Shown: one piece after another, positions 1 to 64,000 of the stretch
Numbering within the stretch: the first letter of the stretch is position 1
How the letters are laid out: every line of letters begins with the position of its first letter
Assembly: GCF_004214835.1 (NCBI RefSeq)
Contig: NZ_PIQJ01000001.1
Location: 1,302,001-1,366,000 of the forward strand
DNA from: Pseudidiomarina tainanensis
Lineage (GTDB): Bacteria > Pseudomonadota > Gammaproteobacteria > Enterobacterales > Alteromonadaceae
Direction of reading: 5' to 3'
DNA length: 64,000 nucleotides
Made by a program: the position numbers and the translations under genes
Notes under the pieces: generated by a model
Told to the model about the DNA's origin: nothing
The model's input: the letters and a program-made list of their open reading frames with translations, nothing else
Database searches by the model: none

Positions 1-712
1 CACGTCCAGTTTTGTAGGCTTCAATGATGCCTGCACGACCAGAAATGCTTGCCGCCGTTGGGAAGTCAGGGCCTGGGATATATTCCATCAATTCATCAAT
101 TTGAATATCTGGATTATCAATCATTGCCAAGCAACCATTAACCACTTCGGTTAAGTTGTGTGGCGGAATATTGGTCGCCATACCTACGGCAATACCTGAT
201 GAACCGTTTACCAGAAGGTTCGGTACGCGAGTTGGTAAGACTTCAGGAATTTGTTCAGTGCCATCGTAGTTTGGCACAAAATCGACGGTTTCTTTGTCGA
301 GGTCGGAGAGTAATTCGCTGGCAATTTTTGCCATTCTGATTTCGGTGTAACGCATGGCAGCTGCGGAGTCACCGTCAACGGAACCAAAGTTACCCTGGCC
401 ATCCACCAGCATATAGCGTAGTGAGAATGGTTGCGCCATACGTACAATGGTATCGTACACAGCGCTATCACCGTGTGGGTGATACTTACCGATAACGTCA
501 CCAACAATACGTGCTGACTTTTTATATGGCTTATTGAAATCATTGCGTAGTTCATTCATCGCAAACAATACGCGACGGTGAACCGGCTTGAGACCATCAC
601 GTACATCCGGCAATGCCCGTCCTACAATTACGCTCATCGCATAATCGAGGTATGAACTTTTCAGTTCGTCTTCAATATTGACCGGAACGACTTCTCTGGC
701 GAGATCACTCAT
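1..712 (-). CDS. gyrA: DNA gyrase subunit A (5' part, runs off the window)
   Basis: N-terminal ~237 residues of GyrA, the DNA-cleaving subunit of gyrase that introduces negative supercoils. The reverse strand starts ATGAGTGATCTC at 712 and gives the GyrA N-terminus, the quinolone-resistance region with [10 protein letters not shown], and the catalytic tyrosine in AAMRYTEIR. The serine and aspartate usually changed in resistant mutants (E. coli S83 and D87) are both wild type, so this region shows no target-based quinolone resistance. The gene is truncated only by the window edge. It is divergent from ubiG, the arrangement also found in E. coli. Confidence 0.98.
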
Positions 713-854
713 AGTAGTTATATCCCTAAACGCTCTGTCTTTCTTATAATTCGTACGATAGCGCATTGTACCCGTAGCGAGCCGCTATCGCATCTTTTTT
801 TATCCCTGTAGGTTGAGTACACTGTACCGACTTTTAAGCCGTAGCAGAAGCCCT

Positions 855-1565
855 ATGACCGCAAATTCGAATGTAGATCCAGCAGAAATTGAAAAATTTA
901 GCGCCATTGCCTCCCGTTGGTGGGACCCCGAAGGTGAATTTAAACCACTTCACCTCATTAATCCGTTGCGCCTTGATTATATTTTGCGTCACTGCGACGG
1001 TGTCTTTGGACAAAAGATTTTAGACATCGGCTGTGGCGGCGGCCTCCTGGCTGAAGGTTTAGCAAAAGCTGGTGCAACAGTTACTGGTATCGACATGGCA
1101 GAACAATCGCTGCAAGTTGCGCGTCTGCATGCCCTTGAAAGCCAACTTTCAATTGATTATCAGTGTATTCCCGCTGAGCAATTTGCGCAGGAGCACGCAG
1201 CGCAATTCGACGTGGTCACTTGTTTAGAAATGCTTGAACACGTGCCTGATCCCGGCGCCATTGTCCAAGCCGCTGCCAATGCTGTGAAGCCAGGTGGTTA
1301 TGTATTTTTCTCCACGTTAAACCGAAACGTCAAATCATGGCTATTAGGTATTGTTGCCGCTGAATATGTATTGGGCTGGGTGCCAAAAGGAACACACCAG
1401 CATCAAAAATTTATTCAGCCAGCCGAACTACTGCGCATGACTGATGCAGCAGGCCTTGACGCGCAAGCCATGACCGGTATGCACTATTTACCGTGGCGTG
1501 GTTTTTATCTTGATAATTCGAATGTGGATGTGAATTACATCGTATGTCTACACAAGCCAAGTTAG
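855..1565 (+). CDS. ubiG: Ubiquinone biosynthesis O-methyltransferase
   Basis: SAM-dependent methyltransferase performing both O-methylations of the ubiquinone pathway. The ATG at 855 gives 236 residues beginning [15 protein letters not shown], which matches the E. coli UbiG start (240 aa). A TTG at 813 would add 14 residues with no family support. Visible landmarks are [14 protein letters not shown] near the N-terminus, the glycine-rich SAM motif LDIGCGGG (residues 56-63), and EMLEHVPDP. The 3' end overlaps gph by 22 bp in another frame, so the two are probably co-translated. Confidence 0.96.
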
Positions 1566-2218
1566 CACCACCGCAAGCGGTCTTGTTTGATCTCGACGGG
1601 ACCTTGTTAGATACCGCGCCAGATCTCGGCGCGGCCTTGAATACGGTACTTGCCGCCGAGCAGCGTCCCTTAGTCAGTCCTGCAGAATACACGCCGCTAG
1701 CGTCGCATGGATCTGCTGGGCTGTTACGCTACGCCTACGGTGATGAGTTTGAGCAACGTAGCGATGAACTACGCAGCGCTTTTTTAGATGCCTATGCCGC
1801 CCAAATTGCCGTACACACGCAATTATTTGATGGCGTTGCAGACTTGCTCGAGCAATTGCATCAGCAACACATCGCGGTGGCAATTGTCACGAACAAACCA
1901 CAAGCACTGACGCAACAGTTAGTGCCGCACTACCCACAGTTGGCGACAATTAAGGTGGTAGTCAGTGGCGATACGCTGCCGGTAGCAAAGCCTGATCCTG
2001 CGCCGTTGCTGCATGCTGCAAGCCATCTTGGTATTGAAGCTCAGCACTGCTGGTATGTGGGAGATGCCGAACGTGATATAGAAGCTGGTCGGCACGCTAA
2101 CATGTTCACTGTGCTGGCCGAATATGGTTACATCAGCACCAATGATAACATCCAAAGTTGGGGCGCAAATGCGCAAATTACCCACCCGCTAGAATTAGTC
2201 CGATTGTGGTCAAATTAA
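1544..2218 (+). CDS. gph: Phosphoglycolate phosphatase (HAD family)
   Basis: HAD-superfamily phosphatase of 224 residues that removes 2-phosphoglycolate, a by-product of repair of 3'-phosphoglycolate DNA ends. Motif I DLDGT is at residues 16-20 with the nucleophile and acid aspartates, motif II is the VTNK threonine region, and motif IV is in [11 protein letters not shown]. It overlaps the end of ubiG, a coupling conserved in many gammaproteobacteria. HAD substrate specificity cannot be read from sequence alone, so the assignment rests on length and neighbourhood. Confidence 0.9.
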
Positions 2219-2232
2219 TTGTTTAACACTAC

Positions 2233-2265
2233 ATCTTGTGGGTGAGCCGACTCACCCGTCAAGAT
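2233..2265 (+). terminator. Long hairpin after gph (terminator-like, no T-tract)
   Basis: ATCTTG and GGGTGAG pair with CTCACCC and CAAGAT around a CCGA loop, giving a 13-bp interrupted stem 15 bp past the gph stop. No run of T follows, so it is not a classical intrinsic terminator. It could act as a 3' stabiliser of the ubiG-gph mRNA. Confidence 0.4.
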
Positions 2266-2451
2266 CTTGTAAAAGCCTTGTTAAACGTGGCTTATAAATT
2301 TGTTATCTGAACATTGCATTTAACAGACAAAAAAATAATAAGAAAATTTTTTTTCTGGCTTGATTTTCCTAAGTCGCTTTATTGGCAAGCGTTTTAGCGA
2401 AAGCTCCTACTTCGCCATGCAATTCTCGCCATTTTTTCACCGTAAATTCAC

Positions 2452-2479
2452 TTGATCAGCGTACGATAAGTGCTAGGAT
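2452..2479 (+). promoter_or_regulatory. Predicted sigma70 promoter of nrdAB
   Basis: -35 TTGATC (2452-2457) and -10 TAGGAT (2474-2479) with a 16-bp spacer, predicting a start near 2486 and a ~110-nt leader. Other AT-rich hexamers exist nearby, so this is a prediction by inspection. Confidence 0.45.
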
Positions 2480-2495
2480 ACAGGTCATTCAGCTA

Positions 2496-2511
2496 ACCCA
2501 AGATATTGTGT
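2496..2511 (+). promoter_or_regulatory. NrdR box 1
   Basis: ACCCAAGATATTGTGT resembles the NrdR consensus (acaCwAtATaTwGtgt), the operator of the ATP/dATP-sensing repressor of ribonucleotide reductase genes. It lies between the predicted promoter and nrdA. Confidence 0.65.
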
Positions 2512-2537
2512 AAAAAACGCACGAGCGACGTCCTGTC

Positions 2538-2553
2538 GCACCATATCTTGTGG
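2538..2553 (+). promoter_or_regulatory. NrdR box 2
   Basis: GCACCATATCTTGTGG, a second NrdR-like 16-mer centred 42 bp from box 1, i.e. four helical turns. Tandem boxes on the same DNA face are the usual NrdR arrangement. Confidence 0.6.
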
Positions 2554-2596
2554 CTACATAAAAAACACATAACAACAATGACTATGGATGCGCCTC

Positions 2597-4936
2597 ATGA
2601 ATCAACAGCTCTTCGTAACTAAGCGTAGCGGCGAACGTGAACCTCTGAACTTGGACAAAATCCACCGCGTTATTAGCTGGGCCGCCGAAGGCCTAAACGA
2701 CGTTTCAGTCTCACAAGTTGAAATCAAATCACATATTCAGTTTTATGACGGCATCAAAACTGAAGATATTCATGAAACGATTATCAAGGCTGCTGCCGAT
2801 TTAATTTCTGAAGAAGCACCTGATTATCAATACATGGCCGCTCGCTTAGCCATTTTCCATTTGCGCAAGTTGGCATACGGCCAGTTCGAGCCACCGCATT
2901 TGTATGATCAAGTCACCAAAATGGTTGAGTCAGGTCGTTACGATAAGCACTTGTTAACCGATTACAGCAAAGAAGAGTTCGAACAAATGAATGATTTTAT
3001 TGATCATTCACGTGATTTGAATTTCTCGTATGCTGCAGTAAAACAACTGGAAGGTAAGTATCTCGTTCAGAACCGTGTTACCGGCGACATCTATGAAAGT
3101 GCTCAATTTTTATATGTTCTGGTAGCGGCTTGTTTATTTGCCAACTATCCGAAAGATACACGATTAGATTATGTCAAACGCTTCTACGATGCGACGTCAC
3201 AGTTCAAAATCTCGCTACCAACGCCAATTATGGCGGGCGTGCGTACGCCAACGCGTCAGTTTAGTTCGTGCGTATTAATTGAAGCAGGTGACAGCCTCGA
3301 TTCTATCAACGCAACCGCAAGCGCTATTGTGAAATACGTATCGCAACGCGCTGGTATTGGTATCAATGCAGGTCGTATTCGTGCACTCGGTAGCCCAATT
3401 CGCGGCGGTGAAGCGTTCCACACCGGTTGTATCCCGTTCTATAAATACTTCCAAACAGCTGTAAAAAGCTGTTCGCAAGGTGGCGTTCGTGGCGGCGCAG
3501 CTACCCTCTTCTATCCGCTTTGGCATTTAGAAGTAGAGAGCTTGTTGGTGCTTAAGAACAACCGAGGTGTTGAAGAGAACCGTGTACGCCACCTCGATTA
3601 TGGCGTGCAATTTAACCGAGTTATGTATCAGCGTTTGATTAAAGACGACTACATCACATTATTTAGCCCGTCTGACGTACCTGGTTTATACGATGCATTC
3701 TTTGCTGATCAAGACGAATTTGAGCGTTTATACAAACAGTATGAAGCCGATGAATCAATTCGTAAGAAGCGCATCAAAGCAATCGAATTGTTTAGTCTGT
3801 TTATGCAAGAGCGTGCCAGCACTGGCCGTATTTATTTGCAAAACGTTGACCATTGCAACACCCATAGCCCATTTGATCCGAAAGTGGCGCCGATTCGCCA
3901 GAGCAACTTGTGTCTGGAAATCGCGCTGCCAACGAAACCGTTGGCGCACGTGAACGATGAAGAAGGTGAAATTGCCCTATGCACGCTGTCCGCCTTTAAC
4001 TTAGGCGCGATCAAATCACTGGACGACTTGGAAGAGATGGCTGAATTAGCCGTGCGCGCGCTTGATAGCCTCCTCGACTACCAAGAATATCCAGTGCCGG
4101 CAGCGCGTAATGCCACCATGGGGCGCCGTACCTTAGGTATCGGTGTAATCAACTACGCATATTACTTAGCGAAAAATGGCGTGCGCTATTCTGATGGCTC
4201 GGCCAATGGCCTAACGCACCGTACTTTCGAGGCAATTCAGTACTACCTCATGAAAGCCTCGATGAACCTGGCGAAAGAAATGGGTGCGTGTCCGAAGTTT
4301 AACGAAACGACGTACTCAAAAGGCATCATGCCAATTGATACCTATAAGAAAGATCTCGATACCGTTTGTAGCGAACCATTGCATTACGATTGGGATAGCC
4401 TGCGCGAAGATGTTATGAAGTATGGCATGCGTAACTCAACCTTGTCAGCATTGATGCCATCTGAGACGTCGTCGCAAATCTCGAATGCAACCAATGGTAT
4501 TGAGCCGCCACGCGGACATATCAGCGTCAAAGCATCGAAAGACGGGATTACCAAACAGGTTGTTCCAGAGTACGAGACCTTGAAGCAAGCGTATGAACTT
4601 CTGTGGCAGATTCCAAGTAACAAAGGTTATTTAGAGCTGGTTGGTATTATGCAGAAATTTGTCGATCAGACGATTTCAGCGAATACCAATTACGACCCGA
4701 ACAAGTTCGAAGCCGGCAAAGTACCTATGAAGCAATTGCTACAAGACTTGCTGTATGCCTACAAACTTGGTGTCAAAACATTGTATTACCACAACACGCG
4801 TGACGGTGCATCTGACAACCAGGTGGATCTCCGCGATAAAGTTGAAGCCAAAACACGTGAAGAAGAAAATCAACAAGCAACTGTGGCGGTCGTTGAAGAA
4901 GACGATGATTGTGCCGGTGGTGCTTGCAAAATTTAA
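2597..4936 (+). CDS. nrdA: Class Ia ribonucleoside-diphosphate reductase, alpha subunit
   Basis: Large subunit of the aerobic ribonucleotide reductase, reducing NDPs to dNDPs. Near-colinear with E. coli NrdA: an N-terminal ATP-cone (LDKIHRVISWAAEGL) for allosteric activity control, the active-site cysteine in RQFSSCVL, the NLCLEIAL segment with catalytic Cys and Glu, the radical-transfer tyrosine pair in TLYYHNTRDG, and the C-terminal redox pair CAGGAC. The ATG at 2597 (MNQQLFVTK, 779 aa) matches the E. coli start; the in-frame ATG at 2588 would add three residues. First gene of an nrdA-nrdB-yfaE operon behind tandem NrdR boxes. Confidence 0.98.
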   Translation: MNQQLFVTKRSGEREPLNLDKIHRVISWAAEGLNDVSVSQVEIKSHIQFYDGIKTEDIHETIIKAAADLISEEAPDYQYMAARLAIFHLRKLAYGQFEPPHLYDQVTKMVESGRYDKHLLTDYSKEEFEQMNDFIDHSRDLNFSYAAVKQLEGKYLVQNRVTGDIYESAQFLYVLVAACLFANYPKDTRLDYVKRFYDATSQFKISLPTPIMAGVRTPTRQFSSCVLIEAGDSLDSINATASAIVKYVSQRAGIGINAGRIRALGSPIRGGEAFHTGCIPFYKYFQTAVKSCSQGGVRGGAATLFYPLWHLEVESLLVLKNNRGVEENRVRHLDYGVQFNRVMYQRLIKDDYITLFSPSDVPGLYDAFFADQDEFERLYKQYEADESIRKKRIKAIELFSLFMQERASTGRIYLQNVDHCNTHSPFDPKVAPIRQSNLCLEIALPTKPLAHVNDEEGEIALCTLSAFNLGAIKSLDDLEEMAELAVRALDSLLDYQEYPVPAARNATMGRRTLGIGVINYAYYLAKNGVRYSDGSANGLTHRTFEAIQYYLMKASMNLAKEMGACPKFNETTYSKGIMPIDTYKKDLDTVCSEPLHYDWDSLREDVMKYGMRNSTLSALMPSETSSQISNATNGIEPPRGHISVKASKDGITKQVVPEYETLKQAYELLWQIPSNKGYLELVGIMQKFVDQTISANTNYDPNKFEAGKVPMKQLLQDLLYAYKLGVKTLYYHNTRDGASDNQVDLRDKVEAKTREEENQQATVAVVEEDDDCAGGACKI

Positions 4937-4973
4937 TAACGTGGCAAGGCCAACAATTAAGGTGCGCTAAATT

Positions 4974-6104
4974 ATGAGTTATTCGACGTTTAATAAAAAT
5001 CAGATTAACCCGTTACATGAGCCGATGTTTTTTGGTAACTCGGTCAACGTAGCGCGTTATGACCAACAAAAACATAGTATTTTTGAAAAGCTCATCGAGA
5101 AACAAATCAGCTTCTTTTGGCGTCCAGAAGAAGTTGACGTGAGTCGCGATCGCGTGGACTTTCAGGCACTTACTGAAAGTGAAAAGCATATTTTTATTTC
5201 AAACCTGAAATATCAAACGTTGCTCGATTCAGTGCAAGGTCGTAGTCCAAACATTGCCCTACTCCCAATTGTATCGATTCCTGAACTTGAAACTTGGATT
5301 GAAACTTGGTCGTTCTTTGAAACCATTCACTCACGCTCATATACGCATATTTTGCGTAATCTTTTTACCGACCCGAGTGAAGTATTTGAAGATATCGTGA
5401 TCAACGAAGAAATCCAAAAGCGCGCGAACGATATCTCTCAGTACTATGATGATTTGATTTTCTACACGCAGCTTTGGCAAACACACGGCGAAGGTGTCTG
5501 GGAAGTTGATGGCGAAGAGCACACCGTAAACATGCGGGAGCTCAAAAAGAAATTATTCTTGTGTATCAATTCCGTGAATGCTCTTGAGGCTATTCGTTTC
5601 TATGTAAGTTTCGCTTGCACCTTTGCCTTTGCTGAGCGCGACTTAATGGAAGGTAACTCAAAGATCATTCGTTTGATTGCTCGTGATGAAAACCTGCACT
5701 TGGTTTCAACTCAGCAAATCTTGAACCTTTGGCAATACGGCAAAGATGACCCTGAAATGAAAGAAATCGCCGAAGAACTGCGTGAAGAAGCGCTGGCGAT
5801 TTTCATGAAAGCGGTCGAACAAGAGAAGCAATGGGCGCATTATTTGTTCCGTAATGGGTCAATGATTGGTTTGAACGAAGAAATGTTATGCCAATACGTG
5901 GAATACATTGCCAATATGCGTATGGAAGCCATTGGCTTTGATGCGCCATTCAAACAACGCAGTAACCCATTACCGTGGATGAACAAGTATCTTGTTTCTG
6001 ACAACGTTCAAGTCGCGCCACAAGAAGCTGAAATCACCTCTTACTTAGTGGGCCAAATCGATAGCGAAGTAAGTGCCGCCGATTTGGGAGACTTCGAACT
6101 TTAA
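4974..6104 (+). CDS. nrdB: Class Ia ribonucleoside-diphosphate reductase, beta subunit
   Basis: Small subunit, 376 residues, carrying the diiron-tyrosyl radical cofactor. The radical tyrosine is Tyr123 in HSRSY; iron ligands are visible at Asp85 (LLDSVQ), Glu116 and His119 (FFETIH), and in the NEEIQKRA and ARDENLHL helices. The tyrosine is present, so this is a classical NrdB and not a Phe-containing class Ic protein. An AAGG ribosome site precedes the ATG; the gap from nrdA is 37 bp. Confidence 0.98.
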
Positions 6105-6110
6105 TCCCCC

Positions 6111-6374
6111 ATGAGCCAGCTTTATAAGGTTAAAGTCAACGGTCAGCACGAGCTGACCGTTGATGCTTCACAAGGTACAACTCTGCTTGAGGTGATGGAG
6201 CAAGCCGGCTTAGAACCGCACTATCACTGCCGTAATGGCTTCTGCGGTGCTTGTCGTGTCCAGCTGGTCAGCGGTGAAGTTGATTATGTGAATGATCCAC
6301 TTGCCTTTATTCGCCCCGGTGATTGTCTCGCCTGTTGCTGTACAGCAAAAACCGACCTCGAAATTAATCAATAA
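6111..6374 (+). CDS. yfaE: 2Fe-2S ferredoxin, RNR radical maintenance protein
   Basis: Plant-type [2Fe-2S] ferredoxin of 87 residues. Cluster ligands C40-x4-C45-x2-C48 (CRNGFCGAC) and a fourth within the Cys-rich CLACCC segment (72-77). In E. coli YfaE regenerates the diferric-tyrosyl radical of NrdB, and the gene starts 6 bp after nrdB here as well, so the same role is expected. Two extra cysteines flank the fourth ligand. Confidence 0.93.
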   Translation: MSQLYKVKVNGQHELTVDASQGTTLLEVMEQAGLEPHYHCRNGFCGACRVQLVSGEVDYVNDPLAFIRPGDCLACCCTAKTDLEINQ

Positions 6375-6477
6375 ATCGACAAAATCGATAATCTAAATCA
6401 ACGAAACCCATTGGCATCTCGGCCTTGTTTGTAGGAAAATACTGGGCAATTATCGCTTTAAAAAACAGGAGTAGCGA

Positions 6478-6744
6478 ATGTTTACTGTAATTTTTGGTCG
6501 CCCTGGTTGCCCATTTTGCGTCCGCGCAAAACAGATTGCTGAAAAATTAGCTGAGGATCGTGACGATTTTGAATTCCGTTACATCGATATGCATGCCGAA
6601 GGTATCAGCAAAGCTGACTTAGAAAAAACGGTCGGTAAACCAGTACTCACCGTGCCACAAATCTTTATTGATGAGCAGCACATTGGTGGTTGCGATGATT
6701 TCGAAGCGTATTCACGTGCCAACTTAGGCTTATACGCTAGTTAA
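6478..6744 (+). CDS. grxA: Glutaredoxin 1 (GrxA family)
   Basis: 88-residue dithiol glutaredoxin with active site C11-P-F-C14, the cis-proline segment TVPQIF and the glutathione-site GGCDDF. GrxA reduces the C-terminal disulfide of NrdA, so its place right after the reductase operon is functional. A good ribosome site (AGGAG) precedes the ATG, and a 103-bp gap from yfaE leaves room for its own promoter. Its last 15 bp overlap the convergent hrpA 3' end. Confidence 0.95.
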   Translation: MFTVIFGRPGCPFCVRAKQIAEKLAEDRDDFEFRYIDMHAEGISKADLEKTVGKPVLTVPQIFIDEQHIGGCDDFEAYSRANLGLYAS

Positions 6745-9700
6745 TGCTTGTCGCACCCGTTTTTCAGAGATAGGGAAACGGGTGCCTAATGTTTGCGCAA
6801 ACAAACTTACCCGCAGTTCTTCAATCATCCAGCGAATATCTTTAACCGCTTTCGGTATTTCCTGACTGTGCTGATATTTTGCCAGCAACGCCTGATAATC
6901 TTGCTGTAAGCTGGTAATTGTGAGCGTATGTAAGCGGTCTTTGTTTGGATCAACCGGAAGTTTCTCTAGGCGCCGCTCTATCGCCTGTAAATATCTCAAA
7001 ATATCGGCTAATCTCGCAGCACCGACATCGCTAACAAAGCCCCGATAAACCAAGTGATCAAGCTGATCTTTGATGTCACCGTGTGCTTGAATCTGATCTA
7101 AACTTACTTTGCCTTTTAAGCGCTTGCGTATGGTCTGACTCAATATCAAACACGGCTCCACCATATTGGCAATCGCTGTAACTCTCTCATTAATTTCTCC
7201 ACGCGCTTGCTCAAACAGTTGGCTAAAAGACGCAGCGTCACGAGCTGTATTGCCATCAATGAGTTCGTCGAGCGCCGCTATAATGCAGTCATGAATCAAG
7301 TCATCGACTTTGCCCCAAGGATTATAATACATCGCCAGTTTCGCTTTGTTAGACAGCGACTGCTGCAGATAACGTACCGGTGAAGGAAGCTGTACTAGCA
7401 GCAGTTGACGCAAACCACGTCGATGCGCATATTGCGCTTGTATTGGCGTATCAAACAGTTCCTGACGAACGCCCTCGCCGTCTGGAACCAACGCAGGATA
7501 AGCTTTTATCGCATACCCTTGTTGTTGCTGTTCCAAAGTATCTGGAAGTGCGCCAAATACCCACTCGGTTGCCCGCATTGGCTGTTCTGTCTCAGACTTC
7601 TGTACAGCGCGTTTCAACGCATGTTGTACCTGACCTTGCATGGCTTGCTGTAGCACTTCTAAATCTCGGGCCATGCGTAACGTTTCACCGCGTTCGTTCA
7701 CAACCGCATAATTCATCCGCAAGTGCGGCGACAATTGTGATGCATCCCATGCATCGGACGGAATGGTAACGCCGGTCATGCGCCTTAATTTGGCCGCCAG
7801 TGCATCTAACAATGATGTGTTGGAAATTACTTCACCGGTACAATCAGCTAAAAATGCCTGAGCATAATTTGGTGCGGGCACAAAGTTACGCCGTAATGTT
7901 TTAGGTAAGGATTTAATCCAAGCCACCACAACATCATGACGAAAAGCCGGAATTAACCAATCGAAACCATGATTAGTCACCTGATTCAATAGCGCCAGCG
8001 GAATTTCCACGGTCACGCCGTCGTCTTCTGCTTTCGGATCAAAAACATAACGCAGTTTTAGACGTAAATTGCCTTGCTGCCAGGCTTCTGGATAATCTAG
8101 TTCGGTAACATGCGAAGCGTCCTGAGCCATCAAATCATCACGTTCAAAGCGCAATAATTGAGGTTGTTGTTTAACGGCCTTGTGCCACCAGCCACTTAAC
8201 AGCTGCTCGTTATAGATCCCCGCAGGTAGCTCGCGATCATAGGCCTCGAATAGCGCTTCATCATCAATTAAAATATCACGGCGACGTGACTTTTCTTCAA
8301 GCTTTCGTACGTCATCAATCAGTGCTCGATTATGGGCGATAAACGGTAATTCACGCTTCAACTCACCCTGCACTAGCGCTTCACGTATAAAAATTTCGCG
8401 TGCCGCACTTGCGTCAATTGGTCCATATTGTACTTTGCGCCGAGGCACAATAATTAAGCCGAACAAAGTAACCTGTTCATCGGCAATAACCGACCCCTGC
8501 TTCTTCGAGAAGTGAGGCTCAAAATAATTGCGTTTCACCAAGTGCGTTGCCGCAGGTTCAATCCATTCGGGCTCAATTCGGGCATTCATGCGCGCAAATA
8601 ACCGCGAGGTTTCGACCAGCTCAGCCGCCATCACCCACTTGGGAGATTTCTTAAACAGACTCGATCCCGGAAATATATAGAACTTTCGATTACGCGCACC
8701 GAGATATTCATGGCCTTCTTGTTTCTGGCCAAGTTGCGATAACATGCCTGTGAGTAGCGCCCGATGCACAGCCTCGTAAGAGGCTGGCTCTTGGTTAATC
8801 CGAAAGCCTAAGCCACGCACTGTTTGCCGCACTTGGGTATAAACATCCTGCCATTCACGCACACGCAGAAAGTGCAAAAACTCTTGCTTTAAACGCTTTC
8901 TAAATTGCGTTTTTGACAACTCATGTTGCAGTTCTGACAAATAACTCCAGAGCTTTAAAAAGCCCATAAAGTCTGAATCTTTATCATGAAAGCGTTGGTG
9001 TAACTCGTCGGCTTTTTGTGCTGCCTGCTGTGGACGCTCGCGCGGATCTTGAATGCTCAACGCAGCCACAATCACCATCACTTCCTGCATACAGCCATAC
9101 TCGTTGGCCGCTAAAACCATACGCGCCAGGCGCGGATCTAGTGGTAATTGAGCGAGTTGCCGCCCGATCGGAGTCAATCGAGGCCCTTGATAGCCATTTC
9201 CTCTCTGCCGTCGATTACGACGACCACTTGGAGCTATGGCATGCAACTCCTGCAGCAAGTTCACACCATCGTTGATATAACGCTCATCGGGGCGTTCGAT
9301 AAATGGGAATTTACGAATATCGCCCAACTTCGCCGACGTCATCTGTAAAATAACCGCAGCAAGGTTGGTACGTAAAATTTCTGGATCCGTGTATTGCGGG
9401 CGAGCAAGAAAATCTTCTTCGCTATACAACCGAATACAAATGCCTGGTGCAACGCGGCCGCAGCGTCCTGCACGCTGATTGGCGCTGGCTTGCGATATTT
9501 TCTCTATCGGCAACCGCTGCACCTTAGTGCGATAACTATAACGGCTGATTCGGGCTGTGCCTGGATCAATCACATAACGAATACCTGGAACCGTGAGCGA
9601 TGTTTCCGCCACGTTGGTTGCAATCACCACGCGGCGCATGCTGTGTGGTTGAAAAATTCGGTTTTGTTCAGCTGCAGAAAGGCGCGCAAATAAAGGTAAT

Positions 9701-10470
9701 ACCTCGGTATTCGTTAACTTCAACTCACCAATCGCTTCAGCAAAGTCACGAATTTCACGCTCACCACTGGCAAAAACTAACACATCACCAGGTGCTTCGC
9801 ACTGTAGCTCATGCAGGGCATCACAAACGCCTTGCACCACGTCCAGATCATCATCATTGGTATCTGCGTCTTGCAACGGTCGATAGCGTGTTTCAACGGG
9901 ATAGGTCCGCCCGCTAACAGTAATAATCGGCGCGGCATTAAAGTGCTTGGAAAAACGTTCCGTTTCAATCGTTGCAGAGGTGATGATGAGCTTCAGCTCT
10001 GGACGCTTTGGCAACAATGTAGCCAATACACCCAATAAGAAATCGATATTTAGACTGCGCTCATGCGCTTCATCAATAATAATTGCGTCGTATTTGGACA
10101 ACAGTCGGTCCGTTTGTAGTTCAGCCAGCAACATACCATCGGTGACTAACTTAATCCGGGTGCCCGGGGCAGTTTCATCTTGAAATCGAACTTTAAAACC
10201 AACGATTGAGCCAAGTTCGCTTTGCAGTTCCTGTGCGATACGGCTAGCTACGCTTCGAGCCGCCAATCGACGCGGCTGCGTATGTCCGATCATGCGCCCT
10301 TGCTCAGCATCACCGTAGCCCATTTCGAGCAACATTTTGGGTAACTGAGTCGTTTTACCTGAACCTGTCTCGCCGGCAACAATAACAACTTGATGTTTTT
10401 TGATGGCCGCCTGAATAGACGATTTTTCTTGTACGACAGGTAAGTCAGCGGGAAATTGAATAGCGCGCAC
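6730..10470 (-). CDS. hrpA: ATP-dependent RNA helicase HrpA
   Basis: DEAH-box helicase of 1246 residues. Walker A GETGSGKT is at 33-40, DEAH at 133-136, then SAT and QRAGRCGR motifs, HA2 and OB-like domains, and the long C-terminal domain typical of HrpA. E. coli HrpA (about 1300 aa) has a longer N-terminal extension that is missing here; the protein starts almost at the helicase core with GTG at 10470. HrpA is implicated in mRNA processing and rescue of stalled ribosomes. The gene is convergent with grxA and lies behind the terminator of the upstream CBS gene, so it needs its own promoter. Confidence 0.95.
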   Translation of the reverse strand: MRAIQFPADLPVVQEKSSIQAAIKKHQVVIVAGETGSGKTTQLPKMLLEMGYGDAEQGRMIGHTQPRRLAARSVASRIAQELQSELGSIVGFKVRFQDETAPGTRIKLVTDGMLLAELQTDRLLSKYDAIIIDEAHERSLNIDFLLGVLATLLPKRPELKLIITSATIETERFSKHFNAAPIITVSGRTYPVETRYRPLQDADTNDDDLDVVQGVCDALHELQCEAPGDVLVFASGEREIRDFAEAIGELKLTNTEVLPLFARLSAAEQNRIFQPHSMRRVVIATNVAETSLTVPGIRYVIDPGTARISRYSYRTKVQRLPIEKISQASANQRAGRCGRVAPGICIRLYSEEDFLARPQYTDPEILRTNLAAVILQMTSAKLGDIRKFPFIERPDERYINDGVNLLQELHAIAPSGRRNRRQRGNGYQGPRLTPIGRQLAQLPLDPRLARMVLAANEYGCMQEVMVIVAALSIQDPRERPQQAAQKADELHQRFHDKDSDFMGFLKLWSYLSELQHELSKTQFRKRLKQEFLHFLRVREWQDVYTQVRQTVRGLGFRINQEPASYEAVHRALLTGMLSQLGQKQEGHEYLGARNRKFYIFPGSSLFKKSPKWVMAAELVETSRLFARMNARIEPEWIEPAATHLVKRNYFEPHFSKKQGSVIADEQVTLFGLIIVPRRKVQYGPIDASAAREIFIREALVQGELKRELPFIAHNRALIDDVRKLEEKSRRRDILIDDEALFEAYDRELPAGIYNEQLLSGWWHKAVKQQPQLLRFERDDLMAQDASHVTELDYPEAWQQGNLRLKLRYVFDPKAEDDGVTVEIPLALLNQVTNHGFDWLIPAFRHDVVVAWIKSLPKTLRRNFVPAPNYAQAFLADCTGEVISNTSLLDALAAKLRRMTGVTIPSDAWDASQLSPHLRMNYAVVNERGETLRMARDLEVLQQAMQGQVQHALKRAVQKSETEQPMRATEWVFGALPDTLEQQQQGYAIKAYPALVPDGEGVRQELFDTPIQAQYAHRRGLRQLLLVQLPSPVRYLQQSLSNKAKLAMYYNPWGKVDDLIHDCIIAALDELIDGNTARDAASFSQLFEQARGEINERVTAIANMVEPCLILSQTIRKRLKGKVSLDQIQAHGDIKDQLDHLVYRGFVSDVGAARLADILRYLQAIERRLEKLPVDPNKDRLHTLTITSLQQDYQALLAKYQHSQEIPKAVKDIRWMIEELRVSLFAQTLGTRFPISEKRVRQALTSV

Positions 10471-10486
10471 GTCAATCCTAATTGAT

Positions 10487-10520
10487 TTTAAAAAGCTGAC
10501 GCTAGTTTACCAGCGTCAGC
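10487..10520 (-). terminator. Intrinsic terminator of the CBS-domain gene
   Basis: Stem GCTGACGCT/AGCGTCAGC (10495-10503 with 10512-10520) followed on the reverse strand by TTTTTAAA. It sits 9 bp after the CBS gene stop and 17 bp before the hrpA start. Confidence 0.85.
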
Positions 10521-10528
10521 CTTTGATG

Positions 10529-10948
10529 TTAACGGCGAGAGTATCCTTCACGTAAATGTAAATCGATTGCTCGTAACACATCACTTCGTGAAATAACCCC
10601 AATGAGTTGACGCTCAGCATCAATCACTGGATACAACTTAGGTTTATTGGCGGTCATTTGCTGCGCTAAGTCAGTGACTGAGGTATCGGCATCGACCGTC
10701 ACCACCTCACCCCGATACATACAGTCGCTGACGGTAGCGCTTTGTTCGTTATGGTAGGTATCACGTAACATCGTCGCCAGACAGTCTTGCTCAGATAAGA
10801 AACCAACCAGCTTATGCTGCGCATCAACCACCGGCCCGCCGCGCTGGTTGCTTTGAATTAGTACTGAAACTGCTGCTTCAATCGACATCGACGGTGAGAA
10901 ACTCACCGGATGTCGATTCATATAATCAACCACTTTTAATGAATGCAT
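10529..10948 (-). CDS. Two-CBS-domain protein
   Basis: 139-residue cytoplasmic protein built of two CBS motifs only (YMNRHPVSFSPSMSIEAAV, then MYRGEVVTVDADTSVTDLA), ending each repeat with the VVDAQHKLVGFLSEQD / VIDAERQLIGVISRSD pattern. Stand-alone CBS pairs usually bind adenine nucleotides; no partner or enzyme domain is present and the target is unknown. Monocistronic, with its own terminator. Confidence 0.85.
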   Translation of the reverse strand: MHSLKVVDYMNRHPVSFSPSMSIEAAVSVLIQSNQRGGPVVDAQHKLVGFLSEQDCLATMLRDTYHNEQSATVSDCMYRGEVVTVDADTSVTDLAQQMTANKPKLYPVIDAERQLIGVISRSDVLRAIDLHLREGYSRR

Positions 10949-10995
10949 GGCGCACCTCGTTTGTCGAACTTCAAGTTACCATGCATTCAGTATAG

Positions 10996-12030
10996 TCAAT
11001 CGTTGTAGATGGCAACCTCAACTGGACTATTACCGATTCGTTTCGCGCGATACATCCCCTCGGTATTAAATGGCATATGCACATTGCCGTCTTTATCGAC
11101 AATAATCACACCACCGGTACCGCCTTGCGGAAGCAACACATCATGGATCACCGTGTCACCTGCAGTCACCACATCAACTTGCTGATACTTCATTCGCGAA
11201 CAAATATCTGCAGCAACGTGGTAACGAATAAAGTATTCGCCGTGGCCAGTTGCAGAAACCGCACAACTGTCGTTATCAGCCCAAGTTCCGGCACCAATAA
11301 TTGGTGAGTCACCCACTCGGCCATAGCGTTTACCGGTCATACCACCGGTTGATGTTGCCGCGGCAAGGTTGCCATGTTTATCTCGAGCAACAGCGCCAAC
11401 CGTACCGTACTTAAAGTTATCATCCATGGTCACCCAAGCTTGCTTATCTTGCGGGTTACCAACTTGCTCTTTCATGCGTTGCAACGCTTTATAGCGCGCT
11501 TCAGTATTAAAATAGCTATTATCAACCTGTTCTAAGCCCTGCTCGCGAGAAAATTGCTCAGCACCCTCACCGCTTAACATGACATGCACAGATTCTTCCA
11601 TAACCTTACGAGCCAGAGCGATTGGGCTCTTTACTGTTTTAACACTAGCAACTGCGCCCGCTTCGCGCGTTTTACCATCCATAATGGAGGCATCGAGCTC
11701 GTGTTCACCGTCCCAGTTATAAACCGCACCGCGACCCGCATTAAATAGCGGTGAAGCTTCCATAATCTGGACGGCCGCGATCACTGCGTCCATACTCGTA
11801 CCGCCTTGTGCTAAAACGGCATGACCGGCATTAATCGCTTCAGTTAATTTCTCTTTATAGGCACGTTCGCGTTCTGGCGTCATGCTTTCGCGTGTGATGG
11901 TGCCGGCACCGCCATGAATGGCGATGGCGAAGGTTTCGTCAGCCGCTTTATGACCATGGTTATCTGCTAACGCGGTATTGGCTGCAACGCCAAATAAACC
12001 CATAGCAGCAATAAGAGCGATACGTTTCAT
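10996..12030 (-). CDS. Exported isoaspartyl peptidase / type 2 asparaginase
   Basis: N-terminal nucleophile hydrolase of 344 residues. The ATG at 12030 is chosen because a GAGG ribosome site precedes it and the protein then begins with a clear signal peptide (MKRIALIAAMGLFGVAANTALA); an upstream in-frame start would bury this peptide. HGGAGT (39-44) opens the mature enzyme and the predicted autoprocessing nucleophile is Thr210 in YGTVGAVA. It should hydrolyse isoaspartyl dipeptides or asparagine in the periplasm. The E. coli homologue IaaA lacks an obvious exported form, so location is the distinguishing point. Confidence 0.9.
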   Translation of the reverse strand: MKRIALIAAMGLFGVAANTALADNHGHKAADETFAIAIHGGAGTITRESMTPERERAYKEKLTEAINAGHAVLAQGGTSMDAVIAAVQIMEASPLFNAGRGAVYNWDGEHELDASIMDGKTREAGAVASVKTVKSPIALARKVMEESVHVMLSGEGAEQFSREQGLEQVDNSYFNTEARYKALQRMKEQVGNPQDKQAWVTMDDNFKYGTVGAVARDKHGNLAAATSTGGMTGKRYGRVGDSPIIGAGTWADNDSCAVSATGHGEYFIRYHVAADICSRMKYQQVDVVTAGDTVIHDVLLPQGGTGGVIIVDKDGNVHMPFNTEGMYRAKRIGNSPVEVAIYND

Positions 12031-12061
12031 AAGAACCTCGTTGATCGTTATTCGATTATCG

Positions 12062-12180
12062 TTATTGGTTATTAGTTTACCGATACTAGCAGAGTTGGGA
12101 AACTTGGAATACAGTTGTTCTGACGCTTGTGCTTCTCGTTTTACCGCTTTTATCTCTTCCGAATAACGAATAACCAATAA
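12062..12180. repeat. AT-rich inverted repeat in the iaaA/sbcB divergent region
   Basis: TTATTGGTTATT (12062-12073) recurs inverted and perfect as AATAACCAATAA (12169-12180), with more imperfect GTTATTC copies around both arms. It lies in the 226-bp spacer between the divergent asparaginase and sbcB genes. Function unknown. Confidence 0.5.
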
Positions 12181-12256
12181 TGAATAACGCCTTTGCTCTG
12201 CTCGTTTATTCAGTTAATCTGAGCGCAAGTATTTAAAAAAACATGATGGATCAGCG

Positions 12257-13690
12257 ATGACTCAGCCGACATTCTATTGGCATGACTATGAAACTTGGGG
12301 AGCAAACCCACAAACCGACCGACCCGCGCAGTTTGCTGGCCTACGCACAACGTTAGATTTTGAACCGGTTGGTCGACCAATGACGATTTATTGTCAGCCA
12401 ACGCCAGATTTTTTGCCGCATCCGCAAGCAGTTATGATTACCGGTATTACACCGCAACATGCCTTGGCGCAAGGCATGAATGAAGCCGCATTTGCAGAAA
12501 AAATCGCGGCACAAATGAGTGAGCCGGATACGACGATTATTGGCTACAACAATATCGCTTTTGATGATGAAGTTACACGACATCTGTTCTATCGCAACTT
12601 TATCGATCCCTATGCCCACACCTGGCAGGATAACAATTCACGGTGGGATCTGATTGATCTCATGCGTGCCTGCTATGCGTTGCGCCCTGAAGGTATCGAG
12701 TGGCCCTATCACGATGATGGGCGCGTGAGCATGAAACTTGAAGATTTGACCCGAGTTAATAACATCGAACATGGCCAAGCGCACGATGCAATGGCGGATG
12801 TCTATGCCACCATTGCAATGGCACAAAAAGTAAAACATGCACAACCACGCCTGTTCGATTACGCCTATAGCATGCGTCGTAAGCAAGCCGTAAAAGACTT
12901 GGTGCAATTAACCACGTTTACAGCGCTAGCCCATGTCAGCGGATTTTATGGCGCTCATCATGGCTATTTAAGTGTGATTATGCCGTTGGCTTACCATCCT
13001 GATCAGCCTAATTCAGTGATCTATTGGGATTTGCGCTGCGACCCACAGCAACTGCTCCAGATGAGCGAAGCTGACATGATTGAGCGTCGTTTTACCCGTC
13101 GCGCCGTACTTCAAGAGCAAAATTTAAGTCCTTTTGGTGGCGGCCAGTTTGCGCTCAATAAGTGCCCGTTTATAGCGCCACTTAAAGTTATTGATCAAAC
13201 AGCACAGACGCGTTGGCAAATTGATTTAAACGAATTTGAGCAACGCCGACAGTTCTTAATTGGTAACTCAGAATTGCGTGAAAAGATCGTTGCTGCATGC
13301 TGTTTTACACGCGAATTTGAAACGACTTCCGATCCAGATCTCATGCTCTACAGCGGCGCGTTTTTTAGTGACCAAGATCGTTCCAACATGGCTATTATTC
13401 GCGCCGCTGATCCTGACCAACTTGCAGGGCTTGAACTGAATTTTGCCGACAGTCGATTACCTGAAATGTTATTTCGTTATCGCGCTCGTAACTTTCCGAG
13501 AACGTTGAACGACGCTGAACTACAACGTTGGCGTTCATTCTGCCAACAACAGTTAATGACGCCACCTGGGCGTGCACTTAGTGCCGAGCAATTTATGCAT
13601 GAACTAGAGCAAGCATCGGTTCAATATGCCGATTCGGCAAAACATATGCGCTTACTACACGATTTATATCGCTATGTTCAAAGCCTCTAA
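12257..13690 (+). CDS. sbcB: Exodeoxyribonuclease I
   Basis: 477-residue 3'-5' single-strand DNA exonuclease of the DnaQ (DEDDh) superfamily, the same length as E. coli ExoI (475 aa). ExoI motif HDYETWG places the first metal ligands at Asp10 and Glu12; ExoII is in NIAFDDEVTRH, and ExoIII in the GQAHDAMADVYAT region with His and Asp. The SH3-like and C-terminal helical regions follow. Acts in recombination and mismatch repair. Only a weak ribosome site is visible before the ATG. Confidence 0.96.
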   Translation: MTQPTFYWHDYETWGANPQTDRPAQFAGLRTTLDFEPVGRPMTIYCQPTPDFLPHPQAVMITGITPQHALAQGMNEAAFAEKIAAQMSEPDTTIIGYNNIAFDDEVTRHLFYRNFIDPYAHTWQDNNSRWDLIDLMRACYALRPEGIEWPYHDDGRVSMKLEDLTRVNNIEHGQAHDAMADVYATIAMAQKVKHAQPRLFDYAYSMRRKQAVKDLVQLTTFTALAHVSGFYGAHHGYLSVIMPLAYHPDQPNSVIYWDLRCDPQQLLQMSEADMIERRFTRRAVLQEQNLSPFGGGQFALNKCPFIAPLKVIDQTAQTRWQIDLNEFEQRRQFLIGNSELREKIVAACCFTREFETTSDPDLMLYSGAFFSDQDRSNMAIIRAADPDQLAGLELNFADSRLPEMLFRYRARNFPRTLNDAELQRWRSFCQQQLMTPPGRALSAEQFMHELEQASVQYADSAKHMRLLHDLYRYVQSL

Positions 13691-13716
13691 CGTCAACTTA
13701 TTGAAGAGATAACCCA

Positions 13717-15354
13717 ATGAACAAGCCGGCATTGCATTTTGATTATATTATTGTCGGAGGCGGCACTGCTGGGTGTGTATTGGCAGAACGGCTAACAGCC
13801 AGTGGCAAGTACCGTGTTGCGCTATTTGAAGCTGGTGGCGAGGGTAAATCACCGTTTAGCGATATGCCCGGTGGCGTGATTCGATTTATGCATAGCAAAG
13901 CCTTTAACTGGTTGTATCGCAGTTCAGATAAAGCGCCCTTGCGCAACGGCAAAGGTCTCTACACACCACGTGGCAAAGGGCTCGGCGGCAGCAGTCTAAT
14001 TAATGCGATGATTTATACCCGCGGTATAGCCAGCGATTACGAGCATTGGTCAGCCGTGAGTTCACCTGATTGGGCTTGGGACAAAATACTTCAACGGTTC
14101 CGTAAACTTGAATGTAATCAACGTGGTGAAGATACCTTTCATGGCGCTCATGGTCCATTGAAAGTGAGTGATGTTCCGGTGTATTTCAGTGCGGCGAAAC
14201 AATTTGTTGAAGCTGGCGTGGCCGCCGGTATCCCCTTTAATCCAGATTTTAACGGTGAACAATTGTTCGGTGTTGGTCCGTATCAATTTACGATATTCGA
14301 AAACGCACGTTTCAGTGCACGTAAAGCGTTCTTGGAACCCGCGCGCACACGATCTAATTTGACCATTTTTACCCACAGCTTAGTTGAACGGATTACCGTA
14401 GAGGGCACTGCTGATAGCAAGCGTGCGAATGGTATTCAGTTTAAACAGCGTGGTAAGACTTACGTGGCTTCTGCCCATCGAGAAGTCATCATCGCCGGCG
14501 GTGCCATTAACTCGCCGCAATTGTTACTGCTTTCAGGTATCGGTCCGAAAACCGAATTAGAACAACACGGCATTCCAATTATTGTCGACAGCCCAGAGGT
14601 CGGTAAAAATCTACAAGATCATGTCGATGTGATGATTCATTACCGTAATAAGCGCAAAGACGGTATTAGCATTACACCGCGCGGGTTACTCAAGATGGCT
14701 GCCGCGTGGTGGCAGTATCAGCGGCATAAAACCGGTCCACTTGCCGTTTCACCGGCAGAAGTGGGTGGCTTTATAAAAAGTCAGCCGCAACTTGATGTTC
14801 CTGACCTGCAACTGCATTTTGTCTCAACGCGATTCAACGACAGTGGTTGGGATTTGTGGCCCGCTTTCACGCACGGTTACGCCTGTCACGTTTGCGTATT
14901 GCGCCCCAAAGCGCGTGGTGAACTGCGTCTAGCTAGCTCTGACCCTACACAAGCGCCAACGTTTAGTTATAATTTTCTAGATAACGAAGAAGATAAAAAT
15001 GCCCTGCTGTCAGGCGTAAAGCAGGTACGCCATGTCATGAACCAAGCTCCTTTGGCTGCGCATAACGGTGGCGAAGTTTGGCCAGGCGAAGTTACTTCGG
15101 ATGATGAATTACTTAAACGAATTACGGCTAACATAGGCTTGATTTATCACCCAACCAGTACCTGCCGAATGGGCAATGACAACCATGCTGTGGTTGATCC
15201 GAAACTACGTGTGAATGGTGTGAGAAGCTTACGTGTGATTGATGCGTCAATTATGCCAACAGTGGTCAGCGGCAATACCAATGCACCAACCATGGTGATT
15301 GCAGATATCGGCGCCGACTTTATATTGGCCGACGCCGAATCTGATAACCGTTAA
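13717..15354 (+). CDS. GMC-family FAD oxidoreductase (choline/alcohol dehydrogenase-like)
   Basis: 545 residues. The N-terminal dinucleotide fold is IIVGGGTAGC (11-20); GMC signature 1 is GKGLGGSSLINAM and signature 2 GAINSPQLLLLSGIGP; near the end TCRMG and SGNTNAPTMVIAD form the C-terminal FAD/substrate part with the catalytic His region. Family members oxidise choline or primary alcohols to aldehydes. No betaine aldehyde dehydrogenase or alkane gene lies next to it, so the substrate cannot be named. An AGAG ribosome site precedes the ATG; it starts 26 bp after sbcB. Confidence 0.9.
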   Translation: MNKPALHFDYIIVGGGTAGCVLAERLTASGKYRVALFEAGGEGKSPFSDMPGGVIRFMHSKAFNWLYRSSDKAPLRNGKGLYTPRGKGLGGSSLINAMIYTRGIASDYEHWSAVSSPDWAWDKILQRFRKLECNQRGEDTFHGAHGPLKVSDVPVYFSAAKQFVEAGVAAGIPFNPDFNGEQLFGVGPYQFTIFENARFSARKAFLEPARTRSNLTIFTHSLVERITVEGTADSKRANGIQFKQRGKTYVASAHREVIIAGGAINSPQLLLLSGIGPKTELEQHGIPIIVDSPEVGKNLQDHVDVMIHYRNKRKDGISITPRGLLKMAAAWWQYQRHKTGPLAVSPAEVGGFIKSQPQLDVPDLQLHFVSTRFNDSGWDLWPAFTHGYACHVCVLRPKARGELRLASSDPTQAPTFSYNFLDNEEDKNALLSGVKQVRHVMNQAPLAAHNGGEVWPGEVTSDDELLKRITANIGLIYHPTSTCRMGNDNHAVVDPKLRVNGVRSLRVIDASIMPTVVSGNTNAPTMVIADIGADFILADAESDNR

Positions 15355-15359
15355 ATTAA

Positions 15360-17693
15360 CTAGTGAACTTGCTTGCCAAAGCGCGCGAAGAAGCGCGCTA
15401 AGGCTGGTATGAGAATTAACGCACCTAACATGTTCCAGAGGAACATAAAGGTCAGCAAAATTCCCATATCCGCTTGGAACTTAATCGGCGAGAAAATCCA
15501 AGTTGCCACGCCAATCGCTAACGTTAAGCCCGTGAATCCAACTGCTTTACCTGTGCTATCAAGGGCATATTTATAACTATCATTGAGATGCATACCCTGC
15601 GCCAAGCCTTCTCGGATTTTGGTATAGATATAAATACCGTAATCGACACCAATACCGACACCCAGAGCAATCACGGGCAAGGTCGCAACTTTCACTCCAA
15701 TACCGAGCACAGCCATGAGGCCTTGACTCATAATGGTGGTCAGCATCAATGGCAATACAATACACGTTACGGTGCGAATACTACGGAACGTAATCAAGCA
15801 CAGCACAATAACAACACCGTAAACCCATAACAGCATTTTGGTTTGAGCTGATTCAATGACTGAATTTGTTGCCGCTTCGATACCTGAGTTACCGGCAGCC
15901 ATCAACAATTCTAAACCTTCTTGTTGGTATTGCTGATTGAACGAATTCACCGATGCAACAACCGTTTGTAGGGTTTCTGCTTTATGATCATTCAAATAAA
16001 TAATAATTGGTGCCATTGAACAATCAGGGTTGATTAATCCAGGCGGCGTTCGGCCCGTATTTGCATTCAACACATATTGATTACGGTTTAGGCTGAACCA
16101 TTTCAAGTTCCCTTCATTGAGACCGAATGACCCCATTTTCGCCACGTATACAACTGATTTTACGTCTTGTACGCCTGGCGTATTCTCCATATGCCAGCTA
16201 AAGCGGTCCATCAACTCAAGATTGTCGTACGCAATACATTGGCTTGGCGCTGTTTCCGCCATCACCACAAAAATATCCGTACTCGAGCTGTAATTATCAA
16301 CAATAAATTGGTTATCAAGGTTGTAACGGCTATCTGGGCGTAATTCTGGCGCACCGGCGTCTAAGTCACCAATCTTCATTTGCTGGCTATACACAAGACC
16401 CCAAAAGAGGCCAATGAGCGCAACAACTAAAGCGCTATAAGCCCATTTCGGCTGCGAAAAGCGCCCAAAGAAAGCAAGCACTGGATGCTGTTCCTCGCGG
16501 GTTGAACGAACATATTCAACCCCCTTCGGTGACACGCCCGTATACGACATGATAATCGGCAATAGGCCGAGGTTAGTCAGTACCACAACCGCCACACCAA
16601 TACTTGCAGCAATAGCAAGCTCTTGAATCACTTCGATATCGATAACCATTAACGTGGTAAAACCAATCGCATCTGAAACTAGCGCCGTTAAACCTGCAAT
16701 GTAGAGCGAACGGAAAGCTAATCGGCTGGCTATAAACTTGTCATGTCCGTCAACGCGATTATTACTAATCGCGTTAATAATCTGCACGCCATGACTTACC
16801 CCGATTGCGAAAACCAAAAACGGTACCAGCATCGAGTAAGGATTAATGCCAGAGCCAATCAATTCAATGATACCCAATTGCCAAACCACAGCGATAATCG
16901 AGCACGATAGCACTGCAAACGCGCTGCGCCAGCAGCGGCTATACCAGAACAGCATGAGCAAGGTGATGACAATCGCAATCACAAAGAACAAACCGACTTG
17001 GTAAGCGCCTTCAATCAAATCGCCTATAACTTTGGCAAAACCAGTAATATGAATTTTTACTGTGTCGTTTTGATATTTATCCCGAATGCGTTCTTCAAGT
17101 TGCTGTGAAAACTGCTGATAATCAAGCGCTTCGCCGGTATCTGGGTTCACCTCATTCAACGGTACGAGAATCAACGCTGATTTAAAGTTATTCGCAACTA
17201 AGTTACCCACTTCTCCAGAACGCAACACATTCGTACGGAGCTGATCTAACGCACGCTCTGACGCATCCCAATTATCTGGAATAACCGGGCCACCGACGAA
17301 ACCTTCTTCGGTTACTTCACTCCAACGAACGTTCGGCGTCCAGATACTTTTTAAGCCGCTGCGGTTGACGCCCGGAATAAAAAACACTTCATCGGTAATC
17401 TCTTGCAGTGTTTTTTGAAATTCAGGCGTAAAAATATCGCCGTCAGTTGTTTCAACGGCAATACGCACCACGTTACCTAAACTGGCAAGATCTTCTTGGT
17501 GCTTAAAGTAGTTTTGAATAAATTCGTGCTTCGTTGGAATCATTTTGGTGAAGCTAGCTTCAGGGCGAACCTGACTTGCATGCCATGCTAAAAACGCAGT
17601 TAACACTGCGAAAATCACAAACCACAATGGACGAAAGTTGAAGAGCGCACGCTCTAACCACACGCTTTTTGACTCAATAGACTGTTCAGACAT
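15360..17693 (-). CDS. RND/MMPL-family transporter
   Basis: 777-residue inner-membrane protein with about 12 membrane segments in the two-halves RND layout: one segment, a large periplasmic loop, a five-segment sterol-sensing-like block (FVIAIVITLLMLFWYSR onward), then the same again. The second half has ALGVGIGVDYGIYIYTK, the family's proton-relay region. It lies 18 bp after a YCF48-like gene and near a DUF1329 gene, a set that recurs in Pseudomonas and marine gammaproteobacteria; lipid or hydrophobic-compound export is likely but unproven. Not an AcrB-type drug pump (too short, no MFP gene). Confidence 0.88.
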   Translation of the reverse strand: MSEQSIESKSVWLERALFNFRPLWFVIFAVLTAFLAWHASQVRPEASFTKMIPTKHEFIQNYFKHQEDLASLGNVVRIAVETTDGDIFTPEFQKTLQEITDEVFFIPGVNRSGLKSIWTPNVRWSEVTEEGFVGGPVIPDNWDASERALDQLRTNVLRSGEVGNLVANNFKSALILVPLNEVNPDTGEALDYQQFSQQLEERIRDKYQNDTVKIHITGFAKVIGDLIEGAYQVGLFFVIAIVITLLMLFWYSRCWRSAFAVLSCSIIAVVWQLGIIELIGSGINPYSMLVPFLVFAIGVSHGVQIINAISNNRVDGHDKFIASRLAFRSLYIAGLTALVSDAIGFTTLMVIDIEVIQELAIAASIGVAVVVLTNLGLLPIIMSYTGVSPKGVEYVRSTREEQHPVLAFFGRFSQPKWAYSALVVALIGLFWGLVYSQQMKIGDLDAGAPELRPDSRYNLDNQFIVDNYSSSTDIFVVMAETAPSQCIAYDNLELMDRFSWHMENTPGVQDVKSVVYVAKMGSFGLNEGNLKWFSLNRNQYVLNANTGRTPPGLINPDCSMAPIIIYLNDHKAETLQTVVASVNSFNQQYQQEGLELLMAAGNSGIEAATNSVIESAQTKMLLWVYGVVIVLCLITFRSIRTVTCIVLPLMLTTIMSQGLMAVLGIGVKVATLPVIALGVGIGVDYGIYIYTKIREGLAQGMHLNDSYKYALDSTGKAVGFTGLTLAIGVATWIFSPIKFQADMGILLTFMFLWNMLGALILIPALARFFARFGKQVH

Positions 17694-17711
17694 GCTGCTA
17701 TTGTTCCTTTA

Positions 17712-18878
17712 TTATTCTTGGGTTTGTGCTGAAGATTCAGAGGCGAAATCACCGATTTCGAGAACGCCACGCTGCCCAACAACTGTCAATCGACCATCGT
17801 CGTGAGCAACAAGATCAGTTAACGCGGCGCCCGAACTATGGGTCATTTGCTTAATATTACCAGCAGCATCAACCCAACCGATCACACCTGCATTACCAAC
17901 TAAGTAAACACCGCCGTTAGGCGCATCGACAACCGAGTTAATGTTAACGTTGTCGGGTAATTTAATTTGGTCGAAACTATCACCTTGGTCGTTACTGACA
18001 AAAATATTGCCACGCAATCCAACAACCCATAACCGATTTTTACTATCTTTGTGGAGGCCAAAGAATGAACCATAATATGGTGAATCGAGTGACTCCCATG
18101 TATCACCTAAATCCGCACTGCGAAAAATTTGGCCAGCTTCACCAGTGACATAAACATATTGATCATCTGAACTCAGAGCATTTAAATGATAACCATCAGG
18201 GTTCTCGATACGATCATCAAGAATCTCCCAGCTGACTCCACCATCACGCGAGCGCACTAAAGTACCGTAAGCTCCGACAGCAAATATAACGTTCGGGTTA
18301 ACAGCGTGAACATCGAGAAACGGTTTCGTTGGGCCTTCAGCGTCTGCTGCCAGAGCCATTTCTAATAAAAACGAAGCATTATCTAACGCAAAGGCCAGTT
18401 CATCTTCAGCATCTGGATCGGTGCCATCAAGGCTATCGAGTTCCGCAGTTAAATCATCCACTATTTTTTGAAAGTGCTGCTGTTGCAGTGCAATAAACTC
18501 GAATCCGTCCAGTTGTACTTGCCAGCTTTGACCGCCATCGGTCGTTGCTGCAATAACTCCATGATGGCCGACAGCCCAACCGTGATCCACATCAGCAAAA
18601 TCAACTGCAGAAAACAATACACTAGTTGGCACTTCGGCCTGCTGCCATTCGCTCTGGCTAGGCTCACGGAACAGCACTACACCATAATCGCCAACAGCAA
18701 CGGTATATTTTTCCGTTTGAGTAATCTCGGTTAGCACCGTACGTGGCGCTTTGGCGGCCTTCATTGCCGGTGCATTAATCACTTCATAATCAGTAATTGT
18801 GTCCGCAAAAGCAGAATTGGGCGCGCCATATAAGGCTGCAATTACTGCTGCACCAGCATAAGCTGTCGCTTTTATCAT
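17712..18878 (-). CDS. Exported YCF48-like beta-propeller protein
   Basis: 388 residues. The ATG at 18878 follows a GAGGG ribosome site and begins a signal peptide ending near SAFA; the longer frame upstream is discarded. The mature part holds repeated beta-propeller blades of the YCF48/BNR type (HGWAVGHHGVIAATTDGG, GTLVRSRDGGVSWE, GQIFRSADLGDTWE, GNIFVSNDQGDSF). The name comes from photosystem II assembly factors, but in non-phototrophs these are periplasmic partners of MMPL transporters. It is co-transcribed with the transporter downstream. Confidence 0.85.
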   Translation of the reverse strand: MIKATAYAGAAVIAALYGAPNSAFADTITDYEVINAPAMKAAKAPRTVLTEITQTEKYTVAVGDYGVVLFREPSQSEWQQAEVPTSVLFSAVDFADVDHGWAVGHHGVIAATTDGGQSWQVQLDGFEFIALQQQHFQKIVDDLTAELDSLDGTDPDAEDELAFALDNASFLLEMALAADAEGPTKPFLDVHAVNPNVIFAVGAYGTLVRSRDGGVSWEILDDRIENPDGYHLNALSSDDQYVYVTGEAGQIFRSADLGDTWESLDSPYYGSFFGLHKDSKNRLWVVGLRGNIFVSNDQGDSFDQIKLPDNVNINSVVDAPNGGVYLVGNAGVIGWVDAAGNIKQMTHSSGAALTDLVAHDDGRLTVVGQRGVLEIGDFASESSAQTQE

Positions 18879-19099
18879 GGAACCCTCGTAAAAATTCTGA
18901 GTCTTATATCTTGTTAATAGTTGCAAATTTCCATTTCGCGATACATGCTATGGAAAAATAACTAGAGGTCAAACCAGCTGATACCTTACAACGAACGCTG
19001 TTTTAACGCTAGTATCAGTTGGCCATTTAAATTTGTTAAGTTTTGATGTAGCTTTATTGCGGTAAAGCAAGCATATCAAGAACAACAAGGAAAAGCACA

Positions 19100-20455
19100 A
19101 TGAATAAAATGATGCTCAAAGCCGGTATTTTTGCGCTATCTGTTGTGTCCGCTACGGTCATGGCAAAAGTTAGCCCAGAAGAAGCGGCACGTTTGGGGAA
19201 CGATTTAACGCCTGTAGGTGCTGTTAAAGCAGGTAATGCTGACGGCTCTATTCCAGCTTGGACTGGCGGTTACAGTAAGAGCGCTGAAGGTGAAGCACCA
19301 GAGCGTCCAGCTGATCCGTTCGCTGACGAACAACCACTTTACACCATTACTGCCGCCAACGTTGATCAATACAAAGATTTGCTCTCAGCCGGTCAAATGG
19401 CAATGTTCAACAAGTACCCTGAGTACAAAATGCATGTCTACCCAACGCATCGTACTGCAGCATACCCGCAAGACGTATATGACGTGATTGCGAAAAATGC
19501 GGCAAACGCTGAATTGGTTGCTGGCGGTAATGGTTTGGCTAACTTTGATAAGCACGTGCCTTTCCCTATCCCAGCAAATGGCTTGGAAATCATTTGGAAC
19601 CACATCACCCGTTATCGTGGCGGTGCCGTTCAGCGCTTGGTGAACCAGTTCCCAGTACTCGAGAATGGTGACTTTGTTCCAGTACTGTTACGTGAATCAC
19701 TGGTATTCCCTGAATATCTGAAAACTGGCCGTGAAGCAGATGACGACAACGTTTTGTTCTACTTCTTGCAAGAAGTATTAGCACCAGCTCGTATGACTGG
19801 TACTGTGTTGCTCGTTCACGAAACTATCGATCAGGTAAAAGAAGCTCGCCGTGCCTGGTTGTACAATGCTGGTCAGCGTCGTGTACGTAAAGCACCATCG
19901 GTAGCATATGATGGTCCAGGTACCGCTTCTGACGGTCTGCGTACTTCTGACGGTTTAGACATGTTCAACGGTGCACCAGATAAGTACAACTGGGAACTTG
20001 TTGGCAAGAAAGAAATGTTAATTCCATACAACAACTACAAGTTGATGGATACTGAATTGTCGTACGACGACATCATCGGCCCAGGCCACATGAACCAAGA
20101 CTACGTGCGTTATGAGAAGCACCGTGTATGGGAAGTGAAAGGTACGCTGAAAGATGGTGAGCGTCACATTTATGCAACTCGTCACATGTTTATCGACGAA
20201 GATACATGGACAGCGTCAGTTATTGATCATTATGATGGCCGTGGTGAGCTGTGGCGTGTAGCGGAAGCATACAATACTCAATTCTACTATCACGATACGC
20301 CGTGGATGGCAGCAGAAGCATTATATGACCTCAACTCAGGTCGTTACATTCTGCTGGGTCTGGCGAACGAAGAAAGTGAATACATGAACTTCGATATCGA
20401 GCCAGTTCGTGGTGATTTCTCTACTGGTGCATTGCGCCGTATGGGTATTCGTTAA
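19100..20455 (+). CDS. DUF1329 exported protein
   Basis: 451 residues with a signal peptide (MNKMMLKAGIFALSVVSATVMA) and the DUF1329 hallmark opening EEAARLGNDLTPVGA...GNADGSIPAWTGG. The fold is related to LolA/LolB-type lipoprotein carriers. Usually encoded in one operon with a DUF1302 outer-membrane protein, a YCF48 protein and an MMPL transporter; here it is divergent from the last two across a 221-bp spacer and DUF1302 is absent. AAGGA ribosome site; terminator directly after. Confidence 0.87.
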   Translation: MNKMMLKAGIFALSVVSATVMAKVSPEEAARLGNDLTPVGAVKAGNADGSIPAWTGGYSKSAEGEAPERPADPFADEQPLYTITAANVDQYKDLLSAGQMAMFNKYPEYKMHVYPTHRTAAYPQDVYDVIAKNAANAELVAGGNGLANFDKHVPFPIPANGLEIIWNHITRYRGGAVQRLVNQFPVLENGDFVPVLLRESLVFPEYLKTGREADDDNVLFYFLQEVLAPARMTGTVLLVHETIDQVKEARRAWLYNAGQRRVRKAPSVAYDGPGTASDGLRTSDGLDMFNGAPDKYNWELVGKKEMLIPYNNYKLMDTELSYDDIIGPGHMNQDYVRYEKHRVWEVKGTLKDGERHIYATRHMFIDEDTWTASVIDHYDGRGELWRVAEAYNTQFYYHDTPWMAAEALYDLNSGRYILLGLANEESEYMNFDIEPVRGDFSTGALRRMGIR

Positions 20456-20476
20456 GCTCTTCGTATTGAATTACTT

Positions 20477-20507
20477 AAAAAAACCCCAGCTTCGAGCTGG
20501 GGTTTTT
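20477..20507. terminator. Bidirectional intrinsic terminator
   Basis: AAAACCCCAGC-TTCG-AGCTGGGGTTTTT: an 11-bp stem with a UUCG tetraloop and a T-run on both strands, between the convergent DUF1329 gene and the dehydrogenase gene. Confidence 0.95.
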
Positions 20508-20523
20508 ATTTGTCTGAGATAAA

Positions 20524-21393
20524 TTATTTTTCGAGACGAGCAAGTAAACTCGACGTATCCCAACGAGCACCACCCATCTTTTGAACTTCGGCGTAGAACT
20601 GGTCAACTAAAGCGGTCAAAGGCATACTCAAACCCTGCCGTTCTGCTTCGCTAAGCGCTATTTTCAAATCTTTACGCATCCAATCTACCGCAAAGCCATG
20701 TTCATAATGTTGGTCCCACATGGTTTTATAACGATTTTTCATTTGCCATGAGCCGGCTGCACCCTGGCTAATCGCATTAATTAACGTATCCGGATCAAGG
20801 CCAACTTTGCGTGCCAATTGCAAGCCTTCAGCTAAACCTTGCACCACCCCTGCGATACATATTTGATTCACCATTTTCGCGAGTTGACCATGCCCTGCTG
20901 GCCCCATATATTCGCGGGTTTTTGCATAACAAGCTAAGGCGTCATCAACCTGCTCGAAAGCGTCTTTATCACCACCAATCATCGCTGTTAATACGCCATT
21001 CTCGGCCCCTTGCTGTCCGCCAGAAACGGGCGCATCTAAAAAGCCGATCCCACGCTCGTGACATGCTTGGGCAAGCTCTTTTGCAAGCTCAGCCGAAGCC
21101 GTTGTATGGTCAATTAATACCGTGCCGGCTTTCATTGATGCTAGAACGCCATCGTCACCATAAACGACACTGCGTACATCATCATCATTGCCTACACACA
21201 GCATTACAAAGTCTGCACCCGACGCTGCCTTGGCGGGTGTTTCTGCATATTCGCCGTGATAAGTTTGAGCCCACTTTTGAGCTTTTGCGGTAGTACGGTT
21301 ATAAACTTTCGTTGCGAAGCCAGCCTGTTGAAGGTGCCCAGCCATCGGATATCCCATTACGCCAAGACCAATAAATGCACAGTTGGTACTCAT
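20524..21393 (-). CDS. 3-hydroxyisobutyrate dehydrogenase-family NAD(P) oxidoreductase
   Basis: 289 residues of the beta-hydroxyacid dehydrogenase family. N-terminal Rossmann motif FIGLGVMGYPMAGHL, the substrate-binding DAPVSGGQQGAENG, and the catalytic lysine in GQLAKMVNQI. Members reduce or oxidise 3-hydroxyisobutyrate, tartronate semialdehyde or succinic semialdehyde; no valine-degradation genes are nearby, so the substrate is open. Overlaps the upstream lipid kinase gene by 4 bp; last gene of a four-gene operon. Confidence 0.88.
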   Translation of the reverse strand: MSTNCAFIGLGVMGYPMAGHLQQAGFATKVYNRTTAKAQKWAQTYHGEYAETPAKAASGADFVMLCVGNDDDVRSVVYGDDGVLASMKAGTVLIDHTTASAELAKELAQACHERGIGFLDAPVSGGQQGAENGVLTAMIGGDKDAFEQVDDALACYAKTREYMGPAGHGQLAKMVNQICIAGVVQGLAEGLQLARKVGLDPDTLINAISQGAAGSWQMKNRYKTMWDQHYEHGFAVDWMRKDLKIALSEAERQGLSMPLTALVDQFYAEVQKMGGARWDTSSLLARLEK

Positions 21394-22298
21394 GAATTCT
21401 CCCCTTTCGTTTGCTCATCATAATGTGGCACTAATACCAAAATTGTTGTCGCGGCGATAGTTACGGTAGCAGGCCCTTGAAAATAAATATCGCCGTCAAG
21501 CTCAAGTACATGCTCAGTATCGCCGAGCGAAAATTGCTGGCCTCGCTCAAAGTCAATCGCAGCAGTTGCTTCAATGCGGCCCTTAAGAACATTTAATAAC
21601 GCCTTGATTTGACGTATACGCGGCATTGCCGGAATACGAATACGAGCTAATATCGCATTCGTTCTATCGGCTTTTGGATGCACTAAAAAGCCACCACCGA
21701 TATACCGCCCTAGCACGACAAATTGACCGTCATCCCATGATTTGTCTCGACGAATACGAGAACGTCGCGACAACGATCCCAAAACATAACGCGCTAAGGC
21801 TATTAAATAACTTAAATGGCCTGCGCTTTGTTTCAACCATTGTGGTTGAAGCCGCATTAAATCAACACTTAACCCGGTTCCGACGTGGTTCACAAAATAG
21901 CGGCTTTGTGTGGCGCCTTGCGCCACACCAACGGCCTCTGCTTGAGTAACTCTGTTGTTGGTCATACGCCAGTTCCAACGATGAAGCCCATGATCACGCG
22001 CAAAATCGTTTCCGGTACCAACAGGGATCACTGTTAGCACAACCTGATGCTGCAAAGATGCTTGAATAAGTGCATTGACGACGATGTTAATACTCCCATC
22101 CCCACCTATAACAACGCATTCATGTGCTGTTGAGCAGACTTGAGTGAGTTGCTGGGTATCGTGCACTGCACTTGCTGTACTCGGAACTAGTGTCACAACC
22201 TGCAAATGCAGAGTGAAGAACGTTTCATAGCGTTGCGCCAAGCGGCGTGCACGTCGGCTTAACTGATTGTAATAAATCACGATCGGTTGATCGTTCAT
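21390..22298 (-). CDS. Diacylglycerol/lipid kinase-like protein
   Basis: 302 residues from the ATG at 22298 (MNDQPIVIYYNQLSRRARR); an ATG at 22313 inside the upstream gene is the alternative. The DAGK catalytic signature GGDGS is at 65-69, followed by PVGTGNDFARDHG. This is the soluble YegS/BmrU type that phosphorylates diacylglycerol, phosphatidylglycerol or related lipids with ATP. Translationally coupled on both sides. Confidence 0.85.
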   Translation of the reverse strand: MNDQPIVIYYNQLSRRARRLAQRYETFFTLHLQVVTLVPSTASAVHDTQQLTQVCSTAHECVVIGGDGSINIVVNALIQASLQHQVVLTVIPVGTGNDFARDHGLHRWNWRMTNNRVTQAEAVGVAQGATQSRYFVNHVGTGLSVDLMRLQPQWLKQSAGHLSYLIALARYVLGSLSRRSRIRRDKSWDDGQFVVLGRYIGGGFLVHPKADRTNAILARIRIPAMPRIRQIKALLNVLKGRIEATAAIDFERGQQFSLGDTEHVLELDGDIYFQGPATVTIAATTILVLVPHYDEQTKGENS

Positions 22299-22305
22299 CG
22301 TGGGT

Positions 22306-23079
22306 TCAGGCATGTTCAATTTGCCAATGCAAGTAACGACCAATATCAACAAAGGGTGATTGCTGGTTATAGCGCAGCTCTAGTGCGAGTAAATCGTCGT
22401 AGCGCTTTTGATCATCGCGATTACGCAAGTAATCATGAAAACATCGTACACCAGTGCGCTTTGTCACTTTCAATTGCAACTGTTCAAGCCAATCACGCAT
22501 ATCTGTTGGCGCCAATGGTTGTTGTGGGCTCATACGAACGGTCTTTTTAACCATTAAATCAGCTTGCACGTAATCAAAGTTACCAAAAATAATATTGGCA
22601 AGTATTTTGGCGTCACGATTATAAAACATTAGTGATAAACGACCGTTCGGTCGCATGAGTTGCTTGAGTGTTACTAATGCTTGTTGTGGATCAACGAGCC
22701 ACTCGAGAACAGCGTGGCACAGCACGATATCATAAGATTGCTGAAGTAACTCAGGTAGCTGCTGTAGTGGCGCGACGTGGTATTGGTAGCGTTGTTGTAA
22801 TCCATGTTTGCTATGTAACGCTTGTGCCTCGGCAACTATTTCCCCAGAAATATCAGTGTGTGTCACTTCACAGCCAGCCTGTGCGAACATCATAGACAAC
22901 TGACCGAGCCCGCCGCCTACATCGAGTACTCGCATATTGGCCGCCTCAGCGGAGGTTGGCAACCAAGCTTGTAAATCCCGTTCTAGCACAGCTAAGCGTA
23001 TCTTACCTTTGTTGGTTGCATAGATATTGCGCGAGAACTTCTGTGTGATGCCCTCAAAGCTTTGATCGCGTCTGGCCAT
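22306..23079 (-). CDS. cmoM: tRNA uridine-5-oxyacetic acid (cmo5U34) methyltransferase
   Basis: 257-residue SAM methyltransferase closely following E. coli CmoM (formerly SmtA): ITQKFSRNIYATNKGKIR at the start, SAM motif VLDVGGGLGQ (51-60), CHAVLEWLVDP, LSLMFYN, GNFDYVQA and GVRCFHDYLR. It methylates cmo5U at the wobble position of several tRNAs to mcmo5U, widening codon reading. Its start overlaps the stop of the Nif3-like gene by one base. Confidence 0.93.
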   Translation of the reverse strand: MARRDQSFEGITQKFSRNIYATNKGKIRLAVLERDLQAWLPTSAEAANMRVLDVGGGLGQLSMMFAQAGCEVTHTDISGEIVAEAQALHSKHGLQQRYQYHVAPLQQLPELLQQSYDIVLCHAVLEWLVDPQQALVTLKQLMRPNGRLSLMFYNRDAKILANIIFGNFDYVQADLMVKKTVRMSPQQPLAPTDMRDWLEQLQLKVTKRTGVRCFHDYLRNRDDQKRYDDLLALELRYNQQSPFVDIGRYLHWQIEHA

Positions 23080-23834
23080 TAGGCTGGATTCTCAATGTCG
23101 ATAAACACATGCTCAAGACCAAACTCCTCGGCGAGATGCTCGCCCAAAGCACGGATACCATAACGCTCGGTTGCATGATGACCAGCTGCGAAATAGGCTA
23201 AACCTTGTTCCTGCGCGCTGTGCGTGGTTTGTTCAGATATTTCACCACTTAAGAATGCATCAAAACCAGCGACTGCCGCATGATCAATATAGCCTTGCCC
23301 ACCACCGGTACACCAAGCAATCCGTGAAATCGGCTGGCTCGAATCAATCCGTACGGTCAATGGCCGTTTTAAGCAGCGTCCGATATGTTCACCAAGTTTT
23401 TGCGATGTCACCGGTTGCGGCAACGTGCAGCCCATCACCACCCCCGTGGGTTCAACGCTCGATAACGGTTCAGGCTTCGGCCAACCAAAGAGTTGCGCCA
23501 GTTGCGCATTGTTCCCCAACTCTGGATGAACGTCTAACGGCAAGTGATAACCAAACAAATTGATATCGGCCCGTAACAAAGCTTGAATCCGACGTTTCTT
23601 CATGCCAGTAATCACCGCTGGTTCGCTTTTCCAAAAGTAACCGTGATGAACAAAAATAGCATCAGCCCCCTGCGCTATCGCCGCGTCAATGAGTGCTTGG
23701 CTGGCTGTGACCCCGGTGACAATCTTGCGAATCGATTGCCGGCCTTCCACCTGCAAACCATTTGGACAATAATCCCGAATACGGTCAACTTGTAATAATT
23801 CATTGAGATAATGCTGGAGTTCAGAACGTTGCAC
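23079..23834 (-). CDS. Nif3-like dinuclear metal centre protein (YbgI family)
   Basis: 251 residues from a GTG at 23834, chosen because GAGGA sits a few bases upstream and E. coli YbgI (247 aa) has the same length; longer upstream frames lack support. Features are DYCPNGLQVEG, ADAIFVHHGYFWK (metal-binding His pair), and AGHHATERYGIRALGEHL near the end with the second metal set. Family members form toroidal hexamers with a di-metal site; related proteins act as GTP cyclohydrolase-like or quality-control enzymes, function unsettled. First gene of the cmoM operon. Confidence 0.88.
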   Translation of the reverse strand: MQRSELQHYLNELLQVDRIRDYCPNGLQVEGRQSIRKIVTGVTASQALIDAAIAQGADAIFVHHGYFWKSEPAVITGMKKRRIQALLRADINLFGYHLPLDVHPELGNNAQLAQLFGWPKPEPLSSVEPTGVVMGCTLPQPVTSQKLGEHIGRCLKRPLTVRIDSSQPISRIAWCTGGGQGYIDHAAVAGFDAFLSGEISEQTTHSAQEQGLAYFAAGHHATERYGIRALGEHLAEEFGLEHVFIDIENPA

Positions 23835-23980
23835 GATGTCCTCGTTTCTGTTGAAAATTGAGTCATACGGTTTGTTTTTAGCATATATTTTCGACAAATA
23901 AGTCAGACATTAGACAATATGCTTAAAAAACGGTATAAAAATGACGCACACATACATTATATAGCTATAGGATAATATCC

Positions 23981-24394
23981 ATGAGCAAACTTGATAAAGA
24001 CCAAGTGCTTGCTGATTTTACTGCAGCATACCAGCAAGCTCACGGTAAAAAACCGAAAATTGAAGCAAAAGGCGGCTGGTATAGCGTTGATGGCGGCAAA
24101 AACGTGCGTCTTGCACAACTTGCGGAAGAAGCTGAAAGCTTGGCTGGTGGCGCAACTAAAAAGCCAGCAGCAAAAGCGGAAAAGAAAACGGACAAAAAAG
24201 CTGAGCCAGCTAAAAAAGCAGCGCCAGCTAAGAAAACGCCAAGCAAAACAGCACCAAAAGCGGCAGCCAAATCTGATTCAAAAGGCGCTAAAGTGGCGAA
24301 ATCAGCCACAGGCGGCCTAACCGCGAAAGAACTATGGCGTCAGCGTCTTGAGCAAGACAATACGTTATCACGCTTGCCTCGTGGGTATGATTAA
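23981..24394 (+). CDS. Small basic protein with a Lys/Ala-rich histone-H1-like tail
   Basis: 137 residues, not recognised as a named family. Residues 1-55 are an ordinary folded-looking segment (LDKDQVLADFTAAYQQAHG, then GGWYSVDGGKNVRLAQLAEE). Residues 56-108 are a tail of K, A and P (KKAEPAKKAAPAKKTP), like histone H1 or AlgP-type tails. A short tryptophan-containing C-terminus follows. Likely nucleic-acid binding by charge; that is inference. A GGATAAT sequence precedes the ATG and a good terminator follows, so it is monocistronic and probably well expressed. Confidence 0.7.
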   Translation: MSKLDKDQVLADFTAAYQQAHGKKPKIEAKGGWYSVDGGKNVRLAQLAEEAESLAGGATKKPAAKAEKKTDKKAEPAKKAAPAKKTPSKTAPKAAAKSDSKGAKVAKSATGGLTAKELWRQRLEQDNTLSRLPRGYD

Positions 24395-24420
24395 TTAATC
24401 ATCCAATACACGCTGTAAAC

Positions 24421-24448
24421 AAAAGCCGACATGACTGTCGGCTTTTTT
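24421..24448 (+). terminator. Intrinsic terminator
   Basis: AAAGCCGAC-ATGACT-GTCGGCTTTTTT: strong GC stem plus T6 after the basic-protein gene, also preceded by an A-run so it can work on both strands. Confidence 0.92.
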
Positions 24449-24527
24449 GATCATCAGCGCATCAAAACACCGATAACTGGCGTATACTTTGTGAACTTAT
24501 CTTGTTGTTTGGCAAAGGTAACTTCCC

Positions 24528-26273
24528 ATGGCGAAACCGCAACGCATTGTCACTCTACCGCAACTCTTTAGTGGTCTTAAGGCAGCTTGGTTGGCTGGCT
24601 ATTCGCTAGCTGATTTGCGCCAAGACATTCTCGCCGGAATTACTATCGGTACGGTCGCCTTACCCTTGTCCATGGCATTGGCTATCGCTACCGGCGTACC
24701 GCCACAACATGGCCTATATACAGCAATTATCGCTGGCGCGATCATCGCTATTACCGGCGGTTCGCGCTACAACGTTTCAGGACCGACGGCAGCGTTTGTC
24801 GTTATTCTATTCCCCATTGTTCAACAATATGGGCTGGGTGGTTTGCTCATCGCAACCATGATGGCGGGGGTAATATTAATTGCGCTTGGTATTGCCCGCA
24901 TGGGTCGCCTGATTCAGTTTGTGCCCTATCCTGTCATTCTGGGATTTACCGCAGGAATAGCCGTAGTCATCGCCGTTTTACAGTTACCTGACTTTTTCGG
25001 TTTAACGACCGACAAAATGGGTGAACATTTCATCACTAACTTGACCGCCATTATTCGAGCGATGCCAACGGTCAATAGTGCTGAGTTAAGTGTTGGCATA
25101 TTTACGCTAGCTTTGTTGTTAATTTGGCCGAAGTTCAAGCTTCCTATACCAGCGGCCTTGGTGGGTTTAATCGCCGCTGCATTTTTAGCTTACTTGATGA
25201 ATCATTATCTGTTGTCCGATGGCAGTCAGTTTATCGAGACTATTGCGTCGCGCTTTAGCTGGACAGCCAATGACGAAACCAGCCAGGGTATTCCGCCAAT
25301 TCCGCCGACTTTTGTTGCACCTTGGAATCTACCAGGCGCTGATGGCAAACCATTGGAAATATCTTTTGATTTGATTGTAAACCTTGCTGGCCCAGCGTTT
25401 GCGATTGCAATGCTTGGTGCGATCGAATCGTTGTTGTGTGCCGTTGTTGCGGATGGCCTGACAAAGACCAAACATGATCCAAACGCCGAACTGATTGGTC
25501 AGGGGCTTGGCAATATTGCCGCACCGTTATTCGGTGGTATCACGGCCACAGCAGCGCTGGCTCGAACCGCCACAAACATCCGTAGCGGTGCTCGCTCCCC
25601 TATTGCCGCTGTAGTCCATTCGCTGGTGGTTTTACTTGCAGTTGTGGCGTTAGCTGGCTTGTTAGGCCTTGTACCTATGGCTGCATTGGCAGCGTTACTG
25701 TTTATTATTGCTTGGAATATGAGTGAAGCACGGCACTTTGTCAGAACGATTCGGACTGCTCCTGGCGGCGATGTCGCAATTTTATTGGTTTGTTTCGGGT
25801 TAACTGTATTATTCGATATGGTGCTTGCCGTCGCTGTTGGTATTGGTTTAGCCGGCGCCCTTTTTATTCAGCGCATGGCGAACCTGACCAGCTCACAAAC
25901 GCGGCATAACGAAGCGCACCCTGCAACACAAGGACTACCACCATCGGTTATCGTTTATGATGTCAATGGCCCGCTATTTTTTGGCGTTGCTGAAAAAGCA
26001 TTGAGCGCGCTCGAACGCGTTCCGGGCGAGGTCAATATTCTCATATTAGATATGCAGGATGTGCCGAGTATTGATGGTACTGCTATCAATGCGTTGCATT
26101 CGCTCGTTGATGAAATGCAACGTCAGCGTATCAAAGTTATTTTGGTGGGTTTACCAGCGCGAATGGTGGTCAAACTCAGCCGCGCCGGTATCGAGAAACA
26201 ATCAAGTCAACTCACTTATTGCCGCAACTTGCAACACGCGCGCGACGTGGCGGAGCGCTGGCTAAAAGCTTGA
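24528..26273 (+). CDS. SulP-family anion transporter with STAS domain (DauA-like)
   Basis: 581 residues: a transmembrane domain of about 12-14 helices (LRQDILAGITIGTVALPLSMALAI, GGSRYNVSGPTAAFVVIL, AMLGAIESLLCAVVADGL) and a cytoplasmic STAS domain from about residue 475 (VIVYDVNGPLFFGVAEKA, ILDMQDVPSIDGTAINAL). Colinear with E. coli DauA (YchM), a C4-dicarboxylate/anion carrier that contacts acyl carrier protein through STAS. SulP substrates range over sulfate, bicarbonate and dicarboxylates, so the substrate is uncertain. Confidence 0.9.
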   Translation: MAKPQRIVTLPQLFSGLKAAWLAGYSLADLRQDILAGITIGTVALPLSMALAIATGVPPQHGLYTAIIAGAIIAITGGSRYNVSGPTAAFVVILFPIVQQYGLGGLLIATMMAGVILIALGIARMGRLIQFVPYPVILGFTAGIAVVIAVLQLPDFFGLTTDKMGEHFITNLTAIIRAMPTVNSAELSVGIFTLALLLIWPKFKLPIPAALVGLIAAAFLAYLMNHYLLSDGSQFIETIASRFSWTANDETSQGIPPIPPTFVAPWNLPGADGKPLEISFDLIVNLAGPAFAIAMLGAIESLLCAVVADGLTKTKHDPNAELIGQGLGNIAAPLFGGITATAALARTATNIRSGARSPIAAVVHSLVVLLAVVALAGLLGLVPMAALAALLFIIAWNMSEARHFVRTIRTAPGGDVAILLVCFGLTVLFDMVLAVAVGIGLAGALFIQRMANLTSSQTRHNEAHPATQGLPPSVIVYDVNGPLFFGVAEKALSALERVPGEVNILILDMQDVPSIDGTAINALHSLVDEMQRQRIKVILVGLPARMVVKLSRAGIEKQSSQLTYCRNLQHARDVAERWLKA

Positions 26274-26281
26274 ACTCGAAA

Positions 26282-26815
26282 TTACTGGTCTTTTTTACCA
26301 ATGTAGAGCGTGATTTCACCAACTGGCAGACCAAATTTATACATCTGCGTGCGGTTAATCATGTTGTCTTCATCCACAAGGTAAAGCCAATCATCAAGCT
26401 TGACTGCAAACGGTTCGCCGTCGCGCTCAATGATCAGTGTGTAACTCCAATTTAATACGTTGCCAGCAGTGGTTCCTTTGGCGACACCTTCGACATCACT
26501 GGCACGCCCTTCATAGCTATTCTCACCGGTTTTGGTAATGTACCAAATACGTTCTTGCTCGCTTCCATCAGCATAATAAAACTGTTCATCCAGCACCCCT
26601 TCATTACCATCCCAGGTGCCTTTTAAATCAGCTCGGAAGCGTTGTATGACCTTACCGCTATAATCTTGAACCATGCCATGAGCGACAAGTTCGCCATTAA
26701 AGAACTGTTCCAATTTCAATTGCGGCTGTTCTTTTTGATAGTCTTCGATATTCGCCGAGCAACCAACCAAAAAACTTAACGCACTGACTGCGGCTAACAT
26801 TTTTAAGAATTTCAT
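26282..26815 (-). CDS. DUF3833 lipoprotein
   Basis: 177 residues, with a lipobox LVGC at residues 16-19 after a short signal peptide. The rest is a beta-rich DUF3833 domain (FFNGELVAHGMVQDYSGKVIQRF, LDEQFYYADGS, DDWLYLVDEDNMINRTQMYKFG). Last gene of the long operon behind the RpoE-ChrR cluster; overlaps the chalcone-isomerase-like gene by 4 bp. Function unknown; its place suggests a role in the membrane response to photo-oxidative stress. Confidence 0.83.
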   Translation of the reverse strand: MKFLKMLAAVSALSFLVGCSANIEDYQKEQPQLKLEQFFNGELVAHGMVQDYSGKVIQRFRADLKGTWDGNEGVLDEQFYYADGSEQERIWYITKTGENSYEGRASDVEGVAKGTTAGNVLNWSYTLIIERDGEPFAVKLDDWLYLVDEDNMINRTQMYKFGLPVGEITLYIGKKDQ

Positions 26816-27360
26816 TGCTGCACTCCTATTAATTGGTTGCGCTCTTTTTTAAAGCGAGAATTTTCATCAAGCCAAATGGCTAGGAAATCGTCTGTAAATT
26901 GTGCTGAAGCGATTTCGCCAAGCTCTCCTTTAGGACCATAAAACTTTGCATGACCTTGTTCGGTTTCTAATAACGTGATGCAATCGCCTTCAGTTACATT
27001 CGGCCACATTTTGCGTAATTCCTGCAGCCATTGCTCATGCTCGGCACTTAGCGTTATACCAAGTCGTTGCCATTCCTCTGCCGTCGTCTCAACCAAGTCC
27101 TTTGCTTGAATATCACGTAAGTAACTCAGCTGCAGTGCTCGTTGCTCGGCATTTTCAAATGCGCCGGTATCAGTGCGCAACTCAGCGTCATAAACATCCC
27201 AAAACCAAACGCTTAAGCGTGTTTCACCGACTTTTTGTAAATTTTCGAAAGCATCGACTGTGCATTGCTGCGCGGCAGCGACAAAGTTGAAGCCACCAAG
27301 AACTAGCGCAAGTGTTGCAACCAAGCCTTTGTGAATGTACAAACGAAATGATTTTGTCAT
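26812..27360 (-). CDS. Chalcone-isomerase-like exported protein
   Basis: 182 residues with a signal peptide (to about AAAQQ) and a chalcone isomerase-like domain (LQKVGETRLSVWFWDVYDAELRT). Bacterial members are thought to bind fatty acids or small ligands and need not isomerise flavonoids. Co-occurs with DUF3833, DUF2878 and the cyclopropane-synthase-like gene in RpoE-ChrR regulons. Starts 18 bp after DUF2878. Confidence 0.78.
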   Translation of the reverse strand: MTKSFRLYIHKGLVATLALVLGGFNFVAAAQQCTVDAFENLQKVGETRLSVWFWDVYDAELRTDTGAFENAEQRALQLSYLRDIQAKDLVETTAEEWQRLGITLSAEHEQWLQELRKMWPNVTEGDCITLLETEQGHAKFYGPKGELGEIASAQFTDDFLAIWLDENSRFKKERNQLIGVQQ

Positions 27361-27378
27361 GATGAACCTCCCGATTGG

Positions 27379-27912
27379 TTAGCTTGCCACTTTGGCAACG
27401 CGTGGCATTAACCAAGCAAATATCACCATATATACGGCCCAAAGCGCCGCATAGATTACCCAAAGCTGCCATTCAGGCGCGAATAATTCAGCGGCACCAA
27501 GTCGTATGCCTATCGCATAGGTCAGCGGCCCTGACGCGATACCGAGCACAGCTGCCCAGCCAAGACGATTCGCTAAACCGCTGAGCGTGTTCATCAGCAT
27601 GCCGACAAAACCTAACCACAGCAAAATCAGCCATAGAGGTAAGAAGCCACCAGTAAAGTTAAGGATGCCAATCCCGACAACAGTTGCTTCAAGCGCTAAC
27701 CCAAGCAATACCAAAATGCCATAGAGCGTCCAATTGAACTCGCTGCTACGGATTGCCAATATAACTTGCAGAGCGACCAGAATCGCTGTTAAAGCCAACC
27801 AGTCGTCGCGACCGCCGACAGCACTTAGCCAGACTAAATCAAAGAGAAATAGCCCAGCTAACTTGGGAAGCCAAGTTCGAACAACTTGGCGCGTTTTTTC
27901 ATTTAACGACAC
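27379..27912 (-). CDS. DUF2878 inner-membrane protein
   Basis: 177 residues with five to six membrane segments (LAALTAILVALQVIL-type, LWLILLWLGFVGMLMNTL, LWVIYAALWAVYMVIFAWLM). DUF2878 is known mainly from these operons. Overlaps the 3' end of the methyltransferase gene by 10 bp, showing translational coupling. No catalytic motif seen. Confidence 0.8.
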   Translation of the reverse strand: MSLNEKTRQVVRTWLPKLAGLFLFDLVWLSAVGGRDDWLALTAILVALQVILAIRSSEFNWTLYGILVLLGLALEATVVGIGILNFTGGFLPLWLILLWLGFVGMLMNTLSGLANRLGWAAVLGIASGPLTYAIGIRLGAAELFAPEWQLWVIYAALWAVYMVIFAWLMPRVAKVAS

Positions 27913-29141
27913 TGTGGTTTGGTTGCCACGAGCTGCACCGCTGATACAGTACGTTCACGGAAACCACCTTCGCAGTAACAAAGATAATAATTCCACATGC
28001 GACCAAAGCGCTCATCATAGCCATGTTGCATCAGTTGCGGATGCGCATGATTAAACTGTACACGCCAATCTGCAAGCGTTTGGGCGTAGTCATAACCGAT
28101 ATCATCAATATGACGAATGACCATGTCGGTTTCTTCAGTAAACATTTCTGCCATCATCGTTAATGACGGTAAAAAGCCACCTGGGAAAATATATTTTTGG
28201 ATAAAATCCACCGAGTTCGCGTAGCTCTTCATGCGTTGGTCGGCAATGGTAATTGCTTGCAACGCCATCTTGCCATTTGGCTTTAACAAACGATTACAGG
28301 TTTTGAAGAACGTTGGCATATATTTACGCCCTACTGCTTCAATCATTTCCACTGATACCAACTTATCGTAAGTACCGGTCAAATCACGATAATCTTCTTT
28401 GAGTAGTGTGATCAAATGACCTAAGTCTTCGCGCTCAATGAGCTCTTTGGTATAGCTGTACTGCTCTTCTGAAATCGTTGTCGTGGTGACCTTACAGCCA
28501 TAATTTTTCGCTGCAAAGACGGCAAGACCGCCCCACCCTGTACCGATTTCAAGCAGATGATCAGCCGCAGTTAATTCGAGGCTGTCGCATAAACGCTTTA
28601 ACTTATGCTGTTGGGCTTCCGCAAGGGTTGCATCATCGTGCGGGTAAACGGCGCTAGAATATTGCAATGCTGGATCTAAGAACGCCTGATACAGATCGTT
28701 GCCTAAATCATAGTGCGCAGAAATGTTTTCTTTTGCCTGACGCTTGCTGTTATTGCGGCGCCAATGCTGAAATTTTTGTATTGGTAATAAAATCCAGCTG
28801 AGTTTGGCTTCAGCGGCATCAAGTGCTGGCAAATTACGCGCAAACACTTGAATAACGTGAGTTAAGTTCGGCGTCGTCCAACTCTCATCCATAAACAACT
28901 CAGCTGCACCAATACTGCCGCCAAACAAAAAGCGACGATAAAAACCCGGCTTTTGAATATCTATTTCAGCTTTTAACGAGCTGGCTTCTTTGCCAAAACG
29001 CCCAACAACCTGGCCGCGTTCTTTTACTACTAAATAGCCTTCACTAAGCCGATTGAGCAAGCTCAATACCGTCTTTCGCAAAATCTTATCAATGCTACCT
29101 AAATCGTTTTGCATAACCGTCAATGCGTTCTCTTTGTACAT
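27903..29141 (-). CDS. Cyclopropane-fatty-acyl-phospholipid synthase-family methyltransferase
   Basis: 412 residues of the CFA synthase family acting on unsaturated acyl chains of membrane phospholipids with SAM. The SAM site is LLEIGTGWGGLAVFAAKNYG; SAHYDLGNDLYQAFLDP and SSAVYP form the conserved active-site region; SVEMIEAVG follows with the bicarbonate-site Glu. An AAGGG ribosome site lies upstream of the ATG at 29141. Next to a FAD desaturase-like gene in an ECF/ChrR regulon it may be a UfaM-like acyl methylase and not a true cyclopropane synthase (see findings). Confidence 0.92.
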   Translation of the reverse strand: MYKENALTVMQNDLGSIDKILRKTVLSLLNRLSEGYLVVKERGQVVGRFGKEASSLKAEIDIQKPGFYRRFLFGGSIGAAELFMDESWTTPNLTHVIQVFARNLPALDAAEAKLSWILLPIQKFQHWRRNNSKRQAKENISAHYDLGNDLYQAFLDPALQYSSAVYPHDDATLAEAQQHKLKRLCDSLELTAADHLLEIGTGWGGLAVFAAKNYGCKVTTTTISEEQYSYTKELIEREDLGHLITLLKEDYRDLTGTYDKLVSVEMIEAVGRKYMPTFFKTCNRLLKPNGKMALQAITIADQRMKSYANSVDFIQKYIFPGGFLPSLTMMAEMFTEETDMVIRHIDDIGYDYAQTLADWRVQFNHAHPQLMQHGYDERFGRMWNYYLCYCEGGFRERTVSAVQLVATKPQCR

Positions 29142-29153
29142 TAAAACAAACCC

Positions 29154-29903
29154 TTATTTAGACTTATCGCTGTTGGGATGCGTGTACACAGGTGTACGTT
29201 TCAACCACAACCGTAACGCCTGCCAATAAATAGCACTTACTGTGCCCAACGTGTTTATCGGATATCTTAGTAATACGTTACGAATAGATTTCGAGTTCAA
29301 TTCAACTCGAGTTAATTTCACTGTGGCGCTGAAATCGCGCTTTTTGGCATGAACATCAAGATGCACCATGGCATGGTGATCAGCCATCGGCTGCGGCGGA
29401 ATCAATTGCCAGTGATAACGCATATCAATCGGGTTAAATGGTGAAACGTGAAATGTTTTCTCATGCACCAGTGCTTGGGACAGGTCTAAGGCGTAATAAT
29501 GACGCTCATTCCATGGCGTATTGCTTACCTCGGCGAGCATGTAGCTATACTCGCTGCGCCCTTCTGGTTGCACGAAGTAGCAGTTCAGTGGGCTGAAGTA
29601 CAGTCCAAACGTTCGTACAGCACCCAAGAAAAATACCCGCCCGTTGATTTCATGACCGGTCAATTCGGCGAGTTTGTTGCGCACCGCTTGGGCTAAATCA
29701 CCGTGGGTGCCGCGCAGATAATCTTCTCGTCGAAACCAGAGTGGCGCCCAACGCTTGTCAGAAAACCAGCGACTGTGTGCGGTAACCTGATCGAGTTCAT
29801 CAAGGGCAAGCCACCACTGCGCAATGCTATAACTGAAGGCATGTTGCGTGGGACGATACCGTGCATGATGCACTCGCCCCTTCAAAATGGCACTAGCCAG
29901 CAT
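29154..29903 (-). CDS. DUF1365 protein
   Basis: 249 residues. DUF1365 opening HARYRPTQHAFSYSIAQWWLALDEL, then YFSPLNCYFV, MLAEVSNTPWNERHYY, KTFHVSPFNPIDMRYHW. Always found beside the FAD amine oxidase-like protein and CFA synthase family enzymes, with which it overlaps (11 bp) or abuts here. No enzyme activity is established to my knowledge; a role in acyl-chain modification is inferred from linkage. Confidence 0.85.
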   Translation of the reverse strand: MLASAILKGRVHHARYRPTQHAFSYSIAQWWLALDELDQVTAHSRWFSDKRWAPLWFRREDYLRGTHGDLAQAVRNKLAELTGHEINGRVFFLGAVRTFGLYFSPLNCYFVQPEGRSEYSYMLAEVSNTPWNERHYYALDLSQALVHEKTFHVSPFNPIDMRYHWQLIPPQPMADHHAMVHLDVHAKKRDFSATVKLTRVELNSKSIRNVLLRYPINTLGTVSAIYWQALRLWLKRTPVYTHPNSDKSK

Positions 29904-31173
29904 GCCACTCGACTCCTAAACGCTTCGCTACATCCACCGCGCTACGCACACCGTCTTCGTGAAAACCGTTATACCAATATGCGCCGGTAAAATGACAATG
30001 ATGGTGACCACAGATCTGATCACGTTGAGCGCGCGCCTGCATCGACGCCACAGTGTAAACTGGATGAGCGTAATGATAAGTCCCCAGAATTTTATCGGGA
30101 TGAATAGCAGATGTGTTATTCAGAGTCACACAGAACACCTCAGGTGCGTTAATACGCTGCAATATGTTCATATTGTAGCTCACAGAACTTGGTCGTGTAC
30201 GGGCGTCGTCATCGTTATGTAATAAATAGTTCCAACTTGCCCATGCGCGCTTATTGCGAGGCAATAAACGAACATCTGTGTGCAATACAACCTCATTCAT
30301 TTGGTACGGAATGTTGCCAAGTACTTGCTGTTCCGCTGCCGTTGGTTGTGCCAGAAGAGCCAAGGCTTCATCACTATGACAAGCAAACACAACTTCATCA
30401 AAATCTTGTAAGGTGCCGTCAGCGAACTCTAACGTGACCGGGCTTTCGCGATCTGATAGTGCCCGATGCACCGCAACTATGTTGGCATTTAGGGTGATTT
30501 TGTCAGCAAAACTGGCTGTTAGCGGTTTGATGTATGCACTTGAGCCACCAATAATGGTATGCCACTGGGGTCTATCGGCAACATTGAGTAGACCATGATT
30601 CGAGAAGAAGCGCAAAAAGAAGCCTAATGGAAACGCTTCTGCCTCTTTTAAGCTCGCACTCCAAATAGCCGCAACCATAGGTAGTAAGTACAGTTCACTC
30701 ACTTCGTTCGAAATAGATTGGCGCTTAAGAAATTCGCCTAGTGTGACTTCATCTAAGTTATCACCGCTTTCATACGCTGCTTTTGCGGCCTTATTAAAAC
30801 GCAGTATACCATTGATTAAACGATAGAATTTTGGAGAAAACAAATTACCACGTTGAGCAAACAAGGTATTGAGATTGTGACCGTTATACTCTAAACCAGT
30901 GTCAGGATCGCGCACACTGAAACTCATCTCGGTGTCTTGCCAAGCCACATTGAGTTCTCTCATTAATTTTCTAAAGTGTGGATACGTGCGATCGTTAAAA
31001 ACGATAAAACCGGTATCAATCGCATAGTCTTTGCCATGAACATGAACCGGAACGGTATGCGTATGGCCACCGATATAATCATTTTTTTCAAAGACTTCAA
31101 CATCATGCTGTTTGTTTAGAAGGTAGGCTGATGTTAAGCCCGCAATCCCCGAGCCGATTATGGCAATCTTCAT
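29893..31173 (-). CDS. FAD-dependent amine oxidase-like protein (possible acyl desaturase)
   Basis: 426 residues with an N-terminal FAD dinucleotide fold (IAIIGSGIAGLTSAYLL, ending VEVFEKND) followed by GGHTHTV, as in flavin amine oxidases and phytoene-desaturase relatives. TGFIVFNDRTYPHFRKLM and GTYHYAHPVY are typical of the family paired with DUF1365 and CFA synthase. In Rhodobacter sphaeroides a related flavoprotein of the same regulon acts in furan fatty acid synthesis, so a desaturase role on membrane acyl chains is plausible. Confidence 0.85.
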   Translation of the reverse strand: MKIAIIGSGIAGLTSAYLLNKQHDVEVFEKNDYIGGHTHTVPVHVHGKDYAIDTGFIVFNDRTYPHFRKLMRELNVAWQDTEMSFSVRDPDTGLEYNGHNLNTLFAQRGNLFSPKFYRLINGILRFNKAAKAAYESGDNLDEVTLGEFLKRQSISNEVSELYLLPMVAAIWSASLKEAEAFPLGFFLRFFSNHGLLNVADRPQWHTIIGGSSAYIKPLTASFADKITLNANIVAVHRALSDRESPVTLEFADGTLQDFDEVVFACHSDEALALLAQPTAAEQQVLGNIPYQMNEVVLHTDVRLLPRNKRAWASWNYLLHNDDDARTRPSSVSYNMNILQRINAPEVFCVTLNNTSAIHPDKILGTYHYAHPVYTVASMQARAQRDQICGHHHCHFTGAYWYNGFHEDGVRSAVDVAKRLGVEWHAG

Positions 31174-31216
31174 GCAAGTACTACTCCATTGGATGAACTG
31201 TTCGCTACGCCGCCAC

Positions 31217-31933
31217 TTAGGACATACGTTTAGACAACGCCACCTGCCATGCTTGCGGCAATCGCGACATTAATTTTAAAAACATTCCAAATATTGTTGG
31301 GAAGGTGATATCAGTCTTATTTTTACGAATGCCCTGTCGGATTCGATCAGAGGCAAACTCAACGGATACTCGCATTGGCATTTCAAAATCGTTGGCATCG
31401 GTCATTGGCGTTTCGACAAAACCGGGAGATACCGTCAACACCTTGATGCCCTTTCTTTCGAGGTCAACTTGTAAGCTTCGCGCAATGTACTGAATAGCTG
31501 CTTTTGAACCGCCATACGCTTCGGCTCGAGTAAATGGTAATAGGCGCGCAGTACTACCAACCAAAACCAACTTACTCCCCGCTTTCATGTTCGGTAATAA
31601 GGCTTCAACGCAACGCATCATGCCAAATACATTTACTTCAAAGACGCGCTCAAACATTGCAGCTTCAAAATTCTCAATATCAACGTATTCACACACCCCC
31701 GCGGACAAGATAACGACGTCAACATCGGTGTAGGCCGCTAATGCCTGCTGAGTTTGGTCTGCATCGCTCACATCGAGTCGTTGCGCCGCAATGTTATCGG
31801 GGAATCGCTGTTCAAGCTCAGCAAGTACGTCCGTATTGCGACCGCAGGCAATGACAGTATGGCCTTCACTCGCATAGTCCATTGCAACCTGTTTGCCGAT
31901 GCCTGAAGTTGCGCCGGTGATTAAAATATTCAT
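31217..31933 (-). CDS. Short-chain dehydrogenase/reductase
   Basis: 238-residue SDR: cofactor motif TGATSGIG (6-13), ILSAGVCEY, catalytic Ser in LVGSTARLLPF and YGGSK (Tyr/Lys pair), and SPGFVETPMT after the active site. Overlaps the NTF2-like gene by 4 bp. An SDR is a regular member of RpoE-ChrR regulons. The C-terminal part has a hydrophobic stretch (TIFGMFLKLMSRLPQ) that could contact the membrane. Substrate unknown. Confidence 0.88.
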   Translation of the reverse strand: MNILITGATSGIGKQVAMDYASEGHTVIACGRNTDVLAELEQRFPDNIAAQRLDVSDADQTQQALAAYTDVDVVILSAGVCEYVDIENFEAAMFERVFEVNVFGMMRCVEALLPNMKAGSKLVLVGSTARLLPFTRAEAYGGSKAAIQYIARSLQVDLERKGIKVLTVSPGFVETPMTDANDFEMPMRVSVEFASDRIRQGIRKNKTDITFPTIFGMFLKLMSRLPQAWQVALSKRMS

Positions 31934-32367
31934 GACGATTTTACCCGCGTTTTGATTTTCTCAATGACATAACCAATCACTGGAATATGTTCATACAGCA
32001 TCGCACCGGCATCGTAATAATCGGTTTGCGATAAAATTTTGTCGTTTTCTAGTTTTAAATGACTAGTGCCCGGCACTAAGATCTCACGCCCTTGCGCCAA
32101 TTTAGGATGCTTTAATCGCATTTGCCATGATACGAACACGTCATCACCCTGTCGCGCTCGCTCAGCAAACGCGAAATGGCAGTATTCAATTCCTTTAATG
32201 GTATTGCGAAAATACGTTTTGAGACTATCTAAGCCTTGCACATGGTGAATCGGGTCAACAAACGTTACATCGTCACAATACAATGTATCGAGTGCAGCTA
32301 TACTTTCTTCATTTAGATTGTCATAGAGCTGCTCAAGCTGTTCTACGATATTTGCTACACTAGTCAT
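31930..32367 (-). CDS. NTF2-like (SnoaL-type) protein
   Basis: 145 residues of the NTF2/SnoaL cone fold: LYDNLNEESIAALDTLYCDDVTFVDPIHHVQG, then beta strands HFAFAERARQGDDVFVSWQMRL and HLKLENDKILSQTDYYD. Such domains bind hydrophobic ligands or act as isomerases. Coupled to the SDR downstream; 25 bp after the photolyase stop. Confidence 0.83.
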   Translation of the reverse strand: MTSVANIVEQLEQLYDNLNEESIAALDTLYCDDVTFVDPIHHVQGLDSLKTYFRNTIKGIEYCHFAFAERARQGDDVFVSWQMRLKHPKLAQGREILVPGTSHLKLENDKILSQTDYYDAGAMLYEHIPVIGYVIEKIKTRVKSS

Positions 32368-32392
32368 GAATCCCCCTGTTGTTCAACACGTT

Positions 32393-33799
32393 TTATAAGG
32401 CTTTAAATGCTGCTAAGAATCGCTCCCTTGCTTGTTTGTGATTCACGATAGCAGCTGGATAGTCGTCTCGACCGCGTTGCTTTAACCATGCCGCAGGAGC
32501 ATGAATTTGCTTAGCCGGGCAATCTTCTAATTGTTTGACCCATTTACGAATATAGGTACCATCGGGATCAACTTTTTCGCTCTGTAAGGTCGGATTAAAT
32601 ACGCGAAAATACGGCGCTGCATCTGTTCCTGTTGAAGCACTCCACTGCCAGCCGCCGTTATTTGCTGCGAAACTGCCATCAATGAGGTGTTGCATAAAAA
32701 ACTGCTCGCCCCAGCGCCAATCAATCATTAAATCTTTCACTAAAAAGTGAGCCACTATCATGCGCACACGATTATGCATCCAGCCTTCGGCTGCTAATTG
32801 GCGCATACCAGCGTCTACAATAGGATAGCCTGTTTCGCCGCGGCACCAGGCATCAAACTCAGTCTCATTATTTCGCCACTGCATGGCGTCGGTATGCGGC
32901 AAAAATGCTTTGCCATAACTCAAGCGTGGCACATGTTTCATTAGGTGCAAATAAAACTCGCGCCATATGAGCTCGTTTAACCACGTGTCGGCTCCTTTGT
33001 CTAAACCTGATGGGAACTGAGCACTTTGTTGCGCCAATAAATGCACAGCTTGCCACGGCGAAAGAATGCCGAGTTCCCAGTATGGGGATAACCGCGAAGT
33101 GCTATCAAGACCAGGGATATCTCGTTCATCTGCGTAACCACAAACAGTTTTATTCACATAGTTTGTCAGCAATTCACGAACCGCCGCTTCGCCAACGGGC
33201 CATGCACTCGAATCCCGCACTGGGTAATCAACAACTGGCACTTTCGCTGGCGCTACCGACTCACGTTTGGGCAAAGCCTCAACTACCGGTAAACCATTTT
33301 GTGCCACATACTCACGCCACGCTTTGGCAAACGGCGTAAACTTTTGATACATCTTGCCTGCCTGAGTCGTTAGCACAGGCGGTACCACAAGACTACCGTG
33401 ATGCTGCTGCACCTTAATGTGCTGCTCTTCTAATACGGCAGTTACAGCGCGATCACGACGTTGTTCATGAACCGGATATTCCGTATTAAAGTGCAGTTCA
33501 GTCAACTCATGGTGCTGTGCAAAGCGTTTTACAGCTTTTGCCGCCATCGACCAAGACTCAATCATTTCAATAGATAATAGAATTCCTTGCTGCGCAGCGT
33601 CTTTGGCAAATACCTCTAAGTGCCGGCGTAACAAGTCCCACTTGATTGGCGCCCAATCGTGGTTTTTCATTTGTTGTGGGCATATGAGTAGTAATGCTGG
33701 GATTGCCTGTTCGCGACCGTTCACTTTACTTGCTGCACTGACAGCTGGGTTGGCAGTTAATCGAACGTCACCGCGAAACCACACACCGGCATAACTCAT
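32393..33799 (-). CDS. phrB: Deoxyribodipyrimidine photolyase (FAD-binding, CPD class I)
   Basis: 468 residues. N-terminal Rossmann domain starting MSYAGVWFRGDVRLTANPA, with an antenna-binding half, then the FAD-binding half with STSRLSPYWELGILSPW, the Trp-rich ELIWREFYLHLM, GYPIVDAGMRQL and the NNGGWQWSASTGTDAAPYFRVFNP signature region. Repairs UV-induced cyclobutane dimers with blue light. Overlaps the DUF523/DUF1722 gene by 4 bp, so it is part of the light-stress operon. A possible second ECF promoter lies within its 3' part. Confidence 0.95.
   Translation of the reverse strand: MSYAGVWFRGDVRLTANPAVSAASKVNGREQAIPALLLICPQQMKNHDWAPIKWDLLRRHLEVFAKDAAQQGILLSIEMIESWSMAAKAVKRFAQHHELTELHFNTEYPVHEQRRDRAVTAVLEEQHIKVQQHHGSLVVPPVLTTQAGKMYQKFTPFAKAWREYVAQNGLPVVEALPKRESVAPAKVPVVDYPVRDSSAWPVGEAAVRELLTNYVNKTVCGYADERDIPGLDSTSRLSPYWELGILSPWQAVHLLAQQSAQFPSGLDKGADTWLNELIWREFYLHLMKHVPRLSYGKAFLPHTDAMQWRNNETEFDAWCRGETGYPIVDAGMRQLAAEGWMHNRVRMIVAHFLVKDLMIDWRWGEQFFMQHLIDGSFAANNGGWQWSASTGTDAAPYFRVFNPTLQSEKVDPDGTYIRKWVKQLEDCPAKQIHAPAAWLKQRGRDDYPAAIVNHKQARERFLAAFKAL
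32543..32570 (-). promoter_or_regulatory. Possible internal ECF (RpoE) promoter within phrB
   Basis: On the reverse strand TGATCC (32570-32565), a 16-bp spacer, then CGTAAA (32548-32543): the same pattern and spacing as the promoter ahead of the sigma gene. It would drive the NTF2-SDR-FAD-DUF1365-CFA part. It also encodes the conserved photolyase segment DPDGTYIRK, so the match may be chance. Confidence 0.4.
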
Positions 33800-34731
33800 A
33801 GTGCATACCTCAATTTTAAATCGGCAGGATATGGATTGAGATATCGCTGGCCTTGCAAATAATCATTTGGATACTCGCGCAAGTAATGGCGCAACAAAGT
33901 CAGCGGCGCTAATAACGGCTGCACGCCATCGTGATAATCAAGAATGAGTCCGCTGAGTTCAGCTTTCTGATCTTTTGATAAATGCTGTCCGAAATAGCCT
34001 TGAATATGCTGCAATACATTGGTGTGGTTCGCCCGCGTTGCTGGCTTACCAAGTGCAGCCATAATCGCTTCGATGTACTGTCTCGCGAACGCTGCATCAA
34101 TTTCTTGTTGTTCGGCAACGAGTCGTCCTAAGCGCCGGTATTCAGCTTGATTGTGCGCTAATAACAACAGTTTCAGTTCGGTATGGAAGTTCAGTAAATC
34201 TGCCTTGCGCAATGGTTTTGGTAATTGTTGCCATGCATGGTAAACAAAAACTCGCATGACAAAATTTTCCCGCAACGGTGCATCATTTAAACGGCCGTCT
34301 TCTTCAAGTGGAAGTGCTGGATGTAATTCGCGCAGACGTTTAACGAAAATGCCTTCAGCTTCCTTGCGCGCATAGCCTGTATCTGGGTCGTAAAGTTTGA
34401 CGCGCTCCATACCACAGCTGGGTGAATTAGCACACAATACATATCCGCTGAGTTGTTTTAAATGTGGCTGCGCCTTATCGGCAAAATTGCTTAATCGTTC
34501 GGTAACGTCCTCACCGGTTTTGGGAACCACAGCACGAACGCCATTGTCATGCTGTTCTAATCGAATCGTCGGACGCGGTACTGACATACCAATTCCGACC
34601 TCTGGACACAATTTGACGAACTCAACATGACGTTGCAATTCGTTGGCGCAGAAATCTGATCTTTTATGACCACCATCAAATCTAACTTGATCGCCCAGCA
34701 AACAAGCACTAATACCTACTTTAATCGCCAC
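33796..34731 (-). CDS. DUF523-DUF1722 protein (YbgA-type)
   Basis: 311 residues from a GTG at 34731, selected because AAGGAG lies about 8 bases upstream; an ATG at 34755 would place that ribosome site inside the gene. DUF523 at the N-terminus (VGISACLLGDQVRFDGGHKR, CPEVGIGMSVPRPTI, SPSCGMERVKLYD with conserved cysteines), DUF1722 (YbgA) at the C-terminus (HTELKLLLLAHNQAEYRRLGRLV). In E. coli ybgA sits next to phr as it does here. Recent work links this type to de-thiolation or Fe-S chemistry, unsettled. First gene of the ten-gene operon. Confidence 0.88.
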   Translation of the reverse strand: MAIKVGISACLLGDQVRFDGGHKRSDFCANELQRHVEFVKLCPEVGIGMSVPRPTIRLEQHDNGVRAVVPKTGEDVTERLSNFADKAQPHLKQLSGYVLCANSPSCGMERVKLYDPDTGYARKEAEGIFVKRLRELHPALPLEEDGRLNDAPLRENFVMRVFVYHAWQQLPKPLRKADLLNFHTELKLLLLAHNQAEYRRLGRLVAEQQEIDAAFARQYIEAIMAALGKPATRANHTNVLQHIQGYFGQHLSKDQKAELSGLILDYHDGVQPLLAPLTLLRHYLREYPNDYLQGQRYLNPYPADLKLRYAL

Positions 34732-34842
34732 CGTGACACTCCTTTTCGGTTGCATTACTGCTCTATAAAAGCGCTAAATTTATAGCGTTTTACTTAGACT
34801 GAAGAAAATTACGAAAAATAGCTATAAAAGTTCATTGCAAAT

Positions 34843-34870
34843 TAATCCAAAACAAAATTCCCTGCGTAGT
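34843..34870 (+). promoter_or_regulatory. Candidate ECF (RpoE) promoter of the LON-domain gene
   Basis: TAATCC (34843-34848), 16-bp spacer, CGTAGT (34865-34870). Same spacing as the rpoE-type promoter at 35531. Predicted start near 34877, 26 nt before the chosen ATG. Confidence 0.5.
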
Positions 34871-34902
34871 TGCTGTATCTGTTATTTATGAGGTTAGCAA
34901 CA

Positions 34903-35514
34903 ATGACTGATGCGCACCAAACAATGCCTTTATTTCCGCTTTCGGGGCACGTGTTACCAGGCGGCACAATGCGCCTGCGCATTTTTGAGCCTCGCTACAT
35001 TCGTATGGTCAAAGAAGCGTGCAACGGACGCGACTGTCGTCCAATTGGTATGTGTATGCTGAACGATGACGGTGACCGTCAAACAAATACCCACATTCAT
35101 CCGCTTGGTACCGCAGCAACCATCGTCGATTTTGAACAACTACCCGATGGTTTGCTTGGTATTACTGTTGCTGGACATCATCTATTTCGTATTACTGATG
35201 TAAAAGTAGATGAAGACGGTTTACGTGTTGGGCGAACCGAACGCGTGCAAGAATGGCCGCAGCAACAACTTGAACCCAATGATAAATTTTTAGCAGAACA
35301 GCTGATTGAGATATACAACACCTATCCAGAAATGGCCATTGCCTACGATGACTCGCAACTTCAACACGCGGATTGGGTGTGTTTGCGTTGGTTAGAATTG
35401 CTACCCGTATCAGCAAAAACGAAGCAGGAGTTATTGCACGAAGACACCGCAGATGCGGCATTAGACTTTCTTCGTAATTTGGTTATGGAGAGTAACCAGC
35501 AAGCGGCTGGTTAA
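34903..35514 (+). CDS. LON peptidase substrate-binding domain protein
   Basis: 203 residues from the ATG at 34903 (GAGG nine bases upstream): only the N-terminal LON domain, no AAA+ or protease part. Motifs TMPLFPLSGHVLPGGTMRLRIFEPRY and GLLGITVAGHHLFRI. Such short proteins are thought to bind unfolded proteins or act as adaptors. Lies between the divergent light-stress operon and the ECF sigma gene and has a candidate ECF promoter, so it is a probable regulon member. Confidence 0.85.
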   Translation: MTDAHQTMPLFPLSGHVLPGGTMRLRIFEPRYIRMVKEACNGRDCRPIGMCMLNDDGDRQTNTHIHPLGTAATIVDFEQLPDGLLGITVAGHHLFRITDVKVDEDGLRVGRTERVQEWPQQQLEPNDKFLAEQLIEIYNTYPEMAIAYDDSQLQHADWVCLRWLELLPVSAKTKQELLHEDTADAALDFLRNLVMESNQQAAG

Positions 35515-35530
35515 GATTTAATCAGTGCAG

Positions 35531-35558
35531 TGATCCAAGAAATAATTAATTACGTTTA
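35531..35558 (+). promoter_or_regulatory. Candidate autoregulatory ECF promoter of the sigma/anti-sigma operon
   Basis: TGATCC (35531-35536), 16-bp spacer, CGTTTA (35553-35558). TGATCC is the -35 element of the Rhodobacter RpoE regulated by ChrR, and ECF sigma genes usually transcribe themselves. Predicted leader of ~75 nt to the ATG at 35640. Confidence 0.65.
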
Positions 35559-35639
35559 AATCAGACAATATGTTGAATATCCCGGTGGGTATAAACTACT
35601 ATGCAGACAGCAACTCATAGAATAACACAACGGAAAACT

Positions 35640-36221
35640 ATGTCTTCTGCGCAGCCGGATAACCCCGAACACGCTGCCGAATTACTCGCGAAAATAGCTG
35701 CAGAGCAATCGCGGGCCGCATTTAGTGAATTATTTCGCTACTTCGCCCCACGTCTTCAAGCCTATGCCACGCGCCAATTTGGTAACGAACAAACCGCTAT
35801 GGATTTGGTTCAAGAAACCATGACAAATGTTTGGCATAAAGCCCATTTGTTTAAGCCCGATCGTGGTTCAGCGGCTACTTGGATATTCACCATCGCACGT
35901 AACATTCGCTTTGATTTGTTGCGTAAAAATAAGCATCGCCAAAACGATTTAAGTGCGGATGATTTGTGGCCGGTACTTGCGGAAACAAATGATTCACTTG
36001 ATGACGATTATGCGTTAGATAACGACTTGTTGATGCAACAACTGGCCGTTTATTGTGAACAGTTACCAAAAGCACAACGTACGGTAATTGAGCTTATTTA
36101 TATCGAAGGTAAATCGCAGCAAGAAGTCGCTGATGCCTTGGAGATTCCGTTGGGTACCGTCAAGTCACGCACCCGGTTAGCACTACAGAAATTGAAAGAG
36201 TTGATACAGCACGATGATTAA
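35640..36221 (+). CDS. rpoE: ECF sigma factor of the RpoE-ChrR (ECF11-like) type
   Basis: 193 residues from the ATG at 35640 (an upstream ATG at 35601 would add 13 residues within the leader). Region 2 is FSELFRYFAPRLQAYATRQFG... AMDLVQETMTNVW... WIFTIARNIRFDLLRK; region 4 is LPKAQRTVIELIYIEGKSQQEVADALEIPLGTVKSRTRLALQKLK, recognising the -35. The gene overlaps its ChrR anti-sigma by 8 bp. By homology it is held inactive by ChrR and released by singlet oxygen or organic peroxides, then transcribes photolyase and membrane-lipid genes. Not the E. coli envelope-stress RpoE, which pairs with RseA. Confidence 0.9.
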   Translation: MSSAQPDNPEHAAELLAKIAAEQSRAAFSELFRYFAPRLQAYATRQFGNEQTAMDLVQETMTNVWHKAHLFKPDRGSAATWIFTIARNIRFDLLRKNKHRQNDLSADDLWPVLAETNDSLDDDYALDNDLLMQQLAVYCEQLPKAQRTVIELIYIEGKSQQEVADALEIPLGTVKSRTRLALQKLKELIQHDD

Positions 36222-36885
36222 ATTCCACCCTTCAGAACAGCACTTGGTGCTCTATGCCGCTGGTGAACTCAGCCCCGCCATGTTAATGATGGTTGGAACC
36301 CACGTTGACATGTGTCCGAAGTGCCAAGCGCATGTACAAGATATCGAGCAACACATGGCCGCCAAACTATTTGGTGAATCGGAAACAGCGAACATTGTTC
36401 ATGGTTTTGATGAGCAAGCGATGCTGCAAGCAATCTTTGATTCGCAGCAACCAGCTGTCAATAATACAGCTGCGGCAAACGATAGCCTCTTCTTAGAAGG
36501 TCATCGCTTCGCCCTGCCGCCAACGCTGGCTCGTAACTCACACCGCATCGGTGAGTGGAGTCGTTTACCTGGTAAGTTGTGGCGTGCGCCGGTTCGTGTC
36601 GGCGGCGAAGAAATGTTGAACTTCATCTATATGGATAAGCACGCATCGCTTCCTGAACACACCCACAAAGGTAACGAAGTTACGATAGTGGTTAATGGCG
36701 TGTTTAACGATGAAAACAACGAGTATCGTGACGGTGATTTTATGCTGCTGGATGAACAGCATAAGCATTCACCAGCGACACAAGACCATGACTGTTTAAC
36801 TATTGCTGCGCTCGAAGGGCCGTTGTATTTCACGACTGGTCTGAGTCGTTTATTGAATCCTTTTAGTAGCTTATTTTTTAAATAA
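36214..36885 (+). CDS. chrR: ChrR-type zinc cupin anti-sigma factor
   Basis: 223 residues. The N-terminal ZAS anti-sigma domain has ligands His5, His30, Cys34 and Cys37, with spacing identical to Rhodobacter ChrR (H6, H31, C35, C38). The C-terminal cupin from about residue 115 contains HASLPEHTHKGNEVT (His/His/Glu metal ligands) and DEQHKHSP (fourth His), needed in Rhodobacter for the response to singlet oxygen. Translationally coupled to the sigma gene. All metal ligands are present, so it should be functional. Confidence 0.94.
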   Translation: MIKFHPSEQHLVLYAAGELSPAMLMMVGTHVDMCPKCQAHVQDIEQHMAAKLFGESETANIVHGFDEQAMLQAIFDSQQPAVNNTAAANDSLFLEGHRFALPPTLARNSHRIGEWSRLPGKLWRAPVRVGGEEMLNFIYMDKHASLPEHTHKGNEVTIVVNGVFNDENNEYRDGDFMLLDEQHKHSPATQDHDCLTIAALEGPLYFTTGLSRLLNPFSSLFFK

Positions 36886-36904
36886 GTTAAACAGCGTTAT
36901 TAAC

Positions 36905-36934
36905 AAAAAGGCCGCTATAATAGCGGCCTTTTTT
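36905..36934. terminator. Bidirectional intrinsic terminator
   Basis: AAAAAGGCCGCTA-TAA-TAGCGGCCTTTTTT between the convergent chrR and ihfA genes; eight-base GC-rich stem with T-runs on both strands. Confidence 0.95.
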
Positions 36935-36949
36935 AATGTGTCGAACACG

Positions 36950-37240
36950 TTATTTTTTAGCGTTACTCACGCGTTGTTTCAGCTTCTGACCGGGGCGGAA
37001 AGTAACAACCCGTCGCGCAGAAATAGGAATATCTTCACCGGTTTTCGGGTTCCGTCCCGGTCGTTGGTTTTTCGTGCGAAGTTCAAAATTACCGAATCCT
37101 GATAATTTCACTTCTTCACCACTTTCCAACGCACGTCTAATTTCCTCAAAGAAGTTTTCGACCAGATCTTTTGCATCGCTTTTGTTTAATCCAAATTTCT
37201 CAAACAAATGCTCGGCCATTTCTGCTTTGGTCAGCGCCAT
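36950..37240 (-). CDS. ihfA: Integration host factor subunit alpha
   Basis: 96-residue HU-family DNA-bending protein: [18 protein letters not shown] opening, GFGNFELR at the arm base, and the [14 protein letters not shown] beta-arm with the intercalating proline. Distinguished from HU by the alpha-specific start and C-terminus ([15 protein letters not shown]). Starts 3 bp after pheT, as in E. coli where pheST-ihfA form one operon. Confidence 0.97.
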
Positions 37241-37243
37241 AGC

Positions 37244-39631
37244 TTACTCCCTTAGGGTTGCCCCGAATTCAGATGTTAGCATCTCCACAACCGTCTTCAC
37301 GGCTGCATTGATTTCATTGTCTTCAAGAGTGCGCTCCGCATGTTGCAATGTCAACGATAACGCTAAACTGCGATGGCCTTCTGCCATTCCAGTCCCTTGA
37401 TATACATCGAATAAGTTTAGGTCAACTAAATGATTTACGCCAATATTTTCAATTGCCGCAAAAATTTCGCCGGCCGCAATAGAGTCTTTCACCACAATTG
37501 CTAAGTCACGACGAATCGATGGATATTTTGAAATCGGCTGAGCTTGAGGAACAGTGCGCTTAGCAATAGCATTTTGTTCAAGTTCGAACACAAATGTACG
37601 TCCATTCAAACCGAGTTTCTTCTCAAACTGCGGATGAACTGCGCCTATGTAACCGACTCGCTTATCGCCACGGAAAATAGCTGCCGACTGACCGGGGTGC
37701 AACGCAGGATACTGGTCTGCCACAAAGCGGAACTCGTGAGCCGCGCCGGTCAATGCCAATAATGCTTCAACATCGCCTTTGATATCATAAAAATCAACGG
37801 CACGTTCACCGTCGCTCCAATGTTCTGGGTAAGCTTTACCTGCACGAACACCCGCGATCATCGGTTGCTGGACCACGCCATTCTCAGCTGTCTCGTCAGG
37901 TAAAAAGCGAAGACCTGTTTCACAGAACGCTAAGCTTTGTTGCTGGCGCTTCTGGTTGTGTGCCACTGCACCAATCAAGCCCGGCCATAAGCTGACACGC
38001 ATGGAAGACATCTCAACCGAAATCGGAAACGGTAACGTTAATGCAGCTGTTTCATCAAACAACATGGCTTGATGTTTCGGATCGACAAAGCTGTAGGTGA
38101 TCGCTTCTTGATAACCACGATCAATCAAGGTGCGCTTCATACCAGTTGCAGTCAACTGAGCTTCCTGGCGTGGAATCATCCGCAATTGCGCCGCGGGTGC
38201 CGCCGCTTGAATGCGGTGGTAGCCGTAGATACGAGCAACTTCTTCAATTAAGTCTTCTTCAATACTGATATCGAAACGGAACGTCGGTACAGTCACATTC
38301 CAGCCAGAGTCAGTGGTGATAACCACAAACCCTAAACGTTGCAGAATTTCAGTGACTTCTTCTGTGGCGATGCTAATACCAAGAACGCGCTCTAAACGCT
38401 CAGCACGCAAGGTAACGTGCGCTGCCTCAGGTAAATGCTCAACACTTACAGCCTCAACAATTGGACCAGCTTCACCGCCACAAATTTCCAGTAGCAATGC
38501 CGTTGCACGTTCCATGGCGGTACGTTGTAGTTCAGGATCAACACCGCGCTCATAGCGATGGGATGCATCAGTATGCAAACCGAAACGGCGTGCACGCCCA
38601 GCAATTGCATCAGGACTGAAGAACGCACTCTCTAGAAATACGTTCGTGGTGTTTTCAGTCACACCGCTGCCCTCGCCGCCGAAAACTCCGGCCATTGCGA
38701 GTGGCTTTTGCTCATCAGCAATCACCAATACATCGTTTTGCAGCGTGACTTCATTACCGTCAAGTAACGTCAGCTTTTCTTCTGGTTTCGCCATCCGCAC
38801 ATGCACAGCGCCTTCTAGCTTATCATTATCAAAGGCGTGCATTGGATGACCCAGCTCTAGTAATACGTAGTTGGTGATATCAACCACGGGGTCGATGCTA
38901 CGAATACCACTGCGACGTAGACGCTCTTGTAACCATAATGGCGAGCTTACATTCACATTAACGTTGCGAATAACTCGGCCAAGATAACGTGGACAAGCGG
39001 CTGGAGCATCAAGAACCACAGCGCGGTCTTCGTCATGAACCGCAGGTACTTCTTTGATTTCTGGTTCAGTCACTTCCAAACGATTTAATACGCCGACTTC
39101 GCGCGCAATACCACGCAAACCTAAGCAATCAGCACGGTTTGGGGTTAAATCAACGTCTAAAACCACATCATTGAGGTCTAAATATTCGCGATAATCCATG
39201 CCAACCGGCGCATCTAACGGCAATTCGATAATACCGTCGTGGTCATCACTCAAGCCCAACTCTGAGCTTGAACAAAGCATACCGTGTGACGGTTGTCCAC
39301 GTAGTTTGGCTTTCTTAATTTTAAAGTCGCCTGGTAACACGGCACCGACTGTTGCAACAGCAACTTTCAAACCTTGGCGGCAGTTTGGTGCACCACAAAC
39401 GATGGTTGCTAACTCATCGGTACCAACATTGACCTCGGTCACTTGCAACTTGTCCGCGTCTGGATGCTGCCAGCATTTCACAACTTCACCAACAACCACG
39501 CCAGAAAACGCCTCAGCTACTGGCTCAATACCATCTACTTCAAGGCCAGCCATGCTTAACTGTTCAGATAACGCGACGCTGTCTAACGCCGGATTCACCC
39601 AGGTACGTAACCACTGTTCACTAAATTTCAT
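37244..39631 (-). CDS. pheT: Phenylalanyl-tRNA synthetase beta subunit
   Basis: 795 residues, same length as E. coli PheT. Domain order: N-terminal tRNA-binding EMAP-like fold ([23 protein letters not shown]), B3/B4 editing domain that hydrolyses Tyr-tRNAPhe (around [10 protein letters not shown]), B5 (TEILQRLGF), catalytic-like core and the C-terminal anticodon-binding ferredoxin fold ([12 protein letters not shown]). Gap of 16 bp from pheS. Confidence 0.97.
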
Positions 39632-39647
39632 CTGCTTACCCGGCTAA

Positions 39648-40640
<993 letters not shown>

Positions 40641-40710
40641 TTATGACCCGTGCGGTTTCACGATGATTTTTCAATACGAGATAAAGTGCTCAATGATACC
40701 GAAAAAGCAC

Positions 40711-40740
40711 AAAAAAAGGGAGCAGTTACGCTCCCTTTTT
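40711..40740 (-). terminator. Intrinsic terminator after rplT
   Basis: AAAAAGGGAGC-GTAACT-GCTCCCTTTTTTT on the reverse strand, 17 bp after the rplT stop. It separates the ribosomal-protein operon from pheST, either as a full stop or as a partial one with read-through. Confidence 0.93.
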
Positions 40741-40756
40741 CAATTATTCAACCTGC

Positions 40757-41110
40757 TTACAGAGAGCCTTTCGCTTTCTCTACCAAGGCAGCAAAACCGT
40801 TTTGGTCGTGAACTGCGATGTCAGCAAGGATTTTACGATCGATTTCTACAGATGCTTTTTTCAAGCCATTGATAAAGCGGCTGTAAGACAAACCGTTTTG
40901 ACGCGCTGCAGCGTTGATACGAACAATCCACAATTGACGGAATTGACGTTTCTTCGCACGGCGGTCGCGGTATGCGTACTGACCTGCTTTAATAACTGCT
41001 TGCTTCGCTACGCGATAAACGCGTGAACGAGCACCATAATAACCTTTCGCCTGCTTCAGGACTTTCTTGTGACGCGCACGCGCGATCACACCACGTTTTA
41101 CTCGTGCCAT
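40757..41110 (-). CDS. rplT: 50S ribosomal protein L20
   Basis: 117 residues, early-assembly 23S rRNA-binding protein ([41 protein letters not shown]). In E. coli L20 represses its own rpmI-rplT mRNA. Starts 16 bp after rpmI. Confidence 0.98.
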
Positions 41111-41126
41111 TTGCTATCTCCTTCCC

Positions 41127-41324
41127 TTACGCGAATGGTAACATACGCTGAACTAAGCCAACATCAGACTCGTGCACCATGCTCTTAGCACGTAGGTGAC
41201 GCTTCCGCTTTGAGCTCTTTTTGGTCAGGATGTGACGCAAATGAGACTGTTTACATTTAAAGCCGCCTGAAGCGGTTTTCTTAAAGCGCTTAGATGCGCC
41301 TTTCTTGGATTTCATTTTCGGCAT
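41127..41324 (-). CDS. rpmI: 50S ribosomal protein L35
   Basis: 65-residue, very basic protein: [21 protein letters not shown] and the [13 protein letters not shown] segment. Between infC and rplT, the standard order. Confidence 0.98.
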
Positions 41325-41409
41325 GAAAATTACTCCGCATTGTTAATTAAAAGTGTAACAGGGTGAGTTTGGTGCTGTTGCCAACAACCGCCCTACTTGT
41401 GAACCACAG

Positions 41410-41952
41410 TTACTTCTTAGCAGGGGCCAGAACCATAATCATCTGGCGACCCTCAGCACGTCTTGGGAACGATTCGCAAGTTGAGATTTCCGCTAGGTCA
41501 TTCTTAATGCGCTCTAGCAATTCAATTCCCAACTCTTGGTGTGCCATTTCCCGGCCACGGAAACGGACGGTGACTTTCGTTTTGTCACCTCCCTCCAGAA
41601 AGCGAGTCAGGTTGCGCAGTTTTACCTGATAATCGCCCTCGTCAGTTCCAGGACGGAATTTTACTTCCTTAACCTGAATCTGTTTCTGGTTTTTCTTTTG
41701 CTCTTTCGCGTTCTTAGCTTTCTCGTAGAGGAACTTGCCATAATCCATCAGACGACAAACTGGTGGCTCCGCATTCGGGCTAATTTCCACCAGATCAACA
41801 CCAGCCTCTTCGGCTGCAGTAAGAGCTTCTTGAATACCTACGACGCCAATCTGTTCACCTTCAACACCAATGAGTCGTACTTCATTGACGCGAATTTCTT
41901 CGTTGATCCGATTTTTGTCACCAGCTTTCTGAGTTCTTTTTCCGCCTTTAAT
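41410..41952 (-). CDS. infC: Translation initiation factor IF-3 (ATT start)
   Basis: The gene begins with ATT at 41952, preceded by GGAGG eight bases upstream, and encodes [21 protein letters not shown]..., 180 residues, exactly the E. coli length. A search limited to ATG/GTG/TTG would wrongly start it 54 codons later at 41790. The N-domain ([20 protein letters not shown]), the linker and the C-domain ([39 protein letters not shown]) are all intact. IF-3 rejects non-AUG starts, so AUU gives negative feedback on its own synthesis. It lies 19 bp after thrS. Confidence 0.97.
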
Positions 41953-41971
41953 GGGTCATTCCTCCAGTCAA

Positions 41972-43888
41972 TTAACTAATTTTGCGGCTGTTTACTTCGT
42001 CGCTGAGCTCAGTGATAAATTGCTGTAGCCCTTTAACACCATGGTCTTCACCACGACGAGTACGCACCGCAACCGCTTGGTTCTCGACTTCTTTATCGCC
42101 GACAACCAACAAGTATGGAACACGTTTTAGAGTGTGCTCGCGAATTTTAAAGCCTATTTTCTCATTTCTCAAGTCAGCAATGGCTCTAAATCCAAGTTTA
42201 TTCAATTCTTTTACGGTTTGGATGGCATAATCGCGCTGATTATCGGTAATATTCATCACCACAACCTGCGTTGGTGCCAACCAAGTCGGGAAATATCCCG
42301 CATATTCTTCAATGATGATACCCATGAAGCGCTCAAGCGAGCCCAAAATGGCACGGTGGATCATCACCGGTGTATGACGCTCGTTATCTTCGCCCACATA
42401 AGTAGCACCTAAACGGCCCGGTAACGCGAAATCGAGCTGTACCGTACCGCACTGCCATGCACGACCTAAACAGTCATGCAAGGTAAATTCAATTTTCGGA
42501 CCATAAAACGCGCCCTCACCCGGCAGATACTCAAATTCAATGCCGTTACTCTTAAGGGCATCGGCTAACGCTTGCTCAGCATGATCCCAAGTCGCGTCAT
42601 CACCTAAACGCTTCTCTGGACGGGTTGATAGCTTCACGACAATGTTGTCGAAACCAAAGGTTTTATAGGTTTCGTACACCATCTTGATACAACCGCTCAC
42701 TTCTTCTTGCACCTGTGCATCAGTACAGAAGATGTGCGCATCGTCTTGCGTAAAACCACGTACACGCATTAATCCATGTAACGCACCCGATGGTTCATTA
42801 CGGTGACACGATCCGAATTCAGCCATACGCAATGGCAAATCACGGTAGGATTTCAAACCTTGGTTAAAAATCTGCACGTGACCCGGGCAGTTCATCGGCT
42901 TGATCGCATACTCACGATTTTCTGATGCGGTGGTAAACATAAGCTCTGAGAATTTCTCCCAATGACCCGAACGTTCCCACAACACGCGGTCCATCATTAA
43001 CGGACCTTTTACTTCCTGATATTGATACTCGCGTAACTTCTCACGAATAAAACGTTCAAGTTCTAGGAACACCGTCCAACCATTGTTGTGCCAGAACACC
43101 ATCCCTGGTGCTTCTTCTTGCCAATGGAATAAGTCTTGGGTTTTACCAATTTTTCGGTGGTCGCGTTTTTCTGCTTCTTCCAGCCGTTGCAAATACGCTT
43201 TCAGTTGCTTCTTATCAGCCCATGCGGTGCCATAAATGCGCTGCAACATTTTATTGTCAGACTTACCACGCCAATAAGCACCAGCCACTTTCATAATTTT
43301 GAAATGTTGGCAGAAACGCATGTTGGGTACGTGTGGCCCACGGCACATATCCACGTATTCTTCGTGATGATACAAACCCGGACGATCGTCACGGCTAATA
43401 TCATCGTCTAGAATCTCGACCTTGTAAGGTTCGTGACGACCAACAAAAGTTTCCCGAGCTTCAGCCCAGCTCACTTTCTTCTTCACCACGTCGTATTCAG
43501 TTTTTGCCAGTTCAAGCATACGCTTTTCAAGCGCTTGCAAATCGTCTGCAGTTAACGTGTGCTCCATATCAACGTCATAGTAAAAACCGTTATCGATAAC
43601 CGGACCAATCGCCATTTTTACATCAGGGAACATTTGCTTTAACGCATGGCCAAGCAAGTGCGCACAACTATGGCGAATAATATGCAGACCATCATCATCT
43701 TTCGGCGTGATGATCTGAACGGTTGCGTCATCGGTAATGAGGTCACAAGCATCGGCTAATTCGCCGTTAATCCGCCCAGCTACGGTCGCTTTGGCTAAAC
43801 CAGGACCAATATCTTGGGCTACGTCGAGAATAGAAACAGGCTTGTCGAATGAACGTTTACTTCCGTCGGGGAGCGTTACTACAGGCAT
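41972..43888 (-). CDS. thrS: Threonyl-tRNA synthetase
   Basis: 638 residues: N-terminal TGS domain ([11 protein letters not shown]), editing domain with [21 protein letters not shown] (HxxxH zinc-like motif) and [12 protein letters not shown], class II core with [10 protein letters not shown] (zinc Cys), [12 protein letters not shown] and the anticodon-binding domain ([14 protein letters not shown]). No operator hairpin was analysed upstream. Divergent from the EamA gene. Confidence 0.98.
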
Positions 43889-43974
43889 TATTTTCTGTCC
43901 TTTTTACAGTGGTGGCACCTACCAAGTGTCACTTGTTATTTTTAAAGGCCACACTATAGCGTATGATGCTCGCC

Positions 43975-44880
43975 ATGGAAACCCCAACCGCCACAATCAT
44001 TGGTCCTCTGGCCGCATTAACCGCTGCGCTTTTTTGGGCGTTGGCGACGCTTTTGTATAGTCAAGCGGGTAGCTATTTATCTGCCGCCCAGTTGAATTTG
44101 GTGAAAGGCATCGTTGCTTGCCCATTATTGGTACTCGTTGGGTGGTTTAGTGGTCAGTTATTGGCGATTGAGGGAAATCTCGCAACCTACCTATTGCTCG
44201 CCAGTGGCGTTATCGGGATAACTCTGGGTGATACCCTATACTTCGCTGCGTTACGCCGTTTAGGCCCGTGGCACACCATGCTACTTGAATACCTAGCACC
44301 ACCGTTTGCGGCATTACTAGCGTGGATGCTGTTGGCACAAGGCATGCGCTGGTTTGAAGTGATGGCGGCGCTAGTGATTATTAGCGGAATTTTCGTGGTC
44401 ATCAGTGAAAAACCGAAAAGTGCCGAGCTCGTGCAAATTAACCTCAGCGGCATAGCGGCTGGTATTGGTGCTGCACTTTGTCAAGCTTTAGGCCTTGTGA
44501 TGTCATTTCACGCACTGCAAGAGTTCGAAATGAGTCCTCTAAATGCCGCGCTGCTGCGTTTACTTGCGGGCACTTTCGCACTGACCATAGCCTTGCTACT
44601 TTTAAAACCGAGTTTGATTCAGTCCACCCGTTCGGCGCTGCGCCATACATCTATTCCGTGGCTGCTGGTAGCCATTGTCATGGGTACCTTTTTGGCCATT
44701 TGGCTGCAGCAAACCGCAATTGCCTATATCAACCCCGGGCTTGCGCAAACCTTGCTTGCTACCGCCCCGTTATGGCTGATCCCCATTCAGTGGTTGCGTG
44801 GCCAACCATTATCCGCACGAAGCATTGTCGGTGCACTCATTGCCGTCAGTGGTATCGCACTGTTATTTGGAATTCAATAA
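43975..44880 (+). CDS. EamA/DMT-family transporter
   Basis: 301 residues from the ATG at 43975 (in-frame ATGs at 43963 and 43966 are alternatives; no clear ribosome site separates them). Ten membrane helices in two EamA repeats: the first has FWALATLLYSQAG and GDTLYFAALRRLGP, the second ALCQALGLVMSFHAL and AIAYINPGLAQTLLATAPLWLIP. Drug/metabolite superfamily exporters of amino acids or metabolites; substrate not predictable. Confidence 0.88.
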   Translation: METPTATIIGPLAALTAALFWALATLLYSQAGSYLSAAQLNLVKGIVACPLLVLVGWFSGQLLAIEGNLATYLLLASGVIGITLGDTLYFAALRRLGPWHTMLLEYLAPPFAALLAWMLLAQGMRWFEVMAALVIISGIFVVISEKPKSAELVQINLSGIAAGIGAALCQALGLVMSFHALQEFEMSPLNAALLRLLAGTFALTIALLLLKPSLIQSTRSALRHTSIPWLLVAIVMGTFLAIWLQQTAIAYINPGLAQTLLATAPLWLIPIQWLRGQPLSARSIVGALIAVSGIALLFGIQ

Positions 44881-44990
44881 GTTAGGTTTTTAGTACGCAC
44901 AATTGCGTTAATTTCGGGTGAACTTTCAAGCAAATCTTTCATTCTAAGCCATACTGAAAGGTAGTTATTGAATAGCACTTGGAGGTAAAC

Positions 44991-45200
44991 ATGAACGCCG
45001 ACAAACTTTATGACGCCGGCCTACGCTGCCCCTACTGCGGGCACCACGTTCACGTGAGTATTGATGCCTCAGCAGGCGATCAAGATTACCAAGATGAATG
45101 CCGCGCCTGCGGCGCCGACATTCATTTACTGGTCAAACTCGATGAGGTTAACGATAAGATTTTTGTTCGCGTTGCGAGTGACGACGAGAATTTTTATTAG
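44991..45200 (+). CDS. CPXCG-motif cysteine-rich protein
   Basis: 69 residues from the ATG at 44991 with GGAGG upstream. Two CxxC pairs, CPYCG near residue 17 and CRACG near residue 36, form a zinc-ribbon-like fold. A small conserved family of unknown role in gammaproteobacteria. Its stop overlaps the end of the convergent riboflavin synthase gene by 4 bp. Confidence 0.85.
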   Translation: MNADKLYDAGLRCPYCGHHVHVSIDASAGDQDYQDECRACGADIHLLVKLDEVNDKIFVRVASDDENFY

Positions 45201-45808
45201 TTGGCTGAGTAATTGCGTTGCGCCAACACCCGTTCAACCGTTTCGACAATGGTCATGGTTTGCTGATCGAATTCTAGATTAACGCGGTTAGCATGTTCCA
45301 AATTCGTTAAACGCAAGGTTTCTGGAATTAAATGTAAGCTAAAACAGTTACTTTCGACCTGCCCAATCGTCAAACTGGCACCGTTAACGCTAATAAAGCC
45401 TTTGGCAAGCACATACGGTTTAAACTGTTCAGGAAACTCAATCCACAAAGCCAAATTATCAGAGCTTTGCTCTCGCTTTACCACACTACCGGCACAGTGA
45501 ATATGACCCGAAACGTAATGCCCGCCCATTTCGTCGCCCACTTTCAGTGAACGTTCAAAATTGACGGTATCACCAACAGTTAATCCACCTAGGTTGGTTA
45601 GCCGTAGGGTTTCATCAATAATATCGAAATTTACTGAGGTTTCAGTAAATGCGACGACCGTTAAGCAACAACCATTAATCGCGATACTCGCGCCAAGCGC
45701 TACGTTGTGCAAATGCTCAGGTGAAACTTCAACGATCAACTGCCGAAAGTTGTCACGATCGTGCAACTGGGCAACGGTCGCTTGAGTTTGTACAATTCCA
45801 GTGAACAT
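45197..45808 (-). CDS. ribE: Riboflavin synthase alpha chain
   Basis: 203 residues from the ATG at 45808, giving the invariant MFTGIVQ start; the longer frame is discarded. Two lumazine-binding repeats (residues 1-97 and 98-190), each with GASIAINGCCLTV / GFISVNGASLTI. Converts two 6,7-dimethyl-8-ribityllumazine to riboflavin. Monocistronic here, away from other rib genes. Confidence 0.96.
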   Translation of the reverse strand: MFTGIVQTQATVAQLHDRDNFRQLIVEVSPEHLHNVALGASIAINGCCLTVVAFTETSVNFDIIDETLRLTNLGGLTVGDTVNFERSLKVGDEMGGHYVSGHIHCAGSVVKREQSSDNLALWIEFPEQFKPYVLAKGFISVNGASLTIGQVESNCFSLHLIPETLRLTNLEHANRVNLEFDQQTMTIVETVERVLAQRNYSAN

Positions 45809-45831
45809 GATGTCTCTTAAAAGGCTGAGGA

Positions 45832-46899
45832 ATGGCACAGATTGTAACGCTAAAACAATTGATTGGCTACGCTATAGCAATGGCTATTGCGATAGTGGTT
45901 ACCTTTGCGTTGCCGGCTTGTAGTCCAGCGCCAACCGGTCTGACACAATTAAATGACTACCAACAGCGTATCGCCAACACCTTGTCACGAGAGCCGATAG
46001 CCTACACGCCAAAGTTCCCTCCACAAATTCCAGCATCTCGCGACTTGCGTTTGAGCATTCCACGATTGCAAATATCCTTAATCGACTCGATACGTCTCGA
46101 CGCTTGCCCTGCCGGAGCCCTGATTGCCGAACGTAACAGTGCACTAGGACGCCTGCGTGAGGGTGTGCTGCGCTACTATCACGACCGCCAGTTATTGATG
46201 GCACTAAAAGACTGCGCAAGCCAGCTTGAACACATTGAACCAGAGCTATCCGAACGAGTTCGCGAGCAGGCGAATGCAAAACAAGCCGTCATGCCACTGT
46301 TAAGAATGCAAGCGATTATCGCCGATGATAGTATTCGCGCATCGCTACGCCCTGCTGATCGCGCCCTACCGGTTGTGGACGGCGCACAACTCGCTCCGGT
46401 ACTGCAAGCGTTCAATGTGGTTCTTACTGCACTCAACGACAACGCTGAGCTACCTTCGCAGAAGCAACTTGAACAAGCACTCGAAATCGTCGATAAAAGT
46501 CCATATATCGGTCAATTGTGGCGCAGTTTAAATGATCATCGTTTTTATTTATTGCAGTTACAACCATTAGTCAGCACGCTGAGTGCCGATGCGGGTTGTT
46601 TAAGCAAAGGGGTGCCTGAGCGTGCCCGTATTTTAAGACAGATATTTATTGCTCGTTTTAGCGGTCCAGTGCAGCAACACATTAGTGGCTTAACGCGACA
46701 GGCTCAACAAATTGAAGCATTTATTCCGTCTTTACGCGCAACACCAGAGCTAATTGTCAAGCAGCCAAACTTAAAAGCTTGGAACGATTACTTGCGACAT
46801 ATTGCCGCGCTTGATGATCAACTGATTGCAGAAACACGTAACCACGTTGAATATTGGCAGCAATTTTTTGCCGATTGTGAATTCTCTCCGGGGGCTTAA
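45832..46899 (+). CDS. DUF3080 lipoprotein
   Basis: 355 residues. Hydrophobic N-terminal segment ending in a lipobox-like LPAC at about residue 30, then a helical DUF3080 domain (LTQLNDYQQRIANTL, RLQISLIDSIRLDACPAGALIAERNSALG). Found next to riboflavin synthase in Alteromonadales; divergent here by 23 bp. Unknown function, probably periplasmic and lipid-anchored. Confidence 0.78.
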   Translation: MAQIVTLKQLIGYAIAMAIAIVVTFALPACSPAPTGLTQLNDYQQRIANTLSREPIAYTPKFPPQIPASRDLRLSIPRLQISLIDSIRLDACPAGALIAERNSALGRLREGVLRYYHDRQLLMALKDCASQLEHIEPELSERVREQANAKQAVMPLLRMQAIIADDSIRASLRPADRALPVVDGAQLAPVLQAFNVVLTALNDNAELPSQKQLEQALEIVDKSPYIGQLWRSLNDHRFYLLQLQPLVSTLSADAGCLSKGVPERARILRQIFIARFSGPVQQHISGLTRQAQQIEAFIPSLRATPELIVKQPNLKAWNDYLRHIAALDDQLIAETRNHVEYWQQFFADCEFSPGA

Positions 46900-46946
46900 A
46901 TGTCCTCAACGGAGTTGGCTAGCTCAACAAAAAATGATACCTTGTT

Positions 46947-46965
46947 GATAATTATTCTCATTAAC
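46947..46965 (+). promoter_or_regulatory. Fur box upstream of the DUF6746-MoxR-VWA operon
   Basis: GATAATTATTCTCATTAAC matches 15 of 19 positions of the Fur consensus GATAATGATAATCATTATC and lies 34 bp before the start codon, within the likely promoter, where Fe2+-Fur would repress. Confidence 0.65.
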
Positions 46966-46998
46966 GATGTAAAAAACTCTCGCTTGTAAGGAGCACGC

Positions 46999-47427
46999 AT
47001 GAAACTTCTACCAATCGCTAGCGCTGTCGCGCTGTCTCTGGCTTTTTTGACCTCGCCAGTAATCGCGCATGACCATGGTAAAAAAGACCATAAACACGAT
47101 GAGCAAGAGCGACCAGATCATTACAAAGGCAAACCATCTGAAAACTTAACTCAAGCTTTAAACAATCTACGTGAATACAATAAGTTACTAAATACTGAAT
47201 TAAGTGGTGAATTAACCCCACAAAAAATGGCAGAAATTCATCAGCTTACATACACGCTTGAGCGTGCGCTTGAGCGATTAGATGACGAAATCGATGAAAT
47301 GAAAGATGTACTGGAAGAAGTACACCTTGGTTCGGAGCGCATGGAACTTGACCGTGTGAAGAAAAACGGGGCGAAATACCTCGAAGCCTCAAACAAAATT
47401 GTTGAAGCTGGTCGAGCGCACAAATAA
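46999..47427 (+). CDS. DUF6746 periplasmic His-rich protein
   Basis: 142 residues: signal peptide (cleaved near IAHDH), a His/Lys/Asp-rich head (HDHGKKDHKHDEQERPDHYKG) able to bind metal, then a long helical hairpin (LTQALNNLREYNKLLNTELSG; LERALERLDDEIDEMKDVLEE). AAGGAG ribosome site. The preceding Fur box suggests iron control. The TAATG overlap with moxR shows they are co-translated. Confidence 0.75.
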   Translation: MKLLPIASAVALSLAFLTSPVIAHDHGKKDHKHDEQERPDHYKGKPSENLTQALNNLREYNKLLNTELSGELTPQKMAEIHQLTYTLERALERLDDEIDEMKDVLEEVHLGSERMELDRVKKNGAKYLEASNKIVEAGRAHK

Positions 47428-48263
47428 TGAGTTTTGCGAGTACCGAAAGTTACATTGTTGCCGATGATCTTGGCCTAGCAGTCAACGCAGCCGTAACCCT
47501 CGAAAAGCCACTACTGCTGAAGGGTGAACCCGGTACAGGTAAAACCCGACTAGCGGAAGAACTGGCCGCTAGCTTGGGCGTGCCGCTTATACGCTGGCAA
47601 ATTAAATCAACAACCAAAGCACAACAAGGTCTCTATGAGTATGACGCTGTATCGCGCTTACGCGACAGCCAGCTCGGTAGCGAAAAAGTTCACGACATAG
47701 CCAATTACATTAAGCCGGGCAAATTGTGGCAAGCTTTTACTGCTGCAGAACGCCCAGTTCTGCTCATTGATGAAATCGATAAAGCGGACATTGAGTTTCC
47801 GAATGACTTGCTACACGAACTTGACCAGATGGAATTTCATGTTTATGAAACTGGTGAGCAAGTACGTGCCGAACACCGTCCGATTGTGATTATCACTTCA
47901 AACAACGAGAAAGAGCTACCAGACGCATTTTTGCGACGTTGTTTCTTTCATTACATCAAGTTCCCAGATGCGGATACGTTGGCGAAAATTGTCCAAGTAC
48001 ACTACCCCGATATTCGTAAAGACTTACTCAGTTCAGCCCTCGAGGTATTCTTTGATTTACGGCAAGTACCGAGTTTAAAAAAGAAACCATCAACATCAGA
48101 ATTAATTGATTGGTTGAAGCTATTATTGGCTGAAGATATTAAGCCTGCCGAGCTTAGTAAGAGCAATGGTCTTATGCCTATGTTTGGCGCCCTATTGAAA
48201 AACGAACAAGACGTGCAACTAGTTGAAAAACTAGCGTTTATGGCACGTCGTCAATCGTCTTAA
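47427..48263 (+). CDS. MoxR-type AAA+ ATPase
   Basis: 278 residues. Walker A GEPGTGKT (33-40), Walker B LLIDEIDKAD (~112-121), sensor 1 VIITSNNEKELPDAFLRRC. MoxR ATPases with a VWA partner act as chaperones inserting metal cofactors or maturing complexes (for example CoxD/CoxE, NorQ/NorD). The partner gene follows at once, 4 bp downstream. Confidence 0.9.
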   Translation: MSFASTESYIVADDLGLAVNAAVTLEKPLLLKGEPGTGKTRLAEELAASLGVPLIRWQIKSTTKAQQGLYEYDAVSRLRDSQLGSEKVHDIANYIKPGKLWQAFTAAERPVLLIDEIDKADIEFPNDLLHELDQMEFHVYETGEQVRAEHRPIVIITSNNEKELPDAFLRRCFFHYIKFPDADTLAKIVQVHYPDIRKDLLSSALEVFFDLRQVPSLKKKPSTSELIDWLKLLLAEDIKPAELSKSNGLMPMFGALLKNEQDVQLVEKLAFMARRQSS

Positions 48264-48267
48264 CTGC

Positions 48268-49479
48268 ATGCTTATTGAGTTTTTCCTTTGCCTGCGCAAG
48301 CACGGCCTCAAAACCAGCCTCACCGAGCTTCTCGATTTGCTCGGTGCGCTGGAACGTGGCGTGGTGTTTGGTAACGTTGATGACTTCTACACACTCTCGC
48401 GTCTGGTGTTGGTGAAGGATGAAAGCCAATACGATCGCTTTGACCGCGCCTTTGCGGAATATTTTGAAGGGGTTGAGCAAGTCGACTTAGCGTCTGCAAT
48501 TCCCGCTGATTGGCTTGAACGTAGCCTGCAACGACAACTCAGTGACGAAGATAAAGCCAAGTTACAAGCGCTTGGTGGTCTTGATGAGCTCCTCAGAACG
48601 TTTCGAGAACGCCTTGCCGAACAACAGAAGCGCCACGCCGGCGGTAATAAATGGATTGGCACCGGCGGCACCTCGCCTTTTGGTGCCTATGGTTACCACC
48701 CCGAAGGCATTCGCATTGGCCAAGATGGTAGTAACGCTCGTCGCGCGGTGAAGGTGTGGGACAAACGTGAATTTCGAGATTTGGATGGTGACGCCGAGTT
48801 AGCGAACAGAAACCTGCAACTCGCACTGCGCAAATTACGCAAGTTTGCGCGTACTGGCGCTGCGGAAGAACTCGACCTAAATGGAACAATTCGCGCCACT
48901 TCGCAAAAAGGTGGTTTGTTAGATCTGCAGTGGCAGCCAGAACGTCACAATGCGGTGAAAGTCTTGTTATTGTTTGACGTCGGCGGTTCGATGGATGATT
49001 ACATTTACGAATGTGAACAATTGTTCTCCGCCGCTCGCAACGAATTCAAACATCTCGAGTTCTTTTATTTTCATAATTGTGTGTATGAACACGTTTGGAA
49101 GGACAATAATCGGCGCTATGACGAAAAATTACCGTTATTAGAATTAATTAATCGATATGGCCGCGATTACAAGCTGATATTTGTCGGTGATGCAACCATG
49201 GGTCCGTATGAAATTGCCTACCCTGGCGGTAGCGTTGAGCACTGGAATGAAGAGGCTGGCGCAGTGTGGATGCAACGCCTGTTGAATCACTTTACCGATG
49301 CGGTTTGGTTAAATCCGCAGCCAACCAGCCACTGGCGCTATTACCAATCGATTGATTTAATGCAACAGCTGATGAGTCAACGTATGTATCCATTGACTCT
49401 TGATGGTATTAGTATGGCAATTACGACGCTGTTGAAAAAATCTGTCGCAACTGCGGTGCCTTCACCATCAAACTCTTAA
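48268..49479 (+). CDS. VWA-domain (CoxE-like) protein
   Basis: 403 residues with a C-terminal von Willebrand A domain. The MIDAS motif is DVGGS (in LLLFDVGGSMDDYIYECEQ), so the usual first Ser of DxSxS is Gly; the second Ser is kept. N-terminal helical part (FFLCLRKHGLKTSLTELLDLLGAL) and a GTGGTSPFGAYGYHPEGIRIG linker typical of the family. Forms a chaperone pair with the MoxR ATPase. The last 59 bp overlap the antisense 3' end of nsrR. Confidence 0.87.
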   Translation: MLIEFFLCLRKHGLKTSLTELLDLLGALERGVVFGNVDDFYTLSRLVLVKDESQYDRFDRAFAEYFEGVEQVDLASAIPADWLERSLQRQLSDEDKAKLQALGGLDELLRTFRERLAEQQKRHAGGNKWIGTGGTSPFGAYGYHPEGIRIGQDGSNARRAVKVWDKREFRDLDGDAELANRNLQLALRKLRKFARTGAAEELDLNGTIRATSQKGGLLDLQWQPERHNAVKVLLLFDVGGSMDDYIYECEQLFSAARNEFKHLEFFYFHNCVYEHVWKDNNRRYDEKLPLLELINRYGRDYKLIFVGDATMGPYEIAYPGGSVEHWNEEAGAVWMQRLLNHFTDAVWLNPQPTSHWRYYQSIDLMQQLMSQRMYPLTLDGISMAITTLLKKSVATAVPSPSNS

Positions 49480-49870
49480 GCGAATATTGACTGAGATAGT
49501 CATAAAATAGCTCTTTACCGCGTGCGACAATGCCCTTTAGCTCGCACGCTGGCAGCGCCACGCAGTATGGATTTTCGCACTCTATCCATTTCTCATCGCC
49601 TTCGAGTTGACGAATCACAAACGCCAGCGAGATATCCTCCGGCTTCTTCGCCAGTAAAAACCCACCGTTTTTGCCGCGGCGTGTTTCTATCAACTCCAAT
49701 CGTCCCAAATGATGCACTACTTTATTGACATGATTGGCTGACAGACTAAAGGTTTCGCAAATTTCACGAATTGTGGCCAGCTTCGGTTCAGTGCAGTTTT
49801 TATCTGCTTCAAAGCTCGCCAAATACATCAAAATGCGCAAGCCATAGTCGGTATATTTTTTCAGCTGCAT
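49421..49870 (-). CDS. nsrR: NsrR, nitric-oxide-sensing Fe-S repressor
   Basis: 149-residue Rrf2-family repressor from the ATG at 49870 (MQLKKYTDYGLRILMYLAS, the E. coli-like start). Winged helix with LSANHVNKVVHHLGRLELIETRRGKNGGF; the [Fe-S] ligands C98-x4-C103-x5-C109 have exactly the spacing of E. coli NsrR (C91, C96, C102), separating it from IscR. NO destroys the cluster and frees target genes. Divergent from a small membrane-protein gene with NsrR-like and FNR sites in between. Confidence 0.92.
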   Translation of the reverse strand: MQLKKYTDYGLRILMYLASFEADKNCTEPKLATIREICETFSLSANHVNKVVHHLGRLELIETRRGKNGGFLLAKKPEDISLAFVIRQLEGDEKWIECENPYCVALPACELKGIVARGKELFYDYLSQYSLKSLMVKAPQLRQIFSTAS

Positions 49871-49918
49871 AGATTGTCCAAAAAGGTACATTTTCGAAGC
49901 ATTATAGTATAGCAATCC

Positions 49919-49932
49919 TTGATCTTCATCAA
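49919..49932 (+). promoter_or_regulatory. FNR/Anr box
   Basis: TTGATCTTCATCAA is a full match to TTGATnnnnATCAA. Its centre is 41.5 bp before a start predicted at 49967 from the -10-like TATACA (49954-49959), the class II activator position for the rightward gene. Confidence 0.75.
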
Positions 49933-49954
49933 ACATACATTCATAATGCGCTTT
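49932..49954 (+). promoter_or_regulatory. NsrR-like box 1
   Basis: AACATACATTC-A-TAATGCGCTTT, an 11-1-11 inverted arrangement like the NsrR consensus (AAGATGYATTT-N-AAATRCATCTT), matching about 15 of 22 half-site positions. Overlaps the -10 region. Confidence 0.45.
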
Positions 49955-49959
49955 ATACA

Positions 49960-49982
49960 AACATGCATTGGAGATGTACTTT
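49960..49982 (+). promoter_or_regulatory. NsrR-like box 2
   Basis: AACATGCATTG-G-AGATGTACTTT; the left half matches the NsrR half-site at 9 of 11 positions. It ends at the start codon of the small membrane-protein gene, so binding would block transcription. Confidence 0.5.
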
Positions 49983-50216
49983 ATGGAGCAGCACCAATCA
50001 GGTCATAAATTACTCAAGGGCGCTAACTTTGCCATGGTGATTTTTTTAGGTTTATTTCTCATCGTTGCCTATTTAGCATGGGGGTTAGAAGCTGAATTCC
50101 CATTAATGGTGATTGCAGTATTACATTTCTTACAAATATTGCTGGCAGGTTTATTTAAACTTTCGTACGTGGTGCGATTAATAGCGCAGCACCATTTAGG
50201 ACAACCGCTGCGCTAA
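49983..50216 (+). CDS. Small two-helix inner-membrane protein (NsrR/FNR-controlled)
   Basis: 77 residues from the ATG at 49983 (MEQHQSGHKLLKG), with ribosome site GGAG about eight bases upstream of it. Two membrane segments (FAMVIFLGLFLIVAYLAWGL; LMVIAVLHFLQILLAGLFKL) joined by a short loop, and a His-containing tail (RLIAQHHLGQPLR). No family recognised. The regulatory sites predict expression when oxygen is low and NO is present, so a link to NO or respiratory metabolism is likely. Confidence 0.75.
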   Translation: MEQHQSGHKLLKGANFAMVIFLGLFLIVAYLAWGLEAEFPLMVIAVLHFLQILLAGLFKLSYVVRLIAQHHLGQPLR

Positions 50217-50224
50217 CCGTTGTT

Positions 50225-50503
50225 CTAGTAGCCTTCCATTGTGGCGAGACCAATGCCGCCCACTAATGCAACTAAGGTGAACATAATTAAAGCGACCACC
50301 ATCCATATCAACATTGCGCGAGCCCAATTACGTTTGCTTAGCGGTGTTGAATGACTGAATGCCCAAACGATCAACAAAATTAGCCCAACAAGTGGTATTC
50401 CCGCTAAAAAAATAGAAAGAAACCAATTGCCAGTACTTGTGTGTTCGTTATTGATATACGGTGCCGTTGCAGTGTTAGCAGATGACATGTTGGATTGTTC
50501 CAT
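50225..50503 (-). CDS. Small membrane protein, unknown
   Basis: 92 residues from the ATG at 50503, with AAGGAT six bases upstream; a longer frame starts at 50548. Polar, Ser/Thr/Asn-rich head of ~30 residues, then two hydrophobic segments (WFLSIFLAGIPLVGLILLIVWAF; AMLIWMVVALIMFTLVALVGGIG). Family not recognised. Convergent with the NsrR-linked gene, 8 bp apart. Confidence 0.65.
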   Translation of the reverse strand: MEQSNMSSANTATAPYINNEHTSTGNWFLSIFLAGIPLVGLILLIVWAFSHSTPLSKRNWARAMLIWMVVALIMFTLVALVGGIGLATMEGY

Positions 50504-50692
50504 GGATTTATCCTTGTTTTTTATTATGTTTTTTGTGCGATGTCGCAATTTTCATTGCGAACTTAAGCATAAGTGACCTAGTTAAATTTGCAAATAATTC
50601 AATATTGGACAATTGGTTTGACCAAACGCAAAGAATTTTTTCGTTAGGTTTATATACTGACACTCACATTCATTTCAGTTATGGAGGTGATC

Positions 50693-51730
50693 ATGGCGGC
50701 TGTTTTATCCTGTCATCATGATGTTCTCGCTGCGCTCTATGCGCCTGAACAATTTAGTAATCAAGTTTCCTCACATTTAAACGTGCCGAATGGCATGGAC
50801 GGTGACGAACATCAAGCCTACCGAGCGCTCATTGAGCCATTCTTCAGCGACGTTGTACTCACACAATTCCAACCTAAATTACAGGTCGTCATTGACGAAC
50901 TGCTCGATAATCTTGATGCACAGAGAGATGTGGAAGTGATGACCACACTTGCTCGTCCATTTGCATTACGTGCGCAGTGCGCTTTTATGGGCTGGCCCGT
51001 CGCGCTAGAGCAACGGTTAATTGACTGGATGGCTGCACAGAACTCAGCAACGTTGGCGCAAGACCGCCCTGCTCTGCGCTCCTTGGCTGACGAGTTTAGC
51101 GCCATCGTCATTGAGCAATTTGAACGCGCTCGGCGTTGTGAGTGTGACCTCGACTCGGTTACCGCTCAGTTAACACAATTGAGTTTGCGTGGTGAGCCTG
51201 TACCTGATGAATACTTAGTTAGTATCGTGCGCAATTGGACCGTTGGCGAGCTTGGCACTATTGCAGCAGCCGTTGGCTCCATTGTTGGTTTTCTGGCGCA
51301 GAATCCTGTCGTGCAAAAACAATTGCGCGCGGCACCGATGCATATTGATCACGCCATTGATGAAATACTTCGTATTGATGCGCCGTTATTGACCAATCGC
51401 CGCCGGACTACTTGTCCCATGCAGCTGGGCAATGAGTCTTATGATGTTGAGACAATAGTAACCATCGATTGGTGTGCCGCCAACACCGATTCTGCAGTCT
51501 TTGTTGAACCCCAGCAATTTAAATGGAATCGCGACCCGCATTTGAATTTACTTTACGGCGCCGGAGTCCATGTTTGCCCCGGTAAACCACTAGCCCAACT
51601 TGAACTTGGATTACTCACACGCTGTTTGCTGAATAAGTTCAGTACAATTCAACTCGGTGATAACGCTTTCGAACGTGCATTACCACCCAGAGGTGGATAT
51701 CAATCTATTTGGGTGAAATTTAATCATTGA
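50693..51730 (+). CDS. Cytochrome P450 (short, unusual I-helix)
   Basis: 345 residues from the ATG at 50693, placed by a strong GGAGG site. Heme Cys295 lies in YGAGVHVCPGK, ExxR is E224-R227 (EILR), and the C-helix is EHQAYRALIEPFF. The I-helix (~181-201) reads NWTVGELGTIAAAVG and lacks the acid-alcohol pair (usually ET or DT) used to split O2. The N-terminus is also shorter than the ~400 aa norm. Soluble, no membrane anchor and no ferredoxin partner nearby. May be a peroxygenase-like or atypical P450. First of four same-strand genes. Confidence 0.88.
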   Translation: MAAVLSCHHDVLAALYAPEQFSNQVSSHLNVPNGMDGDEHQAYRALIEPFFSDVVLTQFQPKLQVVIDELLDNLDAQRDVEVMTTLARPFALRAQCAFMGWPVALEQRLIDWMAAQNSATLAQDRPALRSLADEFSAIVIEQFERARRCECDLDSVTAQLTQLSLRGEPVPDEYLVSIVRNWTVGELGTIAAAVGSIVGFLAQNPVVQKQLRAAPMHIDHAIDEILRIDAPLLTNRRRTTCPMQLGNESYDVETIVTIDWCAANTDSAVFVEPQQFKWNRDPHLNLLYGAGVHVCPGKPLAQLELGLLTRCLLNKFSTIQLGDNAFERALPPRGGYQSIWVKFNH

Positions 51731-51740
51731 TCTAAAAACT

Positions 51741-51786
51741 GAATCATGATTCACTTCTTGGTATGTATTTCTAAATACCGAGAAGT
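51741..51786 (+). promoter_or_regulatory. Probable TetR operator
   Basis: A perfect palindrome GAATCATGATTC (51741-51752) adjoins a 34-bp inverted repeat with arms ACTTCTTGGTAT and ATACCGAGAAGT (one mismatch), ending 3 bp before the TetR start codon. Typical of an autorepressor site. Confidence 0.6.
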
Positions 51787-51788
51787 CT

Positions 51789-52409
51789 ATGGCCTATCGA
51801 GAAACATCGCGAGTGCGCGAACGTAAGCTAGCCACTCGCACAAACATTTTAACCAATGCACTGATTTTGCTTAACGAAGTCGGTTTTGCTGGTTTGCAAA
51901 TGGCTACCCTTGCCCAGCGCTCGACCGTCGCAACCGGTACGCTGTATCGCTATTTCCCATCTAAAGACGACTTGTGTACAGCCGTTTTTGAACACGCAAC
52001 TGAAATAGAAGTCGCACAAGTGCAGCAACACCTAGAAGCAACTGAACTCAGTGCTCCTGAACGTATTGCCGCCGCTTTAACGGCGTTTGCTAAACGTGCT
52101 TTACGCGCCCCAATTACCGCATGGGCGTTGATTGCAGAGCCCGTAGAACCAGCCGTTGTTGCGGCTCGCTTACGCTACCGCGAACGGTATGCTGGTTTGT
52201 TCGCACAAGCCATTGAGAAAGGCATTCGTGAAAATACGTTGCCGTCACAAGACAGTGCGTTAAGTAGTCGCGCATTGGTTGGAGCGATTGCCGAAGCATT
52301 AATTGGACCGCTTGCCCACAAAACCGAATTTGACCCAAACCAAGCGATTACCGATAGCGTGCGCTTTTGCCTGCAAGCGATTACTGCGAATAAATACCCG
52401 CATATATAA
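51789..52409 (+). CDS. TetR/AcrR-family repressor
   Basis: 206 residues; N-terminal TetR DNA-binding domain (ATRTNILTNALILLNEVGFAGLQMATLAQRSTVATGTLYRYFPSKDDL) and a ligand-binding C-terminal domain. Placed between the P450 and an acyl-CoA dehydrogenase/ligase pair, it probably controls these genes in response to a fatty acid or acyl-CoA ligand, as FadR/PsrA-like TetRs do; that ligand is inferred. Confidence 0.87.
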   Translation: MAYRETSRVRERKLATRTNILTNALILLNEVGFAGLQMATLAQRSTVATGTLYRYFPSKDDLCTAVFEHATEIEVAQVQQHLEATELSAPERIAAALTAFAKRALRAPITAWALIAEPVEPAVVAARLRYRERYAGLFAQAIEKGIRENTLPSQDSALSSRALVGAIAEALIGPLAHKTEFDPNQAITDSVRFCLQAITANKYPHI

Positions 52410-52424
52410 CCAGGGACAATCATT

Positions 52425-54089
52425 ATGAACACCACCGACCGTTTTCTTTCTCAAACTCATACAGTTAAAAATCAACCACCAGCGCTTGAGGACTACAATC
52501 TTTTTGCTGAAGATCAAGCCTTACAGGAAGCCGTCAAGCGTGAAGGCGCTGCTTGGTCTGAACAAGACTTGCTGCGTTTCGGTGCGGAGTGCGGATTGCC
52601 CGAGCGCATTACCTTAGGTTTTGCCGCAAATGCCAACAAACCTCAGTTAATGACACACGACCGTTTTGGCCATCGAATCGATCAAATTGACTTCCATCCG
52701 AGTTACCACCAACTGATGGATATCGCAATTACCGAAGGTCTGCACGCCAGCCCATGGGCCAATCCAAAGCCCGGAGCGCACGTAGCCCGCGCCGCAAAAT
52801 ACTATTTGCACACACAAGTTGAAGCCGCACATGGATGTCCGATAACAATGACCTTTGCTGCCATACCTGCCCTGCACCACCAACCCGACCTACTGGCAAA
52901 ATTCGGGCCCAAAATTATGGCGCCAGAATATGACGGACGTAATGTTCCAGACACCATGAAACACGGCATGACAATTGGTATGGCAATGACTGAAAAGCAA
53001 GGCGGATCAGACGTCAGAACCAACACCACCAAAGCCTATGCAATTGGCGCAGAAGGCCCGGGGAAAGCCTATGAATTAGTTGGCCATAAATGGTTTGTAT
53101 CTGCGCCCATGTGCGATGCGTTTTTGGTACTTGCGCAAACTGAGAAAGGCCTATCTTGTTTTCTATTGCCGCGCTGGCGACCAGACGGTACTAAGAATGC
53201 GCTGCATATTCAGCAACTGAAGAACAAAATGGGGAACGTTGCGAACGCCTCGAGTGAATGCGAATTACGCGGTGCCCTCGCTTGGATGGTTGGTGAGGAA
53301 GGCCGCGGCGTGCGTACCATCATCGAGATGGTCGCCATGACCCGTTACGATTGCATGATTGGTTCATCATCAGGCATGCGCCAAGCAATCGTTCAAGCAA
53401 TCCATCATGCCCAACACCGCAGCGCTTTTGGCGCCACGCTCGTTGATCAGCCATTGATGCAGAATGTGTTGGCTGACCTAGCATTAGAAAGCGAGGCTGC
53501 CATGACGCTAACCATGCGTATGGCTCGGGCGATGGATCAACAAGATAATGAACACGAACGCTTGTTAGCACGTATAGCGACACCTATTGGTAAGTATTGG
53601 ATCTGCAAGCGCACGCCCAACCATGCCTATGAAGCAATGGAAGTGATTGGTGGTATGGGCGTTATGGAAAACACCATCATGCCGCGGCTATTTCGCGAAT
53701 CACCAGTTAATGCGATTTGGGAAGGTAGCGGTAACGTTCAATGTCTTGATATCTTGCGCGCGATTCAGAAAGAACCGGAAGTACTCGAAGCCTATTTCAA
53801 TGAGCTTCAACGCGCTGTTGGCACTGACAAACGCTTCGATTTCTTTGTCTCTAAATTAAAAGCGGACTTTAGCTCCACGCCAAAAGAACAATGGCAATAT
53901 CAAGCACGGTATTTTGCTGATCATATGGCAATTGCACTGCAAGCAGCGTTATTACTCCAACATGCGCCTGCGTATATCGCCGATGCCTTTTGCGCTTCTC
54001 GCCTAACCGCACATACGAGCGCCAATTACGGTTGCCTACCAACTGGTCTCGATCCACGTGCGATTATCAAGCGAGCGCTTTCGGCATAA
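52425..54089 (+). CDS. AidB-like acyl-CoA dehydrogenase
   Basis: 554 residues, colinear with E. coli AidB (541 aa): CPITMTFAA, GMAMTEKQGGSDVRTNTT, VGHKWFVSAPMCDAFLVLAQT, MTRYDCMIGSS, and EVIGGMGVMEN. AidB-type proteins bind DNA and FAD and protect against alkylation, and some are isovaleryl-CoA-dehydrogenase-like. Next to an acyl-CoA ligase, a catabolic role is more likely than DNA protection. 15 bp after tetR. Confidence 0.9.
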   Translation: MNTTDRFLSQTHTVKNQPPALEDYNLFAEDQALQEAVKREGAAWSEQDLLRFGAECGLPERITLGFAANANKPQLMTHDRFGHRIDQIDFHPSYHQLMDIAITEGLHASPWANPKPGAHVARAAKYYLHTQVEAAHGCPITMTFAAIPALHHQPDLLAKFGPKIMAPEYDGRNVPDTMKHGMTIGMAMTEKQGGSDVRTNTTKAYAIGAEGPGKAYELVGHKWFVSAPMCDAFLVLAQTEKGLSCFLLPRWRPDGTKNALHIQQLKNKMGNVANASSECELRGALAWMVGEEGRGVRTIIEMVAMTRYDCMIGSSSGMRQAIVQAIHHAQHRSAFGATLVDQPLMQNVLADLALESEAAMTLTMRMARAMDQQDNEHERLLARIATPIGKYWICKRTPNHAYEAMEVIGGMGVMENTIMPRLFRESPVNAIWEGSGNVQCLDILRAIQKEPEVLEAYFNELQRAVGTDKRFDFFVSKLKADFSSTPKEQWQYQARYFADHMAIALQAALLLQHAPAYIADAFCASRLTAHTSANYGCLPTGLDPRAIIKRALSA

Positions 54090-54134
54090 AGCGCCGCGAC
54101 TGTTTTAGTTTAAAGAACAACAAGGAACAAAAAA

Positions 54135-55622
54135 ATGATTATCCCAGCTTACGTTGCTCGCAATGCGCGTAAATATCCAAGCCAAGAGGCTGTCATTGAC
54201 GGCAACTTGCGCGTCTCTTGGCAACAGCTCGACCAACACGTCAATCTATTTGCCGGTATTCTCTCTCAGCAGCATGGTGTCAAAGCTGGCGACCGAGTCT
54301 GCCTTGTGCTCCCAAACAATTACGCATTTATCGTCGCGCACTTCGCGATTCAGCGCCTCGGCGCTATCGTCGCTCCAATTAACGTCAAACTCACCGCCAG
54401 CGAACTGGTTTATATTTTTGAAGACGCCGAATCCAGTTTGGTTATTACCTGTGACATGACGAGCAGCCAAGCGCTAAAAGCCTGCGCGGAACTCAAACTT
54501 GCGCATTTAGTGGTAAACGATATGCCGGCTTTTACAGACGCTAATCATCATGCGTTAGAATTCGAGAGGTTGCCCGAACAGGCTATCTATGAACCAGCGA
54601 CCCTATTGTATACGTCCGGCACCACCGGCCGTCCGAAAGGCGTGCTATTTGATCATAAAGCCCTACTGTTCGTTGGCATGATGTTTGCCACTGAAATGCA
54701 CTACGGGCCGCGAAGTCGTTTATTATCGCTGATGCCATTTACGCACTCAGCACCTTTGAATTTATCACTCGTTGGCGGCACTTTAGTCGGTAGCACACAC
54801 GTTATTGCGCCAACCTTTACACCTGACTTACTCCTTAACCTTGTGCAAAAAGAACAAACCACGCATTTCTTTGGCGCCCCTGTTGCTTACTTACTCACCG
54901 CGCAGCATCCTGATATCGCGCATGCAGATTTCAGTAGCATGACCCATTGGATATACGGCGGCGGCCCATTGGCCGGCGACCACGCTCGCCGCGTGCAACA
55001 AGCTTTCAGGAGCGACCAGTTTTATTGCGTATACGGCCTGACCGAAGCCGGGCCAACCGGTAGCTTATTATTACCCGAAGAGCACGCTACAAAAGCGGGA
55101 TCAGTCGGTCAACGCGCGGCCGCATTTACGGAAATACGAGTGGTGAATATCGATGGCGACATTGCAGAAATCAATGAACCTGGCGAAATTCACATTGGCG
55201 GTGAAGGCGTGATGCGCGAATACTGGCGTAATCCAAAGGCAACCGCTGAAATTTTTACTGAAGATGGTTGGATTCGCACCGGTGATATTGGCATACGCGA
55301 CGCCGATGGCTTTTATTGGGTGAAAGACCGCATTAAAGATTTGATTATTAGTGGTGGTGTAAACGTCTACCCGCGCGAAGTTGAAGATGCTTTAGCGAGC
55401 CACCCAGCCGTGCTTGAAGCTGCGGTTATTGGTGTGCCTCATGAGGAATGGGGTGAGACTGTTAAAGCCTGCGTCGTGCTGCGAGAGCCGTTAGAAGAGA
55501 GCGAATTGCGTCATCATGTGGCCGAGCGCTTAGCTGATTACAAACGCCCCCGCGTTTATGCGTTCATGGACGAGCTTCCGCATAATGCTAATGGTAAAGT
55601 TCTTAAACACCAATTACGGTAG
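54135..55622 (+). CDS. AMP-forming acyl-CoA synthetase
   Basis: 495 residues of the ANL superfamily. P-loop-like LLYTSGTTGRPKGVLFDH, A5 YGLTEAGPTG, A7/A8 RTGDIGIRDADGFYWVKDRIKDLI and SGGVNVYPREVE, and the catalytic lysine region NANGKVLKHQLR at the C-terminus. Activates a carboxylic acid (medium/long fatty or aromatic acid) to its CoA thioester. AAGGAAC ribosome site; the last gene of the P450-TetR-ACAD run, 45 bp after the dehydrogenase. Confidence 0.9.
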   Translation: MIIPAYVARNARKYPSQEAVIDGNLRVSWQQLDQHVNLFAGILSQQHGVKAGDRVCLVLPNNYAFIVAHFAIQRLGAIVAPINVKLTASELVYIFEDAESSLVITCDMTSSQALKACAELKLAHLVVNDMPAFTDANHHALEFERLPEQAIYEPATLLYTSGTTGRPKGVLFDHKALLFVGMMFATEMHYGPRSRLLSLMPFTHSAPLNLSLVGGTLVGSTHVIAPTFTPDLLLNLVQKEQTTHFFGAPVAYLLTAQHPDIAHADFSSMTHWIYGGGPLAGDHARRVQQAFRSDQFYCVYGLTEAGPTGSLLLPEEHATKAGSVGQRAAAFTEIRVVNIDGDIAEINEPGEIHIGGEGVMREYWRNPKATAEIFTEDGWIRTGDIGIRDADGFYWVKDRIKDLIISGGVNVYPREVEDALASHPAVLEAAVIGVPHEEWGETVKACVVLREPLEESELRHHVAERLADYKRPRVYAFMDELPHNANGKVLKHQLR

Positions 55623-55673
55623 TTCTCGTGATACTGAGTGGAACTTGGTTGAAAGTTATGCAATTGAACCACA

Positions 55674-55698
55674 GCGGTGCAAAAACCACTTGCACCGC
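55674..55698. terminator. Hairpin after the acyl-CoA synthetase gene
   Basis: GCGGTGCAA pairs with TTGCACCGC around a 7-nt loop, 51 bp past the stop. No T-run, so termination is doubtful; its right arm also holds the -35 of the tRNA promoter. Confidence 0.4.
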
Positions 55699-55718
55699 CG
55701 TTAGGGAATGACTAATAT
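55690..55718 (+). promoter_or_regulatory. Promoter of tRNA-Val
   Basis: TTGCAC (55690-55695), 17-bp spacer, TAATAT (55713-55718). Predicted start near 55725, 33 nt before the mature tRNA. Confidence 0.6.
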
Positions 55719-55757
55719 AGCGCCCGTTCATGTTCATGAGCGTCAGCAATACAATGT

Positions 55758-55834
55758 GCGTCCGTAGCTCAGTTGGTTAGAGCACTACCTTGACATGGTA
55801 GGGGTCGGTAGTTCGAGTCTACTCGGACGCACCA
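55758..55834 (+). tRNA. tRNA-Val (GAC)
   Basis: 77 nt with encoded CCA. Acceptor GCGTCCG pairs with CGGACGC; D-arm TAGCTCAGTTGGTTAGA; anticodon stem CTACC/GGTAG with loop TTGACAT (anticodon GAC); T-loop TTCGAGT. The start of accessory DNA follows it, so it is a likely integration site. Confidence 0.97.
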
Positions 55835-55910
55835 TCTTTCTAAAGTTCCAAACCCTTTGAATTTATTGACTTGCAGCCGTATTAGTTGGCTTGATGCTTT
55901 GTGCGTTTTT

Positions 55911-55957
55911 GTGACCATTTTGGAGCTTGTGACCAAATGGTGACCAAACGGTGACCA
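55911..55957 (+). repeat. Four GTGACCA direct repeats downstream of tRNA-Val
   Basis: GTGACCA occurs at 55911, 55929, 55940 and 55951 (spacings 18, 11, 11 bp). The whole stretch 55835-56069 is otherwise empty. The 11-bp spacing places the copies on one DNA face, as in integrase arm sites or repressor iterons. Confidence 0.7.
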
Positions 55958-56069
55958 TGGTCGATTTTTAATATAAAAGCATTAAGTGTAGAACCTGAGT
56001 TCTGAAACACATCGTTTAGATGGTAACAAGTGAATAATTATTCAAAGCTACCTAGTTTGAATGATTTAC

Positions 56070-56690
56070 TTATTCTTTTGAATCAGATCTTGAGCTCTCT
56101 GAGTCATCACGGGCTTGATTGTCTTCGGAGTCATTGTTCTGTCGAGCCTTTGCATTACGCAACATCCCGTTGCCGGCCTTATTTATTTCTGCCGCAAATT
56201 TTTGTGCTTGACCGACCAAGCCACTTTGAGATTCGCGAAATGCCCTCATTGAAGGGTTACTCTCTAAACTAGCCATCTGTGCCGCTGTCTTTAAAATATC
56301 ACTGTTCCAATATTTTTGAGCCTCTAGCATGCTTTGAAAACTAGGGTTAGCCTCGAGGGCTGCTAACTGGTTAGCGACAGAACCAGCTATTCCCGTACCA
56401 TATAATTGGAAGTAATCTCGCAGTCTATCGGAAAGAATAAGTTGCTGCTCTTCTAAATTAATTTCATCTATTTCTTCACGTGAAAGCTCGATATCTAGAT
56501 CAATACCGTTAACCTCAGCAAAATCTCGAATACCACCTAATGTTTCATCAAATACGAAAATCTGCGGCGAATTTGGTAACGCTTTGATTTCTTGCATTAG
56601 AAAAGCATTTAGAAACAAGGATTTTTCATGTTTTGTAGCAAAATCACTATCACTGGTTATCAGCCATAGTTTGGTTTTGCCACGCAATAG
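56070..56690 (-). pseudogene. Unknown protein, 5' end removed by an IS remnant
   Basis: About 207 codons survive; reading into 56691-56720 is antisense to the transposase and so not original. The start (KTKLWLITSDSDF; QIFVFDETLGGIRDFAEV) faintly resembles the C-terminal half of a PIN-like nuclease domain (TxDxDF), with low confidence. A helical, Ala/Asn/Ser-rich middle contains two related segments (ALEANPSFQSMLEAQKYW and SLESNPSMRAFRESQSG). The C-terminus is polar and highly charged (DSEDNQARDDSESSRSDSKE). No homologous family recognised. Confidence 0.6.
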
Positions 56691-57547
56691 CACCTGTGGC
56701 AGAACGGAAAACCTGGGCACGCGAGTTGCAGGTGCAGTATAACGCGAGCGTTGTAAAGTGCTGTGATGTAGTTGGCATTAGCCGTACCGCTTACTATTAC
56801 GAGCCAAAATTGACCGATGATGACGAAATCATTGATGCCTTGAATGCTTTAATCGACAAGCACCATCGGTGGGGGGTTCCCGAAGTGCTTTCAACGCCTT
56901 CGAAAGCTAGGCCATCGATGGAACCACAAGCGTGTTTATCGCGTTTATACTGAGCTAAAACTGAACCTGCGACGCAAAGGCAAAAAGCGATTACCCAACC
57001 GCAACCCAGAGCCATTGGCTGCACCGAATGCATTGGGTAAGTCCTGGTCAATGGACTTTATGAGCGACAGCTTGCACAACAAAGTCAGGTTCCGCACATT
57101 TAACGTGATTGACGACTTTAATCGTGAAGTTTTAGGTATTGATATTGCAACCAGCATGCCGTCGTTGCGCGTCATACGCTATCTTGACCAACTTGCTGAG
57201 TGGCATGGTTACCCTGAGAAAATTCGGGTTGATAATGGCAGCGAATTCACCTCGGAAGTGTTTGTAAATTGGGCAAAAGCACATGACATTATGATTGATT
57301 ACATTAAACCTGGTTGCCCATATCAAAACGCCTACATTGAACGATTTAACCGAACTTATCGTGATGATGTACTCGATTGCTACATCTTCAACAACCTGAA
57401 CGAAGTGAAGCAAATAACCGAAGATTGGATTGAGCTATACAACAACGAACGACCGCACGATTCACTCAATGACATGACGCCATTTGAGTACCGAAATGCG
57501 GCATAAATACTCTACGAGATGACTGTGTTAGAAATGGGGTATTTACA
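56691..57547 (+). mobile_element. IS3-family (IS407-like) remnant
   Basis: Contains only the orfB part and the right end; orfA and the left terminal repeat are missing, and the left junction cuts another gene. The right end is placed at GGGGTATTTACA (57536-57547) because the sequence after it is cusA coding. Boundaries are by inspection, within a few bases on the right and about 10 on the left. Confidence 0.75.
56696..57506 (+). pseudogene. IS407-group transposase orfB, frameshifted
   Basis: The two fragments read as one orfB: VVGISRTAYYYEPK then, after a frame change, KCFQRLRKLGHRWNHKRVYRVY, SMDFMSDSL (Asp of DDE), DNGSEF (Asp), AYIERFNRTYRDD (Glu). The frame is broken in a run of six G at 56871-56876, where five would keep RWGFPKCF. 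Without orfA it cannot transpose. Confidence 0.85.
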
Positions 57548-57627
57548 TTTCTTCCACTATCCTCACACTCATTGTCATCCCGGTATTCTATACGCTGGTG
57601 AAACAGCATCGATTAAGGCCTCGTTAA
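57548..57627 (+). pseudogene. cusA-type RND efflux 3' fragment
   Basis: The frame ending TAA at 57625 reads SSTILTLIVIPVFYTLVKQH..., the last transmembrane segment and tail of a heavy-metal RND pump. It abuts the IS right end. All the rest of this cusA copy is gone. Confidence 0.75.
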
Positions 57628-57650
57628 TCAACGGATGGTGGATGAGGGGG

Positions 57651-57688
57651 CACAAGCTGCTGAAACATCTGTTCTTCAGCAGCTTGTG
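57651..57688. terminator. Perfect 14-bp hairpin between cusA fragment and copA
   Basis: CACAAGCTGCTGAA and TTCAGCAGCTTGTG flank a 10-nt loop. It stands between two convergent genes, fitting a terminator, though neither strand has a long T-run. Confidence 0.55.
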
Positions 57689-57723
57689 TTATCAGAGCAT
57701 CATTCCGTGGGTTATCGCCCCAT

Positions 57724-60057
57724 TCAATCGCGTGAGCCACGAAGCCGGAGAGCGTTGAAAACCACCGATGCCGAGCTGAGACTCATTGCGAGTGCGGCGA
57801 ACATGGGTGAGAGCAGAATACCCGTGAGGGGATACAACACACCGGCTGCGATCGGGACGCCAAGCGCATTGTAGATAAACGCGAAACCCAGATTTTGCTT
57901 CATATTAGCGACGGTACTATCGGAAAGGTGCCGTGCGGTGGAGATTCCACGCAAGTCGCCTTTGACCAGGGTTACCTGAGCGCTGTTCATGGCAACGTCT
58001 GTACCCGTCCCCATGGCGATACCTACGTTAGCCTTTGCGAGAGCCGGGGCATCGTTAATCCCGTCCCCAGCCATAGCTACAATACAACCTTCAGCTTGAA
58101 GCTGTGTGACGAGGTCAAGCTTGTCAGCAGGTTTGACTTCGCCGTGCACTTCGTCGATTCCCAATTCCTTGGCAACAGCGTTAGCCGTTGCAATACCATC
58201 GCCGGTTGCCATGATGATACGAATCCCCGCTTGCTGGAGATCTCGCACTGCTTCCAGCGTGCTCTGTTTGATCGGGTCGGAGACAGCCAACAGGCCTGCA
58301 AGTTGGCCATCCGAGGCGAGATACATGACACTCGCACCTTTTTCGCGCAATGAGTCGGCGATGTTTGTCAGGTGGGTAACATCAATCCCGTCTTGCTGCA
58401 TCAGAGCTGTATTGCCCAGGACCAGCGACTTACTATCGACTTGGCCACGAACGCCGATGCCGCTACCTGATTCAAAATCGTCGACTGCACTGAGTGTGAG
58501 GCCGCGCTCGCGCGCCGCGTTCACAATAGCGTCGGCAAGTGGATGTTCACTGCCTTGATCGAGGCTCGCTGCAAGACGTAGTACTTCATCGGCAGTTATG
58601 TCACCTGCCGGAATTGCTTGTTCAAAAGCCGGACGTCCTTCAGTCAATGTGCCGGTTTTATCAACAATCAGAGTATCGACTTTGCGGAAGTTCTCAATCG
58701 CGGCGGCATCGCGAAACAGCACGCCTTGCGTAGCGGCTTTGCCGGTTGCCACCATGATGGACATGGGTGTGGCCAGCCCCAACGCACACGGGCAAGCGAT
58801 AATCAGCACCGCAACAGCATTTATCAAACCGTACACCCAGCTCGGTTGCGGACCGAAGAATCCCCAAACGAACAGAGTTGTTATGGCGATGACCACTACA
58901 GCCATAACGAAGTAACCGGCAACCAAGTCAGCCATGCGCTGCATGGGAGCGCGCGAACGCTGCGCCTGCGCTACGAGCTGCACAATCTGAGAGAGCACTG
59001 TGGCAGAACCCACTTTCTCTGCCCGAATCACAAGAGCGCCTGAAGTATTCATCGTCGCGCCAATCACCTTGTCTCCGGGCCGCTTGCTTACGGGGAGTGG
59101 CTCTCCGGTCAACATCGACTCATCCAATGAGCTATTACCTTCCTCTACCGTGCCGTCAACCGGGACTTTTTCACCAGGGCGAACGCGCAAGCGATCACCT
59201 TCATGTACGTGATTCAAAGGCACATCTTCCTCAGTGCCATCCTTGTTGATCCGCCGTGCTGTCTTAGGCGCCAGACCGAGCAAGGACTTGATGGCAGCTG
59301 ATGTTTTCGAGCGTGCCCTCAACTCAAGCATCTGACCCAACAATGTCAGCGAAATAATGACAACTGCTGCTTCAAAATAGACTGAAACGCGGCCCATCGA
59401 CATGAAAGTTTCAGGGAATATGCCCGGTGCTATCGTCGCGATAGCGCTATAGATAAACGCCGCTCCAGTACCAAGGCCTATCAGCGTCCACATGTTCGGG
59501 CTGCGGTTCACTACTGATTGCCAGCCCCGTACAAAAAATGGCTGCCCTGCCCACAACACTACCGGTATTGAAAGAACGAGTTCGATCCATGTTTGCACGC
59601 TCATGCTGAACCAGCCAAGCTGCGGGCCGAACATAGCAAGTATTGTCACGATGACAGTAAACGGCAGCGTCCACCAGAACCTGCGTGAAAAATCTTTCAA
59701 CTCTGGATTGTTATCATCATCCAGACTGGGCATCAATGGCTCAAGAGCCATGCCACACTTTGGACAGGTTCCCGGGTGATCTTGCAGGATCTCCGGATGC
59801 ATAGGGCAAGTGTACGTCGTGCCGGGCTCATGCGGCGTTGTATGTTCCTCCGACTTGGTGGGATCGAGGTACTTTTCCGGGTCATCACGGAATCTACCCA
59901 AACACTTGGTGCTGCAAAAATAGAAAGACTTACCCTCATGCTCCATGTGATGGGATGAATTCTCTGTAACTCGCATGCCGCACACGGGATCTGAGAGCGG
60001 CGCATCTGTGTGCGACGGATCCACGTGGTGTGGATGTTCTGATTGATTTTGCCTCAT
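57724..60057 (-). CDS. copA: Copper-type P1B ATPase with YHS and CPMHP metal domains
   Basis: 777 residues from the ATG at 60057 (GAGAGG upstream). Domain order: His-rich start, YHS domain ([28 protein letters not shown]), heavy-metal-binding domain ([22 protein letters not shown]), then P1B core: eight membrane helices, TGE loop [11 protein letters not shown] in [19 protein letters not shown] phosphorylation site, [18 protein letters not shown] plus N-terminal metal domains indicate Cu+ (or Ag+) export. No CueR-like operator seen; the IS3 right end sits 106 bp upstream and may have replaced the natural promoter. Confidence 0.92.
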
Positions 60058-60162
60058 AACAACTAATCCTCTCGAGGTATGTGCCAAATTCCGTATATGC
60101 GTGCGTATAGCCTCATGACGGCATACATTTACTTCTTTTCAGCACCACTTTAACCCATTGGA

Positions 60163-61075
60163 TGTACTGGTCAACTAAATCCGGACACATTTTTAAACAA
60201 TAATTCATGGTTAACTGGCGACCTGCCGCCGTTGGCCGAATGTAGTCGCTCCAGGTGGTAGTAACGGATGTAAGCGGCCACATCCCTTTTCATATGTTCA
60301 CGTGTCGGTTGTGACACTTTAAAGAGCCAATCATGTTTCAGGCTGCCAAAAAATCGTTCAACAACTGCGTTGTCCCAGCAGGCGCCAACGTCGCCCATAC
60401 TCGCTCGCATACCAAAACGCTGAAGCTGCTTCCGGTACCGCTTGCTGGTGTACTGCGACCCGCGGTCGCTATGGAACACCAGCCCCTTGCTCGGCCTGCG
60501 CAGGTTGTAAGCCGTAATCAGAGCCCGCAGCACCAAACTGGTGGTCATCGTTTTATCAATTGCCCAGCCCACGATGCGCCGCGAATACAGGTCCATCACA
60601 ACCACCAGATACATCCAGCCTTCGCCGGTGCGGCAGTAGGTCACATCGCCCGCCCAGATCTGATTCGGGCCCACTGGGTTGAAATTCTGATTCAGCAAAT
60701 TGCCCGCTACGCTGTCGCTGTGTTTGCGCTTGGTGGTTACTTTGTAAGCCACGCGCTGCGTCACCTTCAAGCCCATTTGATCCATAAGCCGGCGAACCCG
60801 GTATCGGCCAATTTCAAAGCCTTCCGCGCGAAGTGCCTTCATCATTTTCCGGCTGCCCAAGCTGGATCTGCTCGCTTTGAACAGTTCCTTGATCCGGCGG
60901 CGAAGCTGCAGCTCTTGAGCGCCAATCAGCTTGCCCGGGCGCTTGCACCAGTCATAGTAAGCCGACTTGCTGACCTTCATAACCCGACACAGAGCCCTGA
61001 TTGGGTAGTTGCCAGATTCGACCTTGATGAATTCAAACTTTACTTTATTTCTTTCGCGAAGAAGGCTGATGTAGA
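60163..61075 (-). mobile_element. IS3-family (IS3-group) remnant
   Basis: Right end TGTACTGGTCAACTAAATCC at 60163 continuing to the orfB gene. The left part (orfA and IRL) is missing where an IS30 fragment starts at about 61076. Confidence 0.75.
60171..61073 (-). pseudogene. IS3-group transposase orfB, no orfA
   Basis: The frame is open from 61073 and reads FEFIKVESGNYPIRALCRV, the usual orfB start region, then the HTH-like MKVSKSAYYDW, IWAGDVTY (Asp), FHSDRGSQY (Asp), and ACWDNAVVERFFGSLK (Glu), to the stop at 60171. The catalytic core is intact, but IS3 orfB is made by frameshift from orfA, which is absent. Confidence 0.85.
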
Positions 61076-61076
61076 T

Positions 61077-61463
61077 TCAAGTCATCAACGCAACACCCTT
61101 ATCAATCATGTGTGACGGTGTCATAAAGCTCAATGTTTTTCTCGGTCTCTCGTTTAATTGGGTCGCTACGTTGTTAAGAACTTCCTGTGAATGAACAGAT
61201 AAATCAGTTTTTCTTGGGAAGTATTGCCGAACCAAACTATTAGTATTTTCGTTTGTGCCTCGTTGCCATGGTGATTGGGGGTCGCAAAAGTAAACGGGTA
61301 TACCAATTTCTTTTGTTAGATCAGCATGCTTAGCCAGTTCCATACCGCGATCCCAGGTGAGCGATTTCCGGTATTCTGCCGGCATCTGCTTAAATATTTT
61401 TAACAGCGCCCGGTAAACCGACTCCGCGTCTTTGCCAGCTAATTTCAATAGGATAGTTACAAG
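61077..61463 (-). pseudogene. IS30-family transposase C-terminal fragment
   Basis: 128 codons open to a TAG before 61463. KSLTWDRGMELAKH (second Asp of DDE), YFCDPQSPWQRGTNENTNSLVRQYFPR (Glu region) are IS30 signatures. The N-terminal half, with the first Asp, is missing. Adjacent to the IS3 remnant, so the site was hit repeatedly. Confidence 0.88.
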
Positions 61464-61502
61464 CTATTTCCCGTAAAGTACCAACGATAAAACCGTCACT
61501 CA

Positions 61503-61961
61503 CTACATATCCGAAAATCGATTCGCAGTGTGCACCATTCGTTTAATTTCATTTTCTTCAACGTTTTTTACTGTTTCTAACAGCTCTTTTGCGCTGTCTA
61601 TACCAACACGGGAATATAGGTGTTCATACAACTCAATGACTTGCTCATGATGGTTTACAATGTTCTCCATAATGTGATCAGTATCTAACTCTTTAAAAGG
61701 CGAATCACAGTGTCCATGCTCAACGATGGGATGTTTCCCAATATAGTCATAACACCAAGTGTCTAATGCATTTCGGTTTGCTGTACTCAAAAAACCTTCG
61801 ACCATTAGCTCTAAGCTAGCCTCATGACCCGACACGTAGTTTAGAATCATCCGAGCTCGTTCATCTTGGTTTTGTTTAGAGCAGTGAGTAACACACTCCT
61901 TCAGGTTTTTGTGGAAATCAACGGTCCAACTCAGCACATCTTTGATTGTTTCTATTTGCAT
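61503..61961 (-). CDS. Helical His/Cys/Glu-rich protein of the metal cluster
   Basis: 152 residues, almost all helix, no signal peptide. AGGA-type site before the ATG. Metal-capable positions recur on the helices: FHKNLKECVTHC, GHEASLELMVE, VEHGHCDSPF, NHHEQVIELYEHLY, VEENEIKRM. The spacing suggests a ferritin-like or haemerythrin-like bundle, not confirmed. Last gene of the cluster downstream of cusA; a cytosolic metal-binding role is inferred. Confidence 0.65.
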   Translation of the reverse strand: MQIETIKDVLSWTVDFHKNLKECVTHCSKQNQDERARMILNYVSGHEASLELMVEGFLSTANRNALDTWCYDYIGKHPIVEHGHCDSPFKELDTDHIMENIVNHHEQVIELYEHLYSRVGIDSAKELLETVKNVEENEIKRMVHTANRFSDM

Positions 61962-61988
61962 TTTTTATTCCTTACCTATAATTAATCG

Positions 61989-62360
61989 TTACTTTCGTTT
62001 GCTTTTGTTAACTGGCGGACTTCTGTGACAACTCCACGGTGTATGTTCCGAATTATCTTTAATATTTTGGTCAATAAACTTGTAGTACTCTTCTTTCAGA
62101 TGAGTCCACCACCCACTATTTATTTCAACACCAAACTTCCTGAGCTTTTCCTCTATAACATTGAGATCCACTTTAGAGGCATCATAAGCTACCAATAACA
62201 AGTTACGCTCAGAGTCATAGGCAACGCTATCGAGACCAACCAAGCGATCGATTTCGTTAATCGCTTCGCGAACTTTTTTCACACTCTCAGTGTTTAGCTT
62301 TAATGTGCGATTGACTAAGTTAATTTCCCGCACTCCGGCTCTATGATCGTTATTTGACAT
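61989..62360 (-). CDS. HMA-fold protein lacking CxxC
   Basis: 123 residues from the ATG at 62360 (AGGACAG upstream); a longer frame starts at 62390. The pattern INLVNRTLKLNTESVKKVREAINEIDRLVGLDSVAYDSERNLLLVAYDASKVDLNVIEEKLRKFG fits a beta-alpha-beta ferredoxin-like heavy-metal domain, but the usual CxxC is missing. A single Cys-His (WSCHRSP) occurs near the basic C-terminus. Could be a regulatory partner and not a metal carrier. Confidence 0.65.
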   Translation of the reverse strand: MSNNDHRAGVREINLVNRTLKLNTESVKKVREAINEIDRLVGLDSVAYDSERNLLLVAYDASKVDLNVIEEKLRKFGVEINSGWWTHLKEEYYKFIDQNIKDNSEHTPWSCHRSPPVNKSKRK

Positions 62361-62417
62361 CAATACTGTCCTGTTAATTAAAACTACCAATACGTTTCAG
62401 GCAACATTTGCTCGGTG

Positions 62418-62756
62418 TTAACTTTGTAACGAAAGCTCTTTATTAGTGGCTGCTCGTTTATCGTGAACCCAGAACAATTCATCGATTGGCGAGATAGAAA
62501 ATAATCCCTCGTTAGATACCCCAGTATGGGCCGCTTCAACTACCAAGAGGGCAACATCACGCGCATCATCACTGTTCACATAAACTTCAAGCTGTACGTG
62601 ATCAACTAAGTGATCATCGTTATAGCTATCGAAGTAGTAACCCCGTCCTCGCACAGGAAACAGCGTAAAGCCGCTAACGCCACGGCCGATGAGAGCCTCT
62701 TCCACTGAGTCTTGTCGAAGTTGATCAAAAATAGCGGTAATTTTAGATAGGTTCAT
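62418..62756 (-). CDS. PII-like signalling protein linked to metal efflux (PII-NG type)
   Basis: 112 residues in the PII layout: KITAIFDQLRQDSVEEALIGRGVSGFTLFPVRGRG, a shortened T-loop (YYFDSYNDDHLVD), VQLEVYVNSDDARDVALLVVEAAHTG, EGLFSISPIDELFWV. The uridylylated Tyr51 context and standard PII signatures are absent. PII-like genes lying beside heavy-metal RND pumps form the described PII-NG group. Ligand and target are unknown. Confidence 0.78.
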   Translation of the reverse strand: MNLSKITAIFDQLRQDSVEEALIGRGVSGFTLFPVRGRGYYFDSYNDDHLVDHVQLEVYVNSDDARDVALLVVEAAHTGVSNEGLFSISPIDELFWVHDKRAATNKELSLQS

Positions 62757-62885
62757 ATACCCCCCTAAAAGCCCTAAAACATATAGCTTATGGACTGTGT
62801 TTAGTCTAGTTACTTAAATTTCGAGAAAATCTAGAGTTGTAATTTAGTAGTGCTATTTCGGAGGGTAGTAAATATCGAAGAGTAT

Positions 62886-63221
62886 TTACTTCACATCACC
62901 TTTATAAGACAAGGGATGTGGCGAGTTGCTAGGAGAGTTTATCGAGGTGTCGAATTGAATAAATACTAGAGGTGAGTTCGCAGAGTTACACTCTTCATCC
63001 ATAGAGCATTTATCAGCTACGCAGCAATAACAGTCGTCAATGATAGATTGCTCACTTTCATCGCAATGAAAGTTATCTTTGCTTTCGTTGCTAACATCCA
63101 TATGGCTAACACTTTTTTCGTGCTGTACATTGGAAGCATTGTTATAAGGAGGAGCGGCTGGGAAGGATAGCTGTATCACTATTCCTAACATAAGCACAAC
63201 TAAAAATTTTGCTTGAAACAT
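62886..63221 (-). CDS. Exported Cys-rich small protein of the metal cluster
   Basis: 111 residues with a signal peptide (MFQAKFLVVLMLGIVIQLSF). The mature part has His/Met/Asp-rich HEKSVSHMDVSNESKDNFHCDESEQ and cysteines C-x10-CYCC-x4-C-x5-C (FHC, DDCYCCVADKCSMDEECN), a likely copper or silver ligand set. Resembles small CopL/DUF2946-like factors in such clusters; family not confirmed. Directly after cusA, 99 bp away, behind an FNR-box palindrome. Confidence 0.65.
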   Translation of the reverse strand: MFQAKFLVVLMLGIVIQLSFPAAPPYNNASNVQHEKSVSHMDVSNESKDNFHCDESEQSIIDDCYCCVADKCSMDEECNSANSPLVFIQFDTSINSPSNSPHPLSYKGDVK

Positions 63222-63263
63222 ATGTGCGCTCCTATTGCCATACTATGAATTAGCATACTACCC

Positions 63264-63299
63264 CCTGCACATCATTGATCGAGATCAAAGATGCGCAGG
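63264..63299. promoter_or_regulatory. 36-bp palindrome containing an FNR box
   Basis: CCTGCACATCATTGATC and GATCAAAGATGCGCAGG are 17-bp arms (two mismatches) around GA. The core TTGATCGAGATCAA (63275-63288) fits FNR TTGATnnnnATCAA completely. It is 41.5 bp from a start predicted near 63240 for the reverse-strand Cys-rich gene. A hairpin function after cusA is the alternative. Confidence 0.6.
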
Positions 63300-63320
63300 T
63301 GATATTTACAGAGTAAGGTA

Positions 63321-64000
63321 TCATCTAACCTTAACGTTTTTCTTTCGCCACAAGTAGTAAACAGCGGGTAACACGAGCAAGGTTAGAATAACAGCGCTGA
63401 TCATTCCTCCAACCATCGGGGCGGCTATTCGGCTAACCACTTCAGCACCAGTTCCTGTACTGAACATGATAGGCAATAGACCAGCAATTGTAGAAACCGC
63501 CGTCATCATGACAGGACGAACACGAAGCCCAGCCCCTTCCATTACAGCGCGAGAAACACCGTCTTTAGTCAAAGCTTTACCTTGCTCTAGTTGGCGTTGT
63601 TCGTATTCGTTATAGGACTGATTAAGATAAGTCAGCATTAATATCCCTATTTCTACGGTAACCCCCGCTAGTGCTATAAAGCCAACCGCTACAGCAACTG
63701 AGAAATTATAATCTAAAAGATACATTAGCCAGATTGCCCCCACCAATGCGAGAGGCAAAGTTCCCAATATAATGGCTATTTCTGTAGCGTTTCGAAAGTT
63801 CATATATAAAAGAACGATAATAATCGCGAGCGTTAACGGAATCACGTAAGTCAGTTTTTCCTTTGCCCTTTCCATATATTCGTACTGCCCGGACCAGGTA
63901 ACTGAATACCCTGCTGGCAACTCGAGTTCTTGTTCTACAACCTTCATTGCTTTTTCAACATAAGTGCCGACATCAACTCCCTCAATGTCGACAAAAGTCC
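63321..64000 (-). CDS. cusA: Heavy-metal RND efflux pump, CusA type (3' part, runs off the window)
   Basis: About 226 C-terminal residues. LPAGYSVTWSGQYEYMERAKEKL, membrane blocks TYVIPLTLAIIIVLLYMNF, VAVGFIALAGVTVEIGILML, GLRVRPVMMTAVSTIAGLLPIMFSTGTGAEVVSRIAAPMVGGMISA and the last segment LTLLVLPAVYYLWRKK. Most similar to CusA/SilA of the Cu+/Ag+ branch. The pump drives proton-coupled export across both membranes with CusB and CusC, which lie outside this window. The 5' end continues past 64000. Confidence 0.93.
   Translation of the reverse strand, partial: TFVDIEGVDVGTYVEKAMKVVEQELELPAGYSVTWSGQYEYMERAKEKLTYVIPLTLAIIIVLLYMNFRNATEIAIILGTLPLALVGAIWLMYLLDYNFSVAVAVGFIALAGVTVEIGILMLTYLNQSYNEYEQRQLEQGKALTKDGVSRAVMEGAGLRVRPVMMTAVSTIAGLLPIMFSTGTGAEVVSRIAAPMVGGMISAVILTLLVLPAVYYLWRKKNVKVR

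Follow-up and report, generated by a model that had tools for sequence, protein, structure and literature searches.

A small membrane-protein gene beside nsrR in Pseudidiomarina tainanensis, with a predicted FNR/NsrR promoter and a probable role in nitric oxide tolerance

Genes and promoter elements at the locus

The window (the whole 64,000-nucleotide stretch of DNA analysed) is taken from Pseudidiomarina tainanensis and corresponds to G000:C1:1302001-1366000, G000 being the host genome. Pseudidiomarina is a marine gammaproteobacterium with a small genome. A small gene and an nsrR-like gene are transcribed divergently in the window, and the promoter elements lie between them. The features are as follows (window positions).

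49421-49870, minus strand: gene for an NsrR-like Rrf2 repressor of 149 aa, divergent from the small gene (Pfam Rrf2, 4.2e-29)
49883-49905, no strand assigned: weaker NsrR-like palindrome beside nsrR (three mismatches), found in part of the Pseudidiomarina loci only
49919-49932, no strand assigned: FNR box TTGATCTTCATCAA, exact match, centre 49925.5
49932-49954, no strand assigned: NsrR-like box 1, two mismatches on each strand, 80% identity over 24 loci, filling the gap from the FNR box to the -10 element
49954-49959, plus strand: -10-like TATACA; a TATA-like sequence stands here in most of 24 upstream regions
49960-49982, no strand assigned: NsrR-like box 2, zero mismatches, 78% identity over 24 loci, spanning the predicted transcript start and ribosome-binding site
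49983-50216, plus strand: small gene for a 77-aa predicted membrane hairpin protein, helices 2-34 and 41-72

The best NCBIfam match of the repressor is NsrR (104 bits, below the 182-bit cut-off) and the protein carries three cysteines (C-x4-C-x5-C); on these two grounds the gene is taken as the putative NsrR orthologue of the host. The palindrome at 49883-49905 may serve nsrR autoregulation. An AAA+ ATPase gene and a VWA/CoxE-like gene (47427-49479, plus strand) lie upstream of nsrR; this pair was present in 12 of 14 Pseudidiomarina-type loci and missing at both P. indica loci. A link of the small gene to this pair as a NorQ/NorD-like insertase was rejected, the pair being missing in the two P. 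indica loci, whose genus-mates have norB, and present in P. salinarum, which lacks norB. The quinol NO reductase is described as independent of NorQD (PMC9976466).

The ATG at 49983 was taken as the start of the small gene because in-frame stops directly precede it in several relatives. The small gene is probably transcribed alone, since the next downstream gene (50225-50548) lies on the opposite strand. That convergent gene encodes a 107-aa putative membrane protein with no Pfam or NCBIfam match above cut-off, and a relative of it comes after the small gene in four other loci (L072, L077, L079 and L080). Genes for a cytochrome P450, a TetR regulator and an AidB-type acyl-CoA dehydrogenase are found at 50681-54089 (plus strand); of the 28 named loci, 12 have a P450 relative after the small gene.

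The FNR box and the two NsrR-like palindromes had been proposed in an earlier note on this DNA, which put the FNR box at -41.5 from a predicted start, and all three sites were confirmed. Exact FNR boxes numbered two in the window against 0.18 expected from shuffles (the other lies at 63275-63288) and 22 genome-wide against two for a reversed control pattern. With TATACA taken as the -10 element, transcription would start near 49966-49967, which would put the centre of the FNR box at about -40.5 to -41.5; the position holds with respect to this predicted transcript start and not to the start codon at 49983. About -41 is the class II activating position for FNR. Both an exact box at a predicted position near -41.5 and a host Fnr gene (315.6 bits against a 228-bit profile cut-off) are thus present, as in a class II FNR promoter.

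NsrR-like box 1 shares one base (49932) with the FNR box, and box 2 runs up to the last base ahead of the ATG and takes in a GGAG resembling a ribosome-binding site. NsrR, if bound at both boxes as predicted, would cover the -35/-10 spacer, the transcript start and the ribosome-binding site. The stretch 49960-49982 is the sole zero-mismatch place in the genome for our own NsrR pattern, which was composed after this site had been seen and is therefore not independent of it. When three mismatches were allowed, the same pattern matched 40 places on one strand and 46 on the other, compared with 32 and 27 for the control, so that most of these are due to chance. When compared with the consensus gATGyAT-N5-ATrCATc (Rodionov 2005), the two boxes of the window have five and four mismatches out of 14; sites with at most three mismatches to this consensus were found in 25 of 28 orthologous upstream regions, as opposed to 51 of 1400 block shuffles. 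A scan of the host genome with the published consensus was uninformative (at least 257 matches per strand against at least 144 for the control).

Conservation was assessed over 24 loci of Pseudidiomarina, Idiomarina and Aliidiomarina, with the window itself counted as one row. Identity to the window was 0.90 for the FNR half-sites and 0.80 and 0.78 for the two NsrR-like boxes, falling to 0.65 for the spacer of the FNR box, 0.58 for the stretch separating the NsrR-like boxes and 0.48 further upstream; the background, calculated without the window at 25 four-fold codon sites of the small gene, was 0.38. The promoter is conserved well above this background, and the outcome that the earlier note had named as refuting its reading, boxes that are not conserved in relatives, was not what was found. 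The FNR box is weaker in part of the set (for instance L058 and L081) and was not found 5' of the small gene in Alteromonas halophila, Aestuariibacter and BrNp21-10, where the NsrR-like boxes are kept. Among 61 loci with the small gene, two or more boxes matching our own pattern were found in 19 and one in four; two were found in none of 1220 shuffles. In Thalassomonas (L082) neither an NsrR match at 1e-10 nor an NsrR-like box within three mismatches was detected.

The small protein and its family

The closest named loci encode small proteins 96% (Idiomarina sp. 34-48-12), 91% (P. woesei) and 88% (P. marina) identical to that of the window. In a 26-row alignment of diverse members H48, K59, Y62, R65 and G73 are invariant and N15 and V63 nearly so; H48 is the one invariant histidine, and there is no invariant cysteine. 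Locus L046 was excluded from alignment A1. A confident hairpin was predicted by AlphaFold2 from 29 rows (mean pLDDT 93.6, pTM 0.77). On a helical wheel H48, Q51, A55, K59, Y62, L66, Q69 and G73 fall within 60-140 degrees, that is, on one face of helix 2, and each is kept in 90% or more of the 29 rows.

A Foldseek search of the PDB with the model gave 181 matches at E <= 10 and none at E <= 0.001, VIA-align returned Z scores of up to 9.9, a range that the tool deems common for helical bundles, and the matches were generic helical hairpins. A sequence search of the PDB gave no match at E 1.

The earlier note had called the protein unknown, and this was borne out: none of 26 members had a convincing match to a Pfam or NCBIfam family. 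For the Prokaryotic oxidase subunit IV/NorF-like group there was no oxidase-subunit Pfam match and one NCBIfam CoxD match (E 0.059) among the 26 members. NorF and NorEF are small membrane proteins with an accessory role, encoded in the nor operon; the small protein resembles them as a small membrane protein tied to NO genes. It differs in its setting: NorE and NorF are encoded in operons for cytochrome-c NO reductase, and the NorB of the host is a single, long protein with a NorB cytochrome-c-like domain, classed as of the quinol kind from its length and its being a single gene. YchH, a small stress-induced membrane protein, is alike in size and location, but its matches (PF10762 and NF007968; one and two of 26 members, best E 0.071 and 0.099) are at chance level.

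Homology to NnrS was also considered. The NnrS domain (PF05940) gave no match at E 1 for any of the 26 members. By eye, the invariant His and Arg line up with a conserved H..T..G...R stretch in NnrS, but the P values from hhalign were 0.33 and, once more sequences were added, 0.44; because of these values the homology was set aside as evidence.

The family was detected in 56 of 195 relatives by a single-sequence search and in 62 by a 26-row profile. These 62 retain weak members (G062, E 5.4e-4; G088; G054; G065) and include genome G002, where a C-terminal fragment (L140, G002:C14:192498-192566) is the sole trace of the small gene. Twenty distant regions were chosen down the E-value list and not by neighbourhood; G085, of the same genus as G038, was passed over. 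Besides its intact small gene, genome G014 has a second, partial C-terminal copy some 6 kb away (L139 7686-7820). In a class-wide sample the family was present in two of 369 genomes, the host and one of the host's family. The family is lineage-restricted and unnamed; no account of it was found in the literature searched, and an earlier automatic listing, in RegPrecise or in the supplement of a paper, is possible.

Neighbourhoods and co-occurrence with nitric oxide genes

Gene neighbourhoods were read at 61 loci, i.e. all 62 family genomes except G002, reaching 1.5 kb on each side for the 18 same-genus loci and at least 3 kb for the others; neighbours were scored within 3 kb. Profile searches upheld the NorR label of reference L047 and of the host's copy; every other norR, nsrR, hmp or nnrS label was assigned by similarity to a single reference for each gene. 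The genes so scored were norR (30 loci), nnrS (23), nsrR (22), hmp (21), HPP (3), norB (2) and ytfE (2), with none in six. The small gene thus adjoins nsrR or norR at 52 of 61 loci, and at none were both regulators found together. A typical locus of the NsrR type in other genera consists of a divergent nsrR, the small gene and nnrS; one of the NorR type consists of a divergent norR, the small gene, nnrS and hmp. Where nnrS is near, it lies downstream on the same strand in 22 of 23 cases; Alteromonas halophila and Aestuariibacter halophilus are examples of species with such a putative small gene-nnrS operon. Strict sigma-54 sites were found in the upstream stretch scanned at six of the 30 norR loci, at no other locus and in none of 1220 shuffles. 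Two changes of regulator were placed on the family tree of these 61 loci, which was built by a quick method from few columns.

Of the six loci at which none of these genes was scored, two (G045 and G052) retain NsrR-like boxes. Within 3 kb of the other four (G038, G085, G136 and G159) there is neither an NO gene nor a regulator nor a box. In the genus of the window the small gene stands alone and nnrS lies on another contig; over longer stretches of the named Pseudidiomarina loci, neither nnrS nor hmp came within about 3 kb of it. At three loci (L043 5842-7019, L145 5897-7134 and L147 4867-6144) a gene for an HPP-family membrane protein (PF04982 each time) comes after the small gene, and the divergent neighbour is a gene that appears LysR-like by eye.

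Co-occurrence was counted in the 195 relatives, with NnrS and Hmp taken above cut-off only (128 of 129 raw NnrS matches, G020 being dropped, and 53 of 194 raw Hmp matches). NnrS was present in 62 of 62 family-positive and 66 of 133 family-negative genomes (31/31 and 33/66 by genus) and, among genomes bearing Hmp or NorB, in 48/48 and 25/37, respectively. The 66 family-negative genomes with NnrS indicate that NnrS does not need the family. Hmp was found in 26/62 family-positive and 27/133 family-negative genomes, qNorB in 24/62 and 13/133, and either of the two in 48/62 and 37/133. Hcp was rarer with the family (2/62 against 21/133), and a link to hcp was rejected on this count; in genome G136 one contig carries both hcp and the small gene, about 6 kb apart. 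The genomes are related and kinship is handled by the genus counts only, so that the p-values of these comparisons overstate their independence. A check by co-occurrence, which the earlier note had proposed, came out strongly positive for NnrS, moderately positive for Hmp and qNorB and negative for hcp.

The host has a cluster of NO and anaerobic genes on contig 5 (L126, G000:C5:275000-290000) with Fnr, YtfE-like, NorR, NnrS, UbiU, HemN and NorB genes recognized by profile. NorR, Fnr, UbiU and HemN scored over their cut-offs and NorB was labelled by Pfam, the YtfE-like and nitrite reductase-like proteins falling below theirs; UbiV-, UbiT- and NrdD/G-like genes in the cluster were labelled by eye. 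Sigma-54 sites are present 5' of norB and of the ytfE-like gene. Between the ubiU and ubiT-like starts (L126 8225-8262) lies a TTGAT half-site, followed after 15 bases by an NsrR-like palindrome with two mismatches on each strand; the palindrome stands upstream of a run of genes ending in nnrS and recurs in L135 (G022); in L137 (G013) it was not detected. On contig 3 (L157 3434-5987, G000:C3) a gene resembling copper nitrite reductase (TIGR02376, 196 bits with a cut-off of 296) is followed by an FGE-domain gene, NirV-like by eye, and by an SCO-like gene, also by eye. Given this nitrite reductase-like gene, the host cell may make NO itself.

Possible role of the small protein

Regulators of NO response adjoin 52 of the 61 loci and every family-positive genome carries NnrS; together these findings point to the family as an NO-response gene placed under two unrelated NO sensors, NsrR and NorR. 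That the small gene has an NO-related role is very probable. The earlier note had suggested a role in NO or in cytochrome bd/cbb3 metabolism. Its first part is well supported by the neighbourhoods and the regulator; for the second, no cytochrome bd/cbb3 or other oxidase gene was recognized by eye beside the small gene in the loci read. Its control logic, with activation at low oxygen and derepression by NO, is supported by the conserved sites as a prediction from sequence.

The arrangement of an FNR activator and an NsrR repressor is already known, and what is new here is the protein family. At hcp-hcr an FNR site lies upstream and an NsrR palindrome downstream of it (PMC1274295), and at aniA FNR is described as essential and NsrR as the repressor (PMC10187123). 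The predicted sites of the small gene resemble these, and differ in that there are two tandem NsrR-like boxes, the first touching the FNR box, and in that the product is another one. NnrS, already placed in both NsrR and NorR regulons (PMC1274295), shares its regulators with the small gene and its neighbourhood at 23 of 61 loci; it is unlike the small protein in being a many-helix protein of about 400 aa.

In the explanation that we prefer, and which we consider reasonably likely, the small gene encodes an FNR/NsrR-controlled accessory membrane protein that aids NnrS-dependent NO tolerance. Low oxygen would lead FNR to switch the gene on, and NsrR on the two boxes over the promoter and start would repress it until NO damages the iron-sulphur cluster of NsrR. 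FNR binding, NsrR binding and induction by NO are all predicted from the sites. The inner-membrane hairpin would then be made when NO rises at low oxygen and would aid the NnrS branch of tolerance, docking on NnrS, or helping to assemble or supply it, by means of the conserved face of helix 2. In Vibrio cholerae NnrS is reported to shield the iron pool from dinitrosyl iron complexes and not to remove NO (PMC9246220). A direct partnership of the small protein with NnrS is plausible, with the balance tipped slightly against it. A narrower form, in which the family is an NnrS subunit or assembly factor, its invariant in-membrane His and its K-x2-Y-V-x-R segment would form a docking or heme/iron-nitrosyl handling site and control would lie with NsrR in one lineage and NorR in another, is put forward tentatively and is rather doubtful.

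An alternative that we regard as unlikely is that the protein has no specific link with NnrS and acts as a general NO-stress shield of some respiratory enzyme, such as a terminal oxidase or the quinol NO reductase. The neighbours do vary, with hmp, norB and HPP genes at 21, two and three of 61 loci, and within the host's genus the family tracks qNorB to much the same degree as NnrS (17/19 against 1/7, with NnrS at 19/19 against 4/7, the 19 including the G002 fragment), no quinol NorB being found in G002, where a remnant of the small gene survives. Outside that genus, however, qNorB does not track the family (7/43 against 12/126, p=0.26) and NnrS is present in 43 of 43 genomes; genome G007 has an intact small gene and no qNorB, and inspection by eye of the loci read showed no oxidase gene next to it.

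A putative heme- or metal-binding membrane protein, with H48 as a ligand, that senses or scavenges NO or handles iron-nitrosyl species seems improbable. The predicted NO regulation would suit such a protein, as would an invariant H48 that shares its helix face with K59 and Y62, but a single invariant histidine with no invariant cysteine, and no solved relative, speak against it. That the NsrR-like boxes serve nsrR autoregulation only, with the small gene as a bystander, is very improbable: nsrR is divergent from the small gene at all 18 same-genus loci, yet the boxes sit over the small gene's own promoter and start and persist at six Idiomarina loci where nsrR is no neighbour (an NsrR relative being found elsewhere in all six genomes).

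The preferred reading, aid to NnrS-dependent tolerance, makes the small protein probably an overlooked helper in NO tolerance, given a promoter that appears to be built for low oxygen and NO and the many relatives that stand beside NO-defence genes. Being confined to NnrS-bearing genomes among the 195 searched, often lying beside nnrS and apparently answering to two NO sensors, it would be a concrete candidate for an NnrS partner, and an unnamed, lineage-restricted family would thereby gain a testable role in NO tolerance.
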